From Coemansia sp. RSA 487 (lineage: Eukaryota; Kickxellomycota; Kickxellomycetes; Kickxellales; Kickxellaceae): a DNA stretch of 64,000 nucleotides. The position numbers and the translations under genes are program-made. The stretch is from assembly GCA_027577595.1 (NCBI GenBank), contig JANBRJ010000071.1:1-64000 (forward strand), read 5' to 3'. Each line of letters starts with the position of its first letter. Position 1 is the stretch's first letter. Positions 1 to 64,000 of this stretch are shown piece after piece. The notes beneath the pieces were generated by a model. That model searched no databases. It was given only the letters and a program-made list of their open reading frames with translations, and had not been told where the DNA came from.

Positions 1-1807
1 GGTCAAGCCCACCAAGCCTTGTCTCCCTGTAGTCGCGGATCAGGCTTTCCATTAGACGAATGGCTTGGTCGCGATGGTTGGTAAACTGCTGCTCAATGAG
101 ATCGGTTGTGCCTGTGGCTACCCAGTACGCTCTGGCTGCAGGTTTAATGGCACAAGGTACGCTCCGAATCTCCCCATGCGCAGACGACACTAGCTGGCTG
201 CAGAGACATCCTATAAAAGCACATACCGACCATGGGTTGTACTTACCACGGAACCGCCCAAAATGATACCCGTTGTACCAGTCCTTTATCACCGCCATAA
301 CTTCGCCTCTGTGTTCGATTATCTGCGGAAAGCGAATGGCACTCTTTTCCAGCAATCCCTCAACTTCCTTCGTGTTAAACCAGAAGGAGTCTGTCAATGC
401 GTCCAAGCCCCTGCCAGAGTGTTTGTAAGTGGCGCTGATGGTGGTGCCATTCCCTGTTACGTTCTTGAATGGCACCATCGGAAAGTCCACAATATTGTTT
501 GCGCCAGATCCAAGCTCCGCCAGTGGTACCTCGAACACCCCAACCAAGATCCCTTTACGAAGGTAGCAATTATCCTATAGCACCAGAACAAACGGCTACT
601 TTAACAAAGGCGTGTATATGACAAGCAGTTTACATAAACAAGAGGTTTGAAAGAGTTGCTTGCGACTTACCTTGAACATTATCTGAATCAAACCCTTGAG
701 CAAGCTTTGCACCTCTTTCTTCTCCTTTTCATCGCTCCACGATTCCAAACAGGAATGGATAAAGGGGACATCGTATTCGTCGATGAGTAGGATGTATTGC
801 CCGATACATTCGCCCACAAATTCCGATAGACTTGTGAAAAGCTGCATGGGCAGATCTGCATACTCGCTGGCAAACTCTTTGGTGGCATATCTAGCATTCT
901 TGTAAACGGTGAGGGTTTCCTGAAGCGTTTGTAGGTATATGTTGGTGCTTTCAACTTCAACACCTTCGATAAATGGGTACTGTTTCAGCCAATTATTGGC
1001 AGCAGTTGCAATCGCATTACAGAGTCTAACATAAAACCTCCCAGCCGGGGTCCCCTTACACAAACTAAATGAGATGTGTATCACTGGGTACTTCATGAAA
1101 TGCTCGTCGAAAAACGCACGATGCTTTTCCTTGAGCAACGAATCCTCGAACAACAGCGTGCGCTTTAGCCGACACTTTGTAGCAACGTCCATCTCTCGTA
1201 TCTGCTCTGCCGATCGACCAAGCTCTTCAATCGCGCTGTCTGGAGCATCCAGGTGCGACTTTTCTGGTGCCATGCTAAAGAACAGAAGCAGCTGAATTAG
1301 GTTGTATGTTTTGCCGGAACGACGTGGCAAGCATATGCGACCAGATTCGTCAATCTCATCCCAAAAGCCAATACAGAAAAGTGACTTGTCAACTCTACAT
1401 ATATCAGTATTGCTGACAGCAGCGAATTTGGCATTGACCCCCACACGAGTTCCAGAGACTCTGAATGGCGAACTGCTTAGTTTAAACAAATCAAATGCCT
1501 CTTCAGGATTCCGTGGTTCTGGCGTATGTTGTTCTGGTGTTCGCATTTCGGGTGGTGGACTGCTGCTTAGCGCTTCAGGTGGGTCAATGGTAGCTGGTGG
1601 CTGGTGGTGTGTCTCGTTTGCTCTGCTGGCGTTTCGTTGTCGGCGCCTACGCTCGTTTATAACAAGACTAACCTCGTCTTCGTCGTCAGGCACGTTCTTC
1701 CTAGTGATTCAGCACTTTTGAAAACAAAAGCATGTTTAGTACGCATTGCTGGACCTTATTGACTGTTAAAATGAGCTCTGCGGAAATAACTGTTTATACC
1801 TCTTCAT
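1..1807 (-). CDS. AAA-ATPase-like / DUF1703-type protein, runs off the left edge
   Basis: Seen: a reading frame with a Walker A-like PRRSGKT motif, a Walker B-like LLIDEYD motif and, after a modelled intron, GILVGVFEVPLAELGSG, WYNGYHFG, YNPWSV and AYWVATG. This order matches fungal proteins with an N-terminal AAA-ATPase-like domain (PF09820 type); members often end in a PD-(D/E)XK nuclease-like domain (DUF1703), which here would lie outside the window. Model: micro-exon 1800-1807 (ATG AAG AG), intron 1701-1799 (GTATAA...CTAG), exon 671-1700, intron 575-670 (GTAAGT...ATAG), exon 1-574. Both junctions keep frame. Without the micro-exon no ATG lies in frame before the acidic/basic N-terminus (PDDEDE...NERRRRQR); the next ATG is about 49 codons in. 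Cellular role is unknown. The family is often multicopy in early fungi. The domain call is firm, the first exon less so. Confidence 0.75.
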
Positions 1808-2089
1808 TGATTTGGACGGTGAAATTCGCGCAAGAAGTTGTATGTACAAATGCGAAAGAAATGCGTGTTCAATAAAAAGGAAAATTATAAACAGGTGAAT
1901 AAAGAAAGAGACAAAACGGTGATGATGCTGTGCTGAGTTTATTAAACATCCCCATGGATGCAGTAAAAAGTCTGGGAAAACCGAGGCGATATGCTGGATG
2001 GTTTCTATAAGATGTCCACTATGTCTAGTTAAAGGGTAGCTTGTGTAAATCTCCTGGCTATATGACTTGAATCATGGCTGAATGTCTTT

Positions 2090-5000
2090 ACCAAGCCTGT
2101 CGTTTTTTGGTACACTGCGATGACTGTTTTTCGCAGCCAAGCCTCACAAATCTTGATGCGCAGCCAGCGGGGAACCCATCAGCCACACCGCTTATCCTTG
2201 CTTGCTTCTTCGTCATCAGCTGTCGTCGTCCTGGGTGGATGTTCGAGCTCTCTTCCCTGTCTATCTGCCTCTCGTTCCTCGCTAGCCATCTACCTCTCAC
2301 ATATGCAAGTCGTTTCCTGTATGCCAGCTATAGTACCGATCTTACCATGGCGGCCGTCGGGGCTCTTGCCATCTGCTAGTGTGGATGCATGTCCTGTCGT
2401 AGGGCCTCAAGGGCATTCCTCCTGTTTGTTTGCGTTATGCCCACTATAGTGGTCCGCTTACGGACGTACTCGTCAGTCCACGCAGCTACTGTGCTTCCCA
2501 TCTGCGGTGCTGTCAGTTCCGGGTCTTCTATCGTACACTCGAGAAGGTGTTCTCTCGTCTCCTCTGGTGCCTTAACAGTATAGTCTCTCAGGCAGTGTCA
2601 CATTTCCGGCTCCGGATATGCTTGCAGATACCAAGTTGCCTCGCGCTTCATTACTGGGATGTTTCCCAGCAGGAGCTTGTATACCAGGGAGCGCTCCGAG
2701 GTGTCCCTTTCTGTGGTTTTCCTGAACGAGTTCTTCGCGTGGAACTTTCCATTGCCGGCTGAGAACCAGGTGCTCGCTGCCATCGTGTCCTTTACATCCT
2801 CCTGCTCGATCTGTTCCTGCGGGTTCGCAACTCGTACCTGTGCCAGTAATCGCTTGCCCACCACAGTACGCTCAATTCGCTTGATCAGCGATCCTGGTTT
2901 CCCGGGTGCTGGCTGGTCATTCCAGCACGTCCAGAAAGGTGCTGTCCGGGACGCTCCTAGCTTTAGCGACCAGACTAGTTGCTCATTGCCATGTGCACTT
3001 CCTGCTGGTCTGTCTGCCTCTGCATTGTGCAGGTTTCCAGAGTGTCCCTTGACCCACGTGAACTTTACGCTATCCCAGTACTCCTCAAACCAGATCGATC
3101 TCCACTCTAGCAGCGCAGCCATCGGTGAGCTGCGCTATGGGCGTTTCGGGTCTCTGTGTTGGAGTACTTTTAGCGCTCCTATTATGGCTCGCGAGTCTGT
3201 CTTGATCTCCAGTGCCTTCTGTGGGCCAACCTCTGCCAGTGCCAGCGCCATGAAGATTGCCATTACCTCTGCCATTGTCGACGAGAATAGCGCCTCCATA
3301 CAGCATCCCCTGAATCGCTCCTCTTCAAAGCTCTGCCTCCCCCATGGGCGGTACCTAAACAGAACGCCAAATCCCATGGATTGGCTCAAAGGCGTGTCCA
3401 CCAGCGACCCATCAGTATAGACCTCTATCTCTTCCGAGTCCTCCAACTGAAGTGGTAGGCTTGAGTAGTGGTGGCGTCGGATCTCCCCTAGAGAGAACGG
3501 CACAATGTGTGTTCCCTTCTGCCTTGTGTTCAGTGCTCACCGAGCTGCATTTACATCCACGATGGCGTCCCGAACATCTGTGACTCCCCTGTGAATGTTG
3601 GCAGTCTCCGTCTCTAGGAATCTTTTCCACTGTGGGTGGCCTCCCCTCATTCTATGCATGCTCGTCCGCCCTAAGCCGGGTCGTGCTTGCTCGTTCTGGT
3701 ACACGCTCCCCAGCTCCTTAGTCATCCAGAACGCTTGTGCAATCTCTGAGATCCCGTACGCATATAGCGACTCAATGACGTTGTCTGGTAGCAGTCTCTG
3801 GAAGGCTGCCATGATCTGCTTCTTGTTGCCTCCGTACCTACGCGGCGATTCCACTGTCATTTCATACTTGCTAATCACCCTTGACAGTGACGGGTTCCAC
3901 AGGCGTCCCAGGCCAGTGCGGCTCTTGGTGCGACTGCAGAGGATGTGTTGGGCATTCTCTAATATGTCTCCAAGGAATTTAATCTTCTTGCTGGTCCTCC
4001 TTTCTAATGCTCTTGCCAGTTGCCCGAAAAATGGTGCTCCGGCTCCATTCTTTTGTCGTAGGGTGAGATCCAGGGTTCATGTTGCCATTACTGACTCTAG
4101 CGAGGACAAATTGGCGTTCTTCTGATGTCGTATAATTGAGGACGGCGTGGTGGACGGCAGTCCAAATGGGTGCTTCAGGAATTGGACCATTGGTTTCTGT
4201 ATTTTCTTAAGCTCGCTACTCAAAAGGGGCTGGCCCATTAGCCGATATACTGCTGTGGGTAGTAGAACTGCTCTACAGTGCAGCTGGCCAATTCGATCCG
4301 TTATCCTTCGCCTTTGTACACTCGCCACCAGATCGTCGACAAATATGGAGACATCTGTGACAACTGCTGTTGTCAAGCCGTTGCTGACCAACTTCTGCCC
4401 CAGAATCCGGACACAGTGTCCAGGGTGCAGTCTCTGCATAATCGCCGTCTGTCCATCTGTGCCTTCTCCATACTGCCAATAGACCACCGGGGCATTTTCA
4501 GAGGATCCGTAGCTCAGATGTTCTGTCTTTGTTGCATTGACTCGGACGCCCGCCATCCTAAACCACCCTGAAACAAAGTTTGCTATCTGTTGCAGTCGGG
4601 TTCTGCTGTATGCCATCAGTGACAGGTCATCTGCCATGGCTGCTGTGGACAAGCCCTGGTCAGTGTTGCGCACCCAGGGGTATTCTCTATTTGTTGCTGT
4701 CAGAATCGAGTCGTATACCAGCAGCCATGCTAGGGGAGGGGAGAGAAGGAGTCGCCCTGTGACAGCCCGCATTTCTGCACGAAAACCGGAGAAAGCCCAT
4801 AGGCTGTTTCTACACGTATCAATCTGTCTGAACGGAGAGCCCCGAGGAGCTTGATTAGTCCCTCCGGTGCCGACACTCGCTTCAGTGACATTTCTAACAG
4901 CTTCCACGACACCGAATCATATTCCTTGGCAACATCCAGGAGCAGGATCTCTACTGGGATGTTTTCCATTCTGCACAGCAACGGGCTGCCGAGCTGTGCG

Positions 5001-5640
5001 GATGCTAAATCCGATGCGCGCTTGTTTGGTTGGAATCCGACGTTGAGGCCTGGAATGTCTCCATGTGCTTCTATCTGTACCATCATCCTTGTTGTCAGGA
5101 TTTGCGTTAGCAGCTTTTGATTCACCTACAGGAGCGCAATAGGTCGATACTGGTCCAGCTCGCCATCCGTTGTGGGTTTCTTCGGGATTGGAATGAGCCT
5201 TGCCGATGTCTAGCCGTCTGGGAGGGTTCCTGTAGTCAATGCTGTGTTGCATAGCTTGCGTAGCTCTTCACTTGCTCGGAGGGGTAGGTGCCGGATCATC
5301 TCAAAGTCGATCCCTGTGGGTCCCGGTGCTTTATTCCGCGGCGTGCGGGTCACCGTTTCCTCTCATTCCTCCACCTCTATCAGATGTAGGACCGTGTCTA
5401 ATCCAAGGTTGTATCGAGCGGCATACTCCTGGTGCCAGATCCCTGCTGGGGTGTCCAGTTTGCCTGTCATCCCTGCAAAGTGTTGGTTGAAGTATCTACT
5501 CATCTGTGCTGCCACTTCTGCTGCCGTGTCTAACACTCTAGTTTTCGCTGAACCACGATCAAAAACAACATTTGCGACGCTTACATGCCAATCGACTACT
5601 TTGGCTACTGTGTTGTGGGTGCAAACACGATTCATATTTT
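2090..5640 (-). mobile_element. Decayed LINE (non-LTR retrotransposon) with RT and RNase H
   Basis: On the minus strand, successive frames read through one polyprotein from right to left: a pre-RT segment (5363-5635), RT motif RPIALL near 5,130-5,150, a GFQPNKRASDLASAQ segment, LLDVAKEYDSVSW (palm D), GLSQGDSFSP, and AMADDLSLMAYS, the equivalent of the FADD box (4,077-5,125). Then come a connection region (3,537-3,878), RNase H (EVYTDGSLVD...MGFGV, AEVMAIFMAL, TDSRAIIGAL at 3,135-3,503; WVKGHSGNLHNAEAD at about 2,940-3,060) and a C-terminal EETREHLLEC segment near 2,530-2,580. RT followed by RNase H recalls the Tad1-type fungal LINEs (inference). It is dead: stops and frame changes separate the pieces, including a stop right after RPIALL. 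ORF1 and the endonuclease are absent, so it is 5' truncated. The 5' boundary abuts a Tc1-type end at 5641; the 3' boundary is approximate and I see no clear poly-A. Confidence 0.85.
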
Positions 5641-5705
5641 ATACGTGGAAAAAACATTTGCTCACCCCTACATCAAAAGGGAAAAAACATTGGCTCACCA
5701 CCGTA
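5641..5705 (-). repeat. Orphan Tc1-type terminal inverted repeat
   Basis: Read on the minus strand from 5705 the sequence starts TACGGTGGTGAGCCAATG and then repeats GGTGAGCAAATG about 30 bases further in. It is close to the end of the Tc1 copy starting at 5874 (TACAGCGGTGAGCCGATG). It faces away from that copy, and its inner side is fused directly to the LINE at 5640. No matching opposite end was found to the left. It looks like one end of a separate, older copy that was broken by, or joined to, the LINE. Confidence 0.7.
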
Positions 5706-5873
5706 TTTTTCAATTAACATGTACATGTAGCATTGTATTTTGATTTTATTATTTTTGTTCGTTATTGGCTAGGTGCGCAAGCTTGTAGACATAATTAGAT
5801 GTTTATGAACGTATAGCAGTGAAAACGGAGGAGATATTGTACTTGAGCGAAAGCTGAAAACTCAGCTCCAATA

Positions 5874-6560
5874 TACAGCGGTGAGCCGATGTTTTTTTCC
5901 CTTTTGATGCAAGGGTGAGCAAATGTCTTTTTTTACTGTGTAACCTTTATTATTTGAGGAATTCTAAAATGACTTTTGCAACTTCCTTCCCTTAGCGTTT
6001 GTCTAGATTCTTGTAGACTATATAAACTATGACTTATCCATTATCTGCTAGAAAACAAGCTATCAAGAAGAGTGATCAAGGTCTCCCTCTTCATACAATA
6101 GCTGAACATTTAGACTTGCTTATGTGAACTGTGCGAGCCTTGATCAAGCATTTCGATGAATGTGAGACAATAGAGCCTAAACCAAAGAGTGGCAGAAGAT
6201 CGAAGATCAACAAACAAACAGATCATAATAGATTTAGATCTCGATATTTGTCACCAGTACATTGGAAAGATTCTGAAAGATGGAGGCATCGTTTCTAGGG
6301 TAGCAAGGAAGATGTCATTTATTACTGATAAACGGGTGAACGAGCAACTGGTTTGCCAACAACCATATCAATTGGGACATCAAAAAGTGGAAGGAGCTTA
6401 TATTCACTCACGAAAGCACCTTCTGGCTCAACCTTGGTCAGTCAAGAACTCTTGTAAAGCGATCTAAAAACAATGAGCTTAATAGGCGTAATACTGTTGG
6501 TACCTTCAAAGCAGGTGAGCGTTTTAGGTGTGGTACCACGCTTCTGTCAGCAAAGAAGAC
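5874..6560 (+). mobile_element. Tc1-type DNA transposon, truncated copy
   Basis: A terminal repeat begins at the TA at 5874 and carries two direct GGTGAGC..ATGT repeats, the inverted-repeat/direct-repeat style of some Tc1 elements. Downstream, broken frames resemble a Tc1 transposase: the helix-turn-helix part (6,060-6,300, nearly the same as 8,720-9,040 in the second copy) and a catalytic-domain fragment around FTHESTFWL (6,390-6,430). Relative to the second copy, about 70 bases are missing near 6,210 within the DNA-binding region. The 3' part of the gene and the right terminal repeat are absent; similarity to a Tc1 gene fades near 6,500-6,560. It cannot be autonomous. Confidence 0.75.
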
Positions 6561-6886
6561 CAAGAAACCCGTGAGAGACGCCAAGAGACCTGCCAGTGGC
6601 TCTGCGCAGCCTAGAAAGAAACCTTGTTCAGCGACATCGCAGCAGCAGTCTTAACATCAACCATGCTTTTCCCTGGGTGCTATAGCACTCCAGCTGTCCA
6701 AAACCGTTCTGGGCAGAAATTAATGCCAGATACAAAATTTCGGCCGTCACACGTTAGTGGTAATCGGAGGTCATCGGCAATTTGCGCCTTTCTTTCCCAC
6801 TCTTTCATTTGTTTCGCTATTACTTTTTCTATCTGCTTCGTTAGCTACTTTATTTATCTGTACTCTGCTCTAGTTCTAAGTAAATT

Positions 6887-8551
6887 ATGTTGCGGCAGCT
6901 AATTCAAACCACTGGAGTTTTTGGCCACAACAGAATAGCTGCCTCTTGGTTCAAGACAAGCATCCGCAAAAGCTCAAACGCGACTATTTCTATCGATTCC
7001 AGCAGCTATCTAAACAAGCTGAAAGCAAAGTATGAGCTGGCACAGCGGCTTTGTCTTGAAGACCCAGAGAGGTTCTCGAGCAGCCACGTAGACAAACACA
7101 ACCAGCCCAACAGCCGGGACATTTTCCCAAACGCAGAGCTCCAGCTTAGCAGAGTGCGCACGTACGGATTCGACTACGATTACACTCTGGCAAGATACAC
7201 AGACAAGCTGCCTGAAACTATATACACCATGATCCGCGATGTTCTGGTCAAGAAGCTCTTGTATCCGCCGGCATTATCTGCGCTAAAGTACGACAAGGGT
7301 TTTGCGATTCGTGGCATTGTCTACGACAAGGAAACAGGATGGCTTTTTAAGCTCGACTCGAACTATAATATTGCGATGGACACAATTCACTATGGCCGTG
7401 AACCCCTGCGTGATCTGGAGGAGGTTTACTCTTTGCACAATGGGCCTCACATACCGCCTGACTATGCGAAAAGCCAGCTATATCATCTCAACGACATCTA
7501 TAGCGTGCCTGAGGCGACCTTGCTCGCGGACATAATCCAGTACTTTACCGAGCACGGCATTCCATTCCACCCGCGGTACTTGGCAGAGGACATTCGCACT
7601 GCAGGCGAGTACATCCACAAGGGCGACGGAATAAGCCATAGCCCGCTACACACAACCATAATGGATAATATCGGCGACTATCTAAACCGGGCACCTGAGC
7701 TGCTGGACATACTGCAAGCGCTAAAGAAGGAAGGGAAGCGCCTGTTCTTGCTGACCAACAGCGGATACGATTACATCAACATTGGACTGACGTACATGTT
7801 CAATACCAGCGACTGGCGTGATCTGTTTGACGTGGTTATTGTGCGTGCCCGCAAGCCTGGATGGTATCTGTCGCACAGGCCATTTCGTCTGGTTCCCACC
7901 GCTACAGGAAGCACAAGATCCAGATCGCAGCCCTGGGCGCCAGTCGACCGTTTCGAAGACGGCCAAGTGTACTCAGGCGGCAATCTCATGTCGTTTACTA
8001 GCATCACTGGCTACTCTGACCGCAACGTAATGTATTTTGGCGACCATATATACTCTGATCTGCGCGACCCGACAATTCAAAAGGGATGGTTCACTGGAGC
8101 CATTGTCAGTGAACTAAAGTACGAGCTTTCCGTGCTTCGGCGGTCCGAGTACCGCCAGACTGTGACGTACATGCAGTTGATCGAGAAAATCCTCAAGAGC
8201 TCGCAGCAGGGAACACGCGACCCGAACTACATACAGCTGCCAGTCGAGGAAAAGGAGGCGTTCCGGCAGCTTCTTGATGCGGGGCGGATGGAGCGGCGAC
8301 GCATGCGCTGGAAGCTGCGCGACTTTTTCAACCCTAACTTTGGAAGCGTATTCAGAACCGAAAAGAACCCTACGCTGTTTGCGACAAAGATAAAGTCGTT
8401 TGCCAATGTCTATACGGCCGATCTGTCCAATCTTGGCGCATATCCTTCAGACTATATCTTCTATCCGAAGCGCATGACCCAAGCACATGAGACACGAATG
8501 CCCGAGGTCGACGACCTGCTTGACGAGATTCAGCTGGGTCTGGGTAAGTGA
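6887..8551 (+). CDS. Mitochondrial HAD-family 5'-nucleotidase domain protein (NT5DC2/3-like)
   Basis: Seen: 554 residues in one exon. The N-terminus is basic and hydroxylated without acids (MLRQLIQTTG...WFKTSIRKSSN), typical of a mitochondrial presequence. HAD motif I is FDYDYTLARY (about residues 94-103); the HAD-IG block continues with a KRLFLLTNSGYDYI region (motif II type), an R-A-R-K-P segment and MYFGDHIYSDL (acidic motif III/IV type). This is the NT5DC (cytosolic IMP/GMP nucleotidase-related) layout, full length for the family. Substrate is unknown; the fold predicts phosphohydrolase activity on a nucleotide-like substrate. The final codons plus stop read GGTAAGTGA, which contains a GTAAGT donor-like string, and a Tc1 element begins three bases after the stop. 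If that string were used as a donor, splicing to the AG at 9463-9464 would change only the last residues. The simple stop is preferred. Confidence 0.85.
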   Translation: MLRQLIQTTGVFGHNRIAASWFKTSIRKSSNATISIDSSSYLNKLKAKYELAQRLCLEDPERFSSSHVDKHNQPNSRDIFPNAELQLSRVRTYGFDYDYTLARYTDKLPETIYTMIRDVLVKKLLYPPALSALKYDKGFAIRGIVYDKETGWLFKLDSNYNIAMDTIHYGREPLRDLEEVYSLHNGPHIPPDYAKSQLYHLNDIYSVPEATLLADIIQYFTEHGIPFHPRYLAEDIRTAGEYIHKGDGISHSPLHTTIMDNIGDYLNRAPELLDILQALKKEGKRLFLLTNSGYDYINIGLTYMFNTSDWRDLFDVVIVRARKPGWYLSHRPFRLVPTATGSTRSRSQPWAPVDRFEDGQVYSGGNLMSFTSITGYSDRNVMYFGDHIYSDLRDPTIQKGWFTGAIVSELKYELSVLRRSEYRQTVTYMQLIEKILKSSQQGTRDPNYIQLPVEEKEAFRQLLDAGRMERRRMRWKLRDFFNPNFGSVFRTEKNPTLFATKIKSFANVYTADLSNLGAYPSDYIFYPKRMTQAHETRMPEVDDLLDEIQLGLGK

Positions 8552-8553
8552 AA

Positions 8554-9450
8554 TACAGTGGTGAGCCGATGTTTTCCCTCTTTTTAGACAATGTAGAGCA
8601 GATGCTTTTTACTGTGTAGCCTTGCTTAATGTCTTTATGGAACCATTCTAAAACAACCATTGCACCTTTCTTCCCTTGGCTCTTGTCTAGATTCTTGCAG
8701 ACTATATAAATAGTGACTTGTCCATTATCTATTAGAAAACAGGTTATTGAGAAGAAGAATGAAGATTTTTCATCTTCAAGCAATAGCTAACGATTTAGGC
8801 TTGCTTGTATGAGCTGTGCGAGCTCTGATCAAGCATTTCGATGAATGTGAGACAATAGGGCCTAAACCAAAGAGTGGCAGGAGATCTAGGATTGATGAAT
8901 ATACAAGAAGGCACATTGTGAGTACAGCGATGATGGAACCGGGTATAACAAACAAACAGACCAAAATAGATTTAGAGCTTGGTATTTCTCGCCAGTATGT
9001 TGGAGTGATTCTGAAAGATGAAAAGGCATCGTTTCCAGGATAGCAAGAAAAAAGCATATAAACATCAACCAGTGTCTTCTATGAAAACCAACAACCTCAC
9101 AGCACTTGTAGAAGACAACGCTCATATACACACATCAAATGTTTCCAAAGAACATTGTCAGTCGCAACATATTAAAAAATCAACATGGCCAGCGAGTTCT
9201 CCGGACCTCAATCAGATTGAAAATTTGTGAGAAATGTTGAAGCACAGGTTTTCCAGGAAATTAACAGGATACTCGACATGCAACGACAAGGAAACGCTTC
9301 TCCACAAACTCTGGCATAGCATCAATATAAAGTATATAAACAAGCTAGTCAAAGGCATGCCTAAGCGCATGAAGATCATGCCTAAGCGCATGAAGATGGT
9401 CATTCAGTAAAAAAAGGTTAAACAGCAGAAACATTGGGCTCATCACTGTA
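8554..9450 (+). mobile_element. Tc1-type DNA transposon, internally deleted, both ends present
   Basis: Terminal inverted repeats are clear: TACAGTGGTGAGCCGATG at the left against TACAGTGATGAGCCCAATG (read on the minus strand from 9450), with TA at both ends as expected of Tc1 target duplications. Inside are a transposase DNA-binding part (8,816-9,043; PKSGRRSRIDEYTRR, ISRQYVGVILKDE) and the catalytic C-terminal part (EDNAHIHTSN and WPASSPDLNQIENL at 9,110-9,228). The catalytic middle between them is missing, and there are frame changes and a stop after IENL. It begins three bases past the NT5DC-like stop codon, so it now supplies that gene's 3' untranslated region. Confidence 0.85.
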
Positions 9451-9643
9451 GTCTGTTTGCTGTAGATACAAACCAATAGTGATCCATGTGACCTTGGCCC
9501 ATATACACTTTTTATCTATAGAACAGCGATTTATTTGAAAATCAAAATTTGGCGTTTCCGCGCAAAATAACCGTTTTTATGTTCTCTATTGCTTTATTTC
9601 TTTCCTTCTTTTTTTCAATGTTCTTTTAATCACTCTGCAAATA

Positions 9644-10966
9644 ATGTCAAGTAAATATGGCGGAAACAGCGGCCGGCTTAGCCGCGAAGACTACAAGAAG
9701 CAAAAGGATTTGGAAGCAGCACGGCAAGCAGGCACAGCACCACCAGAGATCGACGAAGATGGGAACGCGATAAATCCACACATCCCAGAGTTCATGTCTA
9801 AGGCGCCCTGGTACATGGACACAGGTAAAACAGGTCTGCAGCACCAGCGCAAGGCCAAGCGAGACGCAGCCACATCGATCAACGAAGCCAAATGGTATTC
9901 GCGTGGAGAAAGAGCCGGCCCTGCACCCAAGAAATTCCGCAGGGGAGCATGCGAAAACTGCGGTGCAATGTCGCATAAAGCCAGAGAGTGCATGGAGCGA
10001 CCGCGGAAAAAGGGCGCGCGGTGGACGGGCAAGAACATGAAGGCGGACGAGGTCGTGGGCGACATCAAGTTGTCATACGATGCGAAGCGCGACCGGTGGA
10101 ACGGATACGACCCAGCGGAGCACCGCAAGCTTATGGAGGACTGGGAGCTAATCGAGGACGCACGGAGAAAGCGCAAGGCCAGCGAGCTGGATAAAGAGAC
10201 TGCAGTATCGAATTCGCTTGCTGAGAAGGACTCTGCTACGGGTGGGCCGGATATCGAGGCACAGTTTGCATCGAGTGACGAGGAGGACGAGGACGAGCAT
10301 CGGTACGTGGGGCGCAGCACAACGGGTGACGAGGACCAACACAGCGCAAAATCCAAATCGACGGTGCGGAACCTGCGCATCCGCGAGGACACGGCCAAAT
10401 ACTTGCGCAACCTGGACCCCGATTCCGCGTACTACGATCCAAAGACCAGATCGATGCGCGAAAACCCATATGCAGGCAAAGAGGACGCTGCGCAGCTGGC
10501 GTACACGGGGGACAACTTTATCCGGTACTCTGGCGAAGCGCAAGACGTTGCCAAGAAGGAGGTGTTTGCGTGGGAGGCCAATGAGCGCGGCAACGTTGGC
10601 GCGCACTTCCAGGCCAACCCGACACAGACATCCCTTATGTACAGCGAGTTCAAGAACAAAAAGGACACGATGAAGGAGAGCCAGAGACGCACGCTGTTGT
10701 CAAAGTATGGCGGAGAAGAGCATTTGCAAGCACCTCCTCGGGAGCTGCTTCACCAGGACGAGAGATACGTCGAGTACTCGCGCACGGGCCAAATCATCAG
10801 CGGCGAGGAGGTGCCGGCTGCGAAAACGCGGTACAAGGAGGATGTGCATCCGATGAACCACACATCGGCCTTTGGGTCGTGGTGGTCGGACGGGAAGTGG
10901 GGGTACAGGTGCTGCAAGCAGACTCTTCGGAACGCATACTGCACTGCGTCGGCGCAATCCAAGTGA
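9644..10966 (+). CDS. SLU7: Pre-mRNA splicing factor SLU7
   Basis: A 440-residue single-exon gene. A CCHC zinc knuckle is visible (CENCGAMSHKARECMERPRK, about residues 105-124), followed by the conserved Slu7 core (ARWTGKNMKADE, DRWNGYDPAEHRKLMEDW) and the C-terminal GSWWSDGKWGYRCC block. The protein acts in the spliceosome at the second catalytic step, with Prp18, in 3' splice-site choice. An acidic serine patch (ASSDEEDEDEH) lies mid-protein. Length fits fungal members. An AATAAA signal overlaps the region just after the stop (about 10,967). The upstream 190 bases after the Tc1 copy are AT-rich and must contain the promoter. Identification is firm. Confidence 0.96.
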   Translation: MSSKYGGNSGRLSREDYKKQKDLEAARQAGTAPPEIDEDGNAINPHIPEFMSKAPWYMDTGKTGLQHQRKAKRDAATSINEAKWYSRGERAGPAPKKFRRGACENCGAMSHKARECMERPRKKGARWTGKNMKADEVVGDIKLSYDAKRDRWNGYDPAEHRKLMEDWELIEDARRKRKASELDKETAVSNSLAEKDSATGGPDIEAQFASSDEEDEDEHRYVGRSTTGDEDQHSAKSKSTVRNLRIREDTAKYLRNLDPDSAYYDPKTRSMRENPYAGKEDAAQLAYTGDNFIRYSGEAQDVAKKEVFAWEANERGNVGAHFQANPTQTSLMYSEFKNKKDTMKESQRRTLLSKYGGEEHLQAPPRELLHQDERYVEYSRTGQIISGEEVPAAKTRYKEDVHPMNHTSAFGSWWSDGKWGYRCCKQTLRNAYCTASAQSK

Positions 10967-11081
10967 AATAAAAACAAGTGCGTTTCAGCGTTGCTTTTTC
11001 GATAGCTGTTCATTAGTGAAATGATAAATATAGATGTTGGCATAAAAAATAGGTATATCTTTATCGAAGCTGAAATATGGT

Positions 11082-13001
11082 CTATTTCTGGCTGGCCATT
11101 GCGCACTCGCCAGCCTCGTATAAATCAGCAAGCGTCCTGCTGATGGAGTCGCGGAATGCAGGCGCATCGGTGGCAGGCGACGAGAGCCATTCGGAAACGC
11201 TGAACTTCAGATCGTTCTTGTCCATGGCGTAGTTGACGCCGTAGCCGTCAGAGATGACGGGGGCAAAGCCGCCGCGGAACCTGTCGCCTGGCGTGACGTT
11301 TGACGTCGACAACGCAAACGACATCGACTGCACGTACGCCGGGTCCTGGAACAGCGTGGCATTTTCTGCCTCCTCGGGCGACTGGATCTGCGCGCGCAGA
11401 CCGAGCAAATGGCGGTCGATGCCCTTTCCCGACGCTGCGGCTGCTGAGTTCTCGACATGTGTGGCGACGGCGCGCTGGAAGTACATGAGCTTCTTCTTCA
11501 GCGGCACGTCTCTGTCGTCAAAGATCTTGCTGAACTCGAGGCTCTCGGTTGTGCACGAGCGGATCGTCTCGGTGCGCCCGTGCAGGAACTTGCGTAGCGA
11601 CGACGACTCGTATGTTGGTGCTGGCTTGCCGTAGTGGCGGTAGTATGCGACTTGCAGCGCGATCTGGAAGTATGCGTCGGGGCTGGCGCCGAGTGTCTTG
11701 ATCCACTGCGCACCGTACTCCGGCATATCGCACTGCAGGATGCGCAGGTTGCTTGCTAGCGCGCCAGCGTCTGCGCGAACCTTGTCCACGATCTGCGCAA
11801 CATCTGCAGAGACGTTCCATTGGATCGGTGCAGGCTCCGCCAGACCTGCACATGGCTTAATGTCCTTGAGTGGGCCGCGCTCCTTGGCAGACATCTCCAT
11901 CAGCATGCGGCCGGTAGTCAGGGCGTCGACAGGCGTGTGCTCGCAGTTGACGCCAAAGCGACCGCTGTTCATCACGATGAGCTGGATCGACTTGTCAAAC
12001 CACCTGTTGCTGCCTGCGTCCGAGTGGTTCAGAATGCCGATGGTGCGCTGGATATCCATGGTGTCCTGCGGATCGATATCCACGTCCAGACAGACGACAA
12101 ACAGTGCCGAGTCAACCTTTGCCAGAGACTGGCTGTTCGCCGAGTCCTGCTCCAAAATCATGCGCGCCTTGGCCCAGTCGTCCCGGTGGCCAGCAGTGAG
12201 GTTGGCAACCGAGGGCTGGTGGCTCCTGAGCTGGCCAGACGCAAGCATCGAGTCGATGCGCTTGGTGGCCTGGGCCAGCTGGCTGGCGATCTGCGCCAGG
12301 CTTGCGCGCTCGCCGTTGCTACCGTACACGGGCACCTCGACCGTCTGGTTGCGGTACATCAGCAGGATGTGTTTGACGATCGACGGGTACTGGTTAACGA
12401 CCTCGTCGCACCCGGGACGGGGCACACGCGTGGTGCCGAACTGCCACTTGTACTGGTTCATGCAAAAGGGCGTGTCGCGATGTGTCTCGGCTGGCATCGC
12501 CCCTGAGTTGATTGCCTCGTTTGCTTCCAAAAGATGGGTGATTAGCCGTGCAGCACGCAATATCTGTACGCTGGTGGGCTGACCGCGCGGCGCATTGGTG
12601 ACCAGCGGCATGTCAGGGTTGTCGGCTATCGTGGCAAACCAGTTCACGTTGATATACGTCGGGCCGCGCCACTCAAGGTACGCCTTCTTAAGCCATATGT
12701 CCTCCAGCCAGCTGTGCGGCGCATTCCGGTCAACCTCCAGCAGCCGCCGCTGCAGAACTGGCCCCAATCCGTCGCTGCCAACAAACGTTGACACGGCCTT
12801 TTCGGCGCGTGCGTACTCGTCGTTGGTGAGCAGCGGACGCAGCGACTTCAGGTAGCGTGCGGCGGTGGCGTCGAGCTCCGGAACCGGGAGACGCGGGAGC
12901 CTGTCCTGGTTTGCAAAGGTCGAGAGCGACCGTGCTGGTGGTGCTCTGCTGGCTCTGCAAACGACGGCGGCCGCTGATCGAGCGCTGAGAAGGTGGAGCA
13001 T
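11082..13001 (-). CDS. CAT2: Mitochondrial/peroxisomal carnitine O-acetyltransferase
   Basis: 639 residues from the ATG at 13001. The frame stays open upstream into a TG repeat, but the presequence (MLHLLSARSAAAVVCRASRA...ARSLSTF) supports starting at 13001. Seen: RLPVPELDATAARYL (family N-terminal signature), the choline/carnitine acyltransferase core, catalytic His in NCEHTPVDA, and the substrate-binding STSN...GFAPVISDGYGVNYAM region. It transfers acetyl groups between CoA and carnitine, moving acetyl-CoA equivalents between peroxisomes, cytosol and mitochondria. The presequence suggests mitochondria; the C-terminus (AMASQK) is not a clear PTS1. Fungal paralogues (Cat2, Yat1, Yat2) cannot be told apart with certainty here. 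The Fanzor transposon lies about 210 bases upstream of its start. Confidence 0.9.
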   Translation of the reverse strand: MLHLLSARSAAAVVCRASRAPPARSLSTFANQDRLPRLPVPELDATAARYLKSLRPLLTNDEYARAEKAVSTFVGSDGLGPVLQRRLLEVDRNAPHSWLEDIWLKKAYLEWRGPTYINVNWFATIADNPDMPLVTNAPRGQPTSVQILRAARLITHLLEANEAINSGAMPAETHRDTPFCMNQYKWQFGTTRVPRPGCDEVVNQYPSIVKHILLMYRNQTVEVPVYGSNGERASLAQIASQLAQATKRIDSMLASGQLRSHQPSVANLTAGHRDDWAKARMILEQDSANSQSLAKVDSALFVVCLDVDIDPQDTMDIQRTIGILNHSDAGSNRWFDKSIQLIVMNSGRFGVNCEHTPVDALTTGRMLMEMSAKERGPLKDIKPCAGLAEPAPIQWNVSADVAQIVDKVRADAGALASNLRILQCDMPEYGAQWIKTLGASPDAYFQIALQVAYYRHYGKPAPTYESSSLRKFLHGRTETIRSCTTESLEFSKIFDDRDVPLKKKLMYFQRAVATHVENSAAAASGKGIDRHLLGLRAQIQSPEEAENATLFQDPAYVQSMSFALSTSNVTPGDRFRGGFAPVISDGYGVNYAMDKNDLKFSVSEWLSSPATDAPAFRDSISRTLADLYEAGECAMASQK

Positions 13002-13029
13002 TATACCGAGTCTATCTACAGCCAAGGCT

Positions 13030-13059
13030 TGTGTATGTGTATGTGTGTGTGTGTGTGTG
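13030..13059. repeat. (GT)n microsatellite
   Basis: A run of GT with two GTAT interruptions directly upstream of the carnitine acetyltransferase start. It lies in the presumed 5' untranslated region. Confidence 0.95.
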
Positions 13060-13211
13060 AGCAACAAAGGTTATAATAGACTAAAGCTAGCAGATAAATG
13101 GCTTTTCAGAGAAGAAAAGTGTGAGCGGGAGCTGGGAGATGGATGCCACATGCTCCGTGTTTAAAAGTGCGCATTTCATGCACTGACATGAGGGGTTTCT
13201 TTTTTGGCTTT

Positions 13212-13301
13212 TACTGTATGCTGCAAAACTATTTGCGTCGAATGGTGAAAGGTTTGCGGTGGCGATAATGCATTTTGCGTTCCAAGAAAAAGGCGTTTGC
13301 G
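13212..13301 (+). repeat. Left terminal inverted repeat of the Fanzor element
   Basis: About 90 bases matching, in reverse, 17,050-17,157. The core GAATGGTGAAAGGTTTGCGG and the following GATAATGCATTTTGCGTTCC are identical in both ends. The outermost part is more diverged and shorter here. Confidence 0.88.
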
Positions 13302-13554
13302 CAGGCGTGGCAAATCGTTTGCGTCGGTTGGCGTAGCATATACGTCAGCGCAAAACAGGAAAACACAAGAGAAGACACAAATGGTTAGCACCGTTGGTAA
13401 AGTACCATCGTCAAAAAGCAGTCGCGGATGCTTATCTCCTCGGCTCTCATCTGAGCACCTACCTGCAAAAGGGACAGCATCCTATCCTAGAACTAGGATT
13501 CATAGAACTAGGGTTTGCCGCGGCTATAACCTTGGCTGAATGCCGTGGTGGCTG
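13212..13554 (-). ncRNA. Candidate guide (omega) RNA region of the Fanzor system
   Basis: Position-based inference. In known Fanzor and TnpB systems the guide RNA scaffold is made from the region from the nuclease 3' end to the transposon end, with the guide taken from flanking DNA beyond the end. Here that is the 343 bases from the Fanzor stop to the left end, read on the minus strand. Support: about 240 bases of it (13,212-13,450) are also kept in the short element at 57,487-57,700, including a GCAAAACAGGAAAACAC word and the AAAAAGCAGTC segment. No promoter or fold is proven. Confidence 0.4.
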
Positions 13555-15711
13555 TTATTTGCTCGTCCTCGCCGTCTTCCTTTTCTTCTTGGGCTGCTGC
13601 TCATCGGTGGTAGCAACGGCTGCAGGCTGACTGCGACAGAAGCGCTCTGGAGTCTCGTCATGATCGCGAAGGTCATGGAAAATATGCCTGAAATTGAGAA
13701 CGGCTGCAAGATCTCTGTTGTACATGCGTGAACGAGGAGTCAAAACTCCATCCACTTCCACGGGACCCATACATAGTTCGTTGGTGCACTTAAGGAGACC
13801 ATGGCAGAGCACTTCTTTCATCTTCTCTCGCTGGTAGGGGCGGGGGTTGGGCACTTTCAGGAACTTCTCAAGAGTGCCAGTGAGGCAGTTTGGGCAAGCC
13901 TTTGATGTTCTGAATTCGTCAATAAGATAGACCTGGCACCCTTTCTTCCTCAGAATTCGCCGAAATCCGACCCCCCGTATAGGCTCATGGTAGCGAGCCA
14001 TTGGCGCACTCCAGTTGCCTAAGATCACAGTGGGTTTTTCATCGTTGCATGTCGCCCGAATGCTCTTTGCTAGCCGCTCATCGGTTTGTTGCTGCTTGAT
14101 GTGGGCAGATTGCCGAAGCCTGCGATGAATTGGCTGAGGGCTGTTCCGAGTCTTGCTGGTGGTCATGGTGTTCGTGTAGAATTTACTCAGCACTGGCCAA
14201 ACGGCAGCACGCGTCCTGACATATTGCCCATATTTGCCTGGAAATATCGATGTGCACGAAAAAGCAGCCAATCTGGCCTCGGCAGCCTTGATCTCGTTGC
14301 TGTCTGGATGCCCGTTCTTGACCTTTTCCCTCAGCTTGCGATAGCGGGTTGTTCGGGTTTCTTTAGCCTTCTGGCTCCGTGTGTATCGGAAAAGAGCTTT
14401 CTCCTCAGAGGTGCTCTCATCTGTTATGCCAAAGACAATGTCCTGGCGACCCGGATCCATGAAAATTGGATTTTTTATGTTGGCCAGCTGCTCTGGCGAA
14501 AGCTCGTGGATATATGTGAACTCGCCCGGTTTCTTTTCTCCTGGCTTTTCTCGCTTCCTGGGCCTCCTGGGCTTCCTGGGCTTCTTAGACTGGTCCTCTG
14601 GCAGTGAGTCAGTAGCTGTGCTCTCAACTGGAGCTGTCAGCCCACTTCTGCTGGCCTCGATGGCAGCATTTGCTTCAGCATCCCTTTTCTTCGCTTTCCA
14701 GCTGTTTTTTTCTTTGGCTGTTGCAATCTTTTTGATCACAGACACTGACACGCCATCAGTCTGTATCGTGCCATAGAATCCGAAGCCGTTTCTTGTCCGT
14801 AGCACCCTCGATTTTTCATTGAAAAATTTATACCAATAAGTTTCAATGGGAAATTTCGCGTTATAGCTCCAGCCCATTATGCTTCGACATAATATTCTGG
14901 TGTCAATTTCAATGTGCATCGGCACAAACGACTTCCGCAACGGGAAACACTGGAAAGATCTGTAGTCATTCATCTCAAGAAGTACTGCCAAGCGACAAAA
15001 TGCTTTGAAGTGCTTTTTTGGATGCGCCTTGATATCGTAATAAATACCTTCCTCCTCAAGCTCGTAGTCGTTGTCATATGCTGTCAACACAGGTTCAAGC
15101 ATGTCCCCGATGTTCTTGTCGCCCACAGTGATAACTGGAAGAACAGTGTTGCGGTGCTTTATCGCCTCTTTCAACACTTGCCCGGGTTTCCAAATCTGGT
15201 CTTCATATGCTTCCTTTATCTCATCCGTTGTTCTGTCCTTCATTGCCTCCTCAAGGTCCCTCTTGCGCTCCCGAGTTTTCAGCAGAACATTTACTGCACG
15301 CCGAAGATACTGACCAAACTTGGTCTGTATATTATTCACGTATGCAGTGTAAACTCTTGCTGCCTCGAACTGTGCTGTCTGGTTTGGGTTGGCTATATCA
15401 AACTCTGTGATGCCAGCAGCCTCCTTGTACGCATCCAGGTGCTTGCGTATGACCCTCCTGTACTCCTGGATTTCAGCCTTGACATTTGGCCTGGCTTTCC
15501 GCTTGGTGAGGTGCAGGAATACCTCACCAAAAAATCTCTTTTCCAGGTACACAGAGGGATCGAACTGCTTGTGAGTAGCCAGCTCATGGACAAATATCCA
15601 ACGAGCTAGCCCATACATGTGTGCAGAGGCTGTGTTAGCCACTACAACATAGTCGTTTACCTTGGTAATATCATTTCTGTCGTTTACCCCCTGTGTCTGA
15701 TGTATCCTCAT
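13555..15711 (-). CDS. Fanzor (eukaryotic TnpB-like RNA-guided endonuclease)
   Basis: 718 residues from the first in-frame ATG (15711). The frame is open for 70 more codons upstream but without an ATG, so an upstream exon is possible. Seen: helical N-terminal region (YVVVANTASAHMYGLARWIFVHEL), RuvC-I FMDPGRQDIVFG (Asp419), GNWSAPMARYHEPIRG, then DEFRTSKACPNC (Glu599) leading into a zinc ribbon (Cys606, Cys609, Cys642, Cys647) and RuvC-III YNRDLAAVLNF (Asp667). This is the OrfB/TnpB C-terminal layout. A Lys/Arg/Pro-rich stretch (KKPRKPRRPRKREKPGEKK) in the middle could be a nuclear localisation signal. Family members are guided by a transposon-encoded RNA and cut DNA beside a short motif. The usual TnpB glutamate position (VILGNWS) has no Glu; the Glu beside the zinc ribbon may replace it, as reported for Fanzors. 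The frame has no stops or frameshifts, so the protein may be active. Poor match to host genes in context shows it is element cargo. Confidence 0.9.
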   Translation of the reverse strand: MRIHQTQGVNDRNDITKVNDYVVVANTASAHMYGLARWIFVHELATHKQFDPSVYLEKRFFGEVFLHLTKRKARPNVKAEIQEYRRVIRKHLDAYKEAAGITEFDIANPNQTAQFEAARVYTAYVNNIQTKFGQYLRRAVNVLLKTRERKRDLEEAMKDRTTDEIKEAYEDQIWKPGQVLKEAIKHRNTVLPVITVGDKNIGDMLEPVLTAYDNDYELEEEGIYYDIKAHPKKHFKAFCRLAVLLEMNDYRSFQCFPLRKSFVPMHIEIDTRILCRSIMGWSYNAKFPIETYWYKFFNEKSRVLRTRNGFGFYGTIQTDGVSVSVIKKIATAKEKNSWKAKKRDAEANAAIEASRSGLTAPVESTATDSLPEDQSKKPRKPRRPRKREKPGEKKPGEFTYIHELSPEQLANIKNPIFMDPGRQDIVFGITDESTSEEKALFRYTRSQKAKETRTTRYRKLREKVKNGHPDSNEIKAAEARLAAFSCTSIFPGKYGQYVRTRAAVWPVLSKFYTNTMTTSKTRNSPQPIHRRLRQSAHIKQQQTDERLAKSIRATCNDEKPTVILGNWSAPMARYHEPIRGVGFRRILRKKGCQVYLIDEFRTSKACPNCLTGTLEKFLKVPNPRPYQREKMKEVLCHGLLKCTNELCMGPVEVDGVLTPRSRMYNRDLAAVLNFRHIFHDLRDHDETPERFCRSQPAAVATTDEQQPKKKRKTARTSK

Positions 15712-16269
15712 TATCCATTGGGGATGGGTGAGCAAACAAGAGCAGATAACTAATATAATATATGCGTTGAAAGGTGTATTTGGCGTTACTAGTAGCAATA
15801 AAATGTCGAAGGAAAGCCAAGGAGAAACAAAAGCGAAAAGGAAAAACAAATGTCCTTTGGTCGTTATATAGCATTGACTAACGTTGTCATCAATGTCACG
15901 CTGCTTTTCCTGATCAGGCACACATTCTCTTTTCGTTTTTTAGCTTGCTTGGGAACACTTGCGATACTGATATATCACTTTTGGCAAGAATATCAAGAGA
16001 GCGGATGAAAATAAAATTCCTCATCTTTATTTTTCATAAACAACCTGGCTTTTATAGCCGTACAAACGCTACAACAACTGAACTAGATGATTGGGAAGCA
16101 TACGCTATGTGCTTCCCGACAATACGATTGTCTCTTGTCGGAACAAGCATATTACGATGGCGGCTCAGCAGCTCGCGAGGCTAATCGTTATCACAGTTAC
16201 AAAAGAAAATCAGAAACGTTGGTTATTTTAACTGAAGGAAGGAGCTTTCAAATTATCCACAGCAATCAG

Positions 16270-16850
16270 GGGATTGAGTACAAGCTTTGTTTATCTGTCT
16301 TTGCAGCGAGAGAAGGATGTCATGGAATTTCTGATGTAGCCTTAGCAGTCTGATGTTATCACTTTGTCGACTGCCTCACATGTTCTATCATTGAGTCTGT
16401 CGTCTGCTGTAAGCGCTGTTCTGCGAACACCCGATTTTATTTTGGACCCAAGCTCCTCAATGGGATTTAGAAAGAGTGAGTATGGAGACAGATATAGACA
16501 CTCGTATCCTCTGTTTTCTATTAGATCTCAAATGGCTAATGGCGTGTGGATTGGAGCATTGTCCATCACAAGATAGTGGCCCTTCATGTCCTTTGCATCC
16601 AGTACATCGAATGTATTTGAAATGTAGACCAGAAAGTGCTCTCCGTCCGTGTGCCAACACGCCCACCAACCCTGATCTCCTTACCATTAGCCTTTCTCTT
16701 TTTGGCAGCAGAAACAGTCTGAAGCCTTCTCAATGAAACACCCATCAACATGCGCATGCATACAAACATGTTCTTTGACCCATTATTTGGGTGGCAGTCT
16801 TCCAACATATCTGCATCTGGCAAATAGTGCATGGCTTAGTTATTGTTTTT
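16270..16850 (-). pseudogene. Decayed IS630/Tc1-superfamily DDE transposase
   Basis: Translation of the minus strand across frames gives CMRMLMGVSLRRL, KDMKGHYLVMDNAPIHTPLAI, then after a stop DLIENRGYECLYLSPYS and FLNPIEELGSKIKSG, and at the end GYIRNSMTSFSRCKDR. The DNAPIH and LSPYS..LNPIE blocks are the second and third catalytic blocks of DDE_3-type transposases. At least two stops and one frame change are visible, and only about 150 bases separate the 5' edge from the terminal repeat, so the N-terminal DNA-binding half is missing. It is the presumed former mobilising enzyme of this element and lies upstream of the Fanzor gene on the same strand. Confidence 0.82.
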
Positions 16851-17049
16851 GTTCAAGGTAGTGGTAGTATTTCTTCAAATTGTTAGGTTTCATTGGGATC
16901 AATGTTAACTAGCCACATTGAAAGCACAGACAGAGACCGAGAAGCCAATCCATTTTTAGTGTGGAATAATAGGTGTGTAGCGAACAGCTTTCTCCACAAA
17001 GCCCAGTTTGCGCCTCTTACTTCCAAGCGCAAATAAGGTCATTCGATAC

Positions 17050-17157
17050 AAACGCCTTTTCCTTGGAACGCAAAATGCATTATCGCCACCGCAAACCTTT
17101 CACCATTCGACGCGTATACATCCTTATTTGACGCAACTGGTTTTGCAAAACACTGTA
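17050..17157 (-). repeat. Right terminal inverted repeat of the Fanzor element
   Basis: Inverted counterpart of 13,212-13,301. Unlike the left end it keeps the AATAAGGATGTATACGCG segment that is also seen in the copy at 57,487-58,236, so it is closer to the ancestral end. It stops 24 bases before the stop codon of the CLYBL-like gene, whose 3' untranslated region it probably forms. Confidence 0.85.
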
Positions 17158-17181
17158 GTTAATGCTAAACGGGTAGACAGA

Positions 17182-18303
17182 CTAGCTCTGGGTTCCAAAC
17201 TTTGCGGCCATGTCAATGCCTGCGAGCTCGGCGCGGCGCAGGACGCGGTACGCCCACTTGACGACGGGCATGTCGATGGCCTTGCCGTCCAGATCAAAGG
17301 CGCCCTTGCCAAGCACGTAGCTGTCCTGGTATCCGCACACGATGCGCCACGCCCTGGCGAGGATGGCGTCGGGCGGCACAAAGTGCTGCTGCACAACGTC
17401 GACCTGTGCCGGGTGGATAACCTGCTTTCCGGTGAACCCCATCTCCGCGCCCTCGGTGGACTCGTCGCACAGGACGTCCATGTCGCGGAAGTCCATCGTC
17501 ACCATATCGATAGCCTGGAGCCGGTACGCGTGCGCGGTGGTGCACACAACAGACCGCGCATAGTAGAGCTCCTTGCGCGCCGGCGTGCGGATGATGCCGG
17601 TGTCGGCGCAGTAGTCCTCTGCCGCAAACAGAAGCGCGTCGATGCGGCGGTCGGCCTCGGCGATGCTGCGGATGTTGACGAGCCCGCGCGCCGTCTCGAT
17701 GCCTGCAATGATGCTGATCTTGTCGCGCCGGTGCGCCGGCGCCAGGCTGTCGATCAGCTGCGCCACGTACCCAACCTCCCTGGGCGAGTCGACCTTGGGC
17801 ACCATCACCACATCCAGCTTCTCCGACTGCAGAACAACATTCAGGTCGTCCAGCTCCAGTCCAGAGCCCACCGAGTTGATCCGCACCCCGAGCTCTGCGC
17901 CGCTCGTGTTGGCTGCCAGCGCATTTACCACCAGGCTCCGCGCCTGGCCCTTGCGGTTCAGCGACACCCCGTCCTCCAGGTCGTACATGATGCAATCCGC
18001 CGTCGACGTAAACGACTTTTGGATCTTGCGCTCCTCGCTGCACGGCACGTAGAACACGGCGCGCCGCAGCTTCTCGTGGCTCAGATCCAGCCCCGGGATC
18101 TGCGCCATTGCGTCTGTGCCGATGACACTCCTTCCGGCTGGTGACGACGAAGTGGTTGTGGACTTGAGTCTAGCAGGGGTGCGGCCAATAAGCGAGGATG
18201 CTGTGAAGGGCGGCGCATATGTACTGGCACGCACAGCAAGGAGGTACCCAAACGGCCGCCTGCTGGCTGGCCTTAGCAGTGACAGTACGCCTGTGGTTCG
18301 CAT
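17182..18303 (-). CDS. CLYBL: Mitochondrial citrate lyase beta-like / citramalyl-CoA lyase-like protein
   Basis: 373 residues in one exon, from an ATG followed by a basic, Ser/Ala-rich presequence of about 60 residues (MRTTGVLSLLRPASRRPFG...). Seen: the HpcH/HpaI-CitE fold signatures RRAVFYVPCSEERKI, DCIMYDLEDGVSLNRKG, LGVRINSVGSG, VVMVPKVDSPREVGYV, IAGIETARGLVNI, AAEDYCADTGI and GFTGKQVIHPAQV. These include the acidic metal ligands (YDLEDG and AAEDY) and the R-I-N substrate loop. Homologues cleave citramalyl-CoA to acetyl-CoA and pyruvate in mitochondria; substrate here is by homology only. The 3' end is close to the right end of the Fanzor transposon. Identification of the family is firm. 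Confidence 0.88.
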   Translation of the reverse strand: MRTTGVLSLLRPASRRPFGYLLAVRASTYAPPFTASSLIGRTPARLKSTTTSSSPAGRSVIGTDAMAQIPGLDLSHEKLRRAVFYVPCSEERKIQKSFTSTADCIMYDLEDGVSLNRKGQARSLVVNALAANTSGAELGVRINSVGSGLELDDLNVVLQSEKLDVVMVPKVDSPREVGYVAQLIDSLAPAHRRDKISIIAGIETARGLVNIRSIAEADRRIDALLFAAEDYCADTGIIRTPARKELYYARSVVCTTAHAYRLQAIDMVTMDFRDMDVLCDESTEGAEMGFTGKQVIHPAQVDVVQQHFVPPDAILARAWRIVCGYQDSYVLGKGAFDLDGKAIDMPVVKWAYRVLRRAELAGIDMAAKFGTQS

Positions 18304-18539
18304 ATCCTTGTGCTGTAGGGTTATTGAAAAACAATGATAAAGTAGCAGACAACAGCAGAGACACCAGAGTCAATGGAAGAAAGGAACGACTTTGTTGCCC
18401 AGCGTCGTGAGAAAATAAAGAATCCTAATCCTTCCTTATGATGAGCTTCCCCTACTCCGAAAGGGAAAAAAGATAGAGATAGAGATAGTGAGATTGGTAT
18501 TCCTCTTTTCGCTGAAAAACAAACAAAAAGGTGCTATTT

Positions 18540-20066
18540 TTATGCAGAGCCACTGGGCTTTTCGAAGCCAAGGGGCGAGCGGATCAAGGCGCTGCGGTCA
18601 AAGGCATTGCGGTTTTTGTGGGCCAGTATCTGGTAGCAGGTGGACGAGCCCTGGCGTGCGATGATGATGGACCACGCCAGGAAGATCTCCCAGATACGGA
18701 ACCAGCGCTTGCCGTACGACTTGATAATCACATCCTTGTTGCGCATCCAGTTCTCGTACCAGCGGCCAATGGTGACCGAGTAGTGGATCCCGATTGTCTC
18801 GGTGGTGCGCACCTCAAACCCAGCAGTTTCCAGCTGGCCAACGACCCAGTTGAGCGGGCACGACGCGTCTGCACCGGGGAAAATGTACTTGGCCATGAAA
18901 AGACCCCAGCTAAAGTCCTCGTACTGCCACGCGCCACGCAGCCCGGCGATCTGCAAATAGAACAAGCCATCGTCCTCCAGCATATCGCGCACCTGGAGCA
19001 GGAACTCCTGGAACTTGCGCACACCCACGTGCTCGGCCATCTCGAGGCAAGTGATGCGGTGGTAGCGCGGGCGGCGCGGGATGTCGCGGTAGTCCATGCA
19101 CAGAAGGCGGGCAGAGTCACCAACGCCCCACTCGGAAGCACGCGCATTGCCAAAAGCCGTTTGGTTGCGGCCCAGCGTGACGCCCACCGAGTCGGTGCCG
19201 TAGTTCTTGGCGGCATAGGCCACAAGCGTGCCCCACCCGCATCCGATGTCCAGATGGCGGTCGCCGGAGCGCATCCCAACGCGCTCACACACGTCGCGCA
19301 TCTTGTTGTCTTGCATCTCCTCCAGCGTCTCGCGCCTGCTCAGATCGCCGACAAGAGCCGACGTGTAGACCATGCGTTCGCCCAGGAACGCCGCGTAAAA
19401 GTCGTCGCCCCGGTCGTAGTGGTCGCGCACTTGCGTCTCGTCCTGCTTCTTCGAGTGCCACAGGAGCTCGGGGATCCACTGCAGAACAAAGAACTTGGCC
19501 ACGCGAACCGTCAGCGGGAAGATCGCCCAGTCGTAGCGCCTCTCGAACATCTTGAGCGCGTCGCCGTTCAGATCAATGTCGCCGTCAAAGTATCTCTCGA
19601 AGAACTCGTCCATCGGGATCTTGTTGTATCCGTGGTACTTGGCCTTGAGCTCCTTGTCCAGGACCGTCATGTACGTTTCGATCGGTTCGTTGGGCAGCGC
19701 GCATATCTGCTCGGTTGGCGCACTGACGATCCACGAGTGCGCAACGAGCGATAGCCCACCGATGGGCAGCGCCAGAAGCGCCGCCACTACAAAGTATGTT
19801 CCCAAAGAGAACCCAAACATGCGCTTGAGCATGTACGGCACGCCGGCGATCAGCGCATACAGGATGTAGCTGCTGAACTCGCGCGCGCCTCCACATTCGA
19901 ACGGAAGCGTGGGCGGGTAGATGGTTGGCGACGAGAAGGCGCGCGCCGCCTTATGCGTCCACGCCAGCGGCTGGCTCAGCAGCGGCGACTGTTGCTGCTG
20001 CTGCTGCTTCTCTGCAGTGGCAGGGGCAGGGGCAGGGGCAGCCGGCTCTGAATGATCCGACGTCAT
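18540..20066 (-). CDS. Sphingolipid C9-methyltransferase-like (cyclopropane-fatty-acyl synthase family)
   Basis: 508 residues, single exon. Order: Pro/Ala and Gln-rich N-terminus, two hydrophobic segments (about residues 66-85 and 88-112), then a SAM-dependent methyltransferase domain with HLDIGCGWGTLVAYAA (SAM loop), DSVGVTLGRNQTAFG and ITCLEMAEHVG. The two-TM plus Mts1-like catalytic domain layout is that of fungal enzymes that methylate C9 of the sphingoid base in glucosylceramides. It is therefore predicted to act in the ER membrane. Budding yeast lacks the gene but many other fungi have it. A plain cyclopropane synthase is less likely because of the TM segments and the QVRDHYDRGDDFY signature. 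A poly-Gln run encoded by TGC repeats lies near 19,990. Confidence 0.88.
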   Translation of the reverse strand: MTSDHSEPAAPAPAPATAEKQQQQQQSPLLSQPLAWTHKAARAFSSPTIYPPTLPFECGGAREFSSYILYALIAGVPYMLKRMFGFSLGTYFVVAALLALPIGGLSLVAHSWIVSAPTEQICALPNEPIETYMTVLDKELKAKYHGYNKIPMDEFFERYFDGDIDLNGDALKMFERRYDWAIFPLTVRVAKFFVLQWIPELLWHSKKQDETQVRDHYDRGDDFYAAFLGERMVYTSALVGDLSRRETLEEMQDNKMRDVCERVGMRSGDRHLDIGCGWGTLVAYAAKNYGTDSVGVTLGRNQTAFGNARASEWGVGDSARLLCMDYRDIPRRPRYHRITCLEMAEHVGVRKFQEFLLQVRDMLEDDGLFYLQIAGLRGAWQYEDFSWGLFMAKYIFPGADASCPLNWVVGQLETAGFEVRTTETIGIHYSVTIGRWYENWMRNKDVIIKSYGKRWFRIWEIFLAWSIIIARQGSSTCYQILAHKNRNAFDRSALIRSPLGFEKPSGSA

Positions 20067-20813
20067 GTTACTGGGAACCAGAAAGGAACAGAGCCCAAAA
20101 GATCCTTGTTTACCTTAAATTTCGCTGCTGCTTGGAAGTTTGAACAGCGAGGGAGAGGGGTGGGAGCCTTGTCAACTGAGGATCCAGCGCTTGTGGAAAC
20201 AAAATAAGCAGCAAATACAGGATACAACCCAAGCAAATAAAAGAGATAAGGAGGAGGAGGAGAAGAAGAAGAGGCGAGAAGGAATGCAGCCAAAAGCGTC
20301 CTGTTTTTCTTCATCAGATTGTGCCCTTCAATGGTGAGCGAGAAGCCAAAAACAGCTTTTGCTCTTCATAAAATTTTGCTCTTGGGTTTTAGGACGACAG
20401 ACATCGATGCAGCATTTATTTGTTGGTAGCAGGAGCCGCATGAACAATTGATCAGAACGAAATGGACAATCCCCCTTTTAGCTGTTGGATCCGCCGCCCC
20501 CTTCTCTCACACTTTATTGCTTTTCCGCTAGAAAAGGCGTTCTTTAACGCGTTTTTGTCACTGTGGCTTTCTGCTTGGACTTGCAATTCGGGATCAACAA
20601 AAGATACACTGAGACGGGGAGGGGAAGTGTGCTGAAGCACATGAAGTCATTACCACCCCTTCTGGATGCCAAGACATAATGTGCTTCCTTCTTGATTTCC
20701 GATTTGGTTCCTGCTGGTTCTTGGCAAGTAGCAACCAAGGACAATTAGGTTTCGTTGCTTGCCGAGCAAGGCGTCGCACAGACAGTAACGGCTCTCCCTC
20801 AGTTCGTACAACC
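20067..20813. other. Intergenic region between the methyltransferase and the XRCC2-like gene
   Basis: About 750 bases holding the methyltransferase 5' region and the XRCC2-like 3' region. It contains purine-rich stretches (near 20,250-20,280). A minus-strand frame at 20,594-20,968 overlaps the end of the XRCC2-like gene and could contribute an alternative C-terminus, but I see no convincing gene. Confidence 0.6.
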
Positions 20814-21827
20814 TTATCCGGCACGCTGCAGCGGAAGGTGCAGGCCATGGTCTCCGACGTGCATAACCAGCCGTTTGTCTGCCAGCTTCTGGTGCGTGCA
20901 CTTGTCGATGGGCGTAATCGATATTGCGGTTGCAAGCGCATCCAGTGCCCTTGTCTTCTCAAGTACAAACGAGCTGGAGACGATGTTCAGCCACCGCGGG
21001 ATCATATGGTCCCGGAACTCGCCCTGGTCCACCTTTACTATGCGCTGCTGGCTCCCCTCGCCGCTGGCCGCCGCATCCGACACTGGCAGCATAAGCAGCC
21101 CGGTGGCCACTGTCAGACAGCTGAACCGTTGGTGCACCCGCTGGACCGTGTCAACAAGCACCTGCTGCATCCGGAACCAGGGCGTCGCGTTTCTACTGGC
21201 CTTGCGCACATACGACGCCTCCTTGCGCTCGAACCCGTAGTTGTTCCCCAGCCCATCGATAAGCAGCACCACGGGCCCTGAAATCTTGCGTTCCACCAGA
21301 TACTTTGGCACCAGGCCCAGCGTCGCAACCAGTGCATTTGTACTGGCTGGGGCAAAGACGTGCACACGGCCAAGGGCTTCCCTGACAGCTGCTCTGGTGG
21401 CACGCTGCGTTGATTCTGTGTTTGGTCCACCTGCCATCATCAGACCATTGGCACTAGCGATTGCTTCTTTGTAAACGCCTTCCATGTGTCGTGACAGCAT
21501 ACACAGGTCTGCGCGGCCATCAATGTCAAAGAGCAGGACATGTTTGTTGGCGCCGTTCAGTACAATGTTGCTTTCACCATCATCCGCAGTCGGTACTGTT
21601 TGGGACATGGCTGCCTTTGCGCATATGTGCCACAACACATGGCTCTTCCCGCTGCCTGGAAGTCCCAGAAACTCGATGACAGGGCTCGTTTTAGACCCAG
21701 CCGCCTCTGCTATTGCGTCATCGACCGGCTGGATCCCAATGGCAAGCAGCGTCTGCTTGCACTCAAGGAGCTCGCGTGCTGTTTCGCTGCGGACCTGGGA
21801 AAGCAGTCTGTCTACCTCGGAAACCAT
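20814..21827 (-). CDS. RAD51 paralogue, XRCC2-like
   Basis: 337 residues from the ATG at 21827; the frame is open further upstream, but that part is low-complexity, hydrophobic and probably untranslated. Seen: Walker A GLPGSGKS (about residue 51) preceded by PVIEFL, KHVLLFDIDGRAD (end of the second core strand), Walker B-like GPVVLLIDGLG, and a WFRMQQVLVDTVQRVHQRFSCLTVATG block like the RecA core after Walker B. The VIEF-G-x-G-K-S, FDID and LLIDGL order is closest to XRCC2, which acts in homologous recombination with other RAD51 paralogues. The last residues (HLPLQRAG) do not resemble a typical end; a different frame there reads a strand-like segment, so an unrecognised 3' intron is possible. 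Another RecA-type ATPase remains an alternative. Confidence 0.6.
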   Translation of the reverse strand: MVSEVDRLLSQVRSETARELLECKQTLLAIGIQPVDDAIAEAAGSKTSPVIEFLGLPGSGKSHVLWHICAKAAMSQTVPTADDGESNIVLNGANKHVLLFDIDGRADLCMLSRHMEGVYKEAIASANGLMMAGGPNTESTQRATRAAVREALGRVHVFAPASTNALVATLGLVPKYLVERKISGPVVLLIDGLGNNYGFERKEASYVRKASRNATPWFRMQQVLVDTVQRVHQRFSCLTVATGLLMLPVSDAAASGEGSQQRIVKVDQGEFRDHMIPRWLNIVSSSFVLEKTRALDALATAISITPIDKCTHQKLADKRLVMHVGDHGLHLPLQRAG

Positions 21828-22084
21828 TTTACCTTCCCTATGTATTGCTGGTGTTAAATAGTGCTGTATAGAGCCTTGTAGGTAAAGAGTAGCATGTAAT
21901 TTATTAGAAAAGAAGCAAATACAAGCAGCAAACCATGAGAGATAATAAAATACAAAAAAAAAAACTGCGCAGAAAAAAGTATTTGCGAGAAATGCTTTTC
22001 TCTCCAACCACTTTTTATTTTTATTTTTATTTTCTGTATTTAATTTTCTGTATTTAATTTTCTGTAAATATTTCCAATCGGCAA

Positions 22085-24796
22085 ATGTCTCGATTGATGT
22101 CGCTTACGAGATCCTCACAAAGAAATGCATTCATTAGCTGCACTCAAAGGCCAATTGCCTATCGCAGCCAGCCGCTTGGCGTCAACACGGCATTCACACA
22201 CGCTCAGCTGCGATCAGCCAGGTCGCTTTCTTCGATGAAGCCCGAGCTAAAGCAGCAGCATCCTTATAGAAGCACCAAAATATACACGGACGACTCGATG
22301 ACGACCTTGCACAGGCACATTGCCGATCTCAGTAAACAAGCAGAAGAGCTTGCAGGGCAAGATTGGTGTGACCAGAACGTAAACAAGGCGGTGGAGGTGC
22401 TCGCCGCATGTGAAAAGATAGTTGCTTCGGACCACCACTTGAGCAAGCTGACCGATGACCAGATGATTCGCGTGTTCGAGGCGGCTGACCGGTTTGGGCG
22501 CAAGTTGGCCAGCCATTCGGACACACACACACCAGCATTACTGCCCACACGGTATCTAGACTTCTATGCGCGCCTGGCACGACCTGATATCGTTCAGCGG
22601 ACGTTTAGCAAGGCGCAGGCGTTCAAGGGGCAGCCGTCTGCGTCGTCGTATTCGGCCCAGCAGCTGGCGCTGCTCAAGTTTACTGTGGAAAAAGCTGCGG
22701 CTACCACCAACCGTTCGTATTACCTCAGAAAGATGGCTCTTCGAGGAAAGGATCCAAAGAATCTGGCCGATCTAATCGAATCACGGCTGGTCTTTAGATC
22801 AGTCGAGGATATTGCGCGCGATGCAATGCATAGATATCGCATTTTGTGGATGGCCTTCAAGGCGTTAGAGTACGCTGCGTTTATATCGCTTGTCTGGATC
22901 CTTGGAAAGTGGCTGCTTGTCGAGAAAGTCAGGTTTCTTGCTACGACCAACATTAGTGACAAGATAATGATGGTTGCTGTTGTGGTCGTGTTTCTTCCGC
23001 TGATCCTATATATTGTGCTACGCTACTCTACCATGGGTATCCTAACGGCACCGCCACCGATAGATAGCCTGTCGCCAAACAGATCAAGAAAAGATATGCT
23101 AAGAGGATGGCTGCATAACAGCACTGGTCCAAAGATCCCGTTGGAAAACGATCTCCGCGCACGCGAGATCCTTCGCGTTGCATTCCCTGCGGCGCCCGCA
23201 GAAAACACAACAGCCGAATTGCACAAGCTGCTTTGGTCCTCTAATCCGTCGCAGTCACCGTGCATCTCGTGGCAGCTGCGGCTTGCTCTGGGCTGGGCCC
23301 GGCTTGCTCGGCGCTTTGCTGTTGTCGATCCCATGTTTGTTGGCGAACACGGACTGAACCAGAGGCTGGCTCTGATGTGGACACGCAATCTGGCCCAGAT
23401 GATCCCTCCCGACTACCAGCATTCTCCTGCCACTATGGAGGCCATCTCTGGTGAGATACACAAATTTATCAGCTTTGTTAAGCGCAAGTTCGAGCATACA
23501 CCGTTTGCACTGGCTGCCGATGACCTGCAAACGATATCTGCCTTTGTGGCAACTAATGCTGATTCCACCGCAACAAAGGGGTTTCTTGAGCTGGTTACTG
23601 GTGGCTTTGTTGGACTACGACCTGGCGGCAGCAAGGGTACAGTGTCCAAGAACCTAGATTACCATATCAACTTTGCATTGGAGCCGATTTCGAAAGAAGG
23701 GTACAGTAGGCAGATCAGTGGATTTGAGCGATCCAGGCCTTTGGATATCCAGAAGCATGTAGAAAGCGCGGTGATCATGTCCTTTGCTGTTGTCATTAGC
23801 CAGCTATCCTGGAAGCACACGCATCCGCAAGCAATACCATCGCTTAATGTCGCACTCAGACTGCTCTTGGATACGCGAAATATGCCAATATCAGCGGTCC
23901 TATATCGATCTGCGTTTTCGGCGGCAGCGGAGGTTTTGCATGACCCAGAAACCGCTAGACTACTAGCAGCATCCTTTGAGCAAAGATATCTGGATGGCGA
24001 CCAATACATAGTGCATATCGTCCAGCGTGCGCGTGCACCAAAGCCCATCGGATGGAAGCTTCCTAGTGCCATTCCCGCAGAAAAGGATGTACAGAATAAC
24101 CCTCTTGTTGACTGTATATCGCCGTATGTTGCACATCTGGCGCACACCACCATCGATTCTAAAAATTCAAGCACCAAGACAGACCATGTCGCTGATTTTG
24201 TGGAGAGATGGAACAAGGCAGAGATCCTTGACTACGCGTCCTGCGTCCAGTGTCTACACACTGCGATCTGCTCGGTTTCAACCAAAAAGACGGAAGCCCG
24301 GCTAGCTGAGATAACTGAGCAGTGGGTACTTGCTGGGTTTAAAATCGCTAATACCGCCTTGGGTAAAGCGTCTGTATCGCTGGCAAGCAAGGAGAGTGTG
24401 TTGCGGGCGTTGTACCAGTTTCTGGAGCAGGTACTGAAAATCACCACCGCTATCCAGGCAAAACGGTGCGGGATGTGTGTGTACAACAAGTGGAAGGATA
24501 TGATGGCCCGCCATCTGGCCATTCCAACACATGCCACTGCAACATTTAACTCTCTGCTGATCAAAGTTTTGTCGAGCCATCCACAGTCACAGGAGCATGT
24601 TATGCGGGCGCTGGAGATTCTGGATCTGATCCATGGTCTGGGACAGATGCCAGAACTTCAGGCTCTTGATGCACTTTGTGCGGCGGCATCTCATGCAAAC
24701 GTCGATATCTCGCACCAGATCGAATACTGGACGCATAACATAAAGTCCAAAGCCAAGGACACCAAAATGAACGAGTTTGTCAAATCGCTGTTTTAA
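22085..24796 (+). CDS. Unrecognised mitochondrial membrane protein (903 aa)
   Basis: Not recognised. The first 50 residues are basic and Ser/Arg-rich without acids (MSRLMSLTRSSQRN...LRSARSLSS), which predicts mitochondrial import. Two hydrophobic segments lie close together at about residues 255-276 (ALEYAAFISLVWILGKWLL) and 293-311 (IMMVAVVVVFLPLILYIV). The rest (about 320-900) is predicted to be mostly helical, with spacing that recalls helical-repeat proteins, but I see no clear PPR or TPR signature. A hairpin-type inner-membrane protein with large soluble ends is plausible. The single exon has host-like codon use. Function is unknown. Confidence 0.8.
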   Translation: MSRLMSLTRSSQRNAFISCTQRPIAYRSQPLGVNTAFTHAQLRSARSLSSMKPELKQQHPYRSTKIYTDDSMTTLHRHIADLSKQAEELAGQDWCDQNVNKAVEVLAACEKIVASDHHLSKLTDDQMIRVFEAADRFGRKLASHSDTHTPALLPTRYLDFYARLARPDIVQRTFSKAQAFKGQPSASSYSAQQLALLKFTVEKAAATTNRSYYLRKMALRGKDPKNLADLIESRLVFRSVEDIARDAMHRYRILWMAFKALEYAAFISLVWILGKWLLVEKVRFLATTNISDKIMMVAVVVVFLPLILYIVLRYSTMGILTAPPPIDSLSPNRSRKDMLRGWLHNSTGPKIPLENDLRAREILRVAFPAAPAENTTAELHKLLWSSNPSQSPCISWQLRLALGWARLARRFAVVDPMFVGEHGLNQRLALMWTRNLAQMIPPDYQHSPATMEAISGEIHKFISFVKRKFEHTPFALAADDLQTISAFVATNADSTATKGFLELVTGGFVGLRPGGSKGTVSKNLDYHINFALEPISKEGYSRQISGFERSRPLDIQKHVESAVIMSFAVVISQLSWKHTHPQAIPSLNVALRLLLDTRNMPISAVLYRSAFSAAAEVLHDPETARLLAASFEQRYLDGDQYIVHIVQRARAPKPIGWKLPSAIPAEKDVQNNPLVDCISPYVAHLAHTTIDSKNSSTKTDHVADFVERWNKAEILDYASCVQCLHTAICSVSTKKTEARLAEITEQWVLAGFKIANTALGKASVSLASKESVLRALYQFLEQVLKITTAIQAKRCGMCVYNKWKDMMARHLAIPTHATATFNSLLIKVLSSHPQSQEHVMRALEILDLIHGLGQMPELQALDALCAAASHANVDISHQIEYWTHNIKSKAKDTKMNEFVKSLF

Positions 24797-25520
24797 GGCA
24801 ACTGCATTTTTCTCTAAACTGCGATTTTCATGGTGTTTTCAAGCAGTACATTTTGTAATGTCTGCATATAAAGTTTTATGTAAAGAAGCTAAATATGATA
24901 AAACGAAAGAGAGAGAAAGAAAGAGGCACATGAAGCTGGCAGCTAAAAAAAGGAAGGATAAGCGATAAGAAGGGTGGGGGATAAGCGATAAAAGAAGAGC
25001 ATGTATAGGTTGTGTGTATTACATTATGCTTTGTCTGTCAACGAAAGAAAAAAGATTAGGCTGTCAAGAGAAACAGAACAGAACATAGCAGTAAAAGAAG
25101 AAAAGGTAGCCTGCGTGGAATGCGTGCAATATTAAGGTGATATGCGTAGCAATACGTGTCAGCGATGCGTATGAAGGAGGAGGTATAAAGAAAAAGAGCA
25201 TGAATAGAGTTGGTAAAAAAACAGACACATCTTCCAACGCTATTTCAAATGAAGAAAGAAAAGTAAAAGCGATCCACTGGTTTATTTAACAGCCCGTGCG
25301 TGACCTTGAGCTCCTCTTCTCGCTGCTTTATTGTGTATATGGTCTCTACAGATTGCTGAGTGTGTGTATAGAATATGAAAGGCAGGGGGGTGGACAAGGG
25401 GGCAGCCGCAAGAGCTAAAGACGCACCAGAGAACATGCATCGCTGCGGTTAAAAGAAGGAAGATGCTTTTTTGTTCCATGCCTACGTATAGCAACGGAAC
25501 AAAGGCTGCCCATGGCATCA
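24797..25520. other. Convergent intergenic region, nothing recognised
   Basis: Lies between the 3' ends of the 903-aa gene and the phosphatase gene. It is A-rich on the plus strand (AAAGAGAGAG runs near 24,905) with no frame of substance and no repeat seen elsewhere in the window. Confidence 0.6.
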
Positions 25521-27004
25521 TTAGTCGCGTACGAACGACGTGTGGTTGTGTGTAAGACTAAGAACAGCAGACACGTCGTCCACTCTTGTCAAATCTATCA
25601 GGAAGGGTATCAGGTCGCGCAATTCAGTATCCATCGGATCGTTCAGCCATGTGCTAATCCCAATTGCGTTGTTTGGGTGGAACGCATAGCTCGCCGGCGA
25701 GTTGTCGATGATTATTGAATGGCTAACATCGCGTCCCAGCCGCGAAAGATCCTTAACGTAGTTGCCGTTGTACAGGTTGCACGATTCACGGAACAGTCGG
25801 TGGTGTACCACCTTTGATTTGTCCAGCAGGTCCAAAACCGGGTCCGCATACTACAATAGCAGAACAATAGAAAGGAAAAACAGCAGAGGGCGAAAATCAG
25901 CATTCACAATTACAATATCCAGAAACCAACAAGCACACGCACAATAGGCCAGCAATGGGAATCGCTTTGACAATAAGCATAGTAGCAATAGCGTAATGTG
26001 TATGTGGCGCTGCATTCTCTTTTCTCCCTTTTTTTCCAACAGATAAGGTGGTGTTTGAAGAACAGGGACAGGGGGAGAGGGAGCCGTTTAGGCGTTAGAG
26101 GTCCATGCGCAACACATACGCTTGAGCTGTTGGCTTGTGTGAGCGAAAAACTACACACAAGCCCGAAGAACGACATGCATGTAAGACAAGACGCGCAGAA
26201 AGAAGGCAGAAAGCGGATGCAACGAGGCTTGAGCCTCTGCACGCTTGTTCCAGTCGCGCACTATACTGCTATTGTAACAAATGAAGGGGAACACTTACCA
26301 TTGCAAGCGATGCCGTGAACACAACAACCTCATAGTACTGGCCCATGATGCGCATAAACTCGTCGACGCCAGGGCGCTTGACAACATAGACGTTGTGTTC
26401 CTGGCCCTCGAGAACCACAGGCACGACATAGTCCGGCTGCTCGACCTCGCGGAACGAGCTATGGACCAGCGTCTCATCCAGGTCTAGAACAAGGCACTTG
26501 CGGCCGCTGTGATTGCGCGCAATGGATGGAAGCAGGTACTGGTCATTTACGTGTGTGACAAGACGCTCGGATGACAACGTCGCAATGTTCCCTGGCGGAG
26601 ATGTGAGCTCCGCACGGAGCCCATTGTCATCGTCGCTGTCCAGATCGTCTTCGTGAATGCTCTCTGGATCGGCAGAGCTCGTCTCGAGCGTCAGCTTACG
26701 CGACACATTCTCATACGACTCGTTGCCAAGGTAGAGCTTGGAAAGAGTATTTGTTGGCGTCGCACTTGGCGCTCCTTGTCCAAGCTCTGCCTTGTCTTGA
26801 TGCTGAGCGTTGTTATCGTTATTGTTCCTGCGAATACCGCCTGCAGAGGAATTGGTAAAGTCGCCAACGGACGTGGGTGGCGTACGGTATTCCGAGTTGC
26901 CAGGGGAGCTGATATCCGCGTCGGTGCCAAAGTCGGAGTACGCAGTATTGTATGCACCAAACTCGCTTGTCTGAGAAGTTGTGCCGGTGGCTGCAGTCGC
27001 ACTT

Positions 27005-27039
<35 letters not shown>

Positions 27040-30000
27040 CGCCGCTGCGTTTCTACCGGAAATGCCAGAGTTGGGGCTTCCAAAGTCCTCGTAGTCTACA
27101 AGACCCCTGTTCGAGCTGGACACGAACCAATCACCATCTCCGGAACCCTCGCGCGTGCGCCCGACAACAGGCAGGTCGTCATCCTGGGCAGAAAGTTTAG
27201 AGCCATCAGTAGAGCGATCCCCAGGCGTTGCTGGACCGACAGCAGTGTCGTCGGTGACACTAAGGCGATTCTGTGCCTGTGTGTGGGCTTGGAAATGCCG
27301 TGCACCAAAGCGGTCATGCTCGTTCTCTTCAAACTCCTCGCCCTCGTCAAAGGGCAAAAGCCGCTCCTGAACAGCCGCAGCTGCAGATGAACCTTGCTGC
27401 TGCTCTTCTGGCGATTGGTCGCGAGCATCGTTGCGCATGCTGCCGTAGGTAGGCCCGCGCCGGAACAATGAGACAGGCGAGCAACACGAAAGGAGGTTGG
27501 AAATGGCGGCGCGTCGACTCTGCGGCCGGTGGTGAAAGTCCATCGACGGCGAGTGGTTAAAGTCCATGCTTTGGGCACCACGACCACGGCTGTTGCGCGG
27601 CTTGTGCCAGTGGTTGTCTGGTTTTCGTACAAGCTTGTTTCTGCGCAGGGGCGGGGAGGATGGTGGCAGAGCTGCGTTAGCCACATCGTCATCAGAGATG
27701 CGTCTGTTTATTGTGGGCATACTGCTTGTGAGCGCGGTTGGCGAGGCAGCAGCATTCCGTATGCTGCGCACACGGAAGGCCGAGACAAACTTGTTATTGC
27801 GGCCGCTGTTATTATTGTTGCTGCTGCTGTTCGGGTTGGGCGATGACGGGCTTGTGCGGTCGCCGTTTGGCCGAGCACCCAGAAAGGCGGTAGCGGCGGA
27901 TGCAGGGGACGGCGAGGCGTCCGTCGCATGGGTCGGCAGCGCGGTGGTGGTGCTCGAGTCGTTCTCCAAAGCTAGACCCCTGTCCTGGCGTCCGGCCTTG
28001 CGACTGCTGCTGTTTGAGCGTGACAGGAGTGACTGACCCCGCTCTACAAGCCAGGTACAAGGCATGCAAGGGACAACAACAGATGTGTGTATGGGGGGAG
28101 ACGAGGGAATGGGGGAGTTTTGATATGGCGTGAGTGCGTGTGTTTTGCGGTTATTTCGACAGAGCCAGAGTCGGGGTGGGGGAGAGCGAACAGAGATGCG
28201 GTTTTGCAAGTGAATAACCAAAGGTGTGGAAAAGCAACAAATAATATAAACACAGGGCAGTTATCAGTAGACAGTTGAAGAGAGGATATTAAAAAAGGCA
28301 CACAGAGAAAGTAATAAAAAGAAAGAGTATAAGATGATGACTGTTTGTGCGTTTCCCGTTCCCTTCTCCCAGCCGAAAGAAAAAAGCAAAAGGGATTGGC
28401 AAGAGATGGGAGAGGAATACAGGCTGGAAAAAAAAACGAAAAGGGGACTTTTTGGCCGGAAGTGCAAAGCTGCTTTATTTCCTTTCAGCAATAGATGCAC
28501 ACCGATGATGGCAAGCAGGTTTTCTTTTTACTATTTTGGTCGTCTATTTTGCTTGCGTCAAACAGCGAAAAAGGACGAGCCAAAAACAAGCAAAACCCAG
28601 GCAAGCGAGCTGAGCTTTAGGCCATGCAGACTGGCATTTGTTGCATGCATTGAAAAAACATTATTTTTCTTTTGGAAAAAAGCAAAAACGCCTTCAAAAA
28701 GAAAGCCTGCTGTAGATAAGGAAGGGAATAAAAACGAGCAAAGGCGAAGGATGTGCCTTTTTGGCAAAGACGGGCGCAAAAGCAACCGCCACAGCCGCAA
28801 TTGAAAGCGGCCAGCAAAGGCCAAATGGAAAACCCAAAACAAAAACAACAAACAATAACAGCAATCAAGGGCAAATAACAACAACAACAAACGGAACGGC
28901 TAGAATAAGTAGAAGCAAAGGATTTGCAACCAGTACAGTCAAAGAGAACGCTTTTTGTTGAGCTAAGAAGGAGACAAGGGCGGATAAGATGAAAATCCAC
29001 GTCTGCTGGCAGATGGAAAAGAGCATCTTTAATTGAAATGGCTCTGCAGGCGCAGGGGAAATCAGAAGATTATTAGGAACTGTGCATTGGGCTTTGAAAC
29101 AGGGCAAGGGGTTGGCTGCTTGGCGCATCAATCAAGCAGGTCCTGGAACGCAGGAGAGCTGCGAATCGGAGCCTCAATGGAAAATTTTCCATCAGTGCAG
29201 AAGTCCCATTTGTTGCAAAGGCGTTTATATCTAATCTGCTGTGTTCCTAGCTGTGACAAACTGCTTTATTTCTGCGCAGAGCGAGTGTGTTTTCCACTGC
29301 AAACAGACTGGGCCGTAAAGATGCGTGTGCTTATAAGCCTGCATGTGTGTAAAAGCACAAACAAGCTAGGTGCTCTACAGCGCCTCGTTTTATGCTGTTT
29401 TAGGATGCCAGTGCCGACACCATTGTCGGTTCTCTCTTCCGCCACCGCTATGCGCAGGTGAACAAATGCCAGGAAAAGGTAAGGCTGCGTGTGCTGTGTG
29501 GGATGCGGCACGCACGCGTACCAAAAGGAGAACTTTCTGCTGTCCAACGGGCTGGACAACGTCAGTGCGGCAAATGGGCGGGGAGAGAGTGAGCAGTAAC
29601 AGAAAAAAACAGAGCACCCCACTGCATCAAAACAAGAGCAGCACAGCTGTGTGGCCAGGGGATCAACAGGCATTGCAGGTGGCGGCGGAGCTGGTTATTA
29701 TGGCAGAAAAAGAGGGAGCAGGCTAGCGGGGTTTCGCATTGGCTTTTTCACCTGGTTCAAGGAACGCGCGTCCTTTGTTGGGCGATATGAACTAATCAGG
29801 AAGGCGTCAACAAAGTGGATCCTAGACCTCATTTGGGAACGGCTGGGCGGAAAGTGAAAAAGGAGGGCGGGTTTTTTCCAGGACCCTCTTTTTCCAAATC
29901 TGCCTTGACGATTGGGAAGGGAGGGGAAGAAGGTTTTGTGAAGGCAAGGGACAGAAAGGATACGACGCCCCCACGGCGCTGGTAGGAGCACAGTCTATTT

Positions 30001-30188
30001 GTTACTTGTGGAGAAAAGCAATTCTTACCTTTGAGTTTTCTGAAGCGTAGTCCAGCCTTGGAGCCCTTGATTGCGGCAGAGGGTCTTGAAAAGGTGATGT
30101 CAACGGCGGGAGCCAGACTCGGCACACGTGCGCCAAGGCCAGGCTCGTCGATTGCGACGGCGCTGTTGCTTACGTCGGTGCTTCCCAT
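25521..30188 (-). CDS. SCP/Psr1-type CTD-like protein phosphatase, three-exon model
   Basis: Model: exon 30029-30188, intron 28044-30028 (GTAAGA...TTGTAG), exon 26299-28043, intron 25851-26298 (GTAAGT...TTGTAG), exon 25521-25850; 744 residues, all junctions in frame. The C-terminal FCP1-homology domain has [16 protein letters not shown] (DxDxT motif), [24 protein letters not shown] across the second junction, [18 protein letters not shown] and [16 protein letters not shown]. Human SCP1-3 and yeast Psr1/Psr2 share this layout; Psr proteins act at the plasma membrane in stress signalling. The long N-terminal part is low-complexity: Ser/Asn runs, poly-Ala from a GCA repeat (about 27,007-27,040) and acidic stretches. 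The second junction is firm. The first intron is long for this genome; the alternative is a start at the ATG at 28065 with no 5' exon. Confidence 0.82.
28044..30028 (-). other. Proposed long intron of the phosphatase gene
   Basis: Nearly 2 kb with only low-complexity frames. The minus strand is T-rich. The donor GTAAGA and an acceptor after a pyrimidine-rich stretch (CCTTGTACCTGGCTTGTAG) join in phase (1). No other gene, repeat or transposon end was recognised inside. If the intron is not real, this is upstream region. Confidence 0.5.
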
Positions 30189-31292
30189 GGTCAATGTTCT
30201 ATTCTAACAAGAGTTGTGAGGATGTAATGCGAGTGTATGTGGCAATGTTGAGTGCAGCGTATATCTGTCAAGATAGGAGAAAAAGAGCTCTCTAGGGAAG
30301 CATTCACAAGCAAATTCGAGTTTGTGCCGACAAATGAAAGAAGTAGAAAATGTCAAAGCACCAAACAGTGTTTATCTCGACAGCAAACGCGAAAAGAGAA
30401 AAGAAAAAGAGTGTTGATGACAACCTCAAAAAGGCAGGGGCTGTGCTGCATTGCGTTTCAGGCAGAACCAGAGGAAAATCAAGGCCATGGAAGGCCCGAA
30501 TCCAGCCCGTGAATGAATGCATAGACGAATGTCTTTTCTGTGCATTGCATGAGATTGCACACTCAGTCGCAGATAACACATTACCTCAATTGATGTTTAA
30601 TATTGGCAGCGGTTAAATTGGGCTTCGGGAGAAAGAGGGGCTCTATATGTCGTTTGGTCGTTGGACACGTCTCCGGCGGTGTGCTGGTCTGTATCCTGTG
30701 GAAAACGACGGCAATGTAAAAAAGCAGGAGCAGTGCGTCTAATACAGCGGCACTTTAAATGGATCCCGTCTTCTTGAGAAAGCCCTTCTTTTTCTGCTGT
30801 TCTAGCTGCTATTGCCTCGGTCTCGCAAGCACAGAAAACACAAGGCTTGTGCGACGCAGATTTTCACAAGGCTCGATGTTTTTGCGCAAAGTAACAGTAT
30901 AATTAGCTGTATGGGGTATAAAGAATATGGCAAGGAAACAATAGAATTGAAAAAAGGAAGCAATGGAGAGGAAAGAAAGGCGGTTGACAGGATACAGAAA
31001 CTGGTTGGAACTGGGTGTCAGTCGTCTCTTGCTTTGAGAAAACGATAACAGAAAATCGTTTGGAAGGTAAGGGGGCAAACAAGAGCAAAGACACCAGTAA
31101 ATTCCAAATGCCGACTGATAAAAAACAAAAACAATCCAAGCAAGGCAAGGCAAAGCAAAGCAAACATCTGCCTGTGCGTCTTTTCACCATTTCGCCGCTG
31201 CTTTTTTAGCAAGAATTCAGGGCTTTTCTATATACACAAAGGCTATTAGCATTAAAGGGTGTGTGAGCTTTTTGTCCTGAAATTAGAGCCTC
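30189..31292. other. Intergenic region, nothing recognised
   Basis: 1.1 kb between the phosphatase 5' end and the METTL25-like 3' end. It is A-rich on the plus strand with short, low-complexity frames only (Lys/Gln-rich near 31,090-31,170). Confidence 0.6.
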
Positions 31293-32876
31293 CTATACAA
31301 TCTGAAGAAAGCCTTTTTTGTCGCAACAATTGCTCCCTGTCTCCCCCTTTCCCTTTGTGTTCCTCCTGGCACCGGTCGTGTCTGCGCGCTGGGCCACAAG
31401 AACCACATTCCGCGGAGACTCGACCACATCGAAAAGCGCAAAAGCCTGCACCAACCCATCGGTGCCACAGCACTCGCGCAGATATAGCGCCCGATCAGCC
31501 ACAAGCATGCTTTCGACCAGCGGCCCCGCCATCGACATGAGCGTCCACGCTGCAGCCACCTGCTGCAGCCCGTGCCTCATCTCACGCTGGCACTCGACGC
31601 ACTGCGCAACCGTCGGCCTCCAGGCATGCTGCATCTTGTCCAGCGCTGCCAGCACATATACCGCAAACTCCTTGCCCGCGCCTGCATCATCGTGCGCAAT
31701 GTCGCTTAGCTGCAAGGCAACGTCTTCACGCGTCATCACAGCTCTAAGGTCGTTGTCTTTGACCCGACCAACAACTGGAATTATGTCATCTGCCGAAAGC
31801 TGCCCATGCGAGACCATCATATACTGCAGCAACGCTCTATGATAGCTACGCTTGAATACGCCTACAGCACCGGCTGCATCCCTCTCCCACCTATTTGTCG
31901 CTTGACAGGCAGTCTTGAGCGCGTTGGTTCCCAAGCTCACGTTTCTGAATGCGCTTTGCGACAGAGGGAACCCTGTGCTCGGCTCCGCTTGACTTGTCGT
32001 TTCCACGCCCGGCGCCGGCTCCGATATAAAGTTATAACAGCAGGGCACCAGAACAACAGCGGCTGCATCCGACTCTGCAAACGCTTTGAGTATTGCGCTT
32101 GACAGGTCGCCACAGGCATGCAGCCCACACAGCATCCAACGCGCTTCACGCCTGCTCTGGCATGCGGCCTGCGCGGCAGATACAAGCTCGCCAGTGTTTC
32201 CCATGTCGACCCGCAGAACTTGGTGCTCCAGACGCTCCCGGAGACCCTCTTCCCACATGTATCCTTCTGCCCGAGCTCTCCTGCTTTTGAGTTTCTTGAC
32301 CATGCTCCGATGGAATCCCTCGGCCCCGTGCTTCTGGCCCTCGGAAAAATCCACTGCCAAAACAGACAGCCTGCTCAGCCAGTTCGAGTACGCCAGAACC
32401 CGGGATAAGTAGCCCTGCCCTGCACCAACATCCACAACCAGCCTACTTCCGGTTTCCTTTGCCACGCTGTCAATCAGCTGTGAAAGCTCGACCACCTCCT
32501 TGTGCTTCTTGCCGCTCATCCCGTCCAAAAAGAACTCTACTATCTTCGTCTGTCCACCATCCTGCGCCGGCGCTGGGTCTCTTGGAAATCGCAGCCTGAA
32601 CGTAGCGTCAATGTACCTTTTCAGCGACTCTGGTGCATTCTCTGGTACTGTGCCACACGATGCCATCGGAACAAGGCTGTTGATATCAAACTGAGGCGAG
32701 TCAAAGAACCGGCGCCACTCCTCGGGCACCCGGTCCCATTGTGATGACACAAAGAACGCTGCAATGCATATTTTTGGCAAGAATGTGTATTCCTTGTATG
32801 TGGCCACAAGCTCCCTTGCATACTGCTCGATCGAGTCAAACCCAGCCGGAAGCTTAACGCCACTGTCATCCACCAT
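31293..32876 (-). CDS. METTL25/RRNAD1-family methyltransferase-like protein
   Basis: 527 residues, single exon, start at the ATG at 32876. Seen: GMSGKKHKEVVELSQLI followed by SRLVVDVGAGQGYLSRVLAY (SAM-binding loop), VLAVDFSEGQ, and LCGLHACGDLSSAILKAF with VLVPCCYNF. This KKxxEV, VDxGxGxGxLS, LHACGDL and CCYN order is that of the METTL25/METTL25B (RRNAD1) family. The fungal homologue is poorly studied; animal relatives include a ribosomal-protein histidine methyltransferase candidate. Substrate here cannot be stated. The C-terminal tail (GARRNTKGKGETGSNCC) is not conserved. The gene begins right beside an AT microsatellite. Confidence 0.82.
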   Translation of the reverse strand: MVDDSGVKLPAGFDSIEQYARELVATYKEYTFLPKICIAAFFVSSQWDRVPEEWRRFFDSPQFDINSLVPMASCGTVPENAPESLKRYIDATFRLRFPRDPAPAQDGGQTKIVEFFLDGMSGKKHKEVVELSQLIDSVAKETGSRLVVDVGAGQGYLSRVLAYSNWLSRLSVLAVDFSEGQKHGAEGFHRSMVKKLKSRRARAEGYMWEEGLRERLEHQVLRVDMGNTGELVSAAQAACQSRREARWMLCGLHACGDLSSAILKAFAESDAAAVVLVPCCYNFISEPAPGVETTSQAEPSTGFPLSQSAFRNVSLGTNALKTACQATNRWERDAAGAVGVFKRSYHRALLQYMMVSHGQLSADDIIPVVGRVKDNDLRAVMTREDVALQLSDIAHDDAGAGKEFAVYVLAALDKMQHAWRPTVAQCVECQREMRHGLQQVAAAWTLMSMAGPLVESMLVADRALYLRECCGTDGLVQAFALFDVVESPRNVVLVAQRADTTGARRNTKGKGETGSNCCDKKGFLQIV

Positions 32877-32880
32877 GCTT

Positions 32881-32884
<4 letters not shown>

Positions 32885-32917
<33 letters not shown>
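32885..32917. repeat. (TA)n microsatellite
   Basis: About 16 TA units lying only 8 bases upstream of the METTL25-like start codon, so within its 5' untranslated region or core promoter. Confidence 0.95.
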
Positions 32918-32920
<3 letters not shown>

Positions 32921-33713
32921 ATCGTTCTTTTGAGCAAAGTAAAAAAGACGTGTGCTGTGTCGCCAAGAAACAGACATACAAACAAAATTAGAAGAATCTA
33001 CAAACTTTATCATTTCTGTCAATGCTATAATATCCCGTTTACTTGATATTCTTTTGCCATTTGGTTCTACGATTTTGGAATAATGGTTTTGCCACTTGCG
33101 CCATAAATCGCTTGATCATAATAACTGCTAAACTCCACATAACCAAACGCGTTTAAAGCACACTAACAATGGCTGTACTAGTCTCATCTTCATACTTGTT
33201 GTGCAGCTAATTCCCTTGTAGAGAGCAAAGACAGACAAAACTAAGAGTAGACAAAGCCTTTGCAAATCCAATAAAAATTTGCAGAATAAAAAGAGTATGA
33301 GTTATCTTCTTGAAGAACTAAACATGGAGGACAATGCATGCCCTTGGTATCAAGCTATTCACCCTATTTTTTACCATCTAAATATAGTAATATTAAATTA
33401 TTATTATTATTATTATATCCGAAATATACGTCGTATCATATTTGGCATGGTGCTACAAGCACAGCAATATAAATAAATAGAATATCCGGTTGTTTATTGC
33501 TTTTTTGTAGTTCCCACAGCATTTTCCATTAATCACCCATTCAGAATGTGACTTTAGACAGCACAGCTCATAAAAACTGTGCTCAATTGTATTTCTACCC
33601 AAATCGCGCTCTTGCTTTACTCTATCTATTTTCTCCATTTCAATCGCTCACATATCTAACAACACTGCCACACACAGCATTATCAAGGATTAGCACTTTA
33701 TACTCCTCTTATA
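32918..33713. other. Start of an AT-rich island, no gene recognised
   Basis: Very AT-rich compared with flanking genes. It contains a (TTA)n repeat at about 33,398-33,415 and only short, doubtful frames. The last 100 bases are the upstream region of the first small paralogous gene. Confidence 0.6.
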
Positions 33714-33932
33714 ATGCCAGTTTATGAAGATATTAATGAGCAAGATATTACTGCTTATGTTGACAATTGGAAAAAGCAGCTCAAACGCGACTTTGAGCTT
33801 CTACTAATTGACGAAGATAAAAAAACATACAATATACGTCTAATATTTGAAAATGATAGATATTTTAATTTTAAGGTTTCCAAAGCAACGAAGGATAGGA
33901 TTATAAGTAGGCCAAGGAAAAACTCACTCTAA
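33714..33932 (+). CDS. Small protein, copy 1 of a three-member local family (72 aa)
   Basis: Not recognised. It begins MPVYEDINEQDITAYVDNWK and shares the pattern Y-x-D-I-[ND]-x-x-D-I-[TS]-x(2)-[VI]-x(2)-W-[KR]-K with the genes at 34,772 and 36,161. After this N-terminal block the sequence alternates in a way expected of two or three beta strands (ELLLIDEDKKTYNIRLIFEN, YFNFKVSKATK) and ends in a basic tail (RPRKNSL). No signal peptide or membrane segment. Conservation of start, length and pattern across three otherwise diverged copies argues for real coding. Codon use is AT-rich. Confidence 0.65.
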   Translation: MPVYEDINEQDITAYVDNWKKQLKRDFELLLIDEDKKTYNIRLIFENDRYFNFKVSKATKDRIISRPRKNSL

Positions 33933-34771
33933 GCCCTGCTCCAAAGTTTTATATTGTGTGGATAGTTTGCTACTATCATTTACTGGCTACCATTATTGTG
34001 AATACCGCAAAAAGCCGACTTACTGTGGATTCCAACTGCTTTCAGTTGTTTTGCCTTGTTTTTTATTTGGTATATACGGATGAATATTTTTTACGGCCAA
34101 CCAAACAGCAACGACAACGGGTAACATTACACGTATTTAAGAAGGGTTTCCCATTAATAGTTGCTAATAAATTCAAACCCATAGATATAACCCTAGCCAT
34201 ACCTCGTCAGATAATAGCTTTCTATTTTTAAAGTACCCCTCTATAGCTCTATAGGCCGCATTCTCTCAACAAAACCTGTGCTTATTGCATAAATCGATAT
34301 TAGGACACAGCTAGAAAAGACAGACAAACATTAGAAATGTAATCAAGAGTGGAGACACAGCACATTTTTTACAAACATTGCAGAAAGGACTTCTTTGTGG
34401 AAAGGGTAAAGCAGTCAGCACTTTAACATAATCGCCATGTAATTGGGCCCTTTTCCACTTTATCTTGGATTTCCAAGCAGATAAAACATAAAACCACAAG
34501 AAGTGTTACATTTCGTCATATATATGTATGTATGTATAGTTAACAATAAATGTTGCACGACAAAGCAGGAAAGTGATGTGTCAAATATCAGTCAGCATTT
34601 TATTACAAATGCAAACGTTGACATAGATATGACATATAAAAAGACAAGTTTTCCGTCTGTCCATTTCTCAGAATTCGTACCACTACTTACCATTCCACAA
34701 CAAGAATACAATAATATCAACACCAGCACAAGTTATTCCTATAGTTTTGCAGAAGTGCCAATACACCACCA
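33933..34771. other. AT-rich spacer between small paralogues 1 and 2
   Basis: About 840 bases without a convincing gene. Short frames (such as one ending near 34,231) share no similarity with the small family. Confidence 0.6.
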
Positions 34772-34996
34772 ATGGTTACATATGTTGATATAGATGGTAA
34801 CGATATTACCGACGAGGTCAACTATTGGAAAAAGCTAACCTATCGTGGCCATGTTGTGGTCGAATATTATAATAACAGAAAGCAATGTTTACTAAAGCTG
34901 GAGAATAGAAATGATGGAAGATATTGTTTTAAAGTTGTGGTTACTGCACAAATGCTGAATATTATATTGGGTAGAAAACGCAGCAAAACATTGTAA
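34772..34996 (+). CDS. Small protein, copy 2 of a three-member local family (74 aa)
   Basis: Begins MVTYVDIDGNDITDEVNYWK. The same N-terminal pattern as copies 1 and 3 is followed by two strand-like stretches (GHVVVEYYNN, CLLKLENR, YCFKVVVTA) and a basic tail (GRKRSKTL) like that of copy 1. The protein has two cysteines, absent from copy 1, so disulphides are not a family feature. Function unknown. It probably arose by tandem duplication, now strongly diverged. Confidence 0.65.
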   Translation: MVTYVDIDGNDITDEVNYWKKLTYRGHVVVEYYNNRKQCLLKLENRNDGRYCFKVVVTAQMLNIILGRKRSKTL

Positions 34997-36160
34997 AGAT
35001 ACTTTAGAGGGGATGTGCTTTACAAATATCCAGCTGGTATGGTAAACACCATGCAACACTTAAAGTATTTACAAGTTGTTTTAAATAATGTTTTAGTGTC
35101 TAAATAACAACAGCTACGCATTTTTGTGTTGGGGAGAAATGAAAAATAATGTGGATTGTTGGAGTAAAAATGCTGTGAAATAAGCGAGAAACCCCTTTCT
35201 TTGAAATATGGAAGCGGAAGCCAAGTGTAAAATAAAGCGTTGTCTATCGGTTGACCCCAAGAAAAAACGGCAATTTCAAAGCAAGCTACTAAATTATACT
35301 GTTGACGGCTTTGCTCATATTAAACCGAAACCATACGTGTGGTATTGTGATGCCAATATGACTAGCAAGCTATAGCTCTTTGACAGAATCCAGCAAACAA
35401 ATTTAATCTCGTGGACATATCATATGTTTCATCAGCTATAGACTTACACTCCCTGCAACGGAAAGGTAAGCACGCACTATTATGTGTAGGTAAATGTTTT
35501 TCTGCAAAAATCCCTACAAAATCCTTTGATACAAAACGTTAACAAATAAATTGCAAATGTCAAAACAATTGCTTGCTTGCTTGTTTGAACACCAATTGGG
35601 TAGCTTCAAAGGTGCACGCTTCTGGGATACAAAATAAGAATTTTCAATGAAAGACAAGTGAACGGTTTTTACATTAGAAATCCAGTGCTTGAACATCCTT
35701 AAAGCCAAAGCCCCGTTGACTTTTATGTTAAATATGATCACGCACTGTCATTCGCCTATTCCAAAAGTCACATTACCATTATTTGCTTGCCTAGGTAATT
35801 TGTTTGCTTTTCTGCTAAAGCTATACAAAGAAATAACAAGGAATTTATGAAGCCTTCGGTAAAGACTAAAGCTGTTGGGGTGGATTTCTTTTGCAAAATC
35901 CTTTATCAGCATTTGTATTTCTTGCTGAAAATATTAATAAAAATTGGAATGCATGCTGCCAGCATGGCGTCCTAGCTTGGACGTAAAAGTTTACAAAACC
36001 CAGCCTTCCAAGCATATAAATAGCCATGGTTTCCTGCTCGTCAACGTCTTGGGTTTCTCTCCATCACTTGCCCACTATTACATACTTGTAGCCAAATACT
36101 ACAGATACAAACGCACAAGCACTATATACATTAGAGAATCTATCACTCATCAACCTCACA
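34997..36160. other. AT-rich spacer between small paralogues 2 and 3
   Basis: About 1.2 kb. It contains a 55-codon frame from the ATG at 35,208 to 35,375 (basic N-terminus) that matches nothing else here, and the upstream region of copy 3, with a TATAAATA box at 36,015-36,022, about 140 bases before its start. Confidence 0.55.
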
Positions 36161-36367
36161 ATGGCCAAGTACACCGATATTAACGGCAAAGATATTTCCA
36201 AGAAAATTGCTAACTGGAGAAAAAATACTAGCGGTATTGCCTACACTGTAATCCCGAAAGGCAGCGATTACAAAATAACCCTAGAGAGCGATGATGGCAA
36301 AACTGAAATTTGCGAATTTACTGTTAGTGCGAAAACGAAGAAGCTGATTTTACTATCCGAGAATTAA
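36161..36367 (+). CDS. Small protein, copy 3 of a three-member local family (68 aa)
   Basis: Begins MAKYTDINGKDISKKIANWR, followed by strand-like segments (IAYTVIPKG, DYKITLESD, EICEFTVSAKT, KLILLSEN). It lacks the basic tail of copies 1 and 2. A TATA box lies at 36,015-36,022 and the start context (CCTCACAATGGCC) is favourable, making this the best-looking gene of the three. The compact 68-residue layout suggests one helix packed on a small sheet (inference). No family recognised. Confidence 0.7.
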   Translation: MAKYTDINGKDISKKIANWRKNTSGIAYTVIPKGSDYKITLESDDGKTEICEFTVSAKTKKLILLSEN

Positions 36368-36768
36368 GCATTTACCATACAGAGCCGTTTTCAGCGGCTA
36401 GGTGGATAATAACTAACTATATGCTATCGTGATTTGAGTAGTACATCTGTTTTCATTTATTCACCAATAAATATCAAGTATTTTCTAATACTGCATTTGG
36501 ATGAAAAGAAGTGCACGGGTACTATGTCGAAATATGAGCATCAATCGGGAAATCAATCCATTGTCGGTTGATCCGCCCTGCTTGTCCTATAATTAAAAGT
36601 GTTTGCTTAGCGATCGTCAGTTTCGCAAGCGTTTGAATCGGCTGTTGCTGCTAGAAGGCAAAATTTCAAATTGCAGCTTTTCTCTGTTTTATTTGTTTTT
36701 TTTTTTTTACTTTCACAGCAGCCAAAAGCCACAAGTACTTTTTCTACAGAATATTGCAACTTTATTGT

Positions 36769-38124
36769 ATGCGGCTGTTGGGTATCGAACAACGCTTTCA
36801 ATACAAGACGCTTTCTTCCATATCCTTAAGCGTTCGGAATACTAGGAAGATCCACACATTTAGTACAAGCTATTTCATATATAAAATGATGGTTAACAGT
36901 TTAATAAAGAAGGAAAGCGAAGGTATCGACATCCAGGTTCCGTGGAAAGATCTTGAGGTAAGCCCGAGCGAGTTACGTCTGAATCAAACGCTCATGTGCG
37001 GCCAGGCATTCCGCTGGAAATCAACGGGCGAAAATGAGTGGACTTGCGCACTTTGGGACACCGTGGTGGACCTCAAACAAACGTCCGAAACAGTACTCTA
37101 TCGGTCTTTGGGGCACAGGCTAGCTGGCTATTCCGAAAAACCTGGGGGTTTGGCGGATGAACTGCACGAGTACTTTCGACTGGACGAAAACCTTGGATTG
37201 CTTTGCGATAGATGGGCATCGGTGGATCCGGACTTTGATAGTCTGCGACAGACCCAGCTAGGGGTTCGTGCTCTAAAGCAGCCAGTTGTCGAAAACATGT
37301 TTACGTTCATTGCGTCATCCAACAACAACATCAAGCGGATAACAATGCTAATCGACAAGCTGTGCCAGCAGTACGGCCATCCGATTGATACAGCCAAAGG
37401 CACATTTCATACGTTTCCTAGAGTGCAGGATATTGCACAGGATAAGGACATCGAGGGCTCGTTTACAAAGATGGGATTTGGATACCGCGCAAAGTACTAT
37501 GCCAAGACGGTTGAGCGTCTATCAGCCGAGCACGAAGACCCAGAGCAATTTTTGCTTGGTCTGCGTGCAAACACCTCATGGGAATCGGTCAAGGCGCAGC
37601 TCATGCAGTTTAGCGGCGTTGGACCCAAGGTGGCCGACTGTATTTGCCTCATGTCGATGGACAAAATAGACGCAGTTCCTGTGGATACACACATCTGGCA
37701 GATTGCAAAGAGAAGATATGTCGATCGTATTTTAGCGTTGCGATCCGACAGCGTGCTTAGCAGCCAGGCGATACAGATAGCTGACGACAAAAAAGATTCA
37801 GTAATCGGGCTTGCAAGAGAGCTGTCGACGGCAAAGCTGCCTACAACAAAGACGTACGAGACGGCGCAGAAACTGTTTGTTGATCTTTTCAGCCCGCATG
37901 CAGGATGGGCGCAACTGCTTTTATTTTCAGGAGATCTGGATAGTTCAAATGGCATCAAGAAGCCGGCTAAAAAGTCAGCAAAGCCAGCCAAGACAGAAAA
38001 CCAGCCAAAGCGCAAAGCTAGCGTCAAGACTGTTGCTCCAAGCAATGCAGATCGCGCTCTAGACGAAGCCAAATGCAGAGTGCCTATGCTTCGAAGCAGA
38101 AGCAAAAGAAGCAGAGCTGATTAG
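36769..38124 (+). CDS. OGG1: 8-oxoguanine DNA N-glycosylase/AP lyase
   Basis: Seen: WKDLEVSPSELRLNQTLMCGQAFRW (N-terminal domain), ASSNNNIKRIT (damage-recognition helix), MGFGYRAKYY, and the helix-hairpin-helix FSGVGPKVADCICLMSMDK with catalytic Lys in GPKVAD and catalytic Asp in AVPVDTHIW. It excises 8-oxoguanine opposite C and nicks the abasic site in base excision repair. Two starts are possible: ATG 36,769 adds 39 residues, basic and Ser/Thr-rich (MRLLGIEQRFQYKTL...), that look like a mitochondrial presequence; ATG 36,886 gives the nuclear-type protein. The Lys/Arg-rich C-terminal tail (KKPAKKSAKPAK, RSRSKRSRAD) suits nuclear entry. Identification is firm; dual targeting is inference. Confidence 0.95.
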   Translation: MRLLGIEQRFQYKTLSSISLSVRNTRKIHTFSTSYFIYKMMVNSLIKKESEGIDIQVPWKDLEVSPSELRLNQTLMCGQAFRWKSTGENEWTCALWDTVVDLKQTSETVLYRSLGHRLAGYSEKPGGLADELHEYFRLDENLGLLCDRWASVDPDFDSLRQTQLGVRALKQPVVENMFTFIASSNNNIKRITMLIDKLCQQYGHPIDTAKGTFHTFPRVQDIAQDKDIEGSFTKMGFGYRAKYYAKTVERLSAEHEDPEQFLLGLRANTSWESVKAQLMQFSGVGPKVADCICLMSMDKIDAVPVDTHIWQIAKRRYVDRILALRSDSVLSSQAIQIADDKKDSVIGLARELSTAKLPTTKTYETAQKLFVDLFSPHAGWAQLLLFSGDLDSSNGIKKPAKKSAKPAKTENQPKRKASVKTVAPSNADRALDEAKCRVPMLRSRSKRSRAD

Positions 38125-38184
38125 AGTTTTCTATAATAATAAAATGCCAGTCTATAATAAAACTAGGAAGGAAAAAAGGAAAAG

Positions 38185-39807
38185 TTACATCTTTTTGGAA
38201 ATAAATGGTTTCAGTGCATAAAGCCATAGAGGAGCCGAACGGATGCGGTTCTTGAGCTCGGTCTCTGTGACCATTTTTGAGTGCGACAAAAGGCAGAGAG
38301 CCTCCTGGTGGATGTCATTCTGCAAGTCCTTGTTGCCGGGAATCAATGTGACCTGGGCTTCTAAATCGCAGTAGATGGACCTGTAGCCGTAGTTGGAAGA
38401 CCCGATCATGGTCGCTTGAGGCAGCTTGCTGTCCAGGTAGCACCAGACGCCCTTCCCGTGGTACGTCCACTTTGGCCGGGCATACTCTTCGATGGCAATG
38501 TCCTTGCGACCATACTGCTTCCGTGTGTAGCGCAGAAACTCGTGCTCAATGATGCTGTACATGTCTGGGATGTACTTGGAGACGCCGGCAGCGGTGTAAA
38601 AGCCATTGGCCTCTGGCGACGCAACCAAAAGGTCCCAGCGGCTGGAGCTGTCGAGAACAAGCTTTTTGCAAATCGGTGAAAAGTTAAAGTACGCAGAGGC
38701 CATCATGTTGCGGCAGCCGTAGCGGCGAGCAAAGGAGTCGGAGAGGCTGAAGAACTCGGTCAAATGCGCTTCGTCCTGGGTGATCCCGAGCTGGCGCATT
38801 TGAACGGTCGGGATCACCAGCGTGTCGTGCTCGCTCAGCGTAGCTGGATCGACTGCGTGCCGCACCTGCGCGCCCTCGAGAAACTCGGCCATGATGGCAT
38901 TGGCATCGCGGATAAAGTCGCTTGGGTTGCGCGACGGGTCTGGCGTATTGCCAGGCAGACACATCCCCATGTCGCTGCTGGCTGCTCCCTCGCCTAGCGG
39001 ATGTGTTGACGCATTTTTGCCGACCAGGTGGAACGAAAATCTGCTTATAGCATGGACCAGCCCGGCAAAGTAGTCTGCCAACGGCCGGTCTCTGAACCGC
39101 ATATACCGATCCTGTCTGTTGGTAAAGTAGTCTCTGCTAAGGTTGGCACCGCTAATAATCACGTCGTCATCAAACAGGTACGCCTTGATGTGCTGCAGCC
39201 CAAACGTCTCGTTGTATCTCTGCGGCCACGCCGTCTTGTTCAGCCCGCTAAGTGCTGGTGTATGGTAGAGCGCAACACGGACGTTTGCATGCCTTTTGAC
39301 CAGCGGCGTCAGCAGCGATGCGGAGCTCTTACCAGCGCCATCGATCCGCGTGCCACGAAGGCAGTCCAAAAGAATAAGCACCTCAAGCCCCGGATTCTTA
39401 TCTAGCGCCCTGTCCAGGTAACCAACGAGCTCTGTCTCCTCGCTGCCTATGTACAGACTGCTGAGAACAACTCTTTTTCGCGCACGCTCTATGCCTCGAA
39501 GAATCTCGTTGTAAAATTTGCTTGGCTCTCGGATCACGGCGACGGGCTTCTTGATACGAAACACTGGCCGTTCTTTTGTCAGTGGCGAAAATATCTGGTG
39601 TGCTGAGAGTGCTGCTGGTCCTGCCAAGCTCTGTGCCGTGGTTGAGTGTTGTGCTCTGCTGTGGAACGGTCGCGATTTGGGTACCAGACAGGGCTTGCCA
39701 AAGCAATTACATAACAGTATGTGCATTGGCACTGGTACTGCACCTGCTGGCGGTACTGCTTTGAACGGCGGTCCAAAGAAGGCGCGCCTTGTCAGTGAAC
39801 ACGACAT
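38185..39807 (-). CDS. PGS1: Phosphatidylglycerophosphate synthase (mitochondrial)
   Basis: 540 residues from the ATG at 39807 (the frame is open upstream but without an ATG). The N-terminus is presequence-like (MSCSLTRRAFFGPPF...PFHSRAQH). Two PLD-type catalytic motifs are visible: QHIKAYLFDDDVIISGANLS and YHGKGVWCYLDSKLP...MIGSSNYGYRS. Supporting family blocks are FYNEILRGIERARKRVVLSSLYIG and LILLDCLRGTR. It condenses CDP-diacylglycerol with glycerol-3-phosphate, the committed step to cardiolipin in the mitochondrial inner membrane. The 3' end converges on OGG1, with only about 60 bases between stops. Confidence 0.94.
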   Translation of the reverse strand: MSCSLTRRAFFGPPFKAVPPAGAVPVPMHILLCNCFGKPCLVPKSRPFHSRAQHSTTAQSLAGPAALSAHQIFSPLTKERPVFRIKKPVAVIREPSKFYNEILRGIERARKRVVLSSLYIGSEETELVGYLDRALDKNPGLEVLILLDCLRGTRIDGAGKSSASLLTPLVKRHANVRVALYHTPALSGLNKTAWPQRYNETFGLQHIKAYLFDDDVIISGANLSRDYFTNRQDRYMRFRDRPLADYFAGLVHAISRFSFHLVGKNASTHPLGEGAASSDMGMCLPGNTPDPSRNPSDFIRDANAIMAEFLEGAQVRHAVDPATLSEHDTLVIPTVQMRQLGITQDEAHLTEFFSLSDSFARRYGCRNMMASAYFNFSPICKKLVLDSSSRWDLLVASPEANGFYTAAGVSKYIPDMYSIIEHEFLRYTRKQYGRKDIAIEEYARPKWTYHGKGVWCYLDSKLPQATMIGSSNYGYRSIYCDLEAQVTLIPGNKDLQNDIHQEALCLLSHSKMVTETELKNRIRSAPLWLYALKPFISKKM

Positions 39808-40070
39808 TGCATTGGCTCTTGACGCTGTAAATAGTAAAAAAAATATTTGCTTACGAATGAATTTAAAGAAGAAAAAAAGCTTTTCTACTTTTGATCTCAA
39901 TTTTTTTTTTTTTTCGTTTGCACCAGAGTAACATTTTTAGTTTTTAGTTTTTTTTATACGTATTTAGCATGTTGGAATATATTTGAAGTGGGTGATAATG
40001 CAGAAGCAATTACTTCGCTAAAGGTAAGAAAAACATTCAAAGTCTTTTTTGGCTGAAGCGGGCCAACGTA

Positions 40071-40550
40071 TTAATGGTCCTCTGCCCACTCGTTCTCCTT
40101 CCTGATCTGCTCCCTCTCCTCCTCTGTAAAGTCGTCGACAATGTTGAACATCTTGCGGATCTCCTCAGCAGTCTTGTTTCTAATCATGTTGGCAACAGTC
40201 TTGCAGCCCAGGTCAAGAAGAGGCTTGATGTCCATGTAGTTGGATGCAAGCAGAATCTCGAACAGCAGCTCCTGGTCGACATCAATGAACTTCTCATCCC
40301 AGGGCTCAATGTCGTCGGAGCGCTTGGGCAGGTCGTCGTACTCCTCGTTCAGGGCAGGAGGGTCGTCCATGTGGTGGGTGCAGTACTCGATAATCTTCTC
40401 TAGCACCTTGCCGGTGACGTTTGGCAGGGGGATGGCCTCGTCGGTCTCACCAACATCGTCGAGCAGGTTCCTAATCAGAGTGCTCTGTGTGGCAATCTTC
40501 ATATCCACGGCAAACTCCTTGTTGTCGGACGAGCAAAGCTTTACACTCAT
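40071..40550 (-). CDS. SKP1: SKP1, SCF ubiquitin-ligase adaptor
   Basis: 159 residues. All parts are present: BTB/POZ-like N-terminus (VKLCSSDNKEFAVDMKIATQSTLI), IPLPNVTGKVLEKIIEYCTHH, WDEKFIDVDQELLFEILLASNYMDIKPLLDLGCKTVANMI and the F-box-contacting C-terminus NIVDDFTEEEREQIRKENEWAED. It links F-box proteins to cullin-1 in SCF ligases, and also serves other F-box complexes. This is the canonical copy; a diverged paralogue lies 1 kb away on the same strand. Confidence 0.97.
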   Translation of the reverse strand: MSVKLCSSDNKEFAVDMKIATQSTLIRNLLDDVGETDEAIPLPNVTGKVLEKIIEYCTHHMDDPPALNEEYDDLPKRSDDIEPWDEKFIDVDQELLFEILLASNYMDIKPLLDLGCKTVANMIRNKTAEEIRKMFNIVDDFTEEEREQIRKENEWAEDH

Positions 40551-41581
40551 TTGTTGTGCTGGCTGGTTGTTTGGAATAGTAGGCGTTGAAATCTCGAAAA
40601 CACGGGTTATACTACAAAGATGCAGAGTCTAAAATTGTGACAAGCGAGCGCAATTGTTTTATGAATGCTTTAATTTTAGTAGTATGATAAATTCAGCCAA
40701 AATAAAATAAAAGAATAGTAAGGGGAAGAAGAAAGAGGATATAGTAAGGGAAGAGATTATTATTTTTAACCTGGTGAAAAGCACTCTTTCTCCTGACACA
40801 AAGGATCCCAGCTTGCCTCTCTGCAGCGGTGTAAGAGGAAACTGATGGAATTTTTGCAAAAAAAAAGATAAAAGGCAAATAGCACAAAGGCACACGTAAA
40901 AGATACAATGTACAAGCAGAAACTGGTGGATAAGCAGTTCTTGTTTCCACTGGTATTGAACGACCCATATAACGACATAAACGCTTCTTTTAGCAAAGTC
41001 ACAACGAAAAGTCATCCTTTAAATATGTGGTCACCAAGTGCTGGTATTAAAACAGCCAAGAAGCACAAAGACGGGGAAGTATACTACTCATGTACTACAT
41101 TACGAAAAATATATAGGGCAAATTGAAGTGAACCATCAAACAAAAACAGAAGCAAAACAGGCATGAACTTTGGCAAACCGAACTATATACAGAATACAGA
41201 GATAAATACCTTTGAAGACAAACTAGAGTAAATAAAAGCGGTGTGTTTCGGAAAAGAATGTTAACAGAAAAAGGAAGCTTGCCAAAGCTGAATGCTGGTT
41301 GTTGTGGGCAGATGAGGGGATGGATATACAAAGGATGTCAAACTCGAGCAAAAGCACAAAGCACAGCTTGTGTTTGGCATGGAAGCTTTTCTCGCTTTTA
41401 TATATGCTGGTTTCTGCAAGCTGTGCTGCGCACAAAAACAGTTTGATTTGAGAAAAAAAAAGTCCATTTCTGGCGAGTTCGATCTTCTACGTGTAAATCG
41501 TCAACCGCAGCAGCTCCTGGTGCCAGGAGAGCTTGATTTGCCAGCTGCTAGTCTTCTTCGCTGCAATATCCGTGTCAATGG
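40551..41581. other. Spacer between the two SKP1 genes
   Basis: About 1 kb, AT-rich, with short frames of no recognisable character. It holds the promoter of SKP1 (right of 40,550) and the 3' region of the second copy. No repeat flanks it that would explain the duplication. Confidence 0.6.
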
Positions 41582-42064
41582 TCACTGTAGCTGTGCCAGC
41601 TCCTTTTGGATCTGTATGCGCTGTTCATCGGTAAAATCGTCCTCGATGCCGTAGCGCTGGCGTATATCATCGACCGACAACGAGCGAATAATCTTGGCAA
41701 TGACAGTGCATCCGAGCTCAACAAGCGGCTCAATGCTCAAGTAATCGGCAGCAGAAAGAATCTCCAGCATCAGTGTATCGTCGACATCCATAAACCGCCG
41801 GTCCCATGCATCGACTACGCTGTCGCTCTGGACAAGGTCTGGTGTGCTGCTGAGGATGCGCGCATCATCCTTGTGGTGCGTACAGTATTCGATGATCTTG
41901 GCCAGCACCATGCCCCGCACGTTTGGCAGAATAATGGGCTCGTCGGTCTGGCCGACATCTTCGACTGTGTTTCGCACCAAGTCGCTGATGTACGCGGATG
42001 CCTTGTCGACCAGAAACTGCTGCCCGTCGTTGGATTCAAGCCTGATCATTGCTGTTCTATCCAT
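41582..42064 (-). CDS. Diverged SKP1 paralogue
   Basis: 160 residues, aligned end to end with the neighbouring SKP1. The core is kept: IILPNVRGMVLAKIIEYCTHHKDD, WDRRFMDVDDTLMLEILSAADYLSIEPLVELGCTVIAKII and YGIEDDFTDEQRIQIQKELAQLQ. The N-terminus differs (MDRTAMIRLESNDGQQFLVDKASA) and the end lacks the conserved E-N-x-W-[AC]-E motif that contacts F-box proteins, reading KELAQLQ. It probably keeps cullin binding but has altered F-box choice (inference). It is not a pseudogene: no stops, and substitutions are mostly conservative. Confidence 0.92.
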   Translation of the reverse strand: MDRTAMIRLESNDGQQFLVDKASAYISDLVRNTVEDVGQTDEPIILPNVRGMVLAKIIEYCTHHKDDARILSSTPDLVQSDSVVDAWDRRFMDVDDTLMLEILSAADYLSIEPLVELGCTVIAKIIRSLSVDDIRQRYGIEDDFTDEQRIQIQKELAQLQ

Positions 42065-42373
42065 ATGTTTTTAAATGCGAAAACTTTTAATGAGCAGGTA
42101 AAAAAAAAGAGATATATGAAAGCGGGGGCTATTGCGCTTGGGATGTCAATACAAGCACGTTTTTTCCCTGGCAGCTGCAAAAGACAAAGGGCTTCCAGTT
42201 TGCCTTAGCTTTGAGAAAAAGGCACATTGCACACGAGCATGTCGTTAAAGACCCGCTAAAAGCATGCTGCAAAGCACAAACGAATGTTTCTTCCGCACAA
42301 TGCGTTTCTGTTCTACATTTATCTGGTTTCTGCCGTGATGCAAAGAACATATACACGCAAAGACCATTGTGCA

Positions 42374-43225
42374 TTACAAATTGATATTCATATAGTTCAC
42401 AAACAGCTCTGGGATCTTGTCTATCTTTAACGGCACCTGGCGGTTCAGCTTTGTGAACTGCATGCGCAGACGGCGAAGCTCGGACAATGTCAGACTGCGG
42501 CCAGGCAGCTGGACCTTTTCGTCTGTCCCTGGCACAACTATCTGGTACATGGGCACGCCGCTTTTCTGCACCTCCAACACTGCATTGATGATCTCCTGCG
42601 TCGCTCGATCGAGCTCAAACAAGTAGTTGGTTTCGGTCACCGGCTTCATTGCCGTGGCAAAGTTGGGCGCCGGTGCGCGTTGCTCGACAAGGGCGTCCCA
42701 GATCTTGTCAAAGGGCAACGTATCGTCAGGGTCGTGCTGGATGACGGTGAATAGTGGGCTGTCCCACTTGGCCACAGGGTTAGGCTCCTCATACCTCATG
42801 GCCAGCTCCTCAAACAGATTCTCGTCGTATCCTTCGGCCCCTCGCGTCTGGTTAATTCTCCGTGCCTCAGCAACAGGGATCGCGCAATGGATCACGCACT
42901 GCGTCGTGCTTACCTCGCGACCGACACAGTACAGCTGATACCGCAGTCCTTTTATGTAGTTTGGCGCATCCACTATGAGTATCGTTTCTCGAGACACTGC
43001 TCGCTCGACCGCAGACAGCAGCGCCCCGCGCGCCATCTTCTCCTCACTGGCCCTGGCATATGCGCTATGCGACACGCCTAGCGTGCTGTCGCCAACTATC
43101 TGTACGCTTAGCTTGCGGTGCTGGTACTCGGGCTGCGCTAGCCGTTCCTCGAAAAGATGCTTGAGCTCAAGAGACCTTGTTGTTTTGCCACTCGACGGCA
43201 GCCCCGACATCATTACCAGCGGCAT
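42374..43225 (-). CDS. KTI12: KTI12, Elongator-associated P-loop protein
   Basis: 283 residues from the ATG at 43225; upstream in-frame sequence is low-complexity. Seen: Walker A-like SGLPSSGKTTRSLELK at the N-terminus, VGDSTLG, an ILIVDAPNYIKGLRYQLYCVGRE block, RGAEGYDENLFEELAMRYEEPN, WDSPLF and a C-terminal LRRLRMQFTKLNRQ helix. The family matches Kti12/PSTK-like proteins; Kti12 binds Elongator and tRNA and supports modification of wobble uridine (mcm5/ncm5). Full length and intact. Confidence 0.95.
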   Translation of the reverse strand: MPLVMMSGLPSSGKTTRSLELKHLFEERLAQPEYQHRKLSVQIVGDSTLGVSHSAYARASEEKMARGALLSAVERAVSRETILIVDAPNYIKGLRYQLYCVGREVSTTQCVIHCAIPVAEARRINQTRGAEGYDENLFEELAMRYEEPNPVAKWDSPLFTVIQHDPDDTLPFDKIWDALVEQRAPAPNFATAMKPVTETNYLFELDRATQEIINAVLEVQKSGVPMYQIVVPGTDEKVQLPGRSLTLSELRRLRMQFTKLNRQVPLKIDKIPELFVNYMNINL

Positions 43226-43490
43226 TTTTGTAATGCAATTTTCAGTCTCCTTAGTATAAGAAGTGTAGAGCGAAAAGTGAAAACACAAAGCAATGATAGA
43301 AAAGGAGAAAAACGCTTGAAGTCTAATCAAGGTTTGAGTTGATCTTGCACGAAAAAAAAAAGCCATTCTCTTTTCGTTCCGAAATTTTTTTGCTTTTAGC
43401 AAATAAACCGCATTTTTTTAGTTATTCTCAAGAAAGAGCTTTCTTCTCATTACAAGCGTTCTATTTGTTTCTTACTGTTTCTTATAAATA

Positions 43491-45269
43491 ATGTCGTCAA
43501 TTTCACAATTTCTTCCCGACCCAAAGCACTCTGCACCAAGGCGGCAGCAGGCTAAAAATACCGAGCTTCCCGTCGAAAGTGCATTGGTGGCGACCAACAT
43601 GTCGCACATTCCGCCCTATGGAAAGCGGAAAGGATGGGTGCCCAAGACAGCACAAGACTTTGGCGACGGCGGCGCGTACCCCGAGGTCCACATACTCCAG
43701 TACCCAAGGGGACTAGGGCTAAAGAAGGAGCAAAAGGGCAACGCTCTAGCAAAGCAAATAGACGGCGATGGCAACATTTCTTATGACGCGCTAGCCCAGT
43801 ACGGGCGGAGAAGCAACGAGGTGGTTCATTCACAGTTTAAGGATATTGTGCCACTCCGCCAGCGCAGGGACTTTGACGAAAACCAGGACGCTATACCGGA
43901 GCGGCCAGACATGCAGCTAGTCAAGGAGACGGCGGAGAGGACAAAGCTAGCGCTGGAAAAGACCCTTGGTGGGCGAATCGACGGCACAATGGCCAAGGGC
44001 GTGAAATCAGCTGCGTCAAAGGAACCAACGTACGTGCGATACACGCCCGGCCAGCAAGGCGCAGAGTTCAATTCGGGCGCGCGACAAAGAATCGTCCGTG
44101 TAACAGACATGCCTGTGGACCCAATGGAGCCGTCCAAGGTCAGGTTGCAGAAGAAAGCAAGAGCACCCGCAGAGCCGCCCGCGCCAGTCATGCACTCGCC
44201 GCCCCGGAAGATCACGGCTGACGAGCAAAAGGAATGGTCGATTCCCCCGTGTGTGTCCAACTGGAAGAACATCCACGGGTTCACGGTGTCGCTGGACAAG
44301 CGGCTGGCCACTGAAGGGCGCGGGATGGACGAAATTTCCGTCAACGACAACTTTGCAAAGCTGTCCGAAGCGCTGATATCCGCAGAGTCCCATGCGCGGA
44401 CAGAAATATCGGAGAGAGCAAAGATACAGCAGGCGTTGGCGCAGCGCGAGAAGGAAACCAAAGAAGAGCGTCTGCGCTTGCTTGCGCAAAGAGCTCGCGA
44501 GGAACGCGCAGCGGCATCTGCATCAGCAGCAACGCGGGATGACAGCTACGCGGCATCAACTCCTGTGGTTAGCACAACGCCTGAACAGCCCTCTGCTCAT
44601 GAGAGAGCAAGCGAAGAAGAGCCAGGATTGCAGCGGCGGCGCGATCCAAGCCGCCGCACAGCAGCCGACTACTTTACAGACAATGGTAGAGAGAGCAGAA
44701 GAAGTGGGCGCAGTCGCAGCCCAAGCCCCAGCCGCAGGCACGGTAAACCTGACGAGACAGGGGAGCGCGAGAGAGACGAGCTGCGGCGCGAGCGGAAGAA
44801 GCAGCATGAGCGCGACCTGCGTCTCAGTCGAATGGGGAGCGACGCAAAGGCAAAGTATCTGCGCAAGACGGAGACGCGAGACATCTCAGAGAAGATTGCG
44901 CTGGGCATTGCGAAGCCGACTGGACCAAAGGAAGGGCTGTTTGACTCGCGGCTGTTCAACCAGCCAAGTGCTTCCAACACGTCGCTGCAGAACGACGAGG
45001 CGTACAACTTATATGACAAGCCGCTGTTCAACACGGCAGGCAGATCGTCGAACTACAGGCCCCGCGGCAATGCAGACGAAGAGAATGGGCAGGATATCGA
45101 GCGGCTTATGGAAAGCGACAGGTTTGGAAACGCGCTAGGCGGCTCCAAGGGCGCACAACCATCTGGTGGACAGAAGCAGCAACGTAGTGGACCTGTTGAA
45201 TTTGAGAAGGGCGATGTGTTTGGCATTGGTGAGTTTGTTGACAGCACCAAGAAGCGGGCCAAGCAGTAA
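43491..45269 (+). CDS. PRP45: SNW1/Prp45 pre-mRNA processing protein
   Basis: 592 residues, single exon. Seen: PPYGKRKGWVPKTAQDFGDGGAYPE, YPRGLGLKK, RPDMQLVKETAERTKLALEK, PVDPMEPSKVR, and the SNW signature IPPCVSNWKNIHGFTVSLDKRLA. The C-terminal half is charged, with RS/RE-rich stretches (RSGRSRSPSPSRRHG), then KFLRKTETRDISEKIALG-type sequence and GIAKPTGPKEGLFDSRLFNQ. It stabilises the catalytic spliceosome (NineTeen-related/Prp8 contacts) and can act in transcription. Length is typical for fungi. An AATAAA lies near 45,313. Confidence 0.96.
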   Translation: MSSISQFLPDPKHSAPRRQQAKNTELPVESALVATNMSHIPPYGKRKGWVPKTAQDFGDGGAYPEVHILQYPRGLGLKKEQKGNALAKQIDGDGNISYDALAQYGRRSNEVVHSQFKDIVPLRQRRDFDENQDAIPERPDMQLVKETAERTKLALEKTLGGRIDGTMAKGVKSAASKEPTYVRYTPGQQGAEFNSGARQRIVRVTDMPVDPMEPSKVRLQKKARAPAEPPAPVMHSPPRKITADEQKEWSIPPCVSNWKNIHGFTVSLDKRLATEGRGMDEISVNDNFAKLSEALISAESHARTEISERAKIQQALAQREKETKEERLRLLAQRAREERAAASASAATRDDSYAASTPVVSTTPEQPSAHERASEEEPGLQRRRDPSRRTAADYFTDNGRESRRSGRSRSPSPSRRHGKPDETGERERDELRRERKKQHERDLRLSRMGSDAKAKYLRKTETRDISEKIALGIAKPTGPKEGLFDSRLFNQPSASNTSLQNDEAYNLYDKPLFNTAGRSSNYRPRGNADEENGQDIERLMESDRFGNALGGSKGAQPSGGQKQQRSGPVEFEKGDVFGIGEFVDSTKKRAKQ

Positions 45270-46154
45270 CAGCGCAGTAATAAGTTTACTTTTGGAGCAC
45301 ATTTGTTGTGGTAAATAAATGCTTATATTTGCGAAACCGCTCTCCCCCCCGCATTTAGTATGGCTGTCCTAGGAAAAACGGCAGCTTGGGAAAGGAGGAG
45401 ATGACGTTTTTGTTTTTGTTTTTGCTTTCGTGGTCAAATCCATGTGCGCTCGGTTTGGAAGCGTTCAGTTCTCCGCACGCTGACAAGCATATATATTTCA
45501 GGAAAGCTATTTTTATATTTTTACATTTGCAATACTTTTTGATTTTTGATTTATTGGCAGAATTCAGAGGCTTTGGCTTGGTTCCGGAGCGACAACGGGC
45601 GGACAAAGAAAGAATGAGCTGCCCGCCGCCTTTCCCTGAACCGAGGGCTGTTTGTGGCACACTAGACGAACAGTTTGTGTGAAAACGTTACGAATCAGCA
45701 GCAAGAGCGGCCTTGGACAATCATTGGGTTTTCTTTGTGGCTCATTCTTTCCATGGAACAATGATGGAAAAAAGGAGTGGGTGGCATCAGTTCTTTGCAC
45801 ATCCCCAAATGCGGGCGAAACCAGAAGGTTTGAGCATCTGGAAAACATGTGGGCGAAAGAAAAGCCAGCTATCAGTCTCGTTTTTTTTCCACTGAATTCT
45901 TTATCGTCCTGAAACTCGGAATATCCCTTTTTCTCTTCCATTAAGTCTTTTTTTCCAACCTTTTACACACTTTTTTTATCTCTCGTTTTATTTTGCCTTG
46001 TAGGGCATAGTCATATCATTCTTTTTATACCATTTCTGCAGTATAAAGGGCACTTTTTACTGAGCCAGGATTGACAGCCACGCATTTTGGTGTTCCCGTC
46101 TGTAGCTAGTAAAGCTGGACACACGCAATATCCAAAACCACAGACCTCCTCAAT
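45270..46154. other. Intergenic region with copper-ATPase promoter
   Basis: A TATAAA box at 46,042-46,047, about 110 bases before the copper ATPase start, is the only element I can point to. Several poly-T tracts lie upstream (45,885-45,990). No gene is recognised in the 885 bases, and I cannot name copper-responsive sites. Confidence 0.5.
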
Positions 46155-49100
46155 ATGGCTGGGGTGGCCTATACACAAAAGTGGAGCGTGCAGGGCATGA
46201 CATGCCAGTCATGCGTGCGGTCGATTGAAGCAGTGCTCCAGGATGTGGAGGGCGTTCAGTCAGTGTCCGTGTCGCTGGAAGAGAACAGCGCAGCTGTTGC
46301 GTACGACCCACAGGAAGTTAGCGCGCAGGACATAACAGAGGCCATCGAGGGCTGTGGATTTGACGCACAAGCAGTGGCCGATAGTGTTCGGCACCAAACA
46401 ACGCTCGGGGTGCATGGAATGACGTGCCAGTCGTGCGTCAAGAGCATAAAGGCTGCGCTCGGCGGGGTTGCAGGTATCGAGGCAGCCGATGTGTCGCTGG
46501 AAGACAATGCGGCCACGGTCACCTGGGACCCGCATGCAGTCGATGGCGGAGTAGGCGCAATTGCCAAGACCATCGAAGATGCCGGGTTCGACGTCAGTGT
46601 GGAAGACGACCCCGCCAAGGAAACAACAGAGGTTGTGGCTGTGGCTGTTGACGGGATGACGTGCCAGTCGTGTGTCGCTTCGGTCACCATGGCGCTTAAG
46701 GACACGCCAGGCGTCGTGGATGCCAAGGTGGAGCTTGAGCCAAGAGGCAAGGCGCTTGTGACTATCGACAGAGCAGCAGTAGACATGGCCACGGTGATGG
46801 CAGCAATCGAAGACGCCGGGTTCGACGCCACGCTGGAGCCGGCTGCTAACAGCAGCGACTGGAGCCAGGCCAGCACATCGTCGGCCACTCTGGCTGTGAA
46901 GCATCAGTCCCCCGAAGATACTGCATCCAGCGCTGGAGTGCTTTCGCCGCTGCTCCAATCAGGAAAGCCCGAGAGGAAGCTCCGCACACGCGGAATATCC
47001 ACCAGCAGCGGACCCATCCGCTCAAGCTCGAGCGCAAAGTCCGGCGAGACACTGCTGGACCCAGGCGAGACGATACAGATCGAGGTGCGCGGAATGACGT
47101 GCTCGTCGTGTGTGGCCCTGATCGAGCGCACGCTTAGGTCACGTGACGGAATCCAGAACATTAGTGTTTCATTGCTTGCACAGCGCGCAAACGTGCACTA
47201 CGACAGCAGCATAATCTCGCAGGCGACAATTGTCCAGGCCATCGGTGACCTGGGCTTTGAGGCCAAGCCCATGGACGGCGGTACGCAGCGCGTGGCAAAG
47301 GTCAGTCTCAACATATATGGCATGACGTGCGCCTCTTGCGTGTCGTTGGTGGAGCGCGCGCTGAAGAGGGAGCCTGGCGTGGTTTCAGTGGCGGTTAGCT
47401 TGGCGCTGGAGACAGCAGCCATTGAGTACCGTCCGTCGGAGATCGGGGTGCGCCGGTTAGTCGCCGTGGCCGAGAGTGCCGGCTTCGACGTGCTCGTGGC
47501 TGACTCCACGCAGGTCAACACGCAGCTGGAGTCGCTGCAGCGCACCAAAGACATCATTGCATGGCGGCAGCGGTTCTGGCGGTCGCTGTGGTTCTCCCTG
47601 CCTGTGATCTTCCTGGCCAAGTTTGCGCCGCACATCGATCCGCTGAAAAAGGTCTTTGGCTGGCAGATGGTTGCTGGCCTTCCGCTTGGCGTCTTCTTCC
47701 AGCTGCTGCTGACGACGCCGCTTCAGTTCGTGATCGGCGCACAGTTCTACCGCAACGCAATCAAATCCCTGCGCCATGGCAACGCCAACATGGACGTGCT
47801 TGTCACCACGGGAACCACGCTTTCGTACTTCTTCTCGCTGTTTATGCTCTCATGGTCGGTGCTCCACGGAAAGCATCCGCGGCCGCACTGCTTCTTTGAG
47901 GCCTCCGCCATGCTGATCACGTTTGTTTCGCTGGGCCGCTATCTAGAGAACTTGGCCAAGGGCAATGCGTCGGCGGCGCTGTCGACGCTAATGACGCTGA
48001 CGCCCAACAACGCGACGCTGATTGTGTACGCCGACGATGGACGCATTGCCGACGAGAAGCAGATCCCGACCGAGCTGATCCAGCCAGGCGACCACTTGCG
48101 CGTGTTCCCCGGCGACCGGATCCCTGCCGATGGACACGTGGTTGACGGCGCCTCGCAGGTGGACGAATCGACAGTGACGGGCGAGTCGCTGCCTGTGGCC
48201 AAGAAGCAGGACAGCGAAGTTGTAGCTGGCACGGTGAACGGAACCGGATCGTTCGTCATGGAGGCATCGCGCGTCGGCTCAGACACGACGCTTGCGCAGA
48301 TCGTCCACCTGGTTGAAGAGGCACAGACTGCTAAGGCGCCGATCCAGGCGTACGCAGACCGTGTAGCACAGTACTTTGCGCCGGCGGTTCTGGTGCTTGC
48401 GGTGGTGTCGCTGATTGCGTGGCTGCTGATTGCGTACACGGGGCTGCCGAAGCCGCAGATGTTCAAGGACGAGGCGCAGGCGACCGGGAGCTACGTGGTT
48501 GGATGCCTGAAGATCGCCGTCGCTGTGGTTGTTGTTGCGTGTCCGTGCGCGCTGGGCCTGAGCACGCCGACTGCCGTGATGGTTGGAACCGGCGTGGGAG
48601 CGCAGCTGGGCGTCCTGATCAAGGGCGGCGATGCGCTGGAGGCCGCCAGCGACATTGACGTTGTTGTCTTTGACAAAACCGGCACTCTTACCAGGGGCAA
48701 GCTGGCTGTCGCTGACCTGAGCTTTGAGCGCCGCACTGCCAGTGGCCTTGCTCTCTCGCAGCGCACGCTTGCGCTCCTTGCCGGCGCAGCTGAATCGCGG
48801 TCGGAGCATCCGCTTGGCCGTGCCATCGTGGCACACGCGCAGTCTCTGCTCCTCCTGCCTGGCGAGCAGACGCTTCCTGCGACGGTGTCGGCCTTCGACT
48901 CTGTCCCCGGCCAGGGCGTGCGCTGCACAGTAACGCCCGAGTCGTCGTCGCGCGAGTACGCTGGAGATATGCTAAAGGAGGCACCGCAGGGCGTGGCTGT
49001 GCTCGTGGGGAGTGCCGATTTCCTGGCCTCCGAGGGCGTTGGCATCCCGGCCGAGTGCACGGCAGCCAAGGTAGCGCAGGAGCGCTCTGGCCGCACGGTG

Positions 49101-50111
49101 ATCCTTGTAGCAGCGAACGGCGCGTACGCCGGATGGATCGCCCTTGCCGACGTGTTGCGCGCCGAGTCGGTGCCTGCCATTGCCACGCTGCAGAGCAAGA
49201 TGGGCATCGAGTGCATCATGGTTACTGGCGATCAGCCGCTGACTGCCCAGGCAGTGGCCGCCGAATGTGGCATCCGCCGCGTCTACGCCAGCGTGTCGCC
49301 TGCCGGAAAGGCCACTATCATCCGCCACATCCAGCAAGAGACCAAGCCCGCCCGGCAAGGCCTGCTCTCCAGACTACTGCGCTGCGTCTGCTTCTGCTCA
49401 AGACGCAGCCGCCGTCATCGCGCGCCGGCTGCCACCAAGAAGGTGGCAATGGTTGGCGACGGCGTCAATGATGGCGCTGCGCTGGTCGCCTCTGACGTGG
49501 GCATTGCCATGCGCTCCGGCACAGATGTGGCGATGGAAGCTGCAAGCATGGTTCTGATGCGCGAGGATGTCACCGACGTCGTGGCAGCTCTGGATCTGTC
49601 GCGCACAATTTTCCGCCGCATCCAGTGGAACTATGTGTGGGCTAGCATATACAACATGCTGGGTCTTCCGCTTGCCATGGGCATTTTCATGCCTTTGGGC
49701 ATCATTCTGCCGCCTGTCTTTGCCGGCCTGGCCATGGCGATGAGCAGCGTCAGCGTCATGGTCAGCAGCTTGCTGCTCAAGCTGTACCGCCGTCCCATTT
49801 GTGCCGCGCCAGACTCTCTATCACTTCCTTTGCCCCTCAACCTAGTGCGTGTCCTCGCAGCACCGCGTGCTGCTGCTCCTATGCGCCGTTCGCTGGCCTC
49901 GACTGATGGTCGTTATGATGGAGATGAGTTTTTCGTTGATGTGTCGGATATCTTGGACGACGATGAGGATGCTGTCGAGCTTGGGCCGGTTTCCATTAGC
50001 AACAACATGCAGCAGCAAGGCTCTATGCGTGGCCAAACAGGCGGTTACTTTAACTTTTCACCTGTGTCGCCTAGCCATGCATATGAGCGTGTTCCCCAGA
50101 ACGAAGCTTGA
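46155..50111 (+). CDS. CCC2: Copper-transporting P1B-type ATPase (Ccc2/ATP7-like)
   Basis: 1,318 residues, one exon. Five N-terminal heavy-metal domains carry MTCxxC at about residues 15, 88, 167, 313 and 389. Then come the membrane domain with CPC (VACPCALGLSTP, about 795), TGES (about 675), phosphorylation site DKTGT (about 839), SEHPLG (about 884) and GDGVND (about 1,101). It pumps cytosolic Cu(I) into the trans-Golgi for cuproenzymes and exports excess. Oddities: five metal domains, more than yeast Ccc2 (two); a Ser-rich linker between domains 3 and 4; and a basic, Cys-containing insert (RLLRCVCFCSRRSRRHR) just before GDGVND. The tail is acidic, then Gln-rich. All catalytic motifs are intact. 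Confidence 0.95.
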   Translation: MAGVAYTQKWSVQGMTCQSCVRSIEAVLQDVEGVQSVSVSLEENSAAVAYDPQEVSAQDITEAIEGCGFDAQAVADSVRHQTTLGVHGMTCQSCVKSIKAALGGVAGIEAADVSLEDNAATVTWDPHAVDGGVGAIAKTIEDAGFDVSVEDDPAKETTEVVAVAVDGMTCQSCVASVTMALKDTPGVVDAKVELEPRGKALVTIDRAAVDMATVMAAIEDAGFDATLEPAANSSDWSQASTSSATLAVKHQSPEDTASSAGVLSPLLQSGKPERKLRTRGISTSSGPIRSSSSAKSGETLLDPGETIQIEVRGMTCSSCVALIERTLRSRDGIQNISVSLLAQRANVHYDSSIISQATIVQAIGDLGFEAKPMDGGTQRVAKVSLNIYGMTCASCVSLVERALKREPGVVSVAVSLALETAAIEYRPSEIGVRRLVAVAESAGFDVLVADSTQVNTQLESLQRTKDIIAWRQRFWRSLWFSLPVIFLAKFAPHIDPLKKVFGWQMVAGLPLGVFFQLLLTTPLQFVIGAQFYRNAIKSLRHGNANMDVLVTTGTTLSYFFSLFMLSWSVLHGKHPRPHCFFEASAMLITFVSLGRYLENLAKGNASAALSTLMTLTPNNATLIVYADDGRIADEKQIPTELIQPGDHLRVFPGDRIPADGHVVDGASQVDESTVTGESLPVAKKQDSEVVAGTVNGTGSFVMEASRVGSDTTLAQIVHLVEEAQTAKAPIQAYADRVAQYFAPAVLVLAVVSLIAWLLIAYTGLPKPQMFKDEAQATGSYVVGCLKIAVAVVVVACPCALGLSTPTAVMVGTGVGAQLGVLIKGGDALEAASDIDVVVFDKTGTLTRGKLAVADLSFERRTASGLALSQRTLALLAGAAESRSEHPLGRAIVAHAQSLLLLPGEQTLPATVSAFDSVPGQGVRCTVTPESSSREYAGDMLKEAPQGVAVLVGSADFLASEGVGIPAECTAAKVAQERSGRTVILVAANGAYAGWIALADVLRAESVPAIATLQSKMGIECIMVTGDQPLTAQAVAAECGIRRVYASVSPAGKATIIRHIQQETKPARQGLLSRLLRCVCFCSRRSRRHRAPAATKKVAMVGDGVNDGAALVASDVGIAMRSGTDVAMEAASMVLMREDVTDVVAALDLSRTIFRRIQWNYVWASIYNMLGLPLAMGIFMPLGIILPPVFAGLAMAMSSVSVMVSSLLLKLYRRPICAAPDSLSLPLPLNLVRVLAAPRAAAPMRRSLASTDGRYDGDEFFVDVSDILDDDEDAVELGPVSISNNMQQQGSMRGQTGGYFNFSPVSPSHAYERVPQNEA

Positions 50112-50218
50112 ATATCCTTTATTTTCTTTTACTTTTAATCATATGTAATGCTGAACTGTTATAAATCCATTATACTCATTCATTCCACTTGTGAACAGCA
50201 TTGACAGCCGGAATATTA

Positions 50219-50220
<2 letters not shown>

Positions 50221-50249
<29 letters not shown>
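50221..50249. repeat. (ATT)n microsatellite
   Basis: About ten TAT/ATT units in the region between the copper ATPase stop and the CreC/WDR20-like start. It lies in the 5' region of the latter. Confidence 0.95.
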
Positions 50250-50252
<3 letters not shown>

Positions 50253-50359
50253 CGATGCACAGTAAATTGGCCAGAGTACCTTGTATCTGTATGCTGCCTT
50301 GTTCTTTTCTACCGTTTTTATATTTCTAGACCATTTCTTCCCCCTCTTTCTTTCAGACT

Positions 50360-52303
50360 ATGAGTAGCGGCTATACCCCAAAGATATCCTTTGAAACACC
50401 CGAGGGCAAATGGACATTGGTTTCGGAATTTACAACCGAGGAAGCAGCAAATCAGTTTGTGCCGCACATTGCACGGGACATTAATGGCGACGATCTGTGC
50501 ATGGGAGCCAGCGGGTCTGAGTGCAACCCGCCGCCGCCACCCACGCCACCGGCAAACAGCGGAGGACTACGGTTCAGCGCAGCCAGCGTGGCCTTGGCGA
50601 CGAGTGGCATAATGCTTACGGACACAAGCGGTGCCAGCATGCAATCAGGGTCGCCTAGCGGACTGTCGTCAGGTGCAGGAGCCAGTTATGCTGGTTCAAA
50701 GGCATCGCAGCATGCACATACGGCGGCAGCGGCGGTGGCGGCGAATCGGCCAACGCATGTGTCGGTGTTCCGTACAAGTGGGCTTGATAGCGCAGGGAAG
50801 TTTCCGGCTGGTGGTGTTAGCGACGTTGGGGGCGCCAGTGTGGCTGGGCTTAGCGGAAGCAATACGAGCGAGCAGGCTGCTTCACAGCCGACGTCGGGAA
50901 AGGGCCTTGGGTTCAGACAGGGGCTGCTCCATTTTGCCAAGGGCAGCAATGGCAGCAGCGCTGGTGCCAACGCCGGCGGACAGCAGCCGCACGGCAAGGG
51001 AATAGTGACAAAGTCTACTTCTGCATACGTCCAGCGGATAGTCACTAACGAGAATCTGGCCAAGTGGATCATGAGCGACAGCACCCAGACGACATACTTT
51101 TTGTTCAACGCACCGCGGTGTATGTCGCTGATCGGGCTGCAGCCTGAGGACAACGGCGAAACGTTGGCGCGCCTTGACCTGACGTCCAACACACCGCTGT
51201 GCCACGACATCAACCAGGCTACGAGGAGCGAAAACCGCCTGGACATCATTCTTGGCTTTGTGCACGGAAACATCATCTGGTACGAGCCGATCAGCGGAAA
51301 GTACGTGCGGCTGAACAAGAACTCTGGCTACAACCCTGCGATTGTGTGCGTGCGGTGGATCCCGAACTCGGATAATCTGTTTATAGCCGGGACGTCCGAT
51401 GGCTGCGTGGTGATCATGGATAAGACCAAGGATGACTTCTACGTGCCTGTGCATGCACAAGCGAGCGAGCGCGTCGACTCGATGGACGCCTTTATCGTCA
51501 CCGCCTCGCAGAAGCCACGGTCGAACCCGGTGTCATTCTGGAAGGTTGGTAACAAGCCGATCACCAGCATTGCGTTTTCTCCGGACGGCCTGCATGTCGC
51601 CATCACCAGCGAGGATGGTGCGCTCCGGGTCATTGACTACCTGAACGAGATCCTGGAGGACGTGTACTTGTCGTACTTTGGCGGGCTCTCGTGCTGCGCA
51701 TGGAGCGACGATTGCAAGTACATTGTGGCGGGCGGCAAGGACGATATGCTTACGATCTGGAGCTACTACGACCAGACCATCGTGGCACGCTGCCAGGGCC
51801 ACGAGTCTTGGGTGCGCGATGTGGCGTTTGACCCGATGGGCCACGGGGAAGAGAACACGTACCGGTTCATGAGTGTTGGCGAAGATGCACGGCTTTTGAT
51901 CTGGGACTTTTCTCTTACTGCGCTGCACCGGCCACGGGTGCCCATCCACCGTGCTGCAACTCGGCCTGGTTCATCCGACCACCACAACGGAAATCCCGGC
52001 CCTAGCTCTAACAATATCAGCAGCAACTACAACACAAGCAGCAGCTATATCGGTCCAAGGCTTTCAAGCGAGACGCATCTCCATGGCAGACCAGATATCG
52101 ACGACACGCCGTCTGGCGTTGTTCATAGCAGAGCTCCGCAGGAAAGCGTTGCGGTTTTACAGCCGCTGATGTCTGAAATCATCCACGATACTGTACTGTG
52201 CTCACTGCAATTCTGTCAGGACCTGCTTGTTACTGCGTGTCGGCGTGGCATCATCAAGACTTGGAAACGGCCAGCAGCATTTGACTTTACGTCGCTTCTT
52301 TAA
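50360..52303 (+). CDS. CreC/WDR20-type WD-repeat protein
   Basis: 647 residues. The N-terminal 200 are low-complexity (Gly/Ser/Ala). The conserved part begins GIVTKSTSAYVQRIVTNENLAKW and runs through YLLFN-type and DIILGFVHGNIIWYEPISGKY blocks, then WD repeats (VRWIPNSDNLFIAGTSDG, ITSIAFSPDGLHVAITSEDG, CAWSDDCKYIVAGGKDDMLTIWS, HESWVRDVAFDPMG...FMSVGEDARLLIWD) and a final repeat after a His-rich insert. Aspergillus CreC and human WDR20/DMWD share this pattern; CreC is the regulatory partner of the deubiquitinase CreB in carbon catabolite repression. It likely binds a UBP-type deubiquitinase here too. No CreB gene is in the window. Confidence 0.92.
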   Translation: MSSGYTPKISFETPEGKWTLVSEFTTEEAANQFVPHIARDINGDDLCMGASGSECNPPPPPTPPANSGGLRFSAASVALATSGIMLTDTSGASMQSGSPSGLSSGAGASYAGSKASQHAHTAAAAVAANRPTHVSVFRTSGLDSAGKFPAGGVSDVGGASVAGLSGSNTSEQAASQPTSGKGLGFRQGLLHFAKGSNGSSAGANAGGQQPHGKGIVTKSTSAYVQRIVTNENLAKWIMSDSTQTTYFLFNAPRCMSLIGLQPEDNGETLARLDLTSNTPLCHDINQATRSENRLDIILGFVHGNIIWYEPISGKYVRLNKNSGYNPAIVCVRWIPNSDNLFIAGTSDGCVVIMDKTKDDFYVPVHAQASERVDSMDAFIVTASQKPRSNPVSFWKVGNKPITSIAFSPDGLHVAITSEDGALRVIDYLNEILEDVYLSYFGGLSCCAWSDDCKYIVAGGKDDMLTIWSYYDQTIVARCQGHESWVRDVAFDPMGHGEENTYRFMSVGEDARLLIWDFSLTALHRPRVPIHRAATRPGSSDHHNGNPGPSSNNISSNYNTSSSYIGPRLSSETHLHGRPDIDDTPSGVVHSRAPQESVAVLQPLMSEIIHDTVLCSLQFCQDLLVTACRRGIIKTWKRPAAFDFTSLL

Positions 52304-52426
52304 CAGCGCGCTTTTGAGATCATCTCGTGTACTTTTTTTCCTAACCAAGCAACTATCGAATGTTTAATACTGGATTATATGAAGAAAAAACATGAATGAA
52401 AGCAAATAGTTGCTTTTAATTTTTTT

Positions 52427-54331
52427 TTACTCTGACCTCTTTGCGGTTCCAGAAACAATGTCATCGACACGCAAAAGTAGCGATGCCGAGTCAATGGCGG
52501 TCTTGATGGTCTGGAGCTTGACGGCCAGGGGCTCCCACACGCCGTAATCGTTCATGTCGACCGGAACGCCCTTCTCGCCATCGACGCCCCAGGTGGTTAG
52601 CCCCGCGGCGTGCTTGGCACGCAGCTCAGTCAGCGTGCGAATGGCGTTGCCACCGCCATTCTGGATGAGCGTGCGCGGGATGACCTCCATAGCCTCAGCG
52701 ACGCCAGCGTACGGCCACTGCTCGACGCCGTCGATGTCGGACTTGGCACGCTGCGCAAGCTGCACCGAGAGCGCCATCTCCGTGGCTCCGCCTCCGGGGC
52801 ACAGGAACGGGCTGAACAGCACGTTGCGCGCCACGCACATGGCGTCCTGCAAGTTGCGGTCTATCTCGTTGAGCGTGTCCTTGCCGGGCCCGCGCAGAAG
52901 AATGGTGCACGCCTTGGGGTTGGCGCACTTGGTGAAGAACGAAAAGTACTCATCGCCGATCTTTTCGACGGAGAACAGACCACACCCGGTGCCGACGTCC
53001 TTTTCCTTGAGCTCGTCCGGGGAGCTGACGATCTTGGCTCCCGTGGCACGTGCAATTCTGTTGTTGTCGGTCTTGCGCATGCGGCGAAGCGCAGTGATGT
53101 TGTTCTTTATCAAAAAGTGCTGCGCAAGATCCGAGACACCCTTCTCGGTGATGATAATGTCGGGCTTGACGGCCGCGATCTTTTCGCACATGTGCTTGAT
53201 CTGCTCCTCCTCGATCTCCAGGATGCGTGCCCAGTCGCTCTCGCGAGTGACCTCGATGTTGGTCTGCGACTCGCCCTTCTTGTACTCCAGCGGACAGTCC
53301 AGGAGCACGATGCGGGGGTTCTCGATACGGCGGCTCATCTTGGGGTGCACAACGTCCTTGTTGATCATCACTCCGTCCAACACACGGCTCTCCTCAATCT
53401 CGCCTCCAGGAACCTTCTCGATGCGGACAAAGCGTTTGATATCGACCTCGCGCACATCGGCTTCGGGAGCAGCACTCTTTTTGTCCTCGGCTGTAACAGC
53501 AGCAGTAGCAGCCGCCGCCGCCGCCTTTTCAGAGGCGGCAGTAGAAGCGCCAGCATCAGCACCAGTGCTTGAAGTAGCGACACTCATAGTGGCAGCAGAG
53601 GCAGTGTTGGTAGCTGCTGGAGCAGTGGCCTGCTTGTCTGTGCCACCCATAGCGGCCGCCGGTGCAGACGGGGCTCCGGAAGCGCCAGCAGTGTTTACGG
53701 CTGCATTCGCGGCAGCCGGAACGCTATCAACATCCATCTTGGAGCTATCGTCAGCCTTGGCAGCCTCAATATCGGCGGTGCGGAATGCGACCGTCTGGAC
53801 CGCACTCAGCGCCAGGTTGCACATAAGATCGTTCCAGCGGCTGACAAACTTGGTACCGATCGCTGACTTGATCAAGCCAAGCATCTGATCGCGATCGTTG
53901 GTATCGACAGGAACTGCGATCGAGCGAAGAATGGTTTGCGCATCATCGAGGGCCTTCTGGAAGCCACGCAAAATGACCACCGGGTGGATCTTGCGCTCCA
54001 GGAAAGGAGCACTGATGGCAAGCATCTCGCCAGCCAGAATAATCACGCTAGTGGTGCCGTCGCCAACCTCGTCGTCCTGCGTACGGCTCAGCTCGATCAT
54101 CGACTTGGCTGCTGGATGTGCTACCTCGCACTCGCGCAGAATCGCAAACCCATCGTTCGTTAGAGTGATTCCTCCCATCGGATCCAAAAGCATCTTTAGC
54201 ATTGCTCTTGGACCAAGGCATGTCCGAACCACATCGGCCACGGTCTTGCCCGCGGCAATGTTGGACATTTGTGCCTTGTGTCCGCTTTCGCGCTGTTTGC
54301 TTGTATTCAGAACAACTACTGGCGATTGCAT
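52427..54331 (-). CDS. CCT3: Chaperonin CCT/TRiC gamma subunit with a long Ala-rich insert
   Basis: 634 residues from the ATG at 54331. Seen: equatorial domain LGPRAMLKMLLDPMGGITLTNDG and GDGTTSVIILAGEM (ATP site), apical domain EKVPGGEIEESRVLDGVMINKD, ITEKGVSDLAQH, and CGLFSVEKIG, GGGATEMALS and NGGGNAIRTLTELR. One of eight subunits of the cytosolic ring that folds actin, tubulin and WD proteins. About residues 191-293 are an Ala/Ser/Thr-rich insert (DSSKMDVDSVPAAANAAVN...EAPEADV), placed where other CCT3 proteins go directly into DIKRYARVEKIPGG. It makes the protein about 100 residues longer than usual. It is in frame, GC-rich and lacks clear splice sites, so I take it as translated. Confidence 0.95.
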   Translation of the reverse strand: MQSPVVVLNTSKQRESGHKAQMSNIAAGKTVADVVRTCLGPRAMLKMLLDPMGGITLTNDGFAILRECEVAHPAAKSMIELSRTQDDEVGDGTTSVIILAGEMLAISAPFLERKIHPVVILRGFQKALDDAQTILRSIAVPVDTNDRDQMLGLIKSAIGTKFVSRWNDLMCNLALSAVQTVAFRTADIEAAKADDSSKMDVDSVPAAANAAVNTAGASGAPSAPAAAMGGTDKQATAPAATNTASAATMSVATSSTGADAGASTAASEKAAAAAATAAVTAEDKKSAAPEADVREVDIKRFVRIEKVPGGEIEESRVLDGVMINKDVVHPKMSRRIENPRIVLLDCPLEYKKGESQTNIEVTRESDWARILEIEEEQIKHMCEKIAAVKPDIIITEKGVSDLAQHFLIKNNITALRRMRKTDNNRIARATGAKIVSSPDELKEKDVGTGCGLFSVEKIGDEYFSFFTKCANPKACTILLRGPGKDTLNEIDRNLQDAMCVARNVLFSPFLCPGGGATEMALSVQLAQRAKSDIDGVEQWPYAGVAEAMEVIPRTLIQNGGGNAIRTLTELRAKHAAGLTTWGVDGEKGVPVDMNDYGVWEPLAVKLQTIKTAIDSASLLLRVDDIVSGTAKRSE

Positions 54332-54753
54332 CCTAATCAAGTAAAGAAAAGTCTTAAAGATTAGAAACGAGTAAAAAAACACTGTATATAGATTACTTTT
54401 GAAAGCAAAAGAAAAAAAAAGGCAAACGAGTTTGGTTTTTGCTCAATTGCAACGTATGCAAATTTGCTTTCTTCTAAACAAAACAACTTTTTTGTGGTCT
54501 TGTGAACTGTTCTTCCCCATCCACATCGTTCTCTTCTGTTCTTCCGTCGTTGTTGTTTACTTTCATAACAGCCTGTGTTTTTTTTACTAGAGATAATCCA
54601 AATCAAATTTATCAGATTATATATAAATGGATCACGAAAACTTGTTCAGCTGATCATGGATTTTTTCTCCTTTTTTAATAGAACTGCGGTTATGAAGAAA
54701 CATTTTTGCCTCTGCCCTGTTGCCGGAAATTTCTTTTCTTGTCTTCAAAGCAT

Positions 54754-54784
<31 letters not shown>

Positions 54785-54916
54785 ATATTTAAATCATTTA
54801 AAACTAAGAGTAAACTTTTATACTGCTTATTTATCTTCTTTTTACTCTTTGGGTGTAGTTTGGTTTCGTATACGCTGTCCATAACTTTTTTATTACTGCG
54901 CTAGCACCTTTTAAAT
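54332..54916. other. Divergent promoter region CCT3-REI1
   Basis: The two genes point away from each other across 585 bases. Contents: T-rich tracts and a (CTTT)n repeat at about 54,757-54,785. No gene is seen. Confidence 0.7.
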
Positions 54917-56449
54917 ATGGAGAGCGCCACATTGCCAACAAACGGGAACAATGACCCAGTATTCACATGTATGGCATGCCATGTTGCCTTCTACTCGGCG
55001 GATCAGCAGCGCACACACTACAGGAGCAACTGGCATAAATACAACCTGAAGCGCAAGGTGGTCAATTTGCCATCAGTCGCTGCAGAGACATTTGCTCAGC
55101 GAGTGTTGGCACAGCAGGCTAAAGAAGCCGAGGCATCGAAAAAGGCAGCGTTTGCTGCTGATTGCAAGACCTGTAAGAAGAGCTATGGCTCGGAGAACGC
55201 CTTCAACAACCATCTGAATAGCAAAAAGCACAAGGAAGCCGAGGCACAGCTGCTGCGTCGTTTGCAAATGGACGAGGACGCCAAGGCCGAACAACATGCT
55301 ATTGCCGAGTCCATTGCGGCTGAAAATAACAGGAATGCTGGTAACAACTCCAATGCAGCCAACGCGGATGCTGACGCTGGCACCAAATCCCCTGCTACAG
55401 CTACGGCTAAGGGCGTGGTGACTGACCAGAGAGGCCTCAAGGTTAGCGAATTCCACATCAGCGATGACGATGAGGAAGACGAGGAAGACGATGAAGACGA
55501 AGATGCAAAGTCCAACGACACCCAGAGCCAATCGCCTACTTCAATGGATGTCGACCAGCCCCAAAGCGCTGAAGATAAGGAGCGCGAGCAGTGGAAGCAA
55601 GAAAAGGAAATCAAGAAGCAGCTTAACCAGGCAACAACTGAAGAAGAAGTGGAGAAACTTTTGGAAAAGAAGAAGGCTGCTGCACCGCGTCTGGATCCTG
55701 AGTCGGACTGCCTGTTCTGCATGCACAAGTCGGACTCGCTTGAAAGCAACATTGACCACATGACGCTGGCGCACTCGTTCTTTGTCCCCGATCTCGAGTA
55801 TCTTGTTGACCTGCGCGGATTGATAAAGTACTTGGCAGATAAGCTGTCTGTTGCCAATGTGTGCCTTTATTGCAACGGTCGTGGACGGATGCTGCAGAGC
55901 CTGGAGGCCGTCCGCAGACACATGCTGGACAAGGGCCACACGAAGATTGCCTACGACACGGAGATTGACATTCTGGAGATTTCTGACTTTTATGACTTTT
56001 CATCTACGTACCCGGACGCCCACGAGCACGACGCTGACGAGGAGCTGGATCCCGAAGCGCTGCTGCAGATGGGCGGCCGCCGCAACATGCCTGGTGCTGG
56101 TAACCTCGAGGAGGAGGATGGTGAGCTTATCCTCCCCAGTGGCAGCCGTATCGGCCACCGGTCACTGCAACGCTACTACAAGCAGACCATTCTTCCGGAG
56201 AGGCAAGAAAAGGAGAGCGTTGTTATCCATAAGATGCTGACCAACTACACTGAGGATCCCGAGTACAGCACGCAGGTCGCTACCACAAGCCGCAACCGTG
56301 CGATGCTACTTGCCCAGCCAAAGGGCCACCGGGTGTGGAAAAGCATGGCTCAGTTCAGGGATCTCCGCAAACAGGAGAACTTTAGAACCAATGTGGGTAT
56401 CCGCACCAACCGCCTGCAGAAGCACTACAGAGAACAAAACCCCCTCTAG
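54917..56449 (+). CDS. REI1: REI1/ZNF622, 60S ribosome biogenesis factor
   Basis: 510 residues. Four C2H2-type zinc fingers: FTCMACHVAFYSADQQRTHYRSNWH, CKTCKKSYGSENAFNNHLNSKKH, DCLFCMHKSDSLESNIDHMTLAH and CLYCNGRGRMLQSLEAVRRHMLDKGH. Between fingers 2 and 3 lies a long acidic insert (DDDEEDEEDDEDED). The C-terminal block LILPSGSRIGHRSLQRYYKQ, GHRVWKSMAQFRD and NVGIRTNRLQKHYREQNPL is the family signature. It acts in the cytoplasm on late pre-60S particles to release Arx1-Alb1. Length exceeds yeast Rei1 mainly because of the acidic insert. Confidence 0.95.
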   Translation: MESATLPTNGNNDPVFTCMACHVAFYSADQQRTHYRSNWHKYNLKRKVVNLPSVAAETFAQRVLAQQAKEAEASKKAAFAADCKTCKKSYGSENAFNNHLNSKKHKEAEAQLLRRLQMDEDAKAEQHAIAESIAAENNRNAGNNSNAANADADAGTKSPATATAKGVVTDQRGLKVSEFHISDDDEEDEEDDEDEDAKSNDTQSQSPTSMDVDQPQSAEDKEREQWKQEKEIKKQLNQATTEEEVEKLLEKKKAAAPRLDPESDCLFCMHKSDSLESNIDHMTLAHSFFVPDLEYLVDLRGLIKYLADKLSVANVCLYCNGRGRMLQSLEAVRRHMLDKGHTKIAYDTEIDILEISDFYDFSSTYPDAHEHDADEELDPEALLQMGGRRNMPGAGNLEEEDGELILPSGSRIGHRSLQRYYKQTILPERQEKESVVIHKMLTNYTEDPEYSTQVATTSRNRAMLLAQPKGHRVWKSMAQFRDLRKQENFRTNVGIRTNRLQKHYREQNPL

Positions 56450-56801
56450 ATATTGTTTGGTTTTGTGACATTCTTCATTGCAATTCGCACCCCTCGCTAT
56501 TATTAAAAACACCCTTTCAAACAGACTTCTTCACTATTAATGTGTATTGTTGGTTTGATGTTAAAAGCACAGCTGCGCTGTTCTTTTCGAAGAGGAGATG
56601 ACCGCAGCAAAATTCATTATCAAAAGGTAATGCGCAAAGGAAAAGCAAGCTCGCAAGCCTTTAAGAAAACTGCGATAGAATTATATAACGGGATTTCATG
56701 GAGTCGCCAACTTCCAGCTGGGTTTTCTTTCCATTACTATTTTTCTTTAAACATTATTTAAATAGCTTTTTAACCTACATTGGTTGATATTTAGAAAAAG
56801 C
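56450..56801. other. Spacer before the orphan gene
   Basis: AT-rich, 350 bases. A short frame at 56,540-56,761 has no recognisable character. A TTGATATTTAG string just before the next ATG could be a splice acceptor for an upstream exon, but no exon is evident. Confidence 0.5.
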
Positions 56802-57359
56802 ATGCATAAAGATAAGAAAGAGATTATTACTGTTTTATCCATCTACTATGCTGATTCGAATGACTTGGCATGCAAGCTTCCAGTATACAAGAAAGCCTTC
56901 ACAGACAATATGCTTACTAAAAGCTCATATATTTCAGATGTAAAGAGAGCTGCAACTATGAAGCTATTTGGAAAAGCACAAGGTAAAATGCGTGAAAAGC
57001 TTGAACTGAGCTGTTCCAAGGAGTGCAATATTCCACACGACAATGCAGCTAGCTATTATCTAAGCCAACGGATACGCAACTTTAATGCGAATGTCATACA
57101 AATCAAGTTCACTGGGCTTACGAATACAGAGTATGTGAAGGTATTTTTGAATGAGTACATGTCAAAGGTGGTACTCCATTTGGGTTTCGGACTGAATAAC
57201 CCAAAGTTCTATTGCCATAATACAAGGGTATTCAAATCCAAGAAAGTACAAGACAACTCTCTTGGACAAGGAGATGTTATTGAAGTAATAGATGGAGGAA
57301 AGAAAAGGCGCAAAAAGAACAAGGAAAGCCCCTTACGTCAGCGTATTTTGTTTGAATAG
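56802..57359 (+). CDS. Unrecognised protein with a possible ubiquitin-like C-terminal half
   Basis: 185 residues from the ATG at 56802 (the frame extends 6 codons upstream without an ATG). The N-terminal 95 residues are basic and helix-rich with no known motif. From about residue 97, VIQIKFTGL, YVKVFLNEYMSKVVLHLGFG, KFYCHNTRVFKSKKVQDNSL and GQGDVIEVIDGG fit a beta-grasp pattern (strand, strand-helix, short strand, then the L-x-x-G-D-x-I-E-V strand of SUMO/ubiquitin-like domains). A Gly-Gly is followed by a basic tail (KKRRKKNKESPLRQRILFE). Whether the Gly-Gly is processed is unknown. Codon use is AT-rich, unlike the neighbours, and a transposon begins 130 bases downstream. It could also be a domesticated or element-borne gene. 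Confidence 0.6.
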   Translation: MHKDKKEIITVLSIYYADSNDLACKLPVYKKAFTDNMLTKSSYISDVKRAATMKLFGKAQGKMREKLELSCSKECNIPHDNAASYYLSQRIRNFNANVIQIKFTGLTNTEYVKVFLNEYMSKVVLHLGFGLNNPKFYCHNTRVFKSKKVQDNSLGQGDVIEVIDGGKKRRKKNKESPLRQRILFE

Positions 57360-57486
57360 CTTTTGTAATTTTGAACCAGTTTGCTTGGAAAATATGATAA
57401 AGGCAATTGTCAATGTGATAAATACAAAGTAGCAAGTTTTGACAATAGATGCTGCAACAATTTATAGCTCCTTGCACGATGTGCTG

Positions 57487-58236
57487 TACAGAACTAATTG
57501 CACTGAATAGGAAGGATGTATACATGTCGGATGGTGAAAGGGTTGCGGTGGCAATAATGCATCTTGCGATTCAAGAAAAAGTCGTTTGCGCGGGCGTAGC
57601 ATATGCGTCAGTGCAAAACAGGAAAACACACAAGAGAAAACACAAATGGTTGGTACCATTGCCAAAAAGCAGTCACAGATGTTTACCTCTTCAGTTCTCA
57701 GTTGTACATGCATGAACAAAGAGTCAGAACACCACCCACTTCCACGGGCCTCATGCATAGTTCGTTGGTACACTCAAGGAGACTGTGGCAGAGCACTTCT
57801 TTCATCATCTCTCACTGGTATGCAGCACTTTCCAGCCAAATGCCAGTGTGGCGCTGACACTGATATAGCCAGGCCGTTGAATGCTTCATAGATATTTATT
57901 GATATCTGCCAGTACTGCAGTTAGGTTCTTGTTCAAGGTAGTGATGGGATTTCTTCAGATTGCTAGGTTTTGTTAGGATCAGTGTTAACTAACCGCATTG
58001 AAAGCACAGACAGAGACTGAGAAGCCAATCCATTTTAGTGTGAAATAATAGGTATGTGCCGAGCAGCTTTCTTCGCAAAACTTGGTTTGCGTCTGGAAGC
58101 AAGAGGCGCAAACATAACGCCAACCGACGCAAACGACTTTCTCTTGGAACGCAAAATGCGCTATTGCCACCACAAACCTTTGACCACTTATCGCGTATAC
58201 ATCCTCCTTATTTGAAGCAATTAGCAAAATCTGGCA
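57487..58236 (-). mobile_element. Short deletion derivative of the Fanzor transposon
   Basis: Both ends match the 13,212-17,157 element: GGATGTATAC, GGATGGTGAAAGG, GCGTTCCAAGAG-type words, and inner blocks. Order of matches: 57,487-57,700 to 13,212-13,450 (left end and downstream block); 57,708-57,825 to 13,728-13,830 (3' coding part of the Fanzor gene, near CATGCATGAACAAAGAGTC and CCACTTCCACGGG); 57,925-58,230 to 16,840-17,157 (right side). About 3 kb is missing, including almost all coding sequence. The ends are diverged by roughly 10-20%, so it is not a recent copy. A TA is present at the left outer edge; the right edge is less clear. Confidence 0.82.
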
Positions 58237-58364
58237 CAATATAATTGGGGCTTTTACATGACATAATGTTTGTGCGAAAATAAAAAATAAAAAATAAACC
58301 ACAGAAAAAAAATAAAGCTTTATAGCCGCAATGATGTAGGGTGGAAAAATACGAAGCTCCCCTG

Positions 58365-61300
58365 CTATTCTTCATCGACAACCAGCTCATCTACATAGGC
58401 CCGGAGGTCACTAATCTTCTTGTCCAAGGCCTTGTTTTCCTTCGAGAGACTCTGTGTCTGCTTCTCTAGCGGCTGAAGTGCGCCTCCAAGCTCGCTGCGC
58501 AATATCGATGTGACCTCATTAGCTGTGACGCCCTTATTCGAGCTCATACCAGCTACAGACCGCTGAATACCCGAGATGTCGGTCTTTAGAGTAGACAGCT
58601 GAGCAGTCAGCGCCTGGATGTGCTCCTCAAGGCGAGATATCGTCTGTTTATGCGTCTGGTTTTCCCGCTCGCTCGCAGAAAGCCTCGATTCCAGTCTCTC
58701 GACAGCCTCGCTGCTGTTCTTGGCCTTATTGATGTCGCTGCGCAGGCGCGTCTGCTCTTCCTCGATCTGCTTTTGCCACTCGGAAGATATAGCCGGCAAT
58801 CCATGCGACTCGGGAGCATGACTGGTGCGTGGTGTGAACGACGGCTTTCTACCAACTGGTGGCGGGCTCGTAGCATCTGATGGGGATGACTTTGGTGCAC
58901 CAAAGCTGCGCACACCACCAGCGGCACTGGGGCTAGCTGTGTCTGCGGCACCGTTAGGCGTAGCGTCGTTGCTGTTGCCTTCGTCGTCGTCATTGTTGCC
59001 ACTGGCACGGGCCTGAAGCGCAGCAAGACGCGATGCCATAGCAGATCCGACACGTCCGCTGGCCTTGAATCCGCCAGATGGGAGCTGTGGTCCGCCATGC
59101 TGGCTGAACCGACCACTGATACCTCTCGGCTTTTCCGGAAGTGCTGGCCGCGTGGCCTTTGCAATCTCGACTTCGGCCTCAGGTTCAGGCTCGACCGACT
59201 TGTCCTTTTGAAGCGCCGAGCGAAGGGACTGTGCCTGCGACTCCTCAGAGCCCTTCTTCAGACCCTCGGCAGTTGGCATCTGGCGCGGTCCACGACGGAC
59301 CAGTCGTTTGACATTTGAAAGAGCGGGCGATTTGACGGGATCAAGTGCAGAGCCACCGTTGTTGACCAGCTCTGTATCATCATCGACAGCAGCTTGAGCG
59401 TCCTGGACATTTTGCTCCACGTTAGCAAATTCATCCTCGATACGGGAGGCCTCTGTCGTCGGGTCGGCTGAGGCATCGATATGTCTTTCGCTTGGCTCTT
59501 GCGACACGGTTGCAATATCAGGGGCTTCGGCACTATCGTTTGCATCCCTTGGCTCGGGCTCAGGTACGCTTGTTGGAGGAGCAGCACCACTAGCGCCGGA
59601 ATCGGCGGTCTCGGGCTCAGCAGAGCTTGATGCAGTCAGCTTCCTTGAAATAGGTACCGCTGGTGCTGGCATGGGCTGAGGGGAGATGCTGATAGACTCT
59701 TCCGACGATGCCGACTGCATGGGCCTGCGTGGAACACGGTTGAGCTGGGCCAAAAAATTGGGCTGCTGCTGCTGCTGCTGCTCCTCCTTTGGCTCCTCTT
59801 TTGGTGCTGGACGCTGGACGCTGCGGAGCTTGGGGATCACAGGCGCCTGTGCGGGTGCTGGTACAGGTGCAGCAGCCAGAGGCTCGGCCTCGCTGCTCTT
59901 ACGAGGTGCTGACTTGCGCAGCGCAGGCATACCACCTGCTGCGAATATAGACCCAATGCCGCCCTGCTGAACACCATAGGCCGCAAGCTTGAAGCCCTTA
60001 GGCTTGGACGATGCCTCGCCAGACTCTTCGCCCTTTTCGTCAGCTTCGGCGCTCTCGTCGATCAGCTCGACCACGTTTCCAGGGAAGTAGCCCTTCTTGC
60101 CATGGTACTCACCCTTCCAGCGGTCTTCGTTCTCGGTTCCTTGGCTGATTATCGTGACGACGTCGCCCTGCATGAGGTTGAGCTCCTCTGGGGACTCTGC
60201 TTCATAGTCCTCAATAATCTTGGCAAGCTTGGGGCCGGGGCGGGGCTTTGGCTCGGCACTATCAGCCTCGTCTGTATTCTCAGCGCCTGCTTCGTCCCCG
60301 GCCTGGGGCGCATGATCCTCGTCTTCGGCGATAGCGGCAGAGACCTGCTCGTTGCCGTCTTCGTATTCTGCAGAAATATTAGATGCAGATTTCTGGATGT
60401 CAGGCAGAGGCTGGACCGGAGCAACAGAGACGCTACTAGCAGTCCCGATGCTCGAGACGGACGGGCGGCGTGGAGCAGCTGGTTCTTGCGGAATGCCAGC
60501 AAGAGGCTGTGGCGGCATGGCAGCGGTCGGGAGGGGCGGTAGCTTTGCCGCGCCCATCGCAGGAATTGGAGGCATAGAGCGGCCAGCAGAAGTTGGCGGC
60601 GGCGGCGGACTGTTCATGTTTCCTGGCTGAGGAAGTGGTCTGCTGGGAATAGCTGGAGAAATAGAAGACTCGTCAACGGGCTCCTAAAATGCGCGGGATA
60701 CAAGAGTATAAAAATAAAATAAAAGAGCACAAAGCACAATATAGAAATTAGCAGTAAAGAAGAGAAAGACGAGAAAGAGGAGAGAATGCCACAAAGAATA
60801 TAAAACCTCTTCCCTTCTTTCCTTTGGCAAGAAGGCGGAGAGTGAAGAGGGTTCTGTTCACAGCAATGTGTATTTATAAAAGAGCAGCCATGACACTGAA
60901 ATCGATAAATACTGCAGACACATATCGATCGTTAGGGCTGTCAAGCGGAAAACAGAGCAGAACAAAACAAGCATATATAGGCAATGGATAGTGGTTTGCC
61001 ATGCAGACATTCATTCATCCATCAAAAATGCAATATCGTGGTGCTTACCTCATCATCGAGCATGGCAGGCGGCTGGTCCATGCGGGGAGATGCCGACTCG
61101 GCAACACCCTCCAGCTGGCCTTCCTTATGCTTGTGTTTCTTGGATCCAAAGAGACGGCTGATGCGGTGACTCGACTTGGTCTTGTCCTTTTTGCCGTCGT
61201 CAGCGCCTTCATCGCCTGCTGACGCCTTTTCGGGTAGCCGGGATATGTCGGTTGATGCGCGTGGCGGCAGGGGTGGGGTGCGCGAGGGCAGCGAAGGCGG

Positions 61301-61855
61301 GGCACCGGGTGGTCCGCCTCCAGGAGCAGTGCCGCTAGTAGTGCCACGCCTGGATAGCACACCTGGGACAGGTGGGAGAGAAGGGATTGGCGGTGGTGCA
61401 TTCGAGGCACCGTGGACAGGAGGGACTGGTAGCGGGCGCGACGCTGCTGCCTGTGCATTTGTCGAGTGCTCTTCAGCATAGTTTACCGGGAACATTCCAA
61501 TGTTCCCGTTAAGACGGCCCAGATACCAGCCGTCGACCTCCTTCTTGATCTCGACAATGTCGCCGACCTTGAGCGAAAGATCATCCTCGTCGGCGGCATC
61601 GTACTGCTTGATGATGCGCACCTCGCGCTTGAGCTTTGGTTTGGACTTTGGCTTGCTTTCAGGCTTGGGTTCGATCTTTCTAACAAAGTTGGAAGGGAAC
61701 CACCCTTGCTCATTTGTGCCCTCTTTGTGGCCGACCCACCAGCTTGCGTGCTCGTCACTGGTGACCTGGATAATGTCACCAGGTGATAGGTCGAGCTCGT
61801 CGGCCTTGGTCTTGGCGTACGCGTGGTGTGCTTCCACGCGGAACTTTTCCGACAT
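58365..61855 (-). CDS. Three-SH3-domain adaptor with C-terminal coiled coil (CIN85/CD2AP-like)
   Basis: Model: exon 61049-61855, intron 60684-61048 (GTAAGC...TTTTAG), exon 58365-60683; 1,041 residues, in frame. SH3-1 (about residues 8-60): HHAYAKTKADELDLSPGDII, WWVGHKEG, GWFPSNFV. SH3-2 (about 80-130): IIKQYDAADEDDLSLKVGDIV, GWYLGRLNG, GMFPVNYAEE. SH3-3 (about 427-487): IIEDYEAESPEELNLMQGDVV, DRWKGEYHGKKGYFPGNVV. Between them are Pro-rich stretches; the middle is low-complexity; the last 130 residues are coiled coil (QTISRLEEHIQALTAQLST, KENKALDKKISDLRAYVD). Three SH3 domains, proline-rich linkers and a terminal coiled coil is the CIN85/CD2AP layout of endocytic/actin scaffolds. Fungal multi-SH3 actin-patch proteins (Sla1, Bzz1) are alternatives; I see no Sla1 repeats or F-BAR domain. 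Confidence 0.82.
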
Positions 61856-62772
61856 TTGTCCAGGTTTGCTTGGCTTTGCGCTAACTAGTGAATAGAAAAC
61901 CGTCGCCTTCCGCCCACCTTTTTTTCTTGGTGCTCAGAGGGAAAAGGAGGGATATGTTTGTGCGTATGTCAGAATGTGGCGAGAAATGCAGAAAGTCAAC
62001 GCAATTCAAGCTGATAGATAGAGAGTTGTGCCGTAACAAACAAACAAGCAAATTACTGACAAGTTGATATCGGAGGAAGCCGGATAAATACAGGCGAGAT
62101 AGTTGCTTGCAGTGCTGAATGAGCGGCGGTGGAATGCGACAAGACAGGCCTTGCTTCTGGCGTGCTGGTTGAAGAGATGAGTGTAAAGAATGGTGAAATT
62201 GGAAGAAAGGGCTTGCAAACAATAAAGAACAGGAATGCGAAACTTCCAGAAACAAAATTGAAAAGGCGCGGGAGAAAGAGCTTGAACAAATAGGTTGCAG
62301 AATAAGAAAAAAGAAATAAGCTTGACAAAAAGAATATAAAGACAAACCTCCCTTAAAAAACAAGGAGAGCAGAAAGGCAAAGTTGAAAGCGGGGGGACAT
62401 GTGGATAGTTTAAAAGTGCACAATGAGAATTGAAGGTTTTCGAGCCAAACTAAGAGAGCTTCTTGCTGCGCTTGCGCAATAAAGCGCTCCATTCTTTTTT
62501 TGGTAGCGCCAAGCATTAGGATATCCATTTGCGTGACCGTCTGTTATTTAATTGAAGGAAATACAGGAGTCAAAGATACACTACGGCACAGCAGTAGTAC
62601 GGAGCCAGTCCCTTGAGAAGAGGACCTCCCCCGTCTTTGGTTCCTTTTTGTGGTCCAGCAAGCCAGCTCCTTCCAACCCTCATCCCGATGGAACCAAGAA
62701 ATGCATGACACTCTTTTTCCCTGTACGGAGAACAATATTCCATGCAAACGAAAAAAAGACAAATAGTCACAT
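61856..62772. other. Upstream region of the SH3 adaptor, nothing else recognised
   Basis: About 900 bases, A-rich on the plus strand. A minus-strand frame starting at 62,528 has a plausible first 40 residues (MDILMLGATKKRMERFIAQA) but then turns into low-complexity hydrophobic sequence with no motif, so no gene is called. Confidence 0.55.
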
Positions 62773-63555
62773 CTACAAGCGTTTACCCTCGTCCACCATC
62801 CGCTGCTCAGCCCACAGCGTGTTGCCTGAGCATGCGCACACCTGCTTCTCGTTCTCGAACAGCCCAGCGCTGCGAGCAATGACGCCTGCGAGGATTCCAG
62901 GGCCACTTCCGCCATCGGCTTTGCTGCTTGGGCTGGTGCCCTTCCCCAAGTCGTCTGCGCCATCAGCCACAACCATCGAGCGCCCAATGACCTCCCAAAC
63001 CTTGAAGCGGTCTGTCTCGAAGGCCATGTCGCCCCAGCCGTCTGCAACCACCAGGTTCCCAATGTCCCCACGATGGCCTCCAGTGCGTGCATCACCATGG
63101 CTCACGCCATCGGGGTTCCAATGGGCGCCGCATGACTCCGGGACGCCGCTCAGGTCGCCGCGCTCGTGGATAGCCACCGCATGCTTGCCATCAGCAATCC
63201 CGCTAACAGTGATATCGACGAAACACGTGTTGTCGTCGACTTGCACGAACCTGGCGAGTCCGCGCGTGGCCCCGGCGCCGTCGGCTAGCGCCCGGCCTTC
63301 CTCGAAGATACATACGGCTGCGCCGATGTTGCCCGACGCGCCTGATCCTGTCCCACGCACCACGGCGGCCCGTCCGCTGCGCTTGATTGCATTCAGGATC
63401 GCCAAGGGCCCGGCGGTTCCTTCGACCACCACCTGCTTATCGCTGAGCGATACGTCGATCTTGTCAACGCCATTGACGCCGCCTAGCACCTTTGTGACGT
63501 CGTCAACGCAGTCCTGGCACGTCATGTCCACAGCCAGTTGCACTTTGATACCCAT
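62773..63555 (-). CDS. CCS1: Copper chaperone for superoxide dismutase
   Basis: 260 residues from the ATG at 63555. Domain I is Atx1-like, with MTCQDC (VDMTCQDCVDDVTKVLGG) for copper binding. Domain II is SOD-like: ADGKHAVAIHERGDLSGVPESCGAHWNPDG, GGHRGDIGNLVVADGWGDM and a DDLGKGTSPSSKADGG stretch. It keeps several histidines, but the H-x-H metal pair of Sod1 reads A-I-H, as expected for a domain used for docking. Domain III holds the CxC motif (VCACSGNTLW). CCS loads copper into Sod1 and forms its disulphide, in the cytosol and the mitochondrial intermembrane space. Confidence 0.95.
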   Translation of the reverse strand: MGIKVQLAVDMTCQDCVDDVTKVLGGVNGVDKIDVSLSDKQVVVEGTAGPLAILNAIKRSGRAAVVRGTGSGASGNIGAAVCIFEEGRALADGAGATRGLARFVQVDDNTCFVDITVSGIADGKHAVAIHERGDLSGVPESCGAHWNPDGVSHGDARTGGHRGDIGNLVVADGWGDMAFETDRFKVWEVIGRSMVVADGADDLGKGTSPSSKADGGSGPGILAGVIARSAGLFENEKQVCACSGNTLWAEQRMVDEGKRL

Positions 63556-64000
63556 TTTTCTATTGTGGCTTCCGAATGAACGCGAATTAATAGGGACTGT
63601 GAAAGTAAGGAAAGGCGAATTTAATATTTTCAATTAGAAGATAGAGTAAAAAGATGAGCGGGGGAGGGGAGGCTGAAGAAACGAATTTGTCAGCGTCATG
63701 TTTGCTGCTTTGATCTCGACTGAAAGAAAGATTGGTTAGCCGCTTCTTTTCCTCCTTGGGGGAGATGACACATCAGATAACATGGTACACAAGAAAAGCT
63801 ATCCAGGATCCGTCTATTTGTGCTACCGTGTGGGATTTTATGGAACATCTGGAAGCACGAGCCAGCAAAACTTTTTATTGCAAATGTCGGCTCTGCTTTG
63901 TCTTCTGCATGCTGTTGCATATTGACAGTGACGTATCCACGTTTTTCGTTCCACGCACATCTTGCTTTCTTTTCTCTTCTCTCTTTCATTTCCTGTTCTA
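63556..64000. other. Right-edge region, nothing recognised
   Basis: Contains the CCS promoter and AT-rich sequence. No frame has recognisable character. Confidence 0.5.

Follow-up and report, generated by a model that had tools for sequence, protein, structure and literature searches.

Fanzor1 genes were described by Bao and Jurka (2013, PMC3627910) as adjoining a mariner-type transposase, or standing alone, between TA-duplicated repeats, and as encoding a signature of the form D-X(125,275)-[TS][TS]-X-X-C4 ribbon-X(5,50)-RD. One old family in that account, CMe-1A, is about 80% identical to its consensus and retains some intact Fanzor1 frames, which was called unusual there. Spu-1 of Spizellomyces punctatus, the element with SpuFz1 (Saito 2023, PMC10432273), has 42 Fz loci, 19 of them full, Gypsy/Ty3 inserts and 134 Fanzor-less 'ghost' loci, its guide RNA following directly on the stop codon; for Spu-1 the authors did not decide between 'recent duplication' and 'strong selection', and their discussion gives the biological role of Fanzor as unknown. 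For the Fanzor1 of Parasitella parasitica (PpFz1), four WED strands are described as positioning the first guide bases, and the guide-RNA scaffold as one constant first stem with the rest unconstrained (Xu 2024, PMC11423790).

The window, i.e. the whole stretch of DNA that we analysed, comprises 64,000 nucleotides of Coemansia sp. RSA 487 and contains an element of this already known type, whose interest lies in the contrast among its own parts. Coemansia is a soil fungus. The copy in the window is organised as follows:

13212–17157, no strand assigned: copy of a Tc1/IS630-type transposon, bounded by TA on both sides and lacking the gypsy-like passenger
13212–13299, plus strand: left terminal inverted repeat, as diverse among copies as the unconstrained parts
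13300–13463, no strand assigned: spacer from block to left repeat, with diversity like unconstrained parts
13464–13554, minus strand: noncoding 3' block, conservation peak at 13506–13535, candidate fRNA scaffold
about 13517–13536, minus strand: candidate first stem of the fRNA scaffold, from position and motif
13555–15711, minus strand: 718-codon Fanzor1 frame that begins at a non-native ATG
15671–15718, minus strand: present reading of the native start codon, 15 codons and then a stop
15679–15697, minus strand: stretch across the junction of a 32-nt deletion
16423–16745, minus strand: transposase (DDE_3) fragments, with one stop and a frame change
17049–17157, minus strand: right terminal inverted repeat, exceeding the left one by about 20 nt

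TA dinucleotides form both edges of the element (13212–13213 and 17156–17157), the repeat arms 13230–13299 and 17049–17118 are 96% complementary over 70 nt, and homologous copies of 13212–17157 elsewhere in the genome have differing flanks. The transposase pieces, at 16423–16650 (one stop) and 16638–16745, lie on the strand of the Fanzor frame and are 71–78% identical to a frame in a sibling copy (C19) that matches Pfam DDE_3 (E 3.5e-19); a Pfam search of the window's own short pieces returned no match, and the DDE_3 assignment is through these remnants only. The original prediction, made from the letters of the window, of an IS630/Tc1-type transposon with matching TA-edged inverted repeats, a Fanzor frame and a dead transposase on the same strand thus holds for the layout. 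As in the Tc/mariner Fanzor1 elements in the account of Bao and Jurka (PMC3627910), the Coemansia Fanzor1 lies beside a transposase between TA-flanked repeats; in contrast to those elements as described, its retention could be measured at the codon level, relative to the transposase, passenger and repeats of its own family, and its copies look immobile.

The 718-codon frame is open throughout and contains the predicted Asp419, Glu599 and Asp667 of the RuvC domain and C4 zinc ribbon, with CPNC at 606, CTNELC at 642, NRD at 665 and PKKKRK close to the C-terminal end; the Fanzor1 signature runs from D419 to RD666–667. A match to Fanzor, for which a profile search had been proposed earlier as a check, was found in PpFz1 (PDB 9cf0, E 1.5e-101), its best PDB match and closest solved relative, with an alignment that spans query residues 20–694 in three stretches and thus shows homology across most of the protein. 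The C-terminal alignment breaks at the RuvC insertion of PpFz1, and the window copy lacks the N-terminal segment described below. SpuFz1 (E 1.2e-43) and GtFz1 (E 0.0048) are weaker matches. The frame scores 17.3 bits against Pfam Cas12f1-like_TNB, below the cut-off of 26.3, which we did not treat as defining for Fanzor1, because an open sister copy (P0003) is also below it (20.3 bits). By sequence homology, the window frame is of the Fanzor1 type, and its Fanzor match together with the family of copies is far past chance.

Searching the same genome with the whole element yielded at least 102 matching pieces at 78–100% identity, the window element included; 40 of 249 candidates were scored, making this a lower bound. 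Selection was assessed on 17 near-full-length Fanzor copies, of which 13 carry at least one lesion, frequently a frameshift, and four keep an open frame from the native start, although one of the four has lost 9 codons. The RuvC residues, whose neutral decay in other copies had been named in advance as evidence against a functional nuclease, have not decayed in this way, since D-E-D is kept in 19 of the 21 copies covering the glutamate (D-K-D in the other two). NG86 dN/dS has a median of 0.27 over 136 pairs, and codon maximum likelihood (ML) gives omega 0.429, with kappa 7.6, for the Fanzor frame (terminal branches 0.436, internal 0.369). Branches leading to open copies (0.397), to copies with one or two lesions (0.429) and to those with many (0.547) each reject a value of 1. 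Nine stops are observed where 73.9 are expected (minimum of 55 in 400 simulations), and the codon-position shares are 0.25/0.24/0.505 in Fanzor, compared with flat shares in transposase and passenger. To the question raised by the original prediction, whether Fanzor is kept by selection, the copies thus answer that the family has been under purifying selection.

Other parts of the element show a different picture. ML omega is 1.04 for the transposase (13 copies) and 0.843 for the gypsy-like passenger (nine copies; 2dlnL 3.3 against 1), the latter with 0–4 stops per copy for 1.84 expected. The passenger is called gypsy-like from sub-threshold protease matches and from reverse-transcriptase-like stretches recognised by eye. 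Inverted-repeat diversity among copies is 0.143–0.168 versus 0.160 in the spacer, the end bases themselves are variable, and the same repeats also drift in Fanzor-less derivatives that have diverged to a similar extent. In 20 elements, arms diverge by 0.173 within and 0.171 between elements, so the copies look immobile, as judged from this drift of their ends in their own genome; the two arms in the window, unlike those of most elements, differ by 0.043 only. Many copies, gypsy-like inserts, Fanzor-less loci and a (here candidate) guide RNA behind the stop codon are shared with Spu-1, whereas the published description of Spu-1 has well-conserved repeats and no transposase found (PMC10432273), compared with drifting repeats and transposase remnants in Coemansia.

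The sister copies suggest that evolution protected the nuclease while the jumping machinery decayed. We lean towards a transposon Fanzor kept by selection in immobile copies, with cutting or binding rather than transposition as the selected trait. A Tc1/IS630-type transposon with Fanzor1 and its guide RNA, accompanied by the short Fanzor-less derivatives, would have spread through the Coemansia genome in a single old burst, after which transposase, passenger DNA and inverted repeats would have decayed in place, ending the jumping. The Fanzor gene and a short noncoding stem would have stayed under purifying selection at many loci, and most copies would have died late, by single frameshifts or by stops, and the window copy by the 32-nt deletion. 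The 3' end of the transcript would act as guide RNA, its first stem binding Fanzor, and the complex would cut DNA matching the guide; one benefit might be that cutting an element-free allele leads to the element being copied back in or retained, another a use at the level of the host.

Alternatively, selection could have acted via transposition, in lineages that kept jumping and needed Fanzor, the present copies being recent landings of long-separate lineages. This would be the classic course of a transposon, and copies with few stops but mostly with frameshifts look as if they died after landing recently. Also, some strain proteins of this family (for example P0002 and P0007, best at 88–89%) are without a close counterpart among the 30 loci compared in the genome of the window, so insertions may differ between strains. 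We nevertheless consider it rather unlikely, since the repeats drift at the spacer rate and drift in the derivatives too, arms diverge independently within elements, end bases vary, and the copy tree is star-like with long tips, about nine tenths of it being terminal branches (bootstrap values are mostly low, giving low resolution of kinship). Continued jumping would require no more than some of the end bases and a transposase acting in trans. Recent gene conversion is not favoured, because synonymous divergence in Fanzor (0.238) equals that of the passenger (0.232).

Returning to selection in immobile copies, the noncoding block, which lies behind the Fanzor stop codon at a distance of about 250 nt from the element end, has a diversity of 0.045 among copies. 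An exact 21-nt motif within it is present in 15 of 21 Fanzor-bearing copies versus 6 of 32 derivatives (Fisher 1.8e-4), the latter being the best 32 matches to a probe placed outside the block, for which 40 of 135 candidates were scored; loci sampled through the motif were set aside, being biased for it. The list of motif places was compared by hand with that of the derivatives; of 92 such places about 30 coincide with listed Fanzor matches, and contig ends truncate some of the remaining 62. An Rfam search of the block returned no match, and its predicted fold is unremarkable from the single sequence (z −1.39) and weak from the alignment (z −2.0). We infer a candidate guide-RNA stem, conserved beside Fanzor and less so in Fanzor-less derivatives, and the scaffold description of PpFz1 (PMC11423790) fits this profile. 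Its lower conservation in the derivatives, set against the ghost loci of Spu-1 (PMC10432273), lends no support to the idea that guide RNAs from such loci are used in trans. An element-internal guide directly behind the block is not claimed, because published Fanzor1 RNAs are equally compatible with a long unconstrained scaffold that extends to the element end. In the genome, the sequence immediately outside the block has 78 matches at up to three mismatches; eight without a listed block nearby, picked by hand, all retain some of the Fanzor 3' end or of the block. With no empty site seen, the idea that a Fanzor module inserted into a Tc1 element already in place is without support.

Additionally, the genome contains a second Fanzor1 family, about 40% identical to the first, with an ML value of 0.371 (L043 and L044 counted as one place) and five of ten near-full-length copies open; it behaves like the first and is a replicate of the constraint. 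Decaying transposase, ends and passenger around a constrained nuclease and presumed stem would separate a benefit of the nuclease from transposition, and would make the question of Fanzor's role testable in a fungus with open copies of two Fanzor1 families. We tentatively raise the possibility of a role beyond transposon movement, in which loci kept Fanzor and their own guide-RNA stem, selected in cis after immobility, through self-retention by cutting element-free alleles or through host use, the stem being spared only beside the Fanzor gene.

The apparent constraint might instead be largely mutational, with dominant transitions and faster third-position mutation in the Fanzor gene. Kappa is indeed high (7.6 in Fanzor copies, 10–11 in derivatives), third-position diversity in the Fanzor tail of derivatives is 0.198 versus 0.14, and this tail of 95 codons gives 0.652 in 17 derivatives (2dlnL 13.5 against 1) and 0.683 in ten of one junction (2dlnL 7.0), compared with 0.445 in Fanzor-bearing copies. 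With derivative tails at these values rather than 1, this sequence may have a neutral baseline of less than 1, making the contrast smaller than transposase and passenger imply. However, transversions alone still give ratios of 0.38 for Fanzor, 1.19 for the passenger and 1.39 for the transposase, and these, with the deficit of stops and the conservation of a noncoding block, make a mutational origin improbable.

The window copy itself is not intact, contrary to the original prediction of an apparently intact Fanzor that might remain able to produce an active nuclease. It lacks 32 nt present in 23 of 25 copies aligned at the gene start (L026, one further copy among the 25, is rearranged there), and the deletion is found in no other alignable copy. 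The native ATG (15718) now gives 15 codons with a stop at 15671, the conserved N-terminal codons TRVIKCPLKSL are removed, and the 718-codon frame begins at a non-native ATG, out of frame and 7 nt downstream; the copy thus has neither an in-frame native start nor a complete N-terminal domain. The deleted segment is conserved in both Fanzor families of the genome (VIKCPLK / VVKVPLQ), and from its alignment and the TnpB/Fanzor architecture we take it to be the first WED strand. That a shortened, active Fanzor is still made from the downstream ATG is very improbable, despite the open 718-codon frame and its retained catalytic and ribbon residues, given the loss of this segment and the 15-codon frame preceding the new start. 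The window copy probably died recently, and its own branch has an omega of 0.315 (2dlnL 24.4 against 1).

On contig C71 of a 17.8-Mb assembly of 184 contigs, the element is flanked by a carnitine acyltransferase gene and by an HpcH/HpaI-type lyase gene whose stop is 25 nt from the element's right end. Its outline as originally predicted, inverted repeats with TA edges enclosing a Fanzor frame, was recovered:

13212-17157, Tc1/IS630-type element; TA at both the 13212 and 17157 ends, 70-nt terminal arms 96% complementary
13555-15711, minus strand, Fanzor1 frame; phmmer against PDB sequences and Fanzor/TnpB motif

The frame matches Parasitella Fz1 best among PDB sequences (phmmer, 1.5e-101), followed by Spizellomyces Fz1 (1.2e-43) and Guillardia Fz1 (0.0048), and D419, E599 and D667 fall within the Fanzor/TnpB motif, confirming its identity; the sole near match in Pfam was sub-threshold.

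The nuclease had also been described as apparently intact, which holds for the open 718-codon frame (13555-15711) but not for the gene. Sister proteins begin with M(G/D)NEDxSDTGTRVIKCPLKSLVNDR, and 32 nt of this gene start, kept in 23 of 25 aligned copies (the start of locus L026 is rearranged), are cleanly deleted from the window copy. Its native ATG now reads through 15 codons to a stop, and the ATG that opens the 718-codon frame lies 7 nt farther downstream, in a different frame. The missing VIKCPLK aligns with VVKVPLQ of a second, ~40% identical Fanzor1 family of the same genome and, going by TnpB/Fanzor architecture, is presumably the WED domain's first strand. Close relatives of the window protein are, by database name, Coemansia throughout. 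Three contigs represented in the protein database have the identical protein, so several strains probably share the damaged copy.

The genome holds at least 102 DNA pieces of the element and at least 72 protein pieces, second family counted in, all such copy counts being lower bounds. Among 28 fetched loci aligning to the Fanzor gene, 17 are near full length, and in four of these the native start opens an uninterrupted frame (L004, L006, L008, L016); the remainder carry one to several lesions each, many at short homopolymer runs. L011, L025 and the otherwise open L016 share the loss of a conserved N-terminal segment of 9 codons (27 nt, in frame). Checked for neutral decay, the RuvC D-E-D residues proved intact in 19 of the 21 copies covering the glutamate. 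Near the C terminus (window 13555-13600), PKKKRK, which we take to resemble a classical nuclear-import signal, is shared by the window copy with 7 of 8 other aligned family proteins, P0009 having PKKKWK. Many Fanzor copies break off at contig ends at roughly element position 1000-1300 (contigs C81, C54, C41, C151, C140, C22, C148 and C21), probably because of how a conserved stretch was assembled.

The original prediction had raised the question of whether the Fanzor is kept by selection, and comparison among copies shows it to be under constraint, with an NG86 dN/dS of 0.27 (range 0.205-0.413; 17 copies, 136 pairs) and a codon maximum-likelihood (ML) omega of 0.429 (17 copies), versus an ML value of 1.04 for the transposase of the same element family. 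This transposase is of the DDE_3 type, and the best frames found for it (C19, C81) are open across the catalytic part. An additional stretch of ~2.5 kb, seen in many copies, contains pieces resembling protease and reverse transcriptase; this gypsy-like passenger brings the C19 element to 6.4 kb. Twelve fetched copies align to the passenger, whose ML value of 0.843 (9 copies) is no different from 1. Half of the Fanzor differences fall at third codon positions, whereas those of transposase and passenger are even over codon positions, and the contrast is the same with transversions alone. The 17 Fanzor copies contain 9 stops against 73.9 expected from neutral simulation, 14 of the copies being individually below expectation at the 5% level. 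Their tree is star-shaped, with about nine tenths of its length in terminal branches; omega is 0.436 on terminal and 0.369 on internal branches, and 0.397, 0.429 and 0.547 for open copies and those with few and many lesions, respectively. The window copy's own branch has 0.315, with 1 rejected (2dlnL 24.4), which is a record of the time before the 32-nt deletion.

Judged from its sequences, the second family repeats the constraint in another kind of element, one without long inverted repeats (loci L034-L048, on C113, C23, C101, C66, C54, C65, C41, C81 and other contigs). Five of its 10 near-full-length copies are fully open, with an NG86 value of 0.24 (one place counted twice) and an ML value of 0.371. 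An 85% identical fragment of its element lies at window 6516-6779.

In earlier work, Fanzor1 in mariner elements and Fanzor-only elements (Bao and Jurka 2013, PMC3627910), long-lasting Fanzor coding capacity, and gypsy inserts and Fanzor-less ghosts (Saito 2023, PMC10432273) are already described; the literature searched, with subscription journals mostly outside it, yielded no paper on Fanzor and purifying selection or on Fanzor in Coemansia.

Once truncated stretches are masked, the left repeat has a diversity of 0.143-0.168 and the adjoining spacer (13300-13463) one of 0.160; the value is 0.111 at the gene end and 0.045 for the block that follows the stop codon (13464-13554, minus strand), a candidate guide-RNA scaffold. 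Its fold is weak (alignment z -2.0, 20 of 21 copies; single sequence z -1.39), and a search of Rfam with the block gave no match. In the second family, the stretch between stop codon and element end (122 nt) folds strongly (z -6.7, 12 copies) and finishes at the element's 3' end, as do published Fanzor RNAs; the window family's block sits about 250 nt inside the element end. Each of the two stretches opens with a stem around TATA. Xu 2024 (PMC11423790) describes Fanzor1 RNAs as having a constant first stem alone, the rest possibly unconstrained, and the conservation profile of our candidate agrees with that description.

Divergence between arms is 0.173 within and 0.171 between elements (20 elements with both arms, from 23 loci), the exceptions with similar arms being the window copy and one Fanzor-less derivative (both 0.043); we infer that copies have stayed in place during most of the time since they separated.

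The block motif CAAGGTTATAGCCGCGGCAAA occurs at 92 places with up to two mismatches, 44 of them exact, and its reverse at none under the same limit. Of the 20 fetched places with no listed Fanzor match, most are short derivatives and three are cut off by contig ends; one deletion junction is common to 11 and another to 3. Both junction classes retain the two repeats and, between them, the transposase start, the final 100 codons of Fanzor, the block and the spacer. Short Fanzor-less derivatives are numerous (L052-L079), in at least two deletion classes, and some have their junction inside the block, which is therefore dispensable for their spreading. Among the best 32 derivatives from a search with a probe lying outside the block, 6 have the exact motif, 12 a version with one mismatch and 5 a version with two, and the other 9 gave no match to it; the corresponding numbers for 21 Fanzor-bearing copies are 15, 4, 2 and 0 (Fisher 1.8e-4 and 0.008). 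From gene tail to repeat, divergence is 0.159 among derivatives versus 0.112 among Fanzor copies, while diversity is alike in spacer (0.162/0.165) and repeat (0.148/0.155); the stem thus appears to be retained, in cis, together with the Fanzor gene. The 95 Fanzor codons in derivatives have ML values of 0.652, or 0.683 in the single-junction set, exceeding the 0.445 of Fanzor copies and both significantly below 1. These values count against fully neutral derivatives: either the baseline of this sequence lies under 1, or the derivatives have a lower age or neutrality than supposed.
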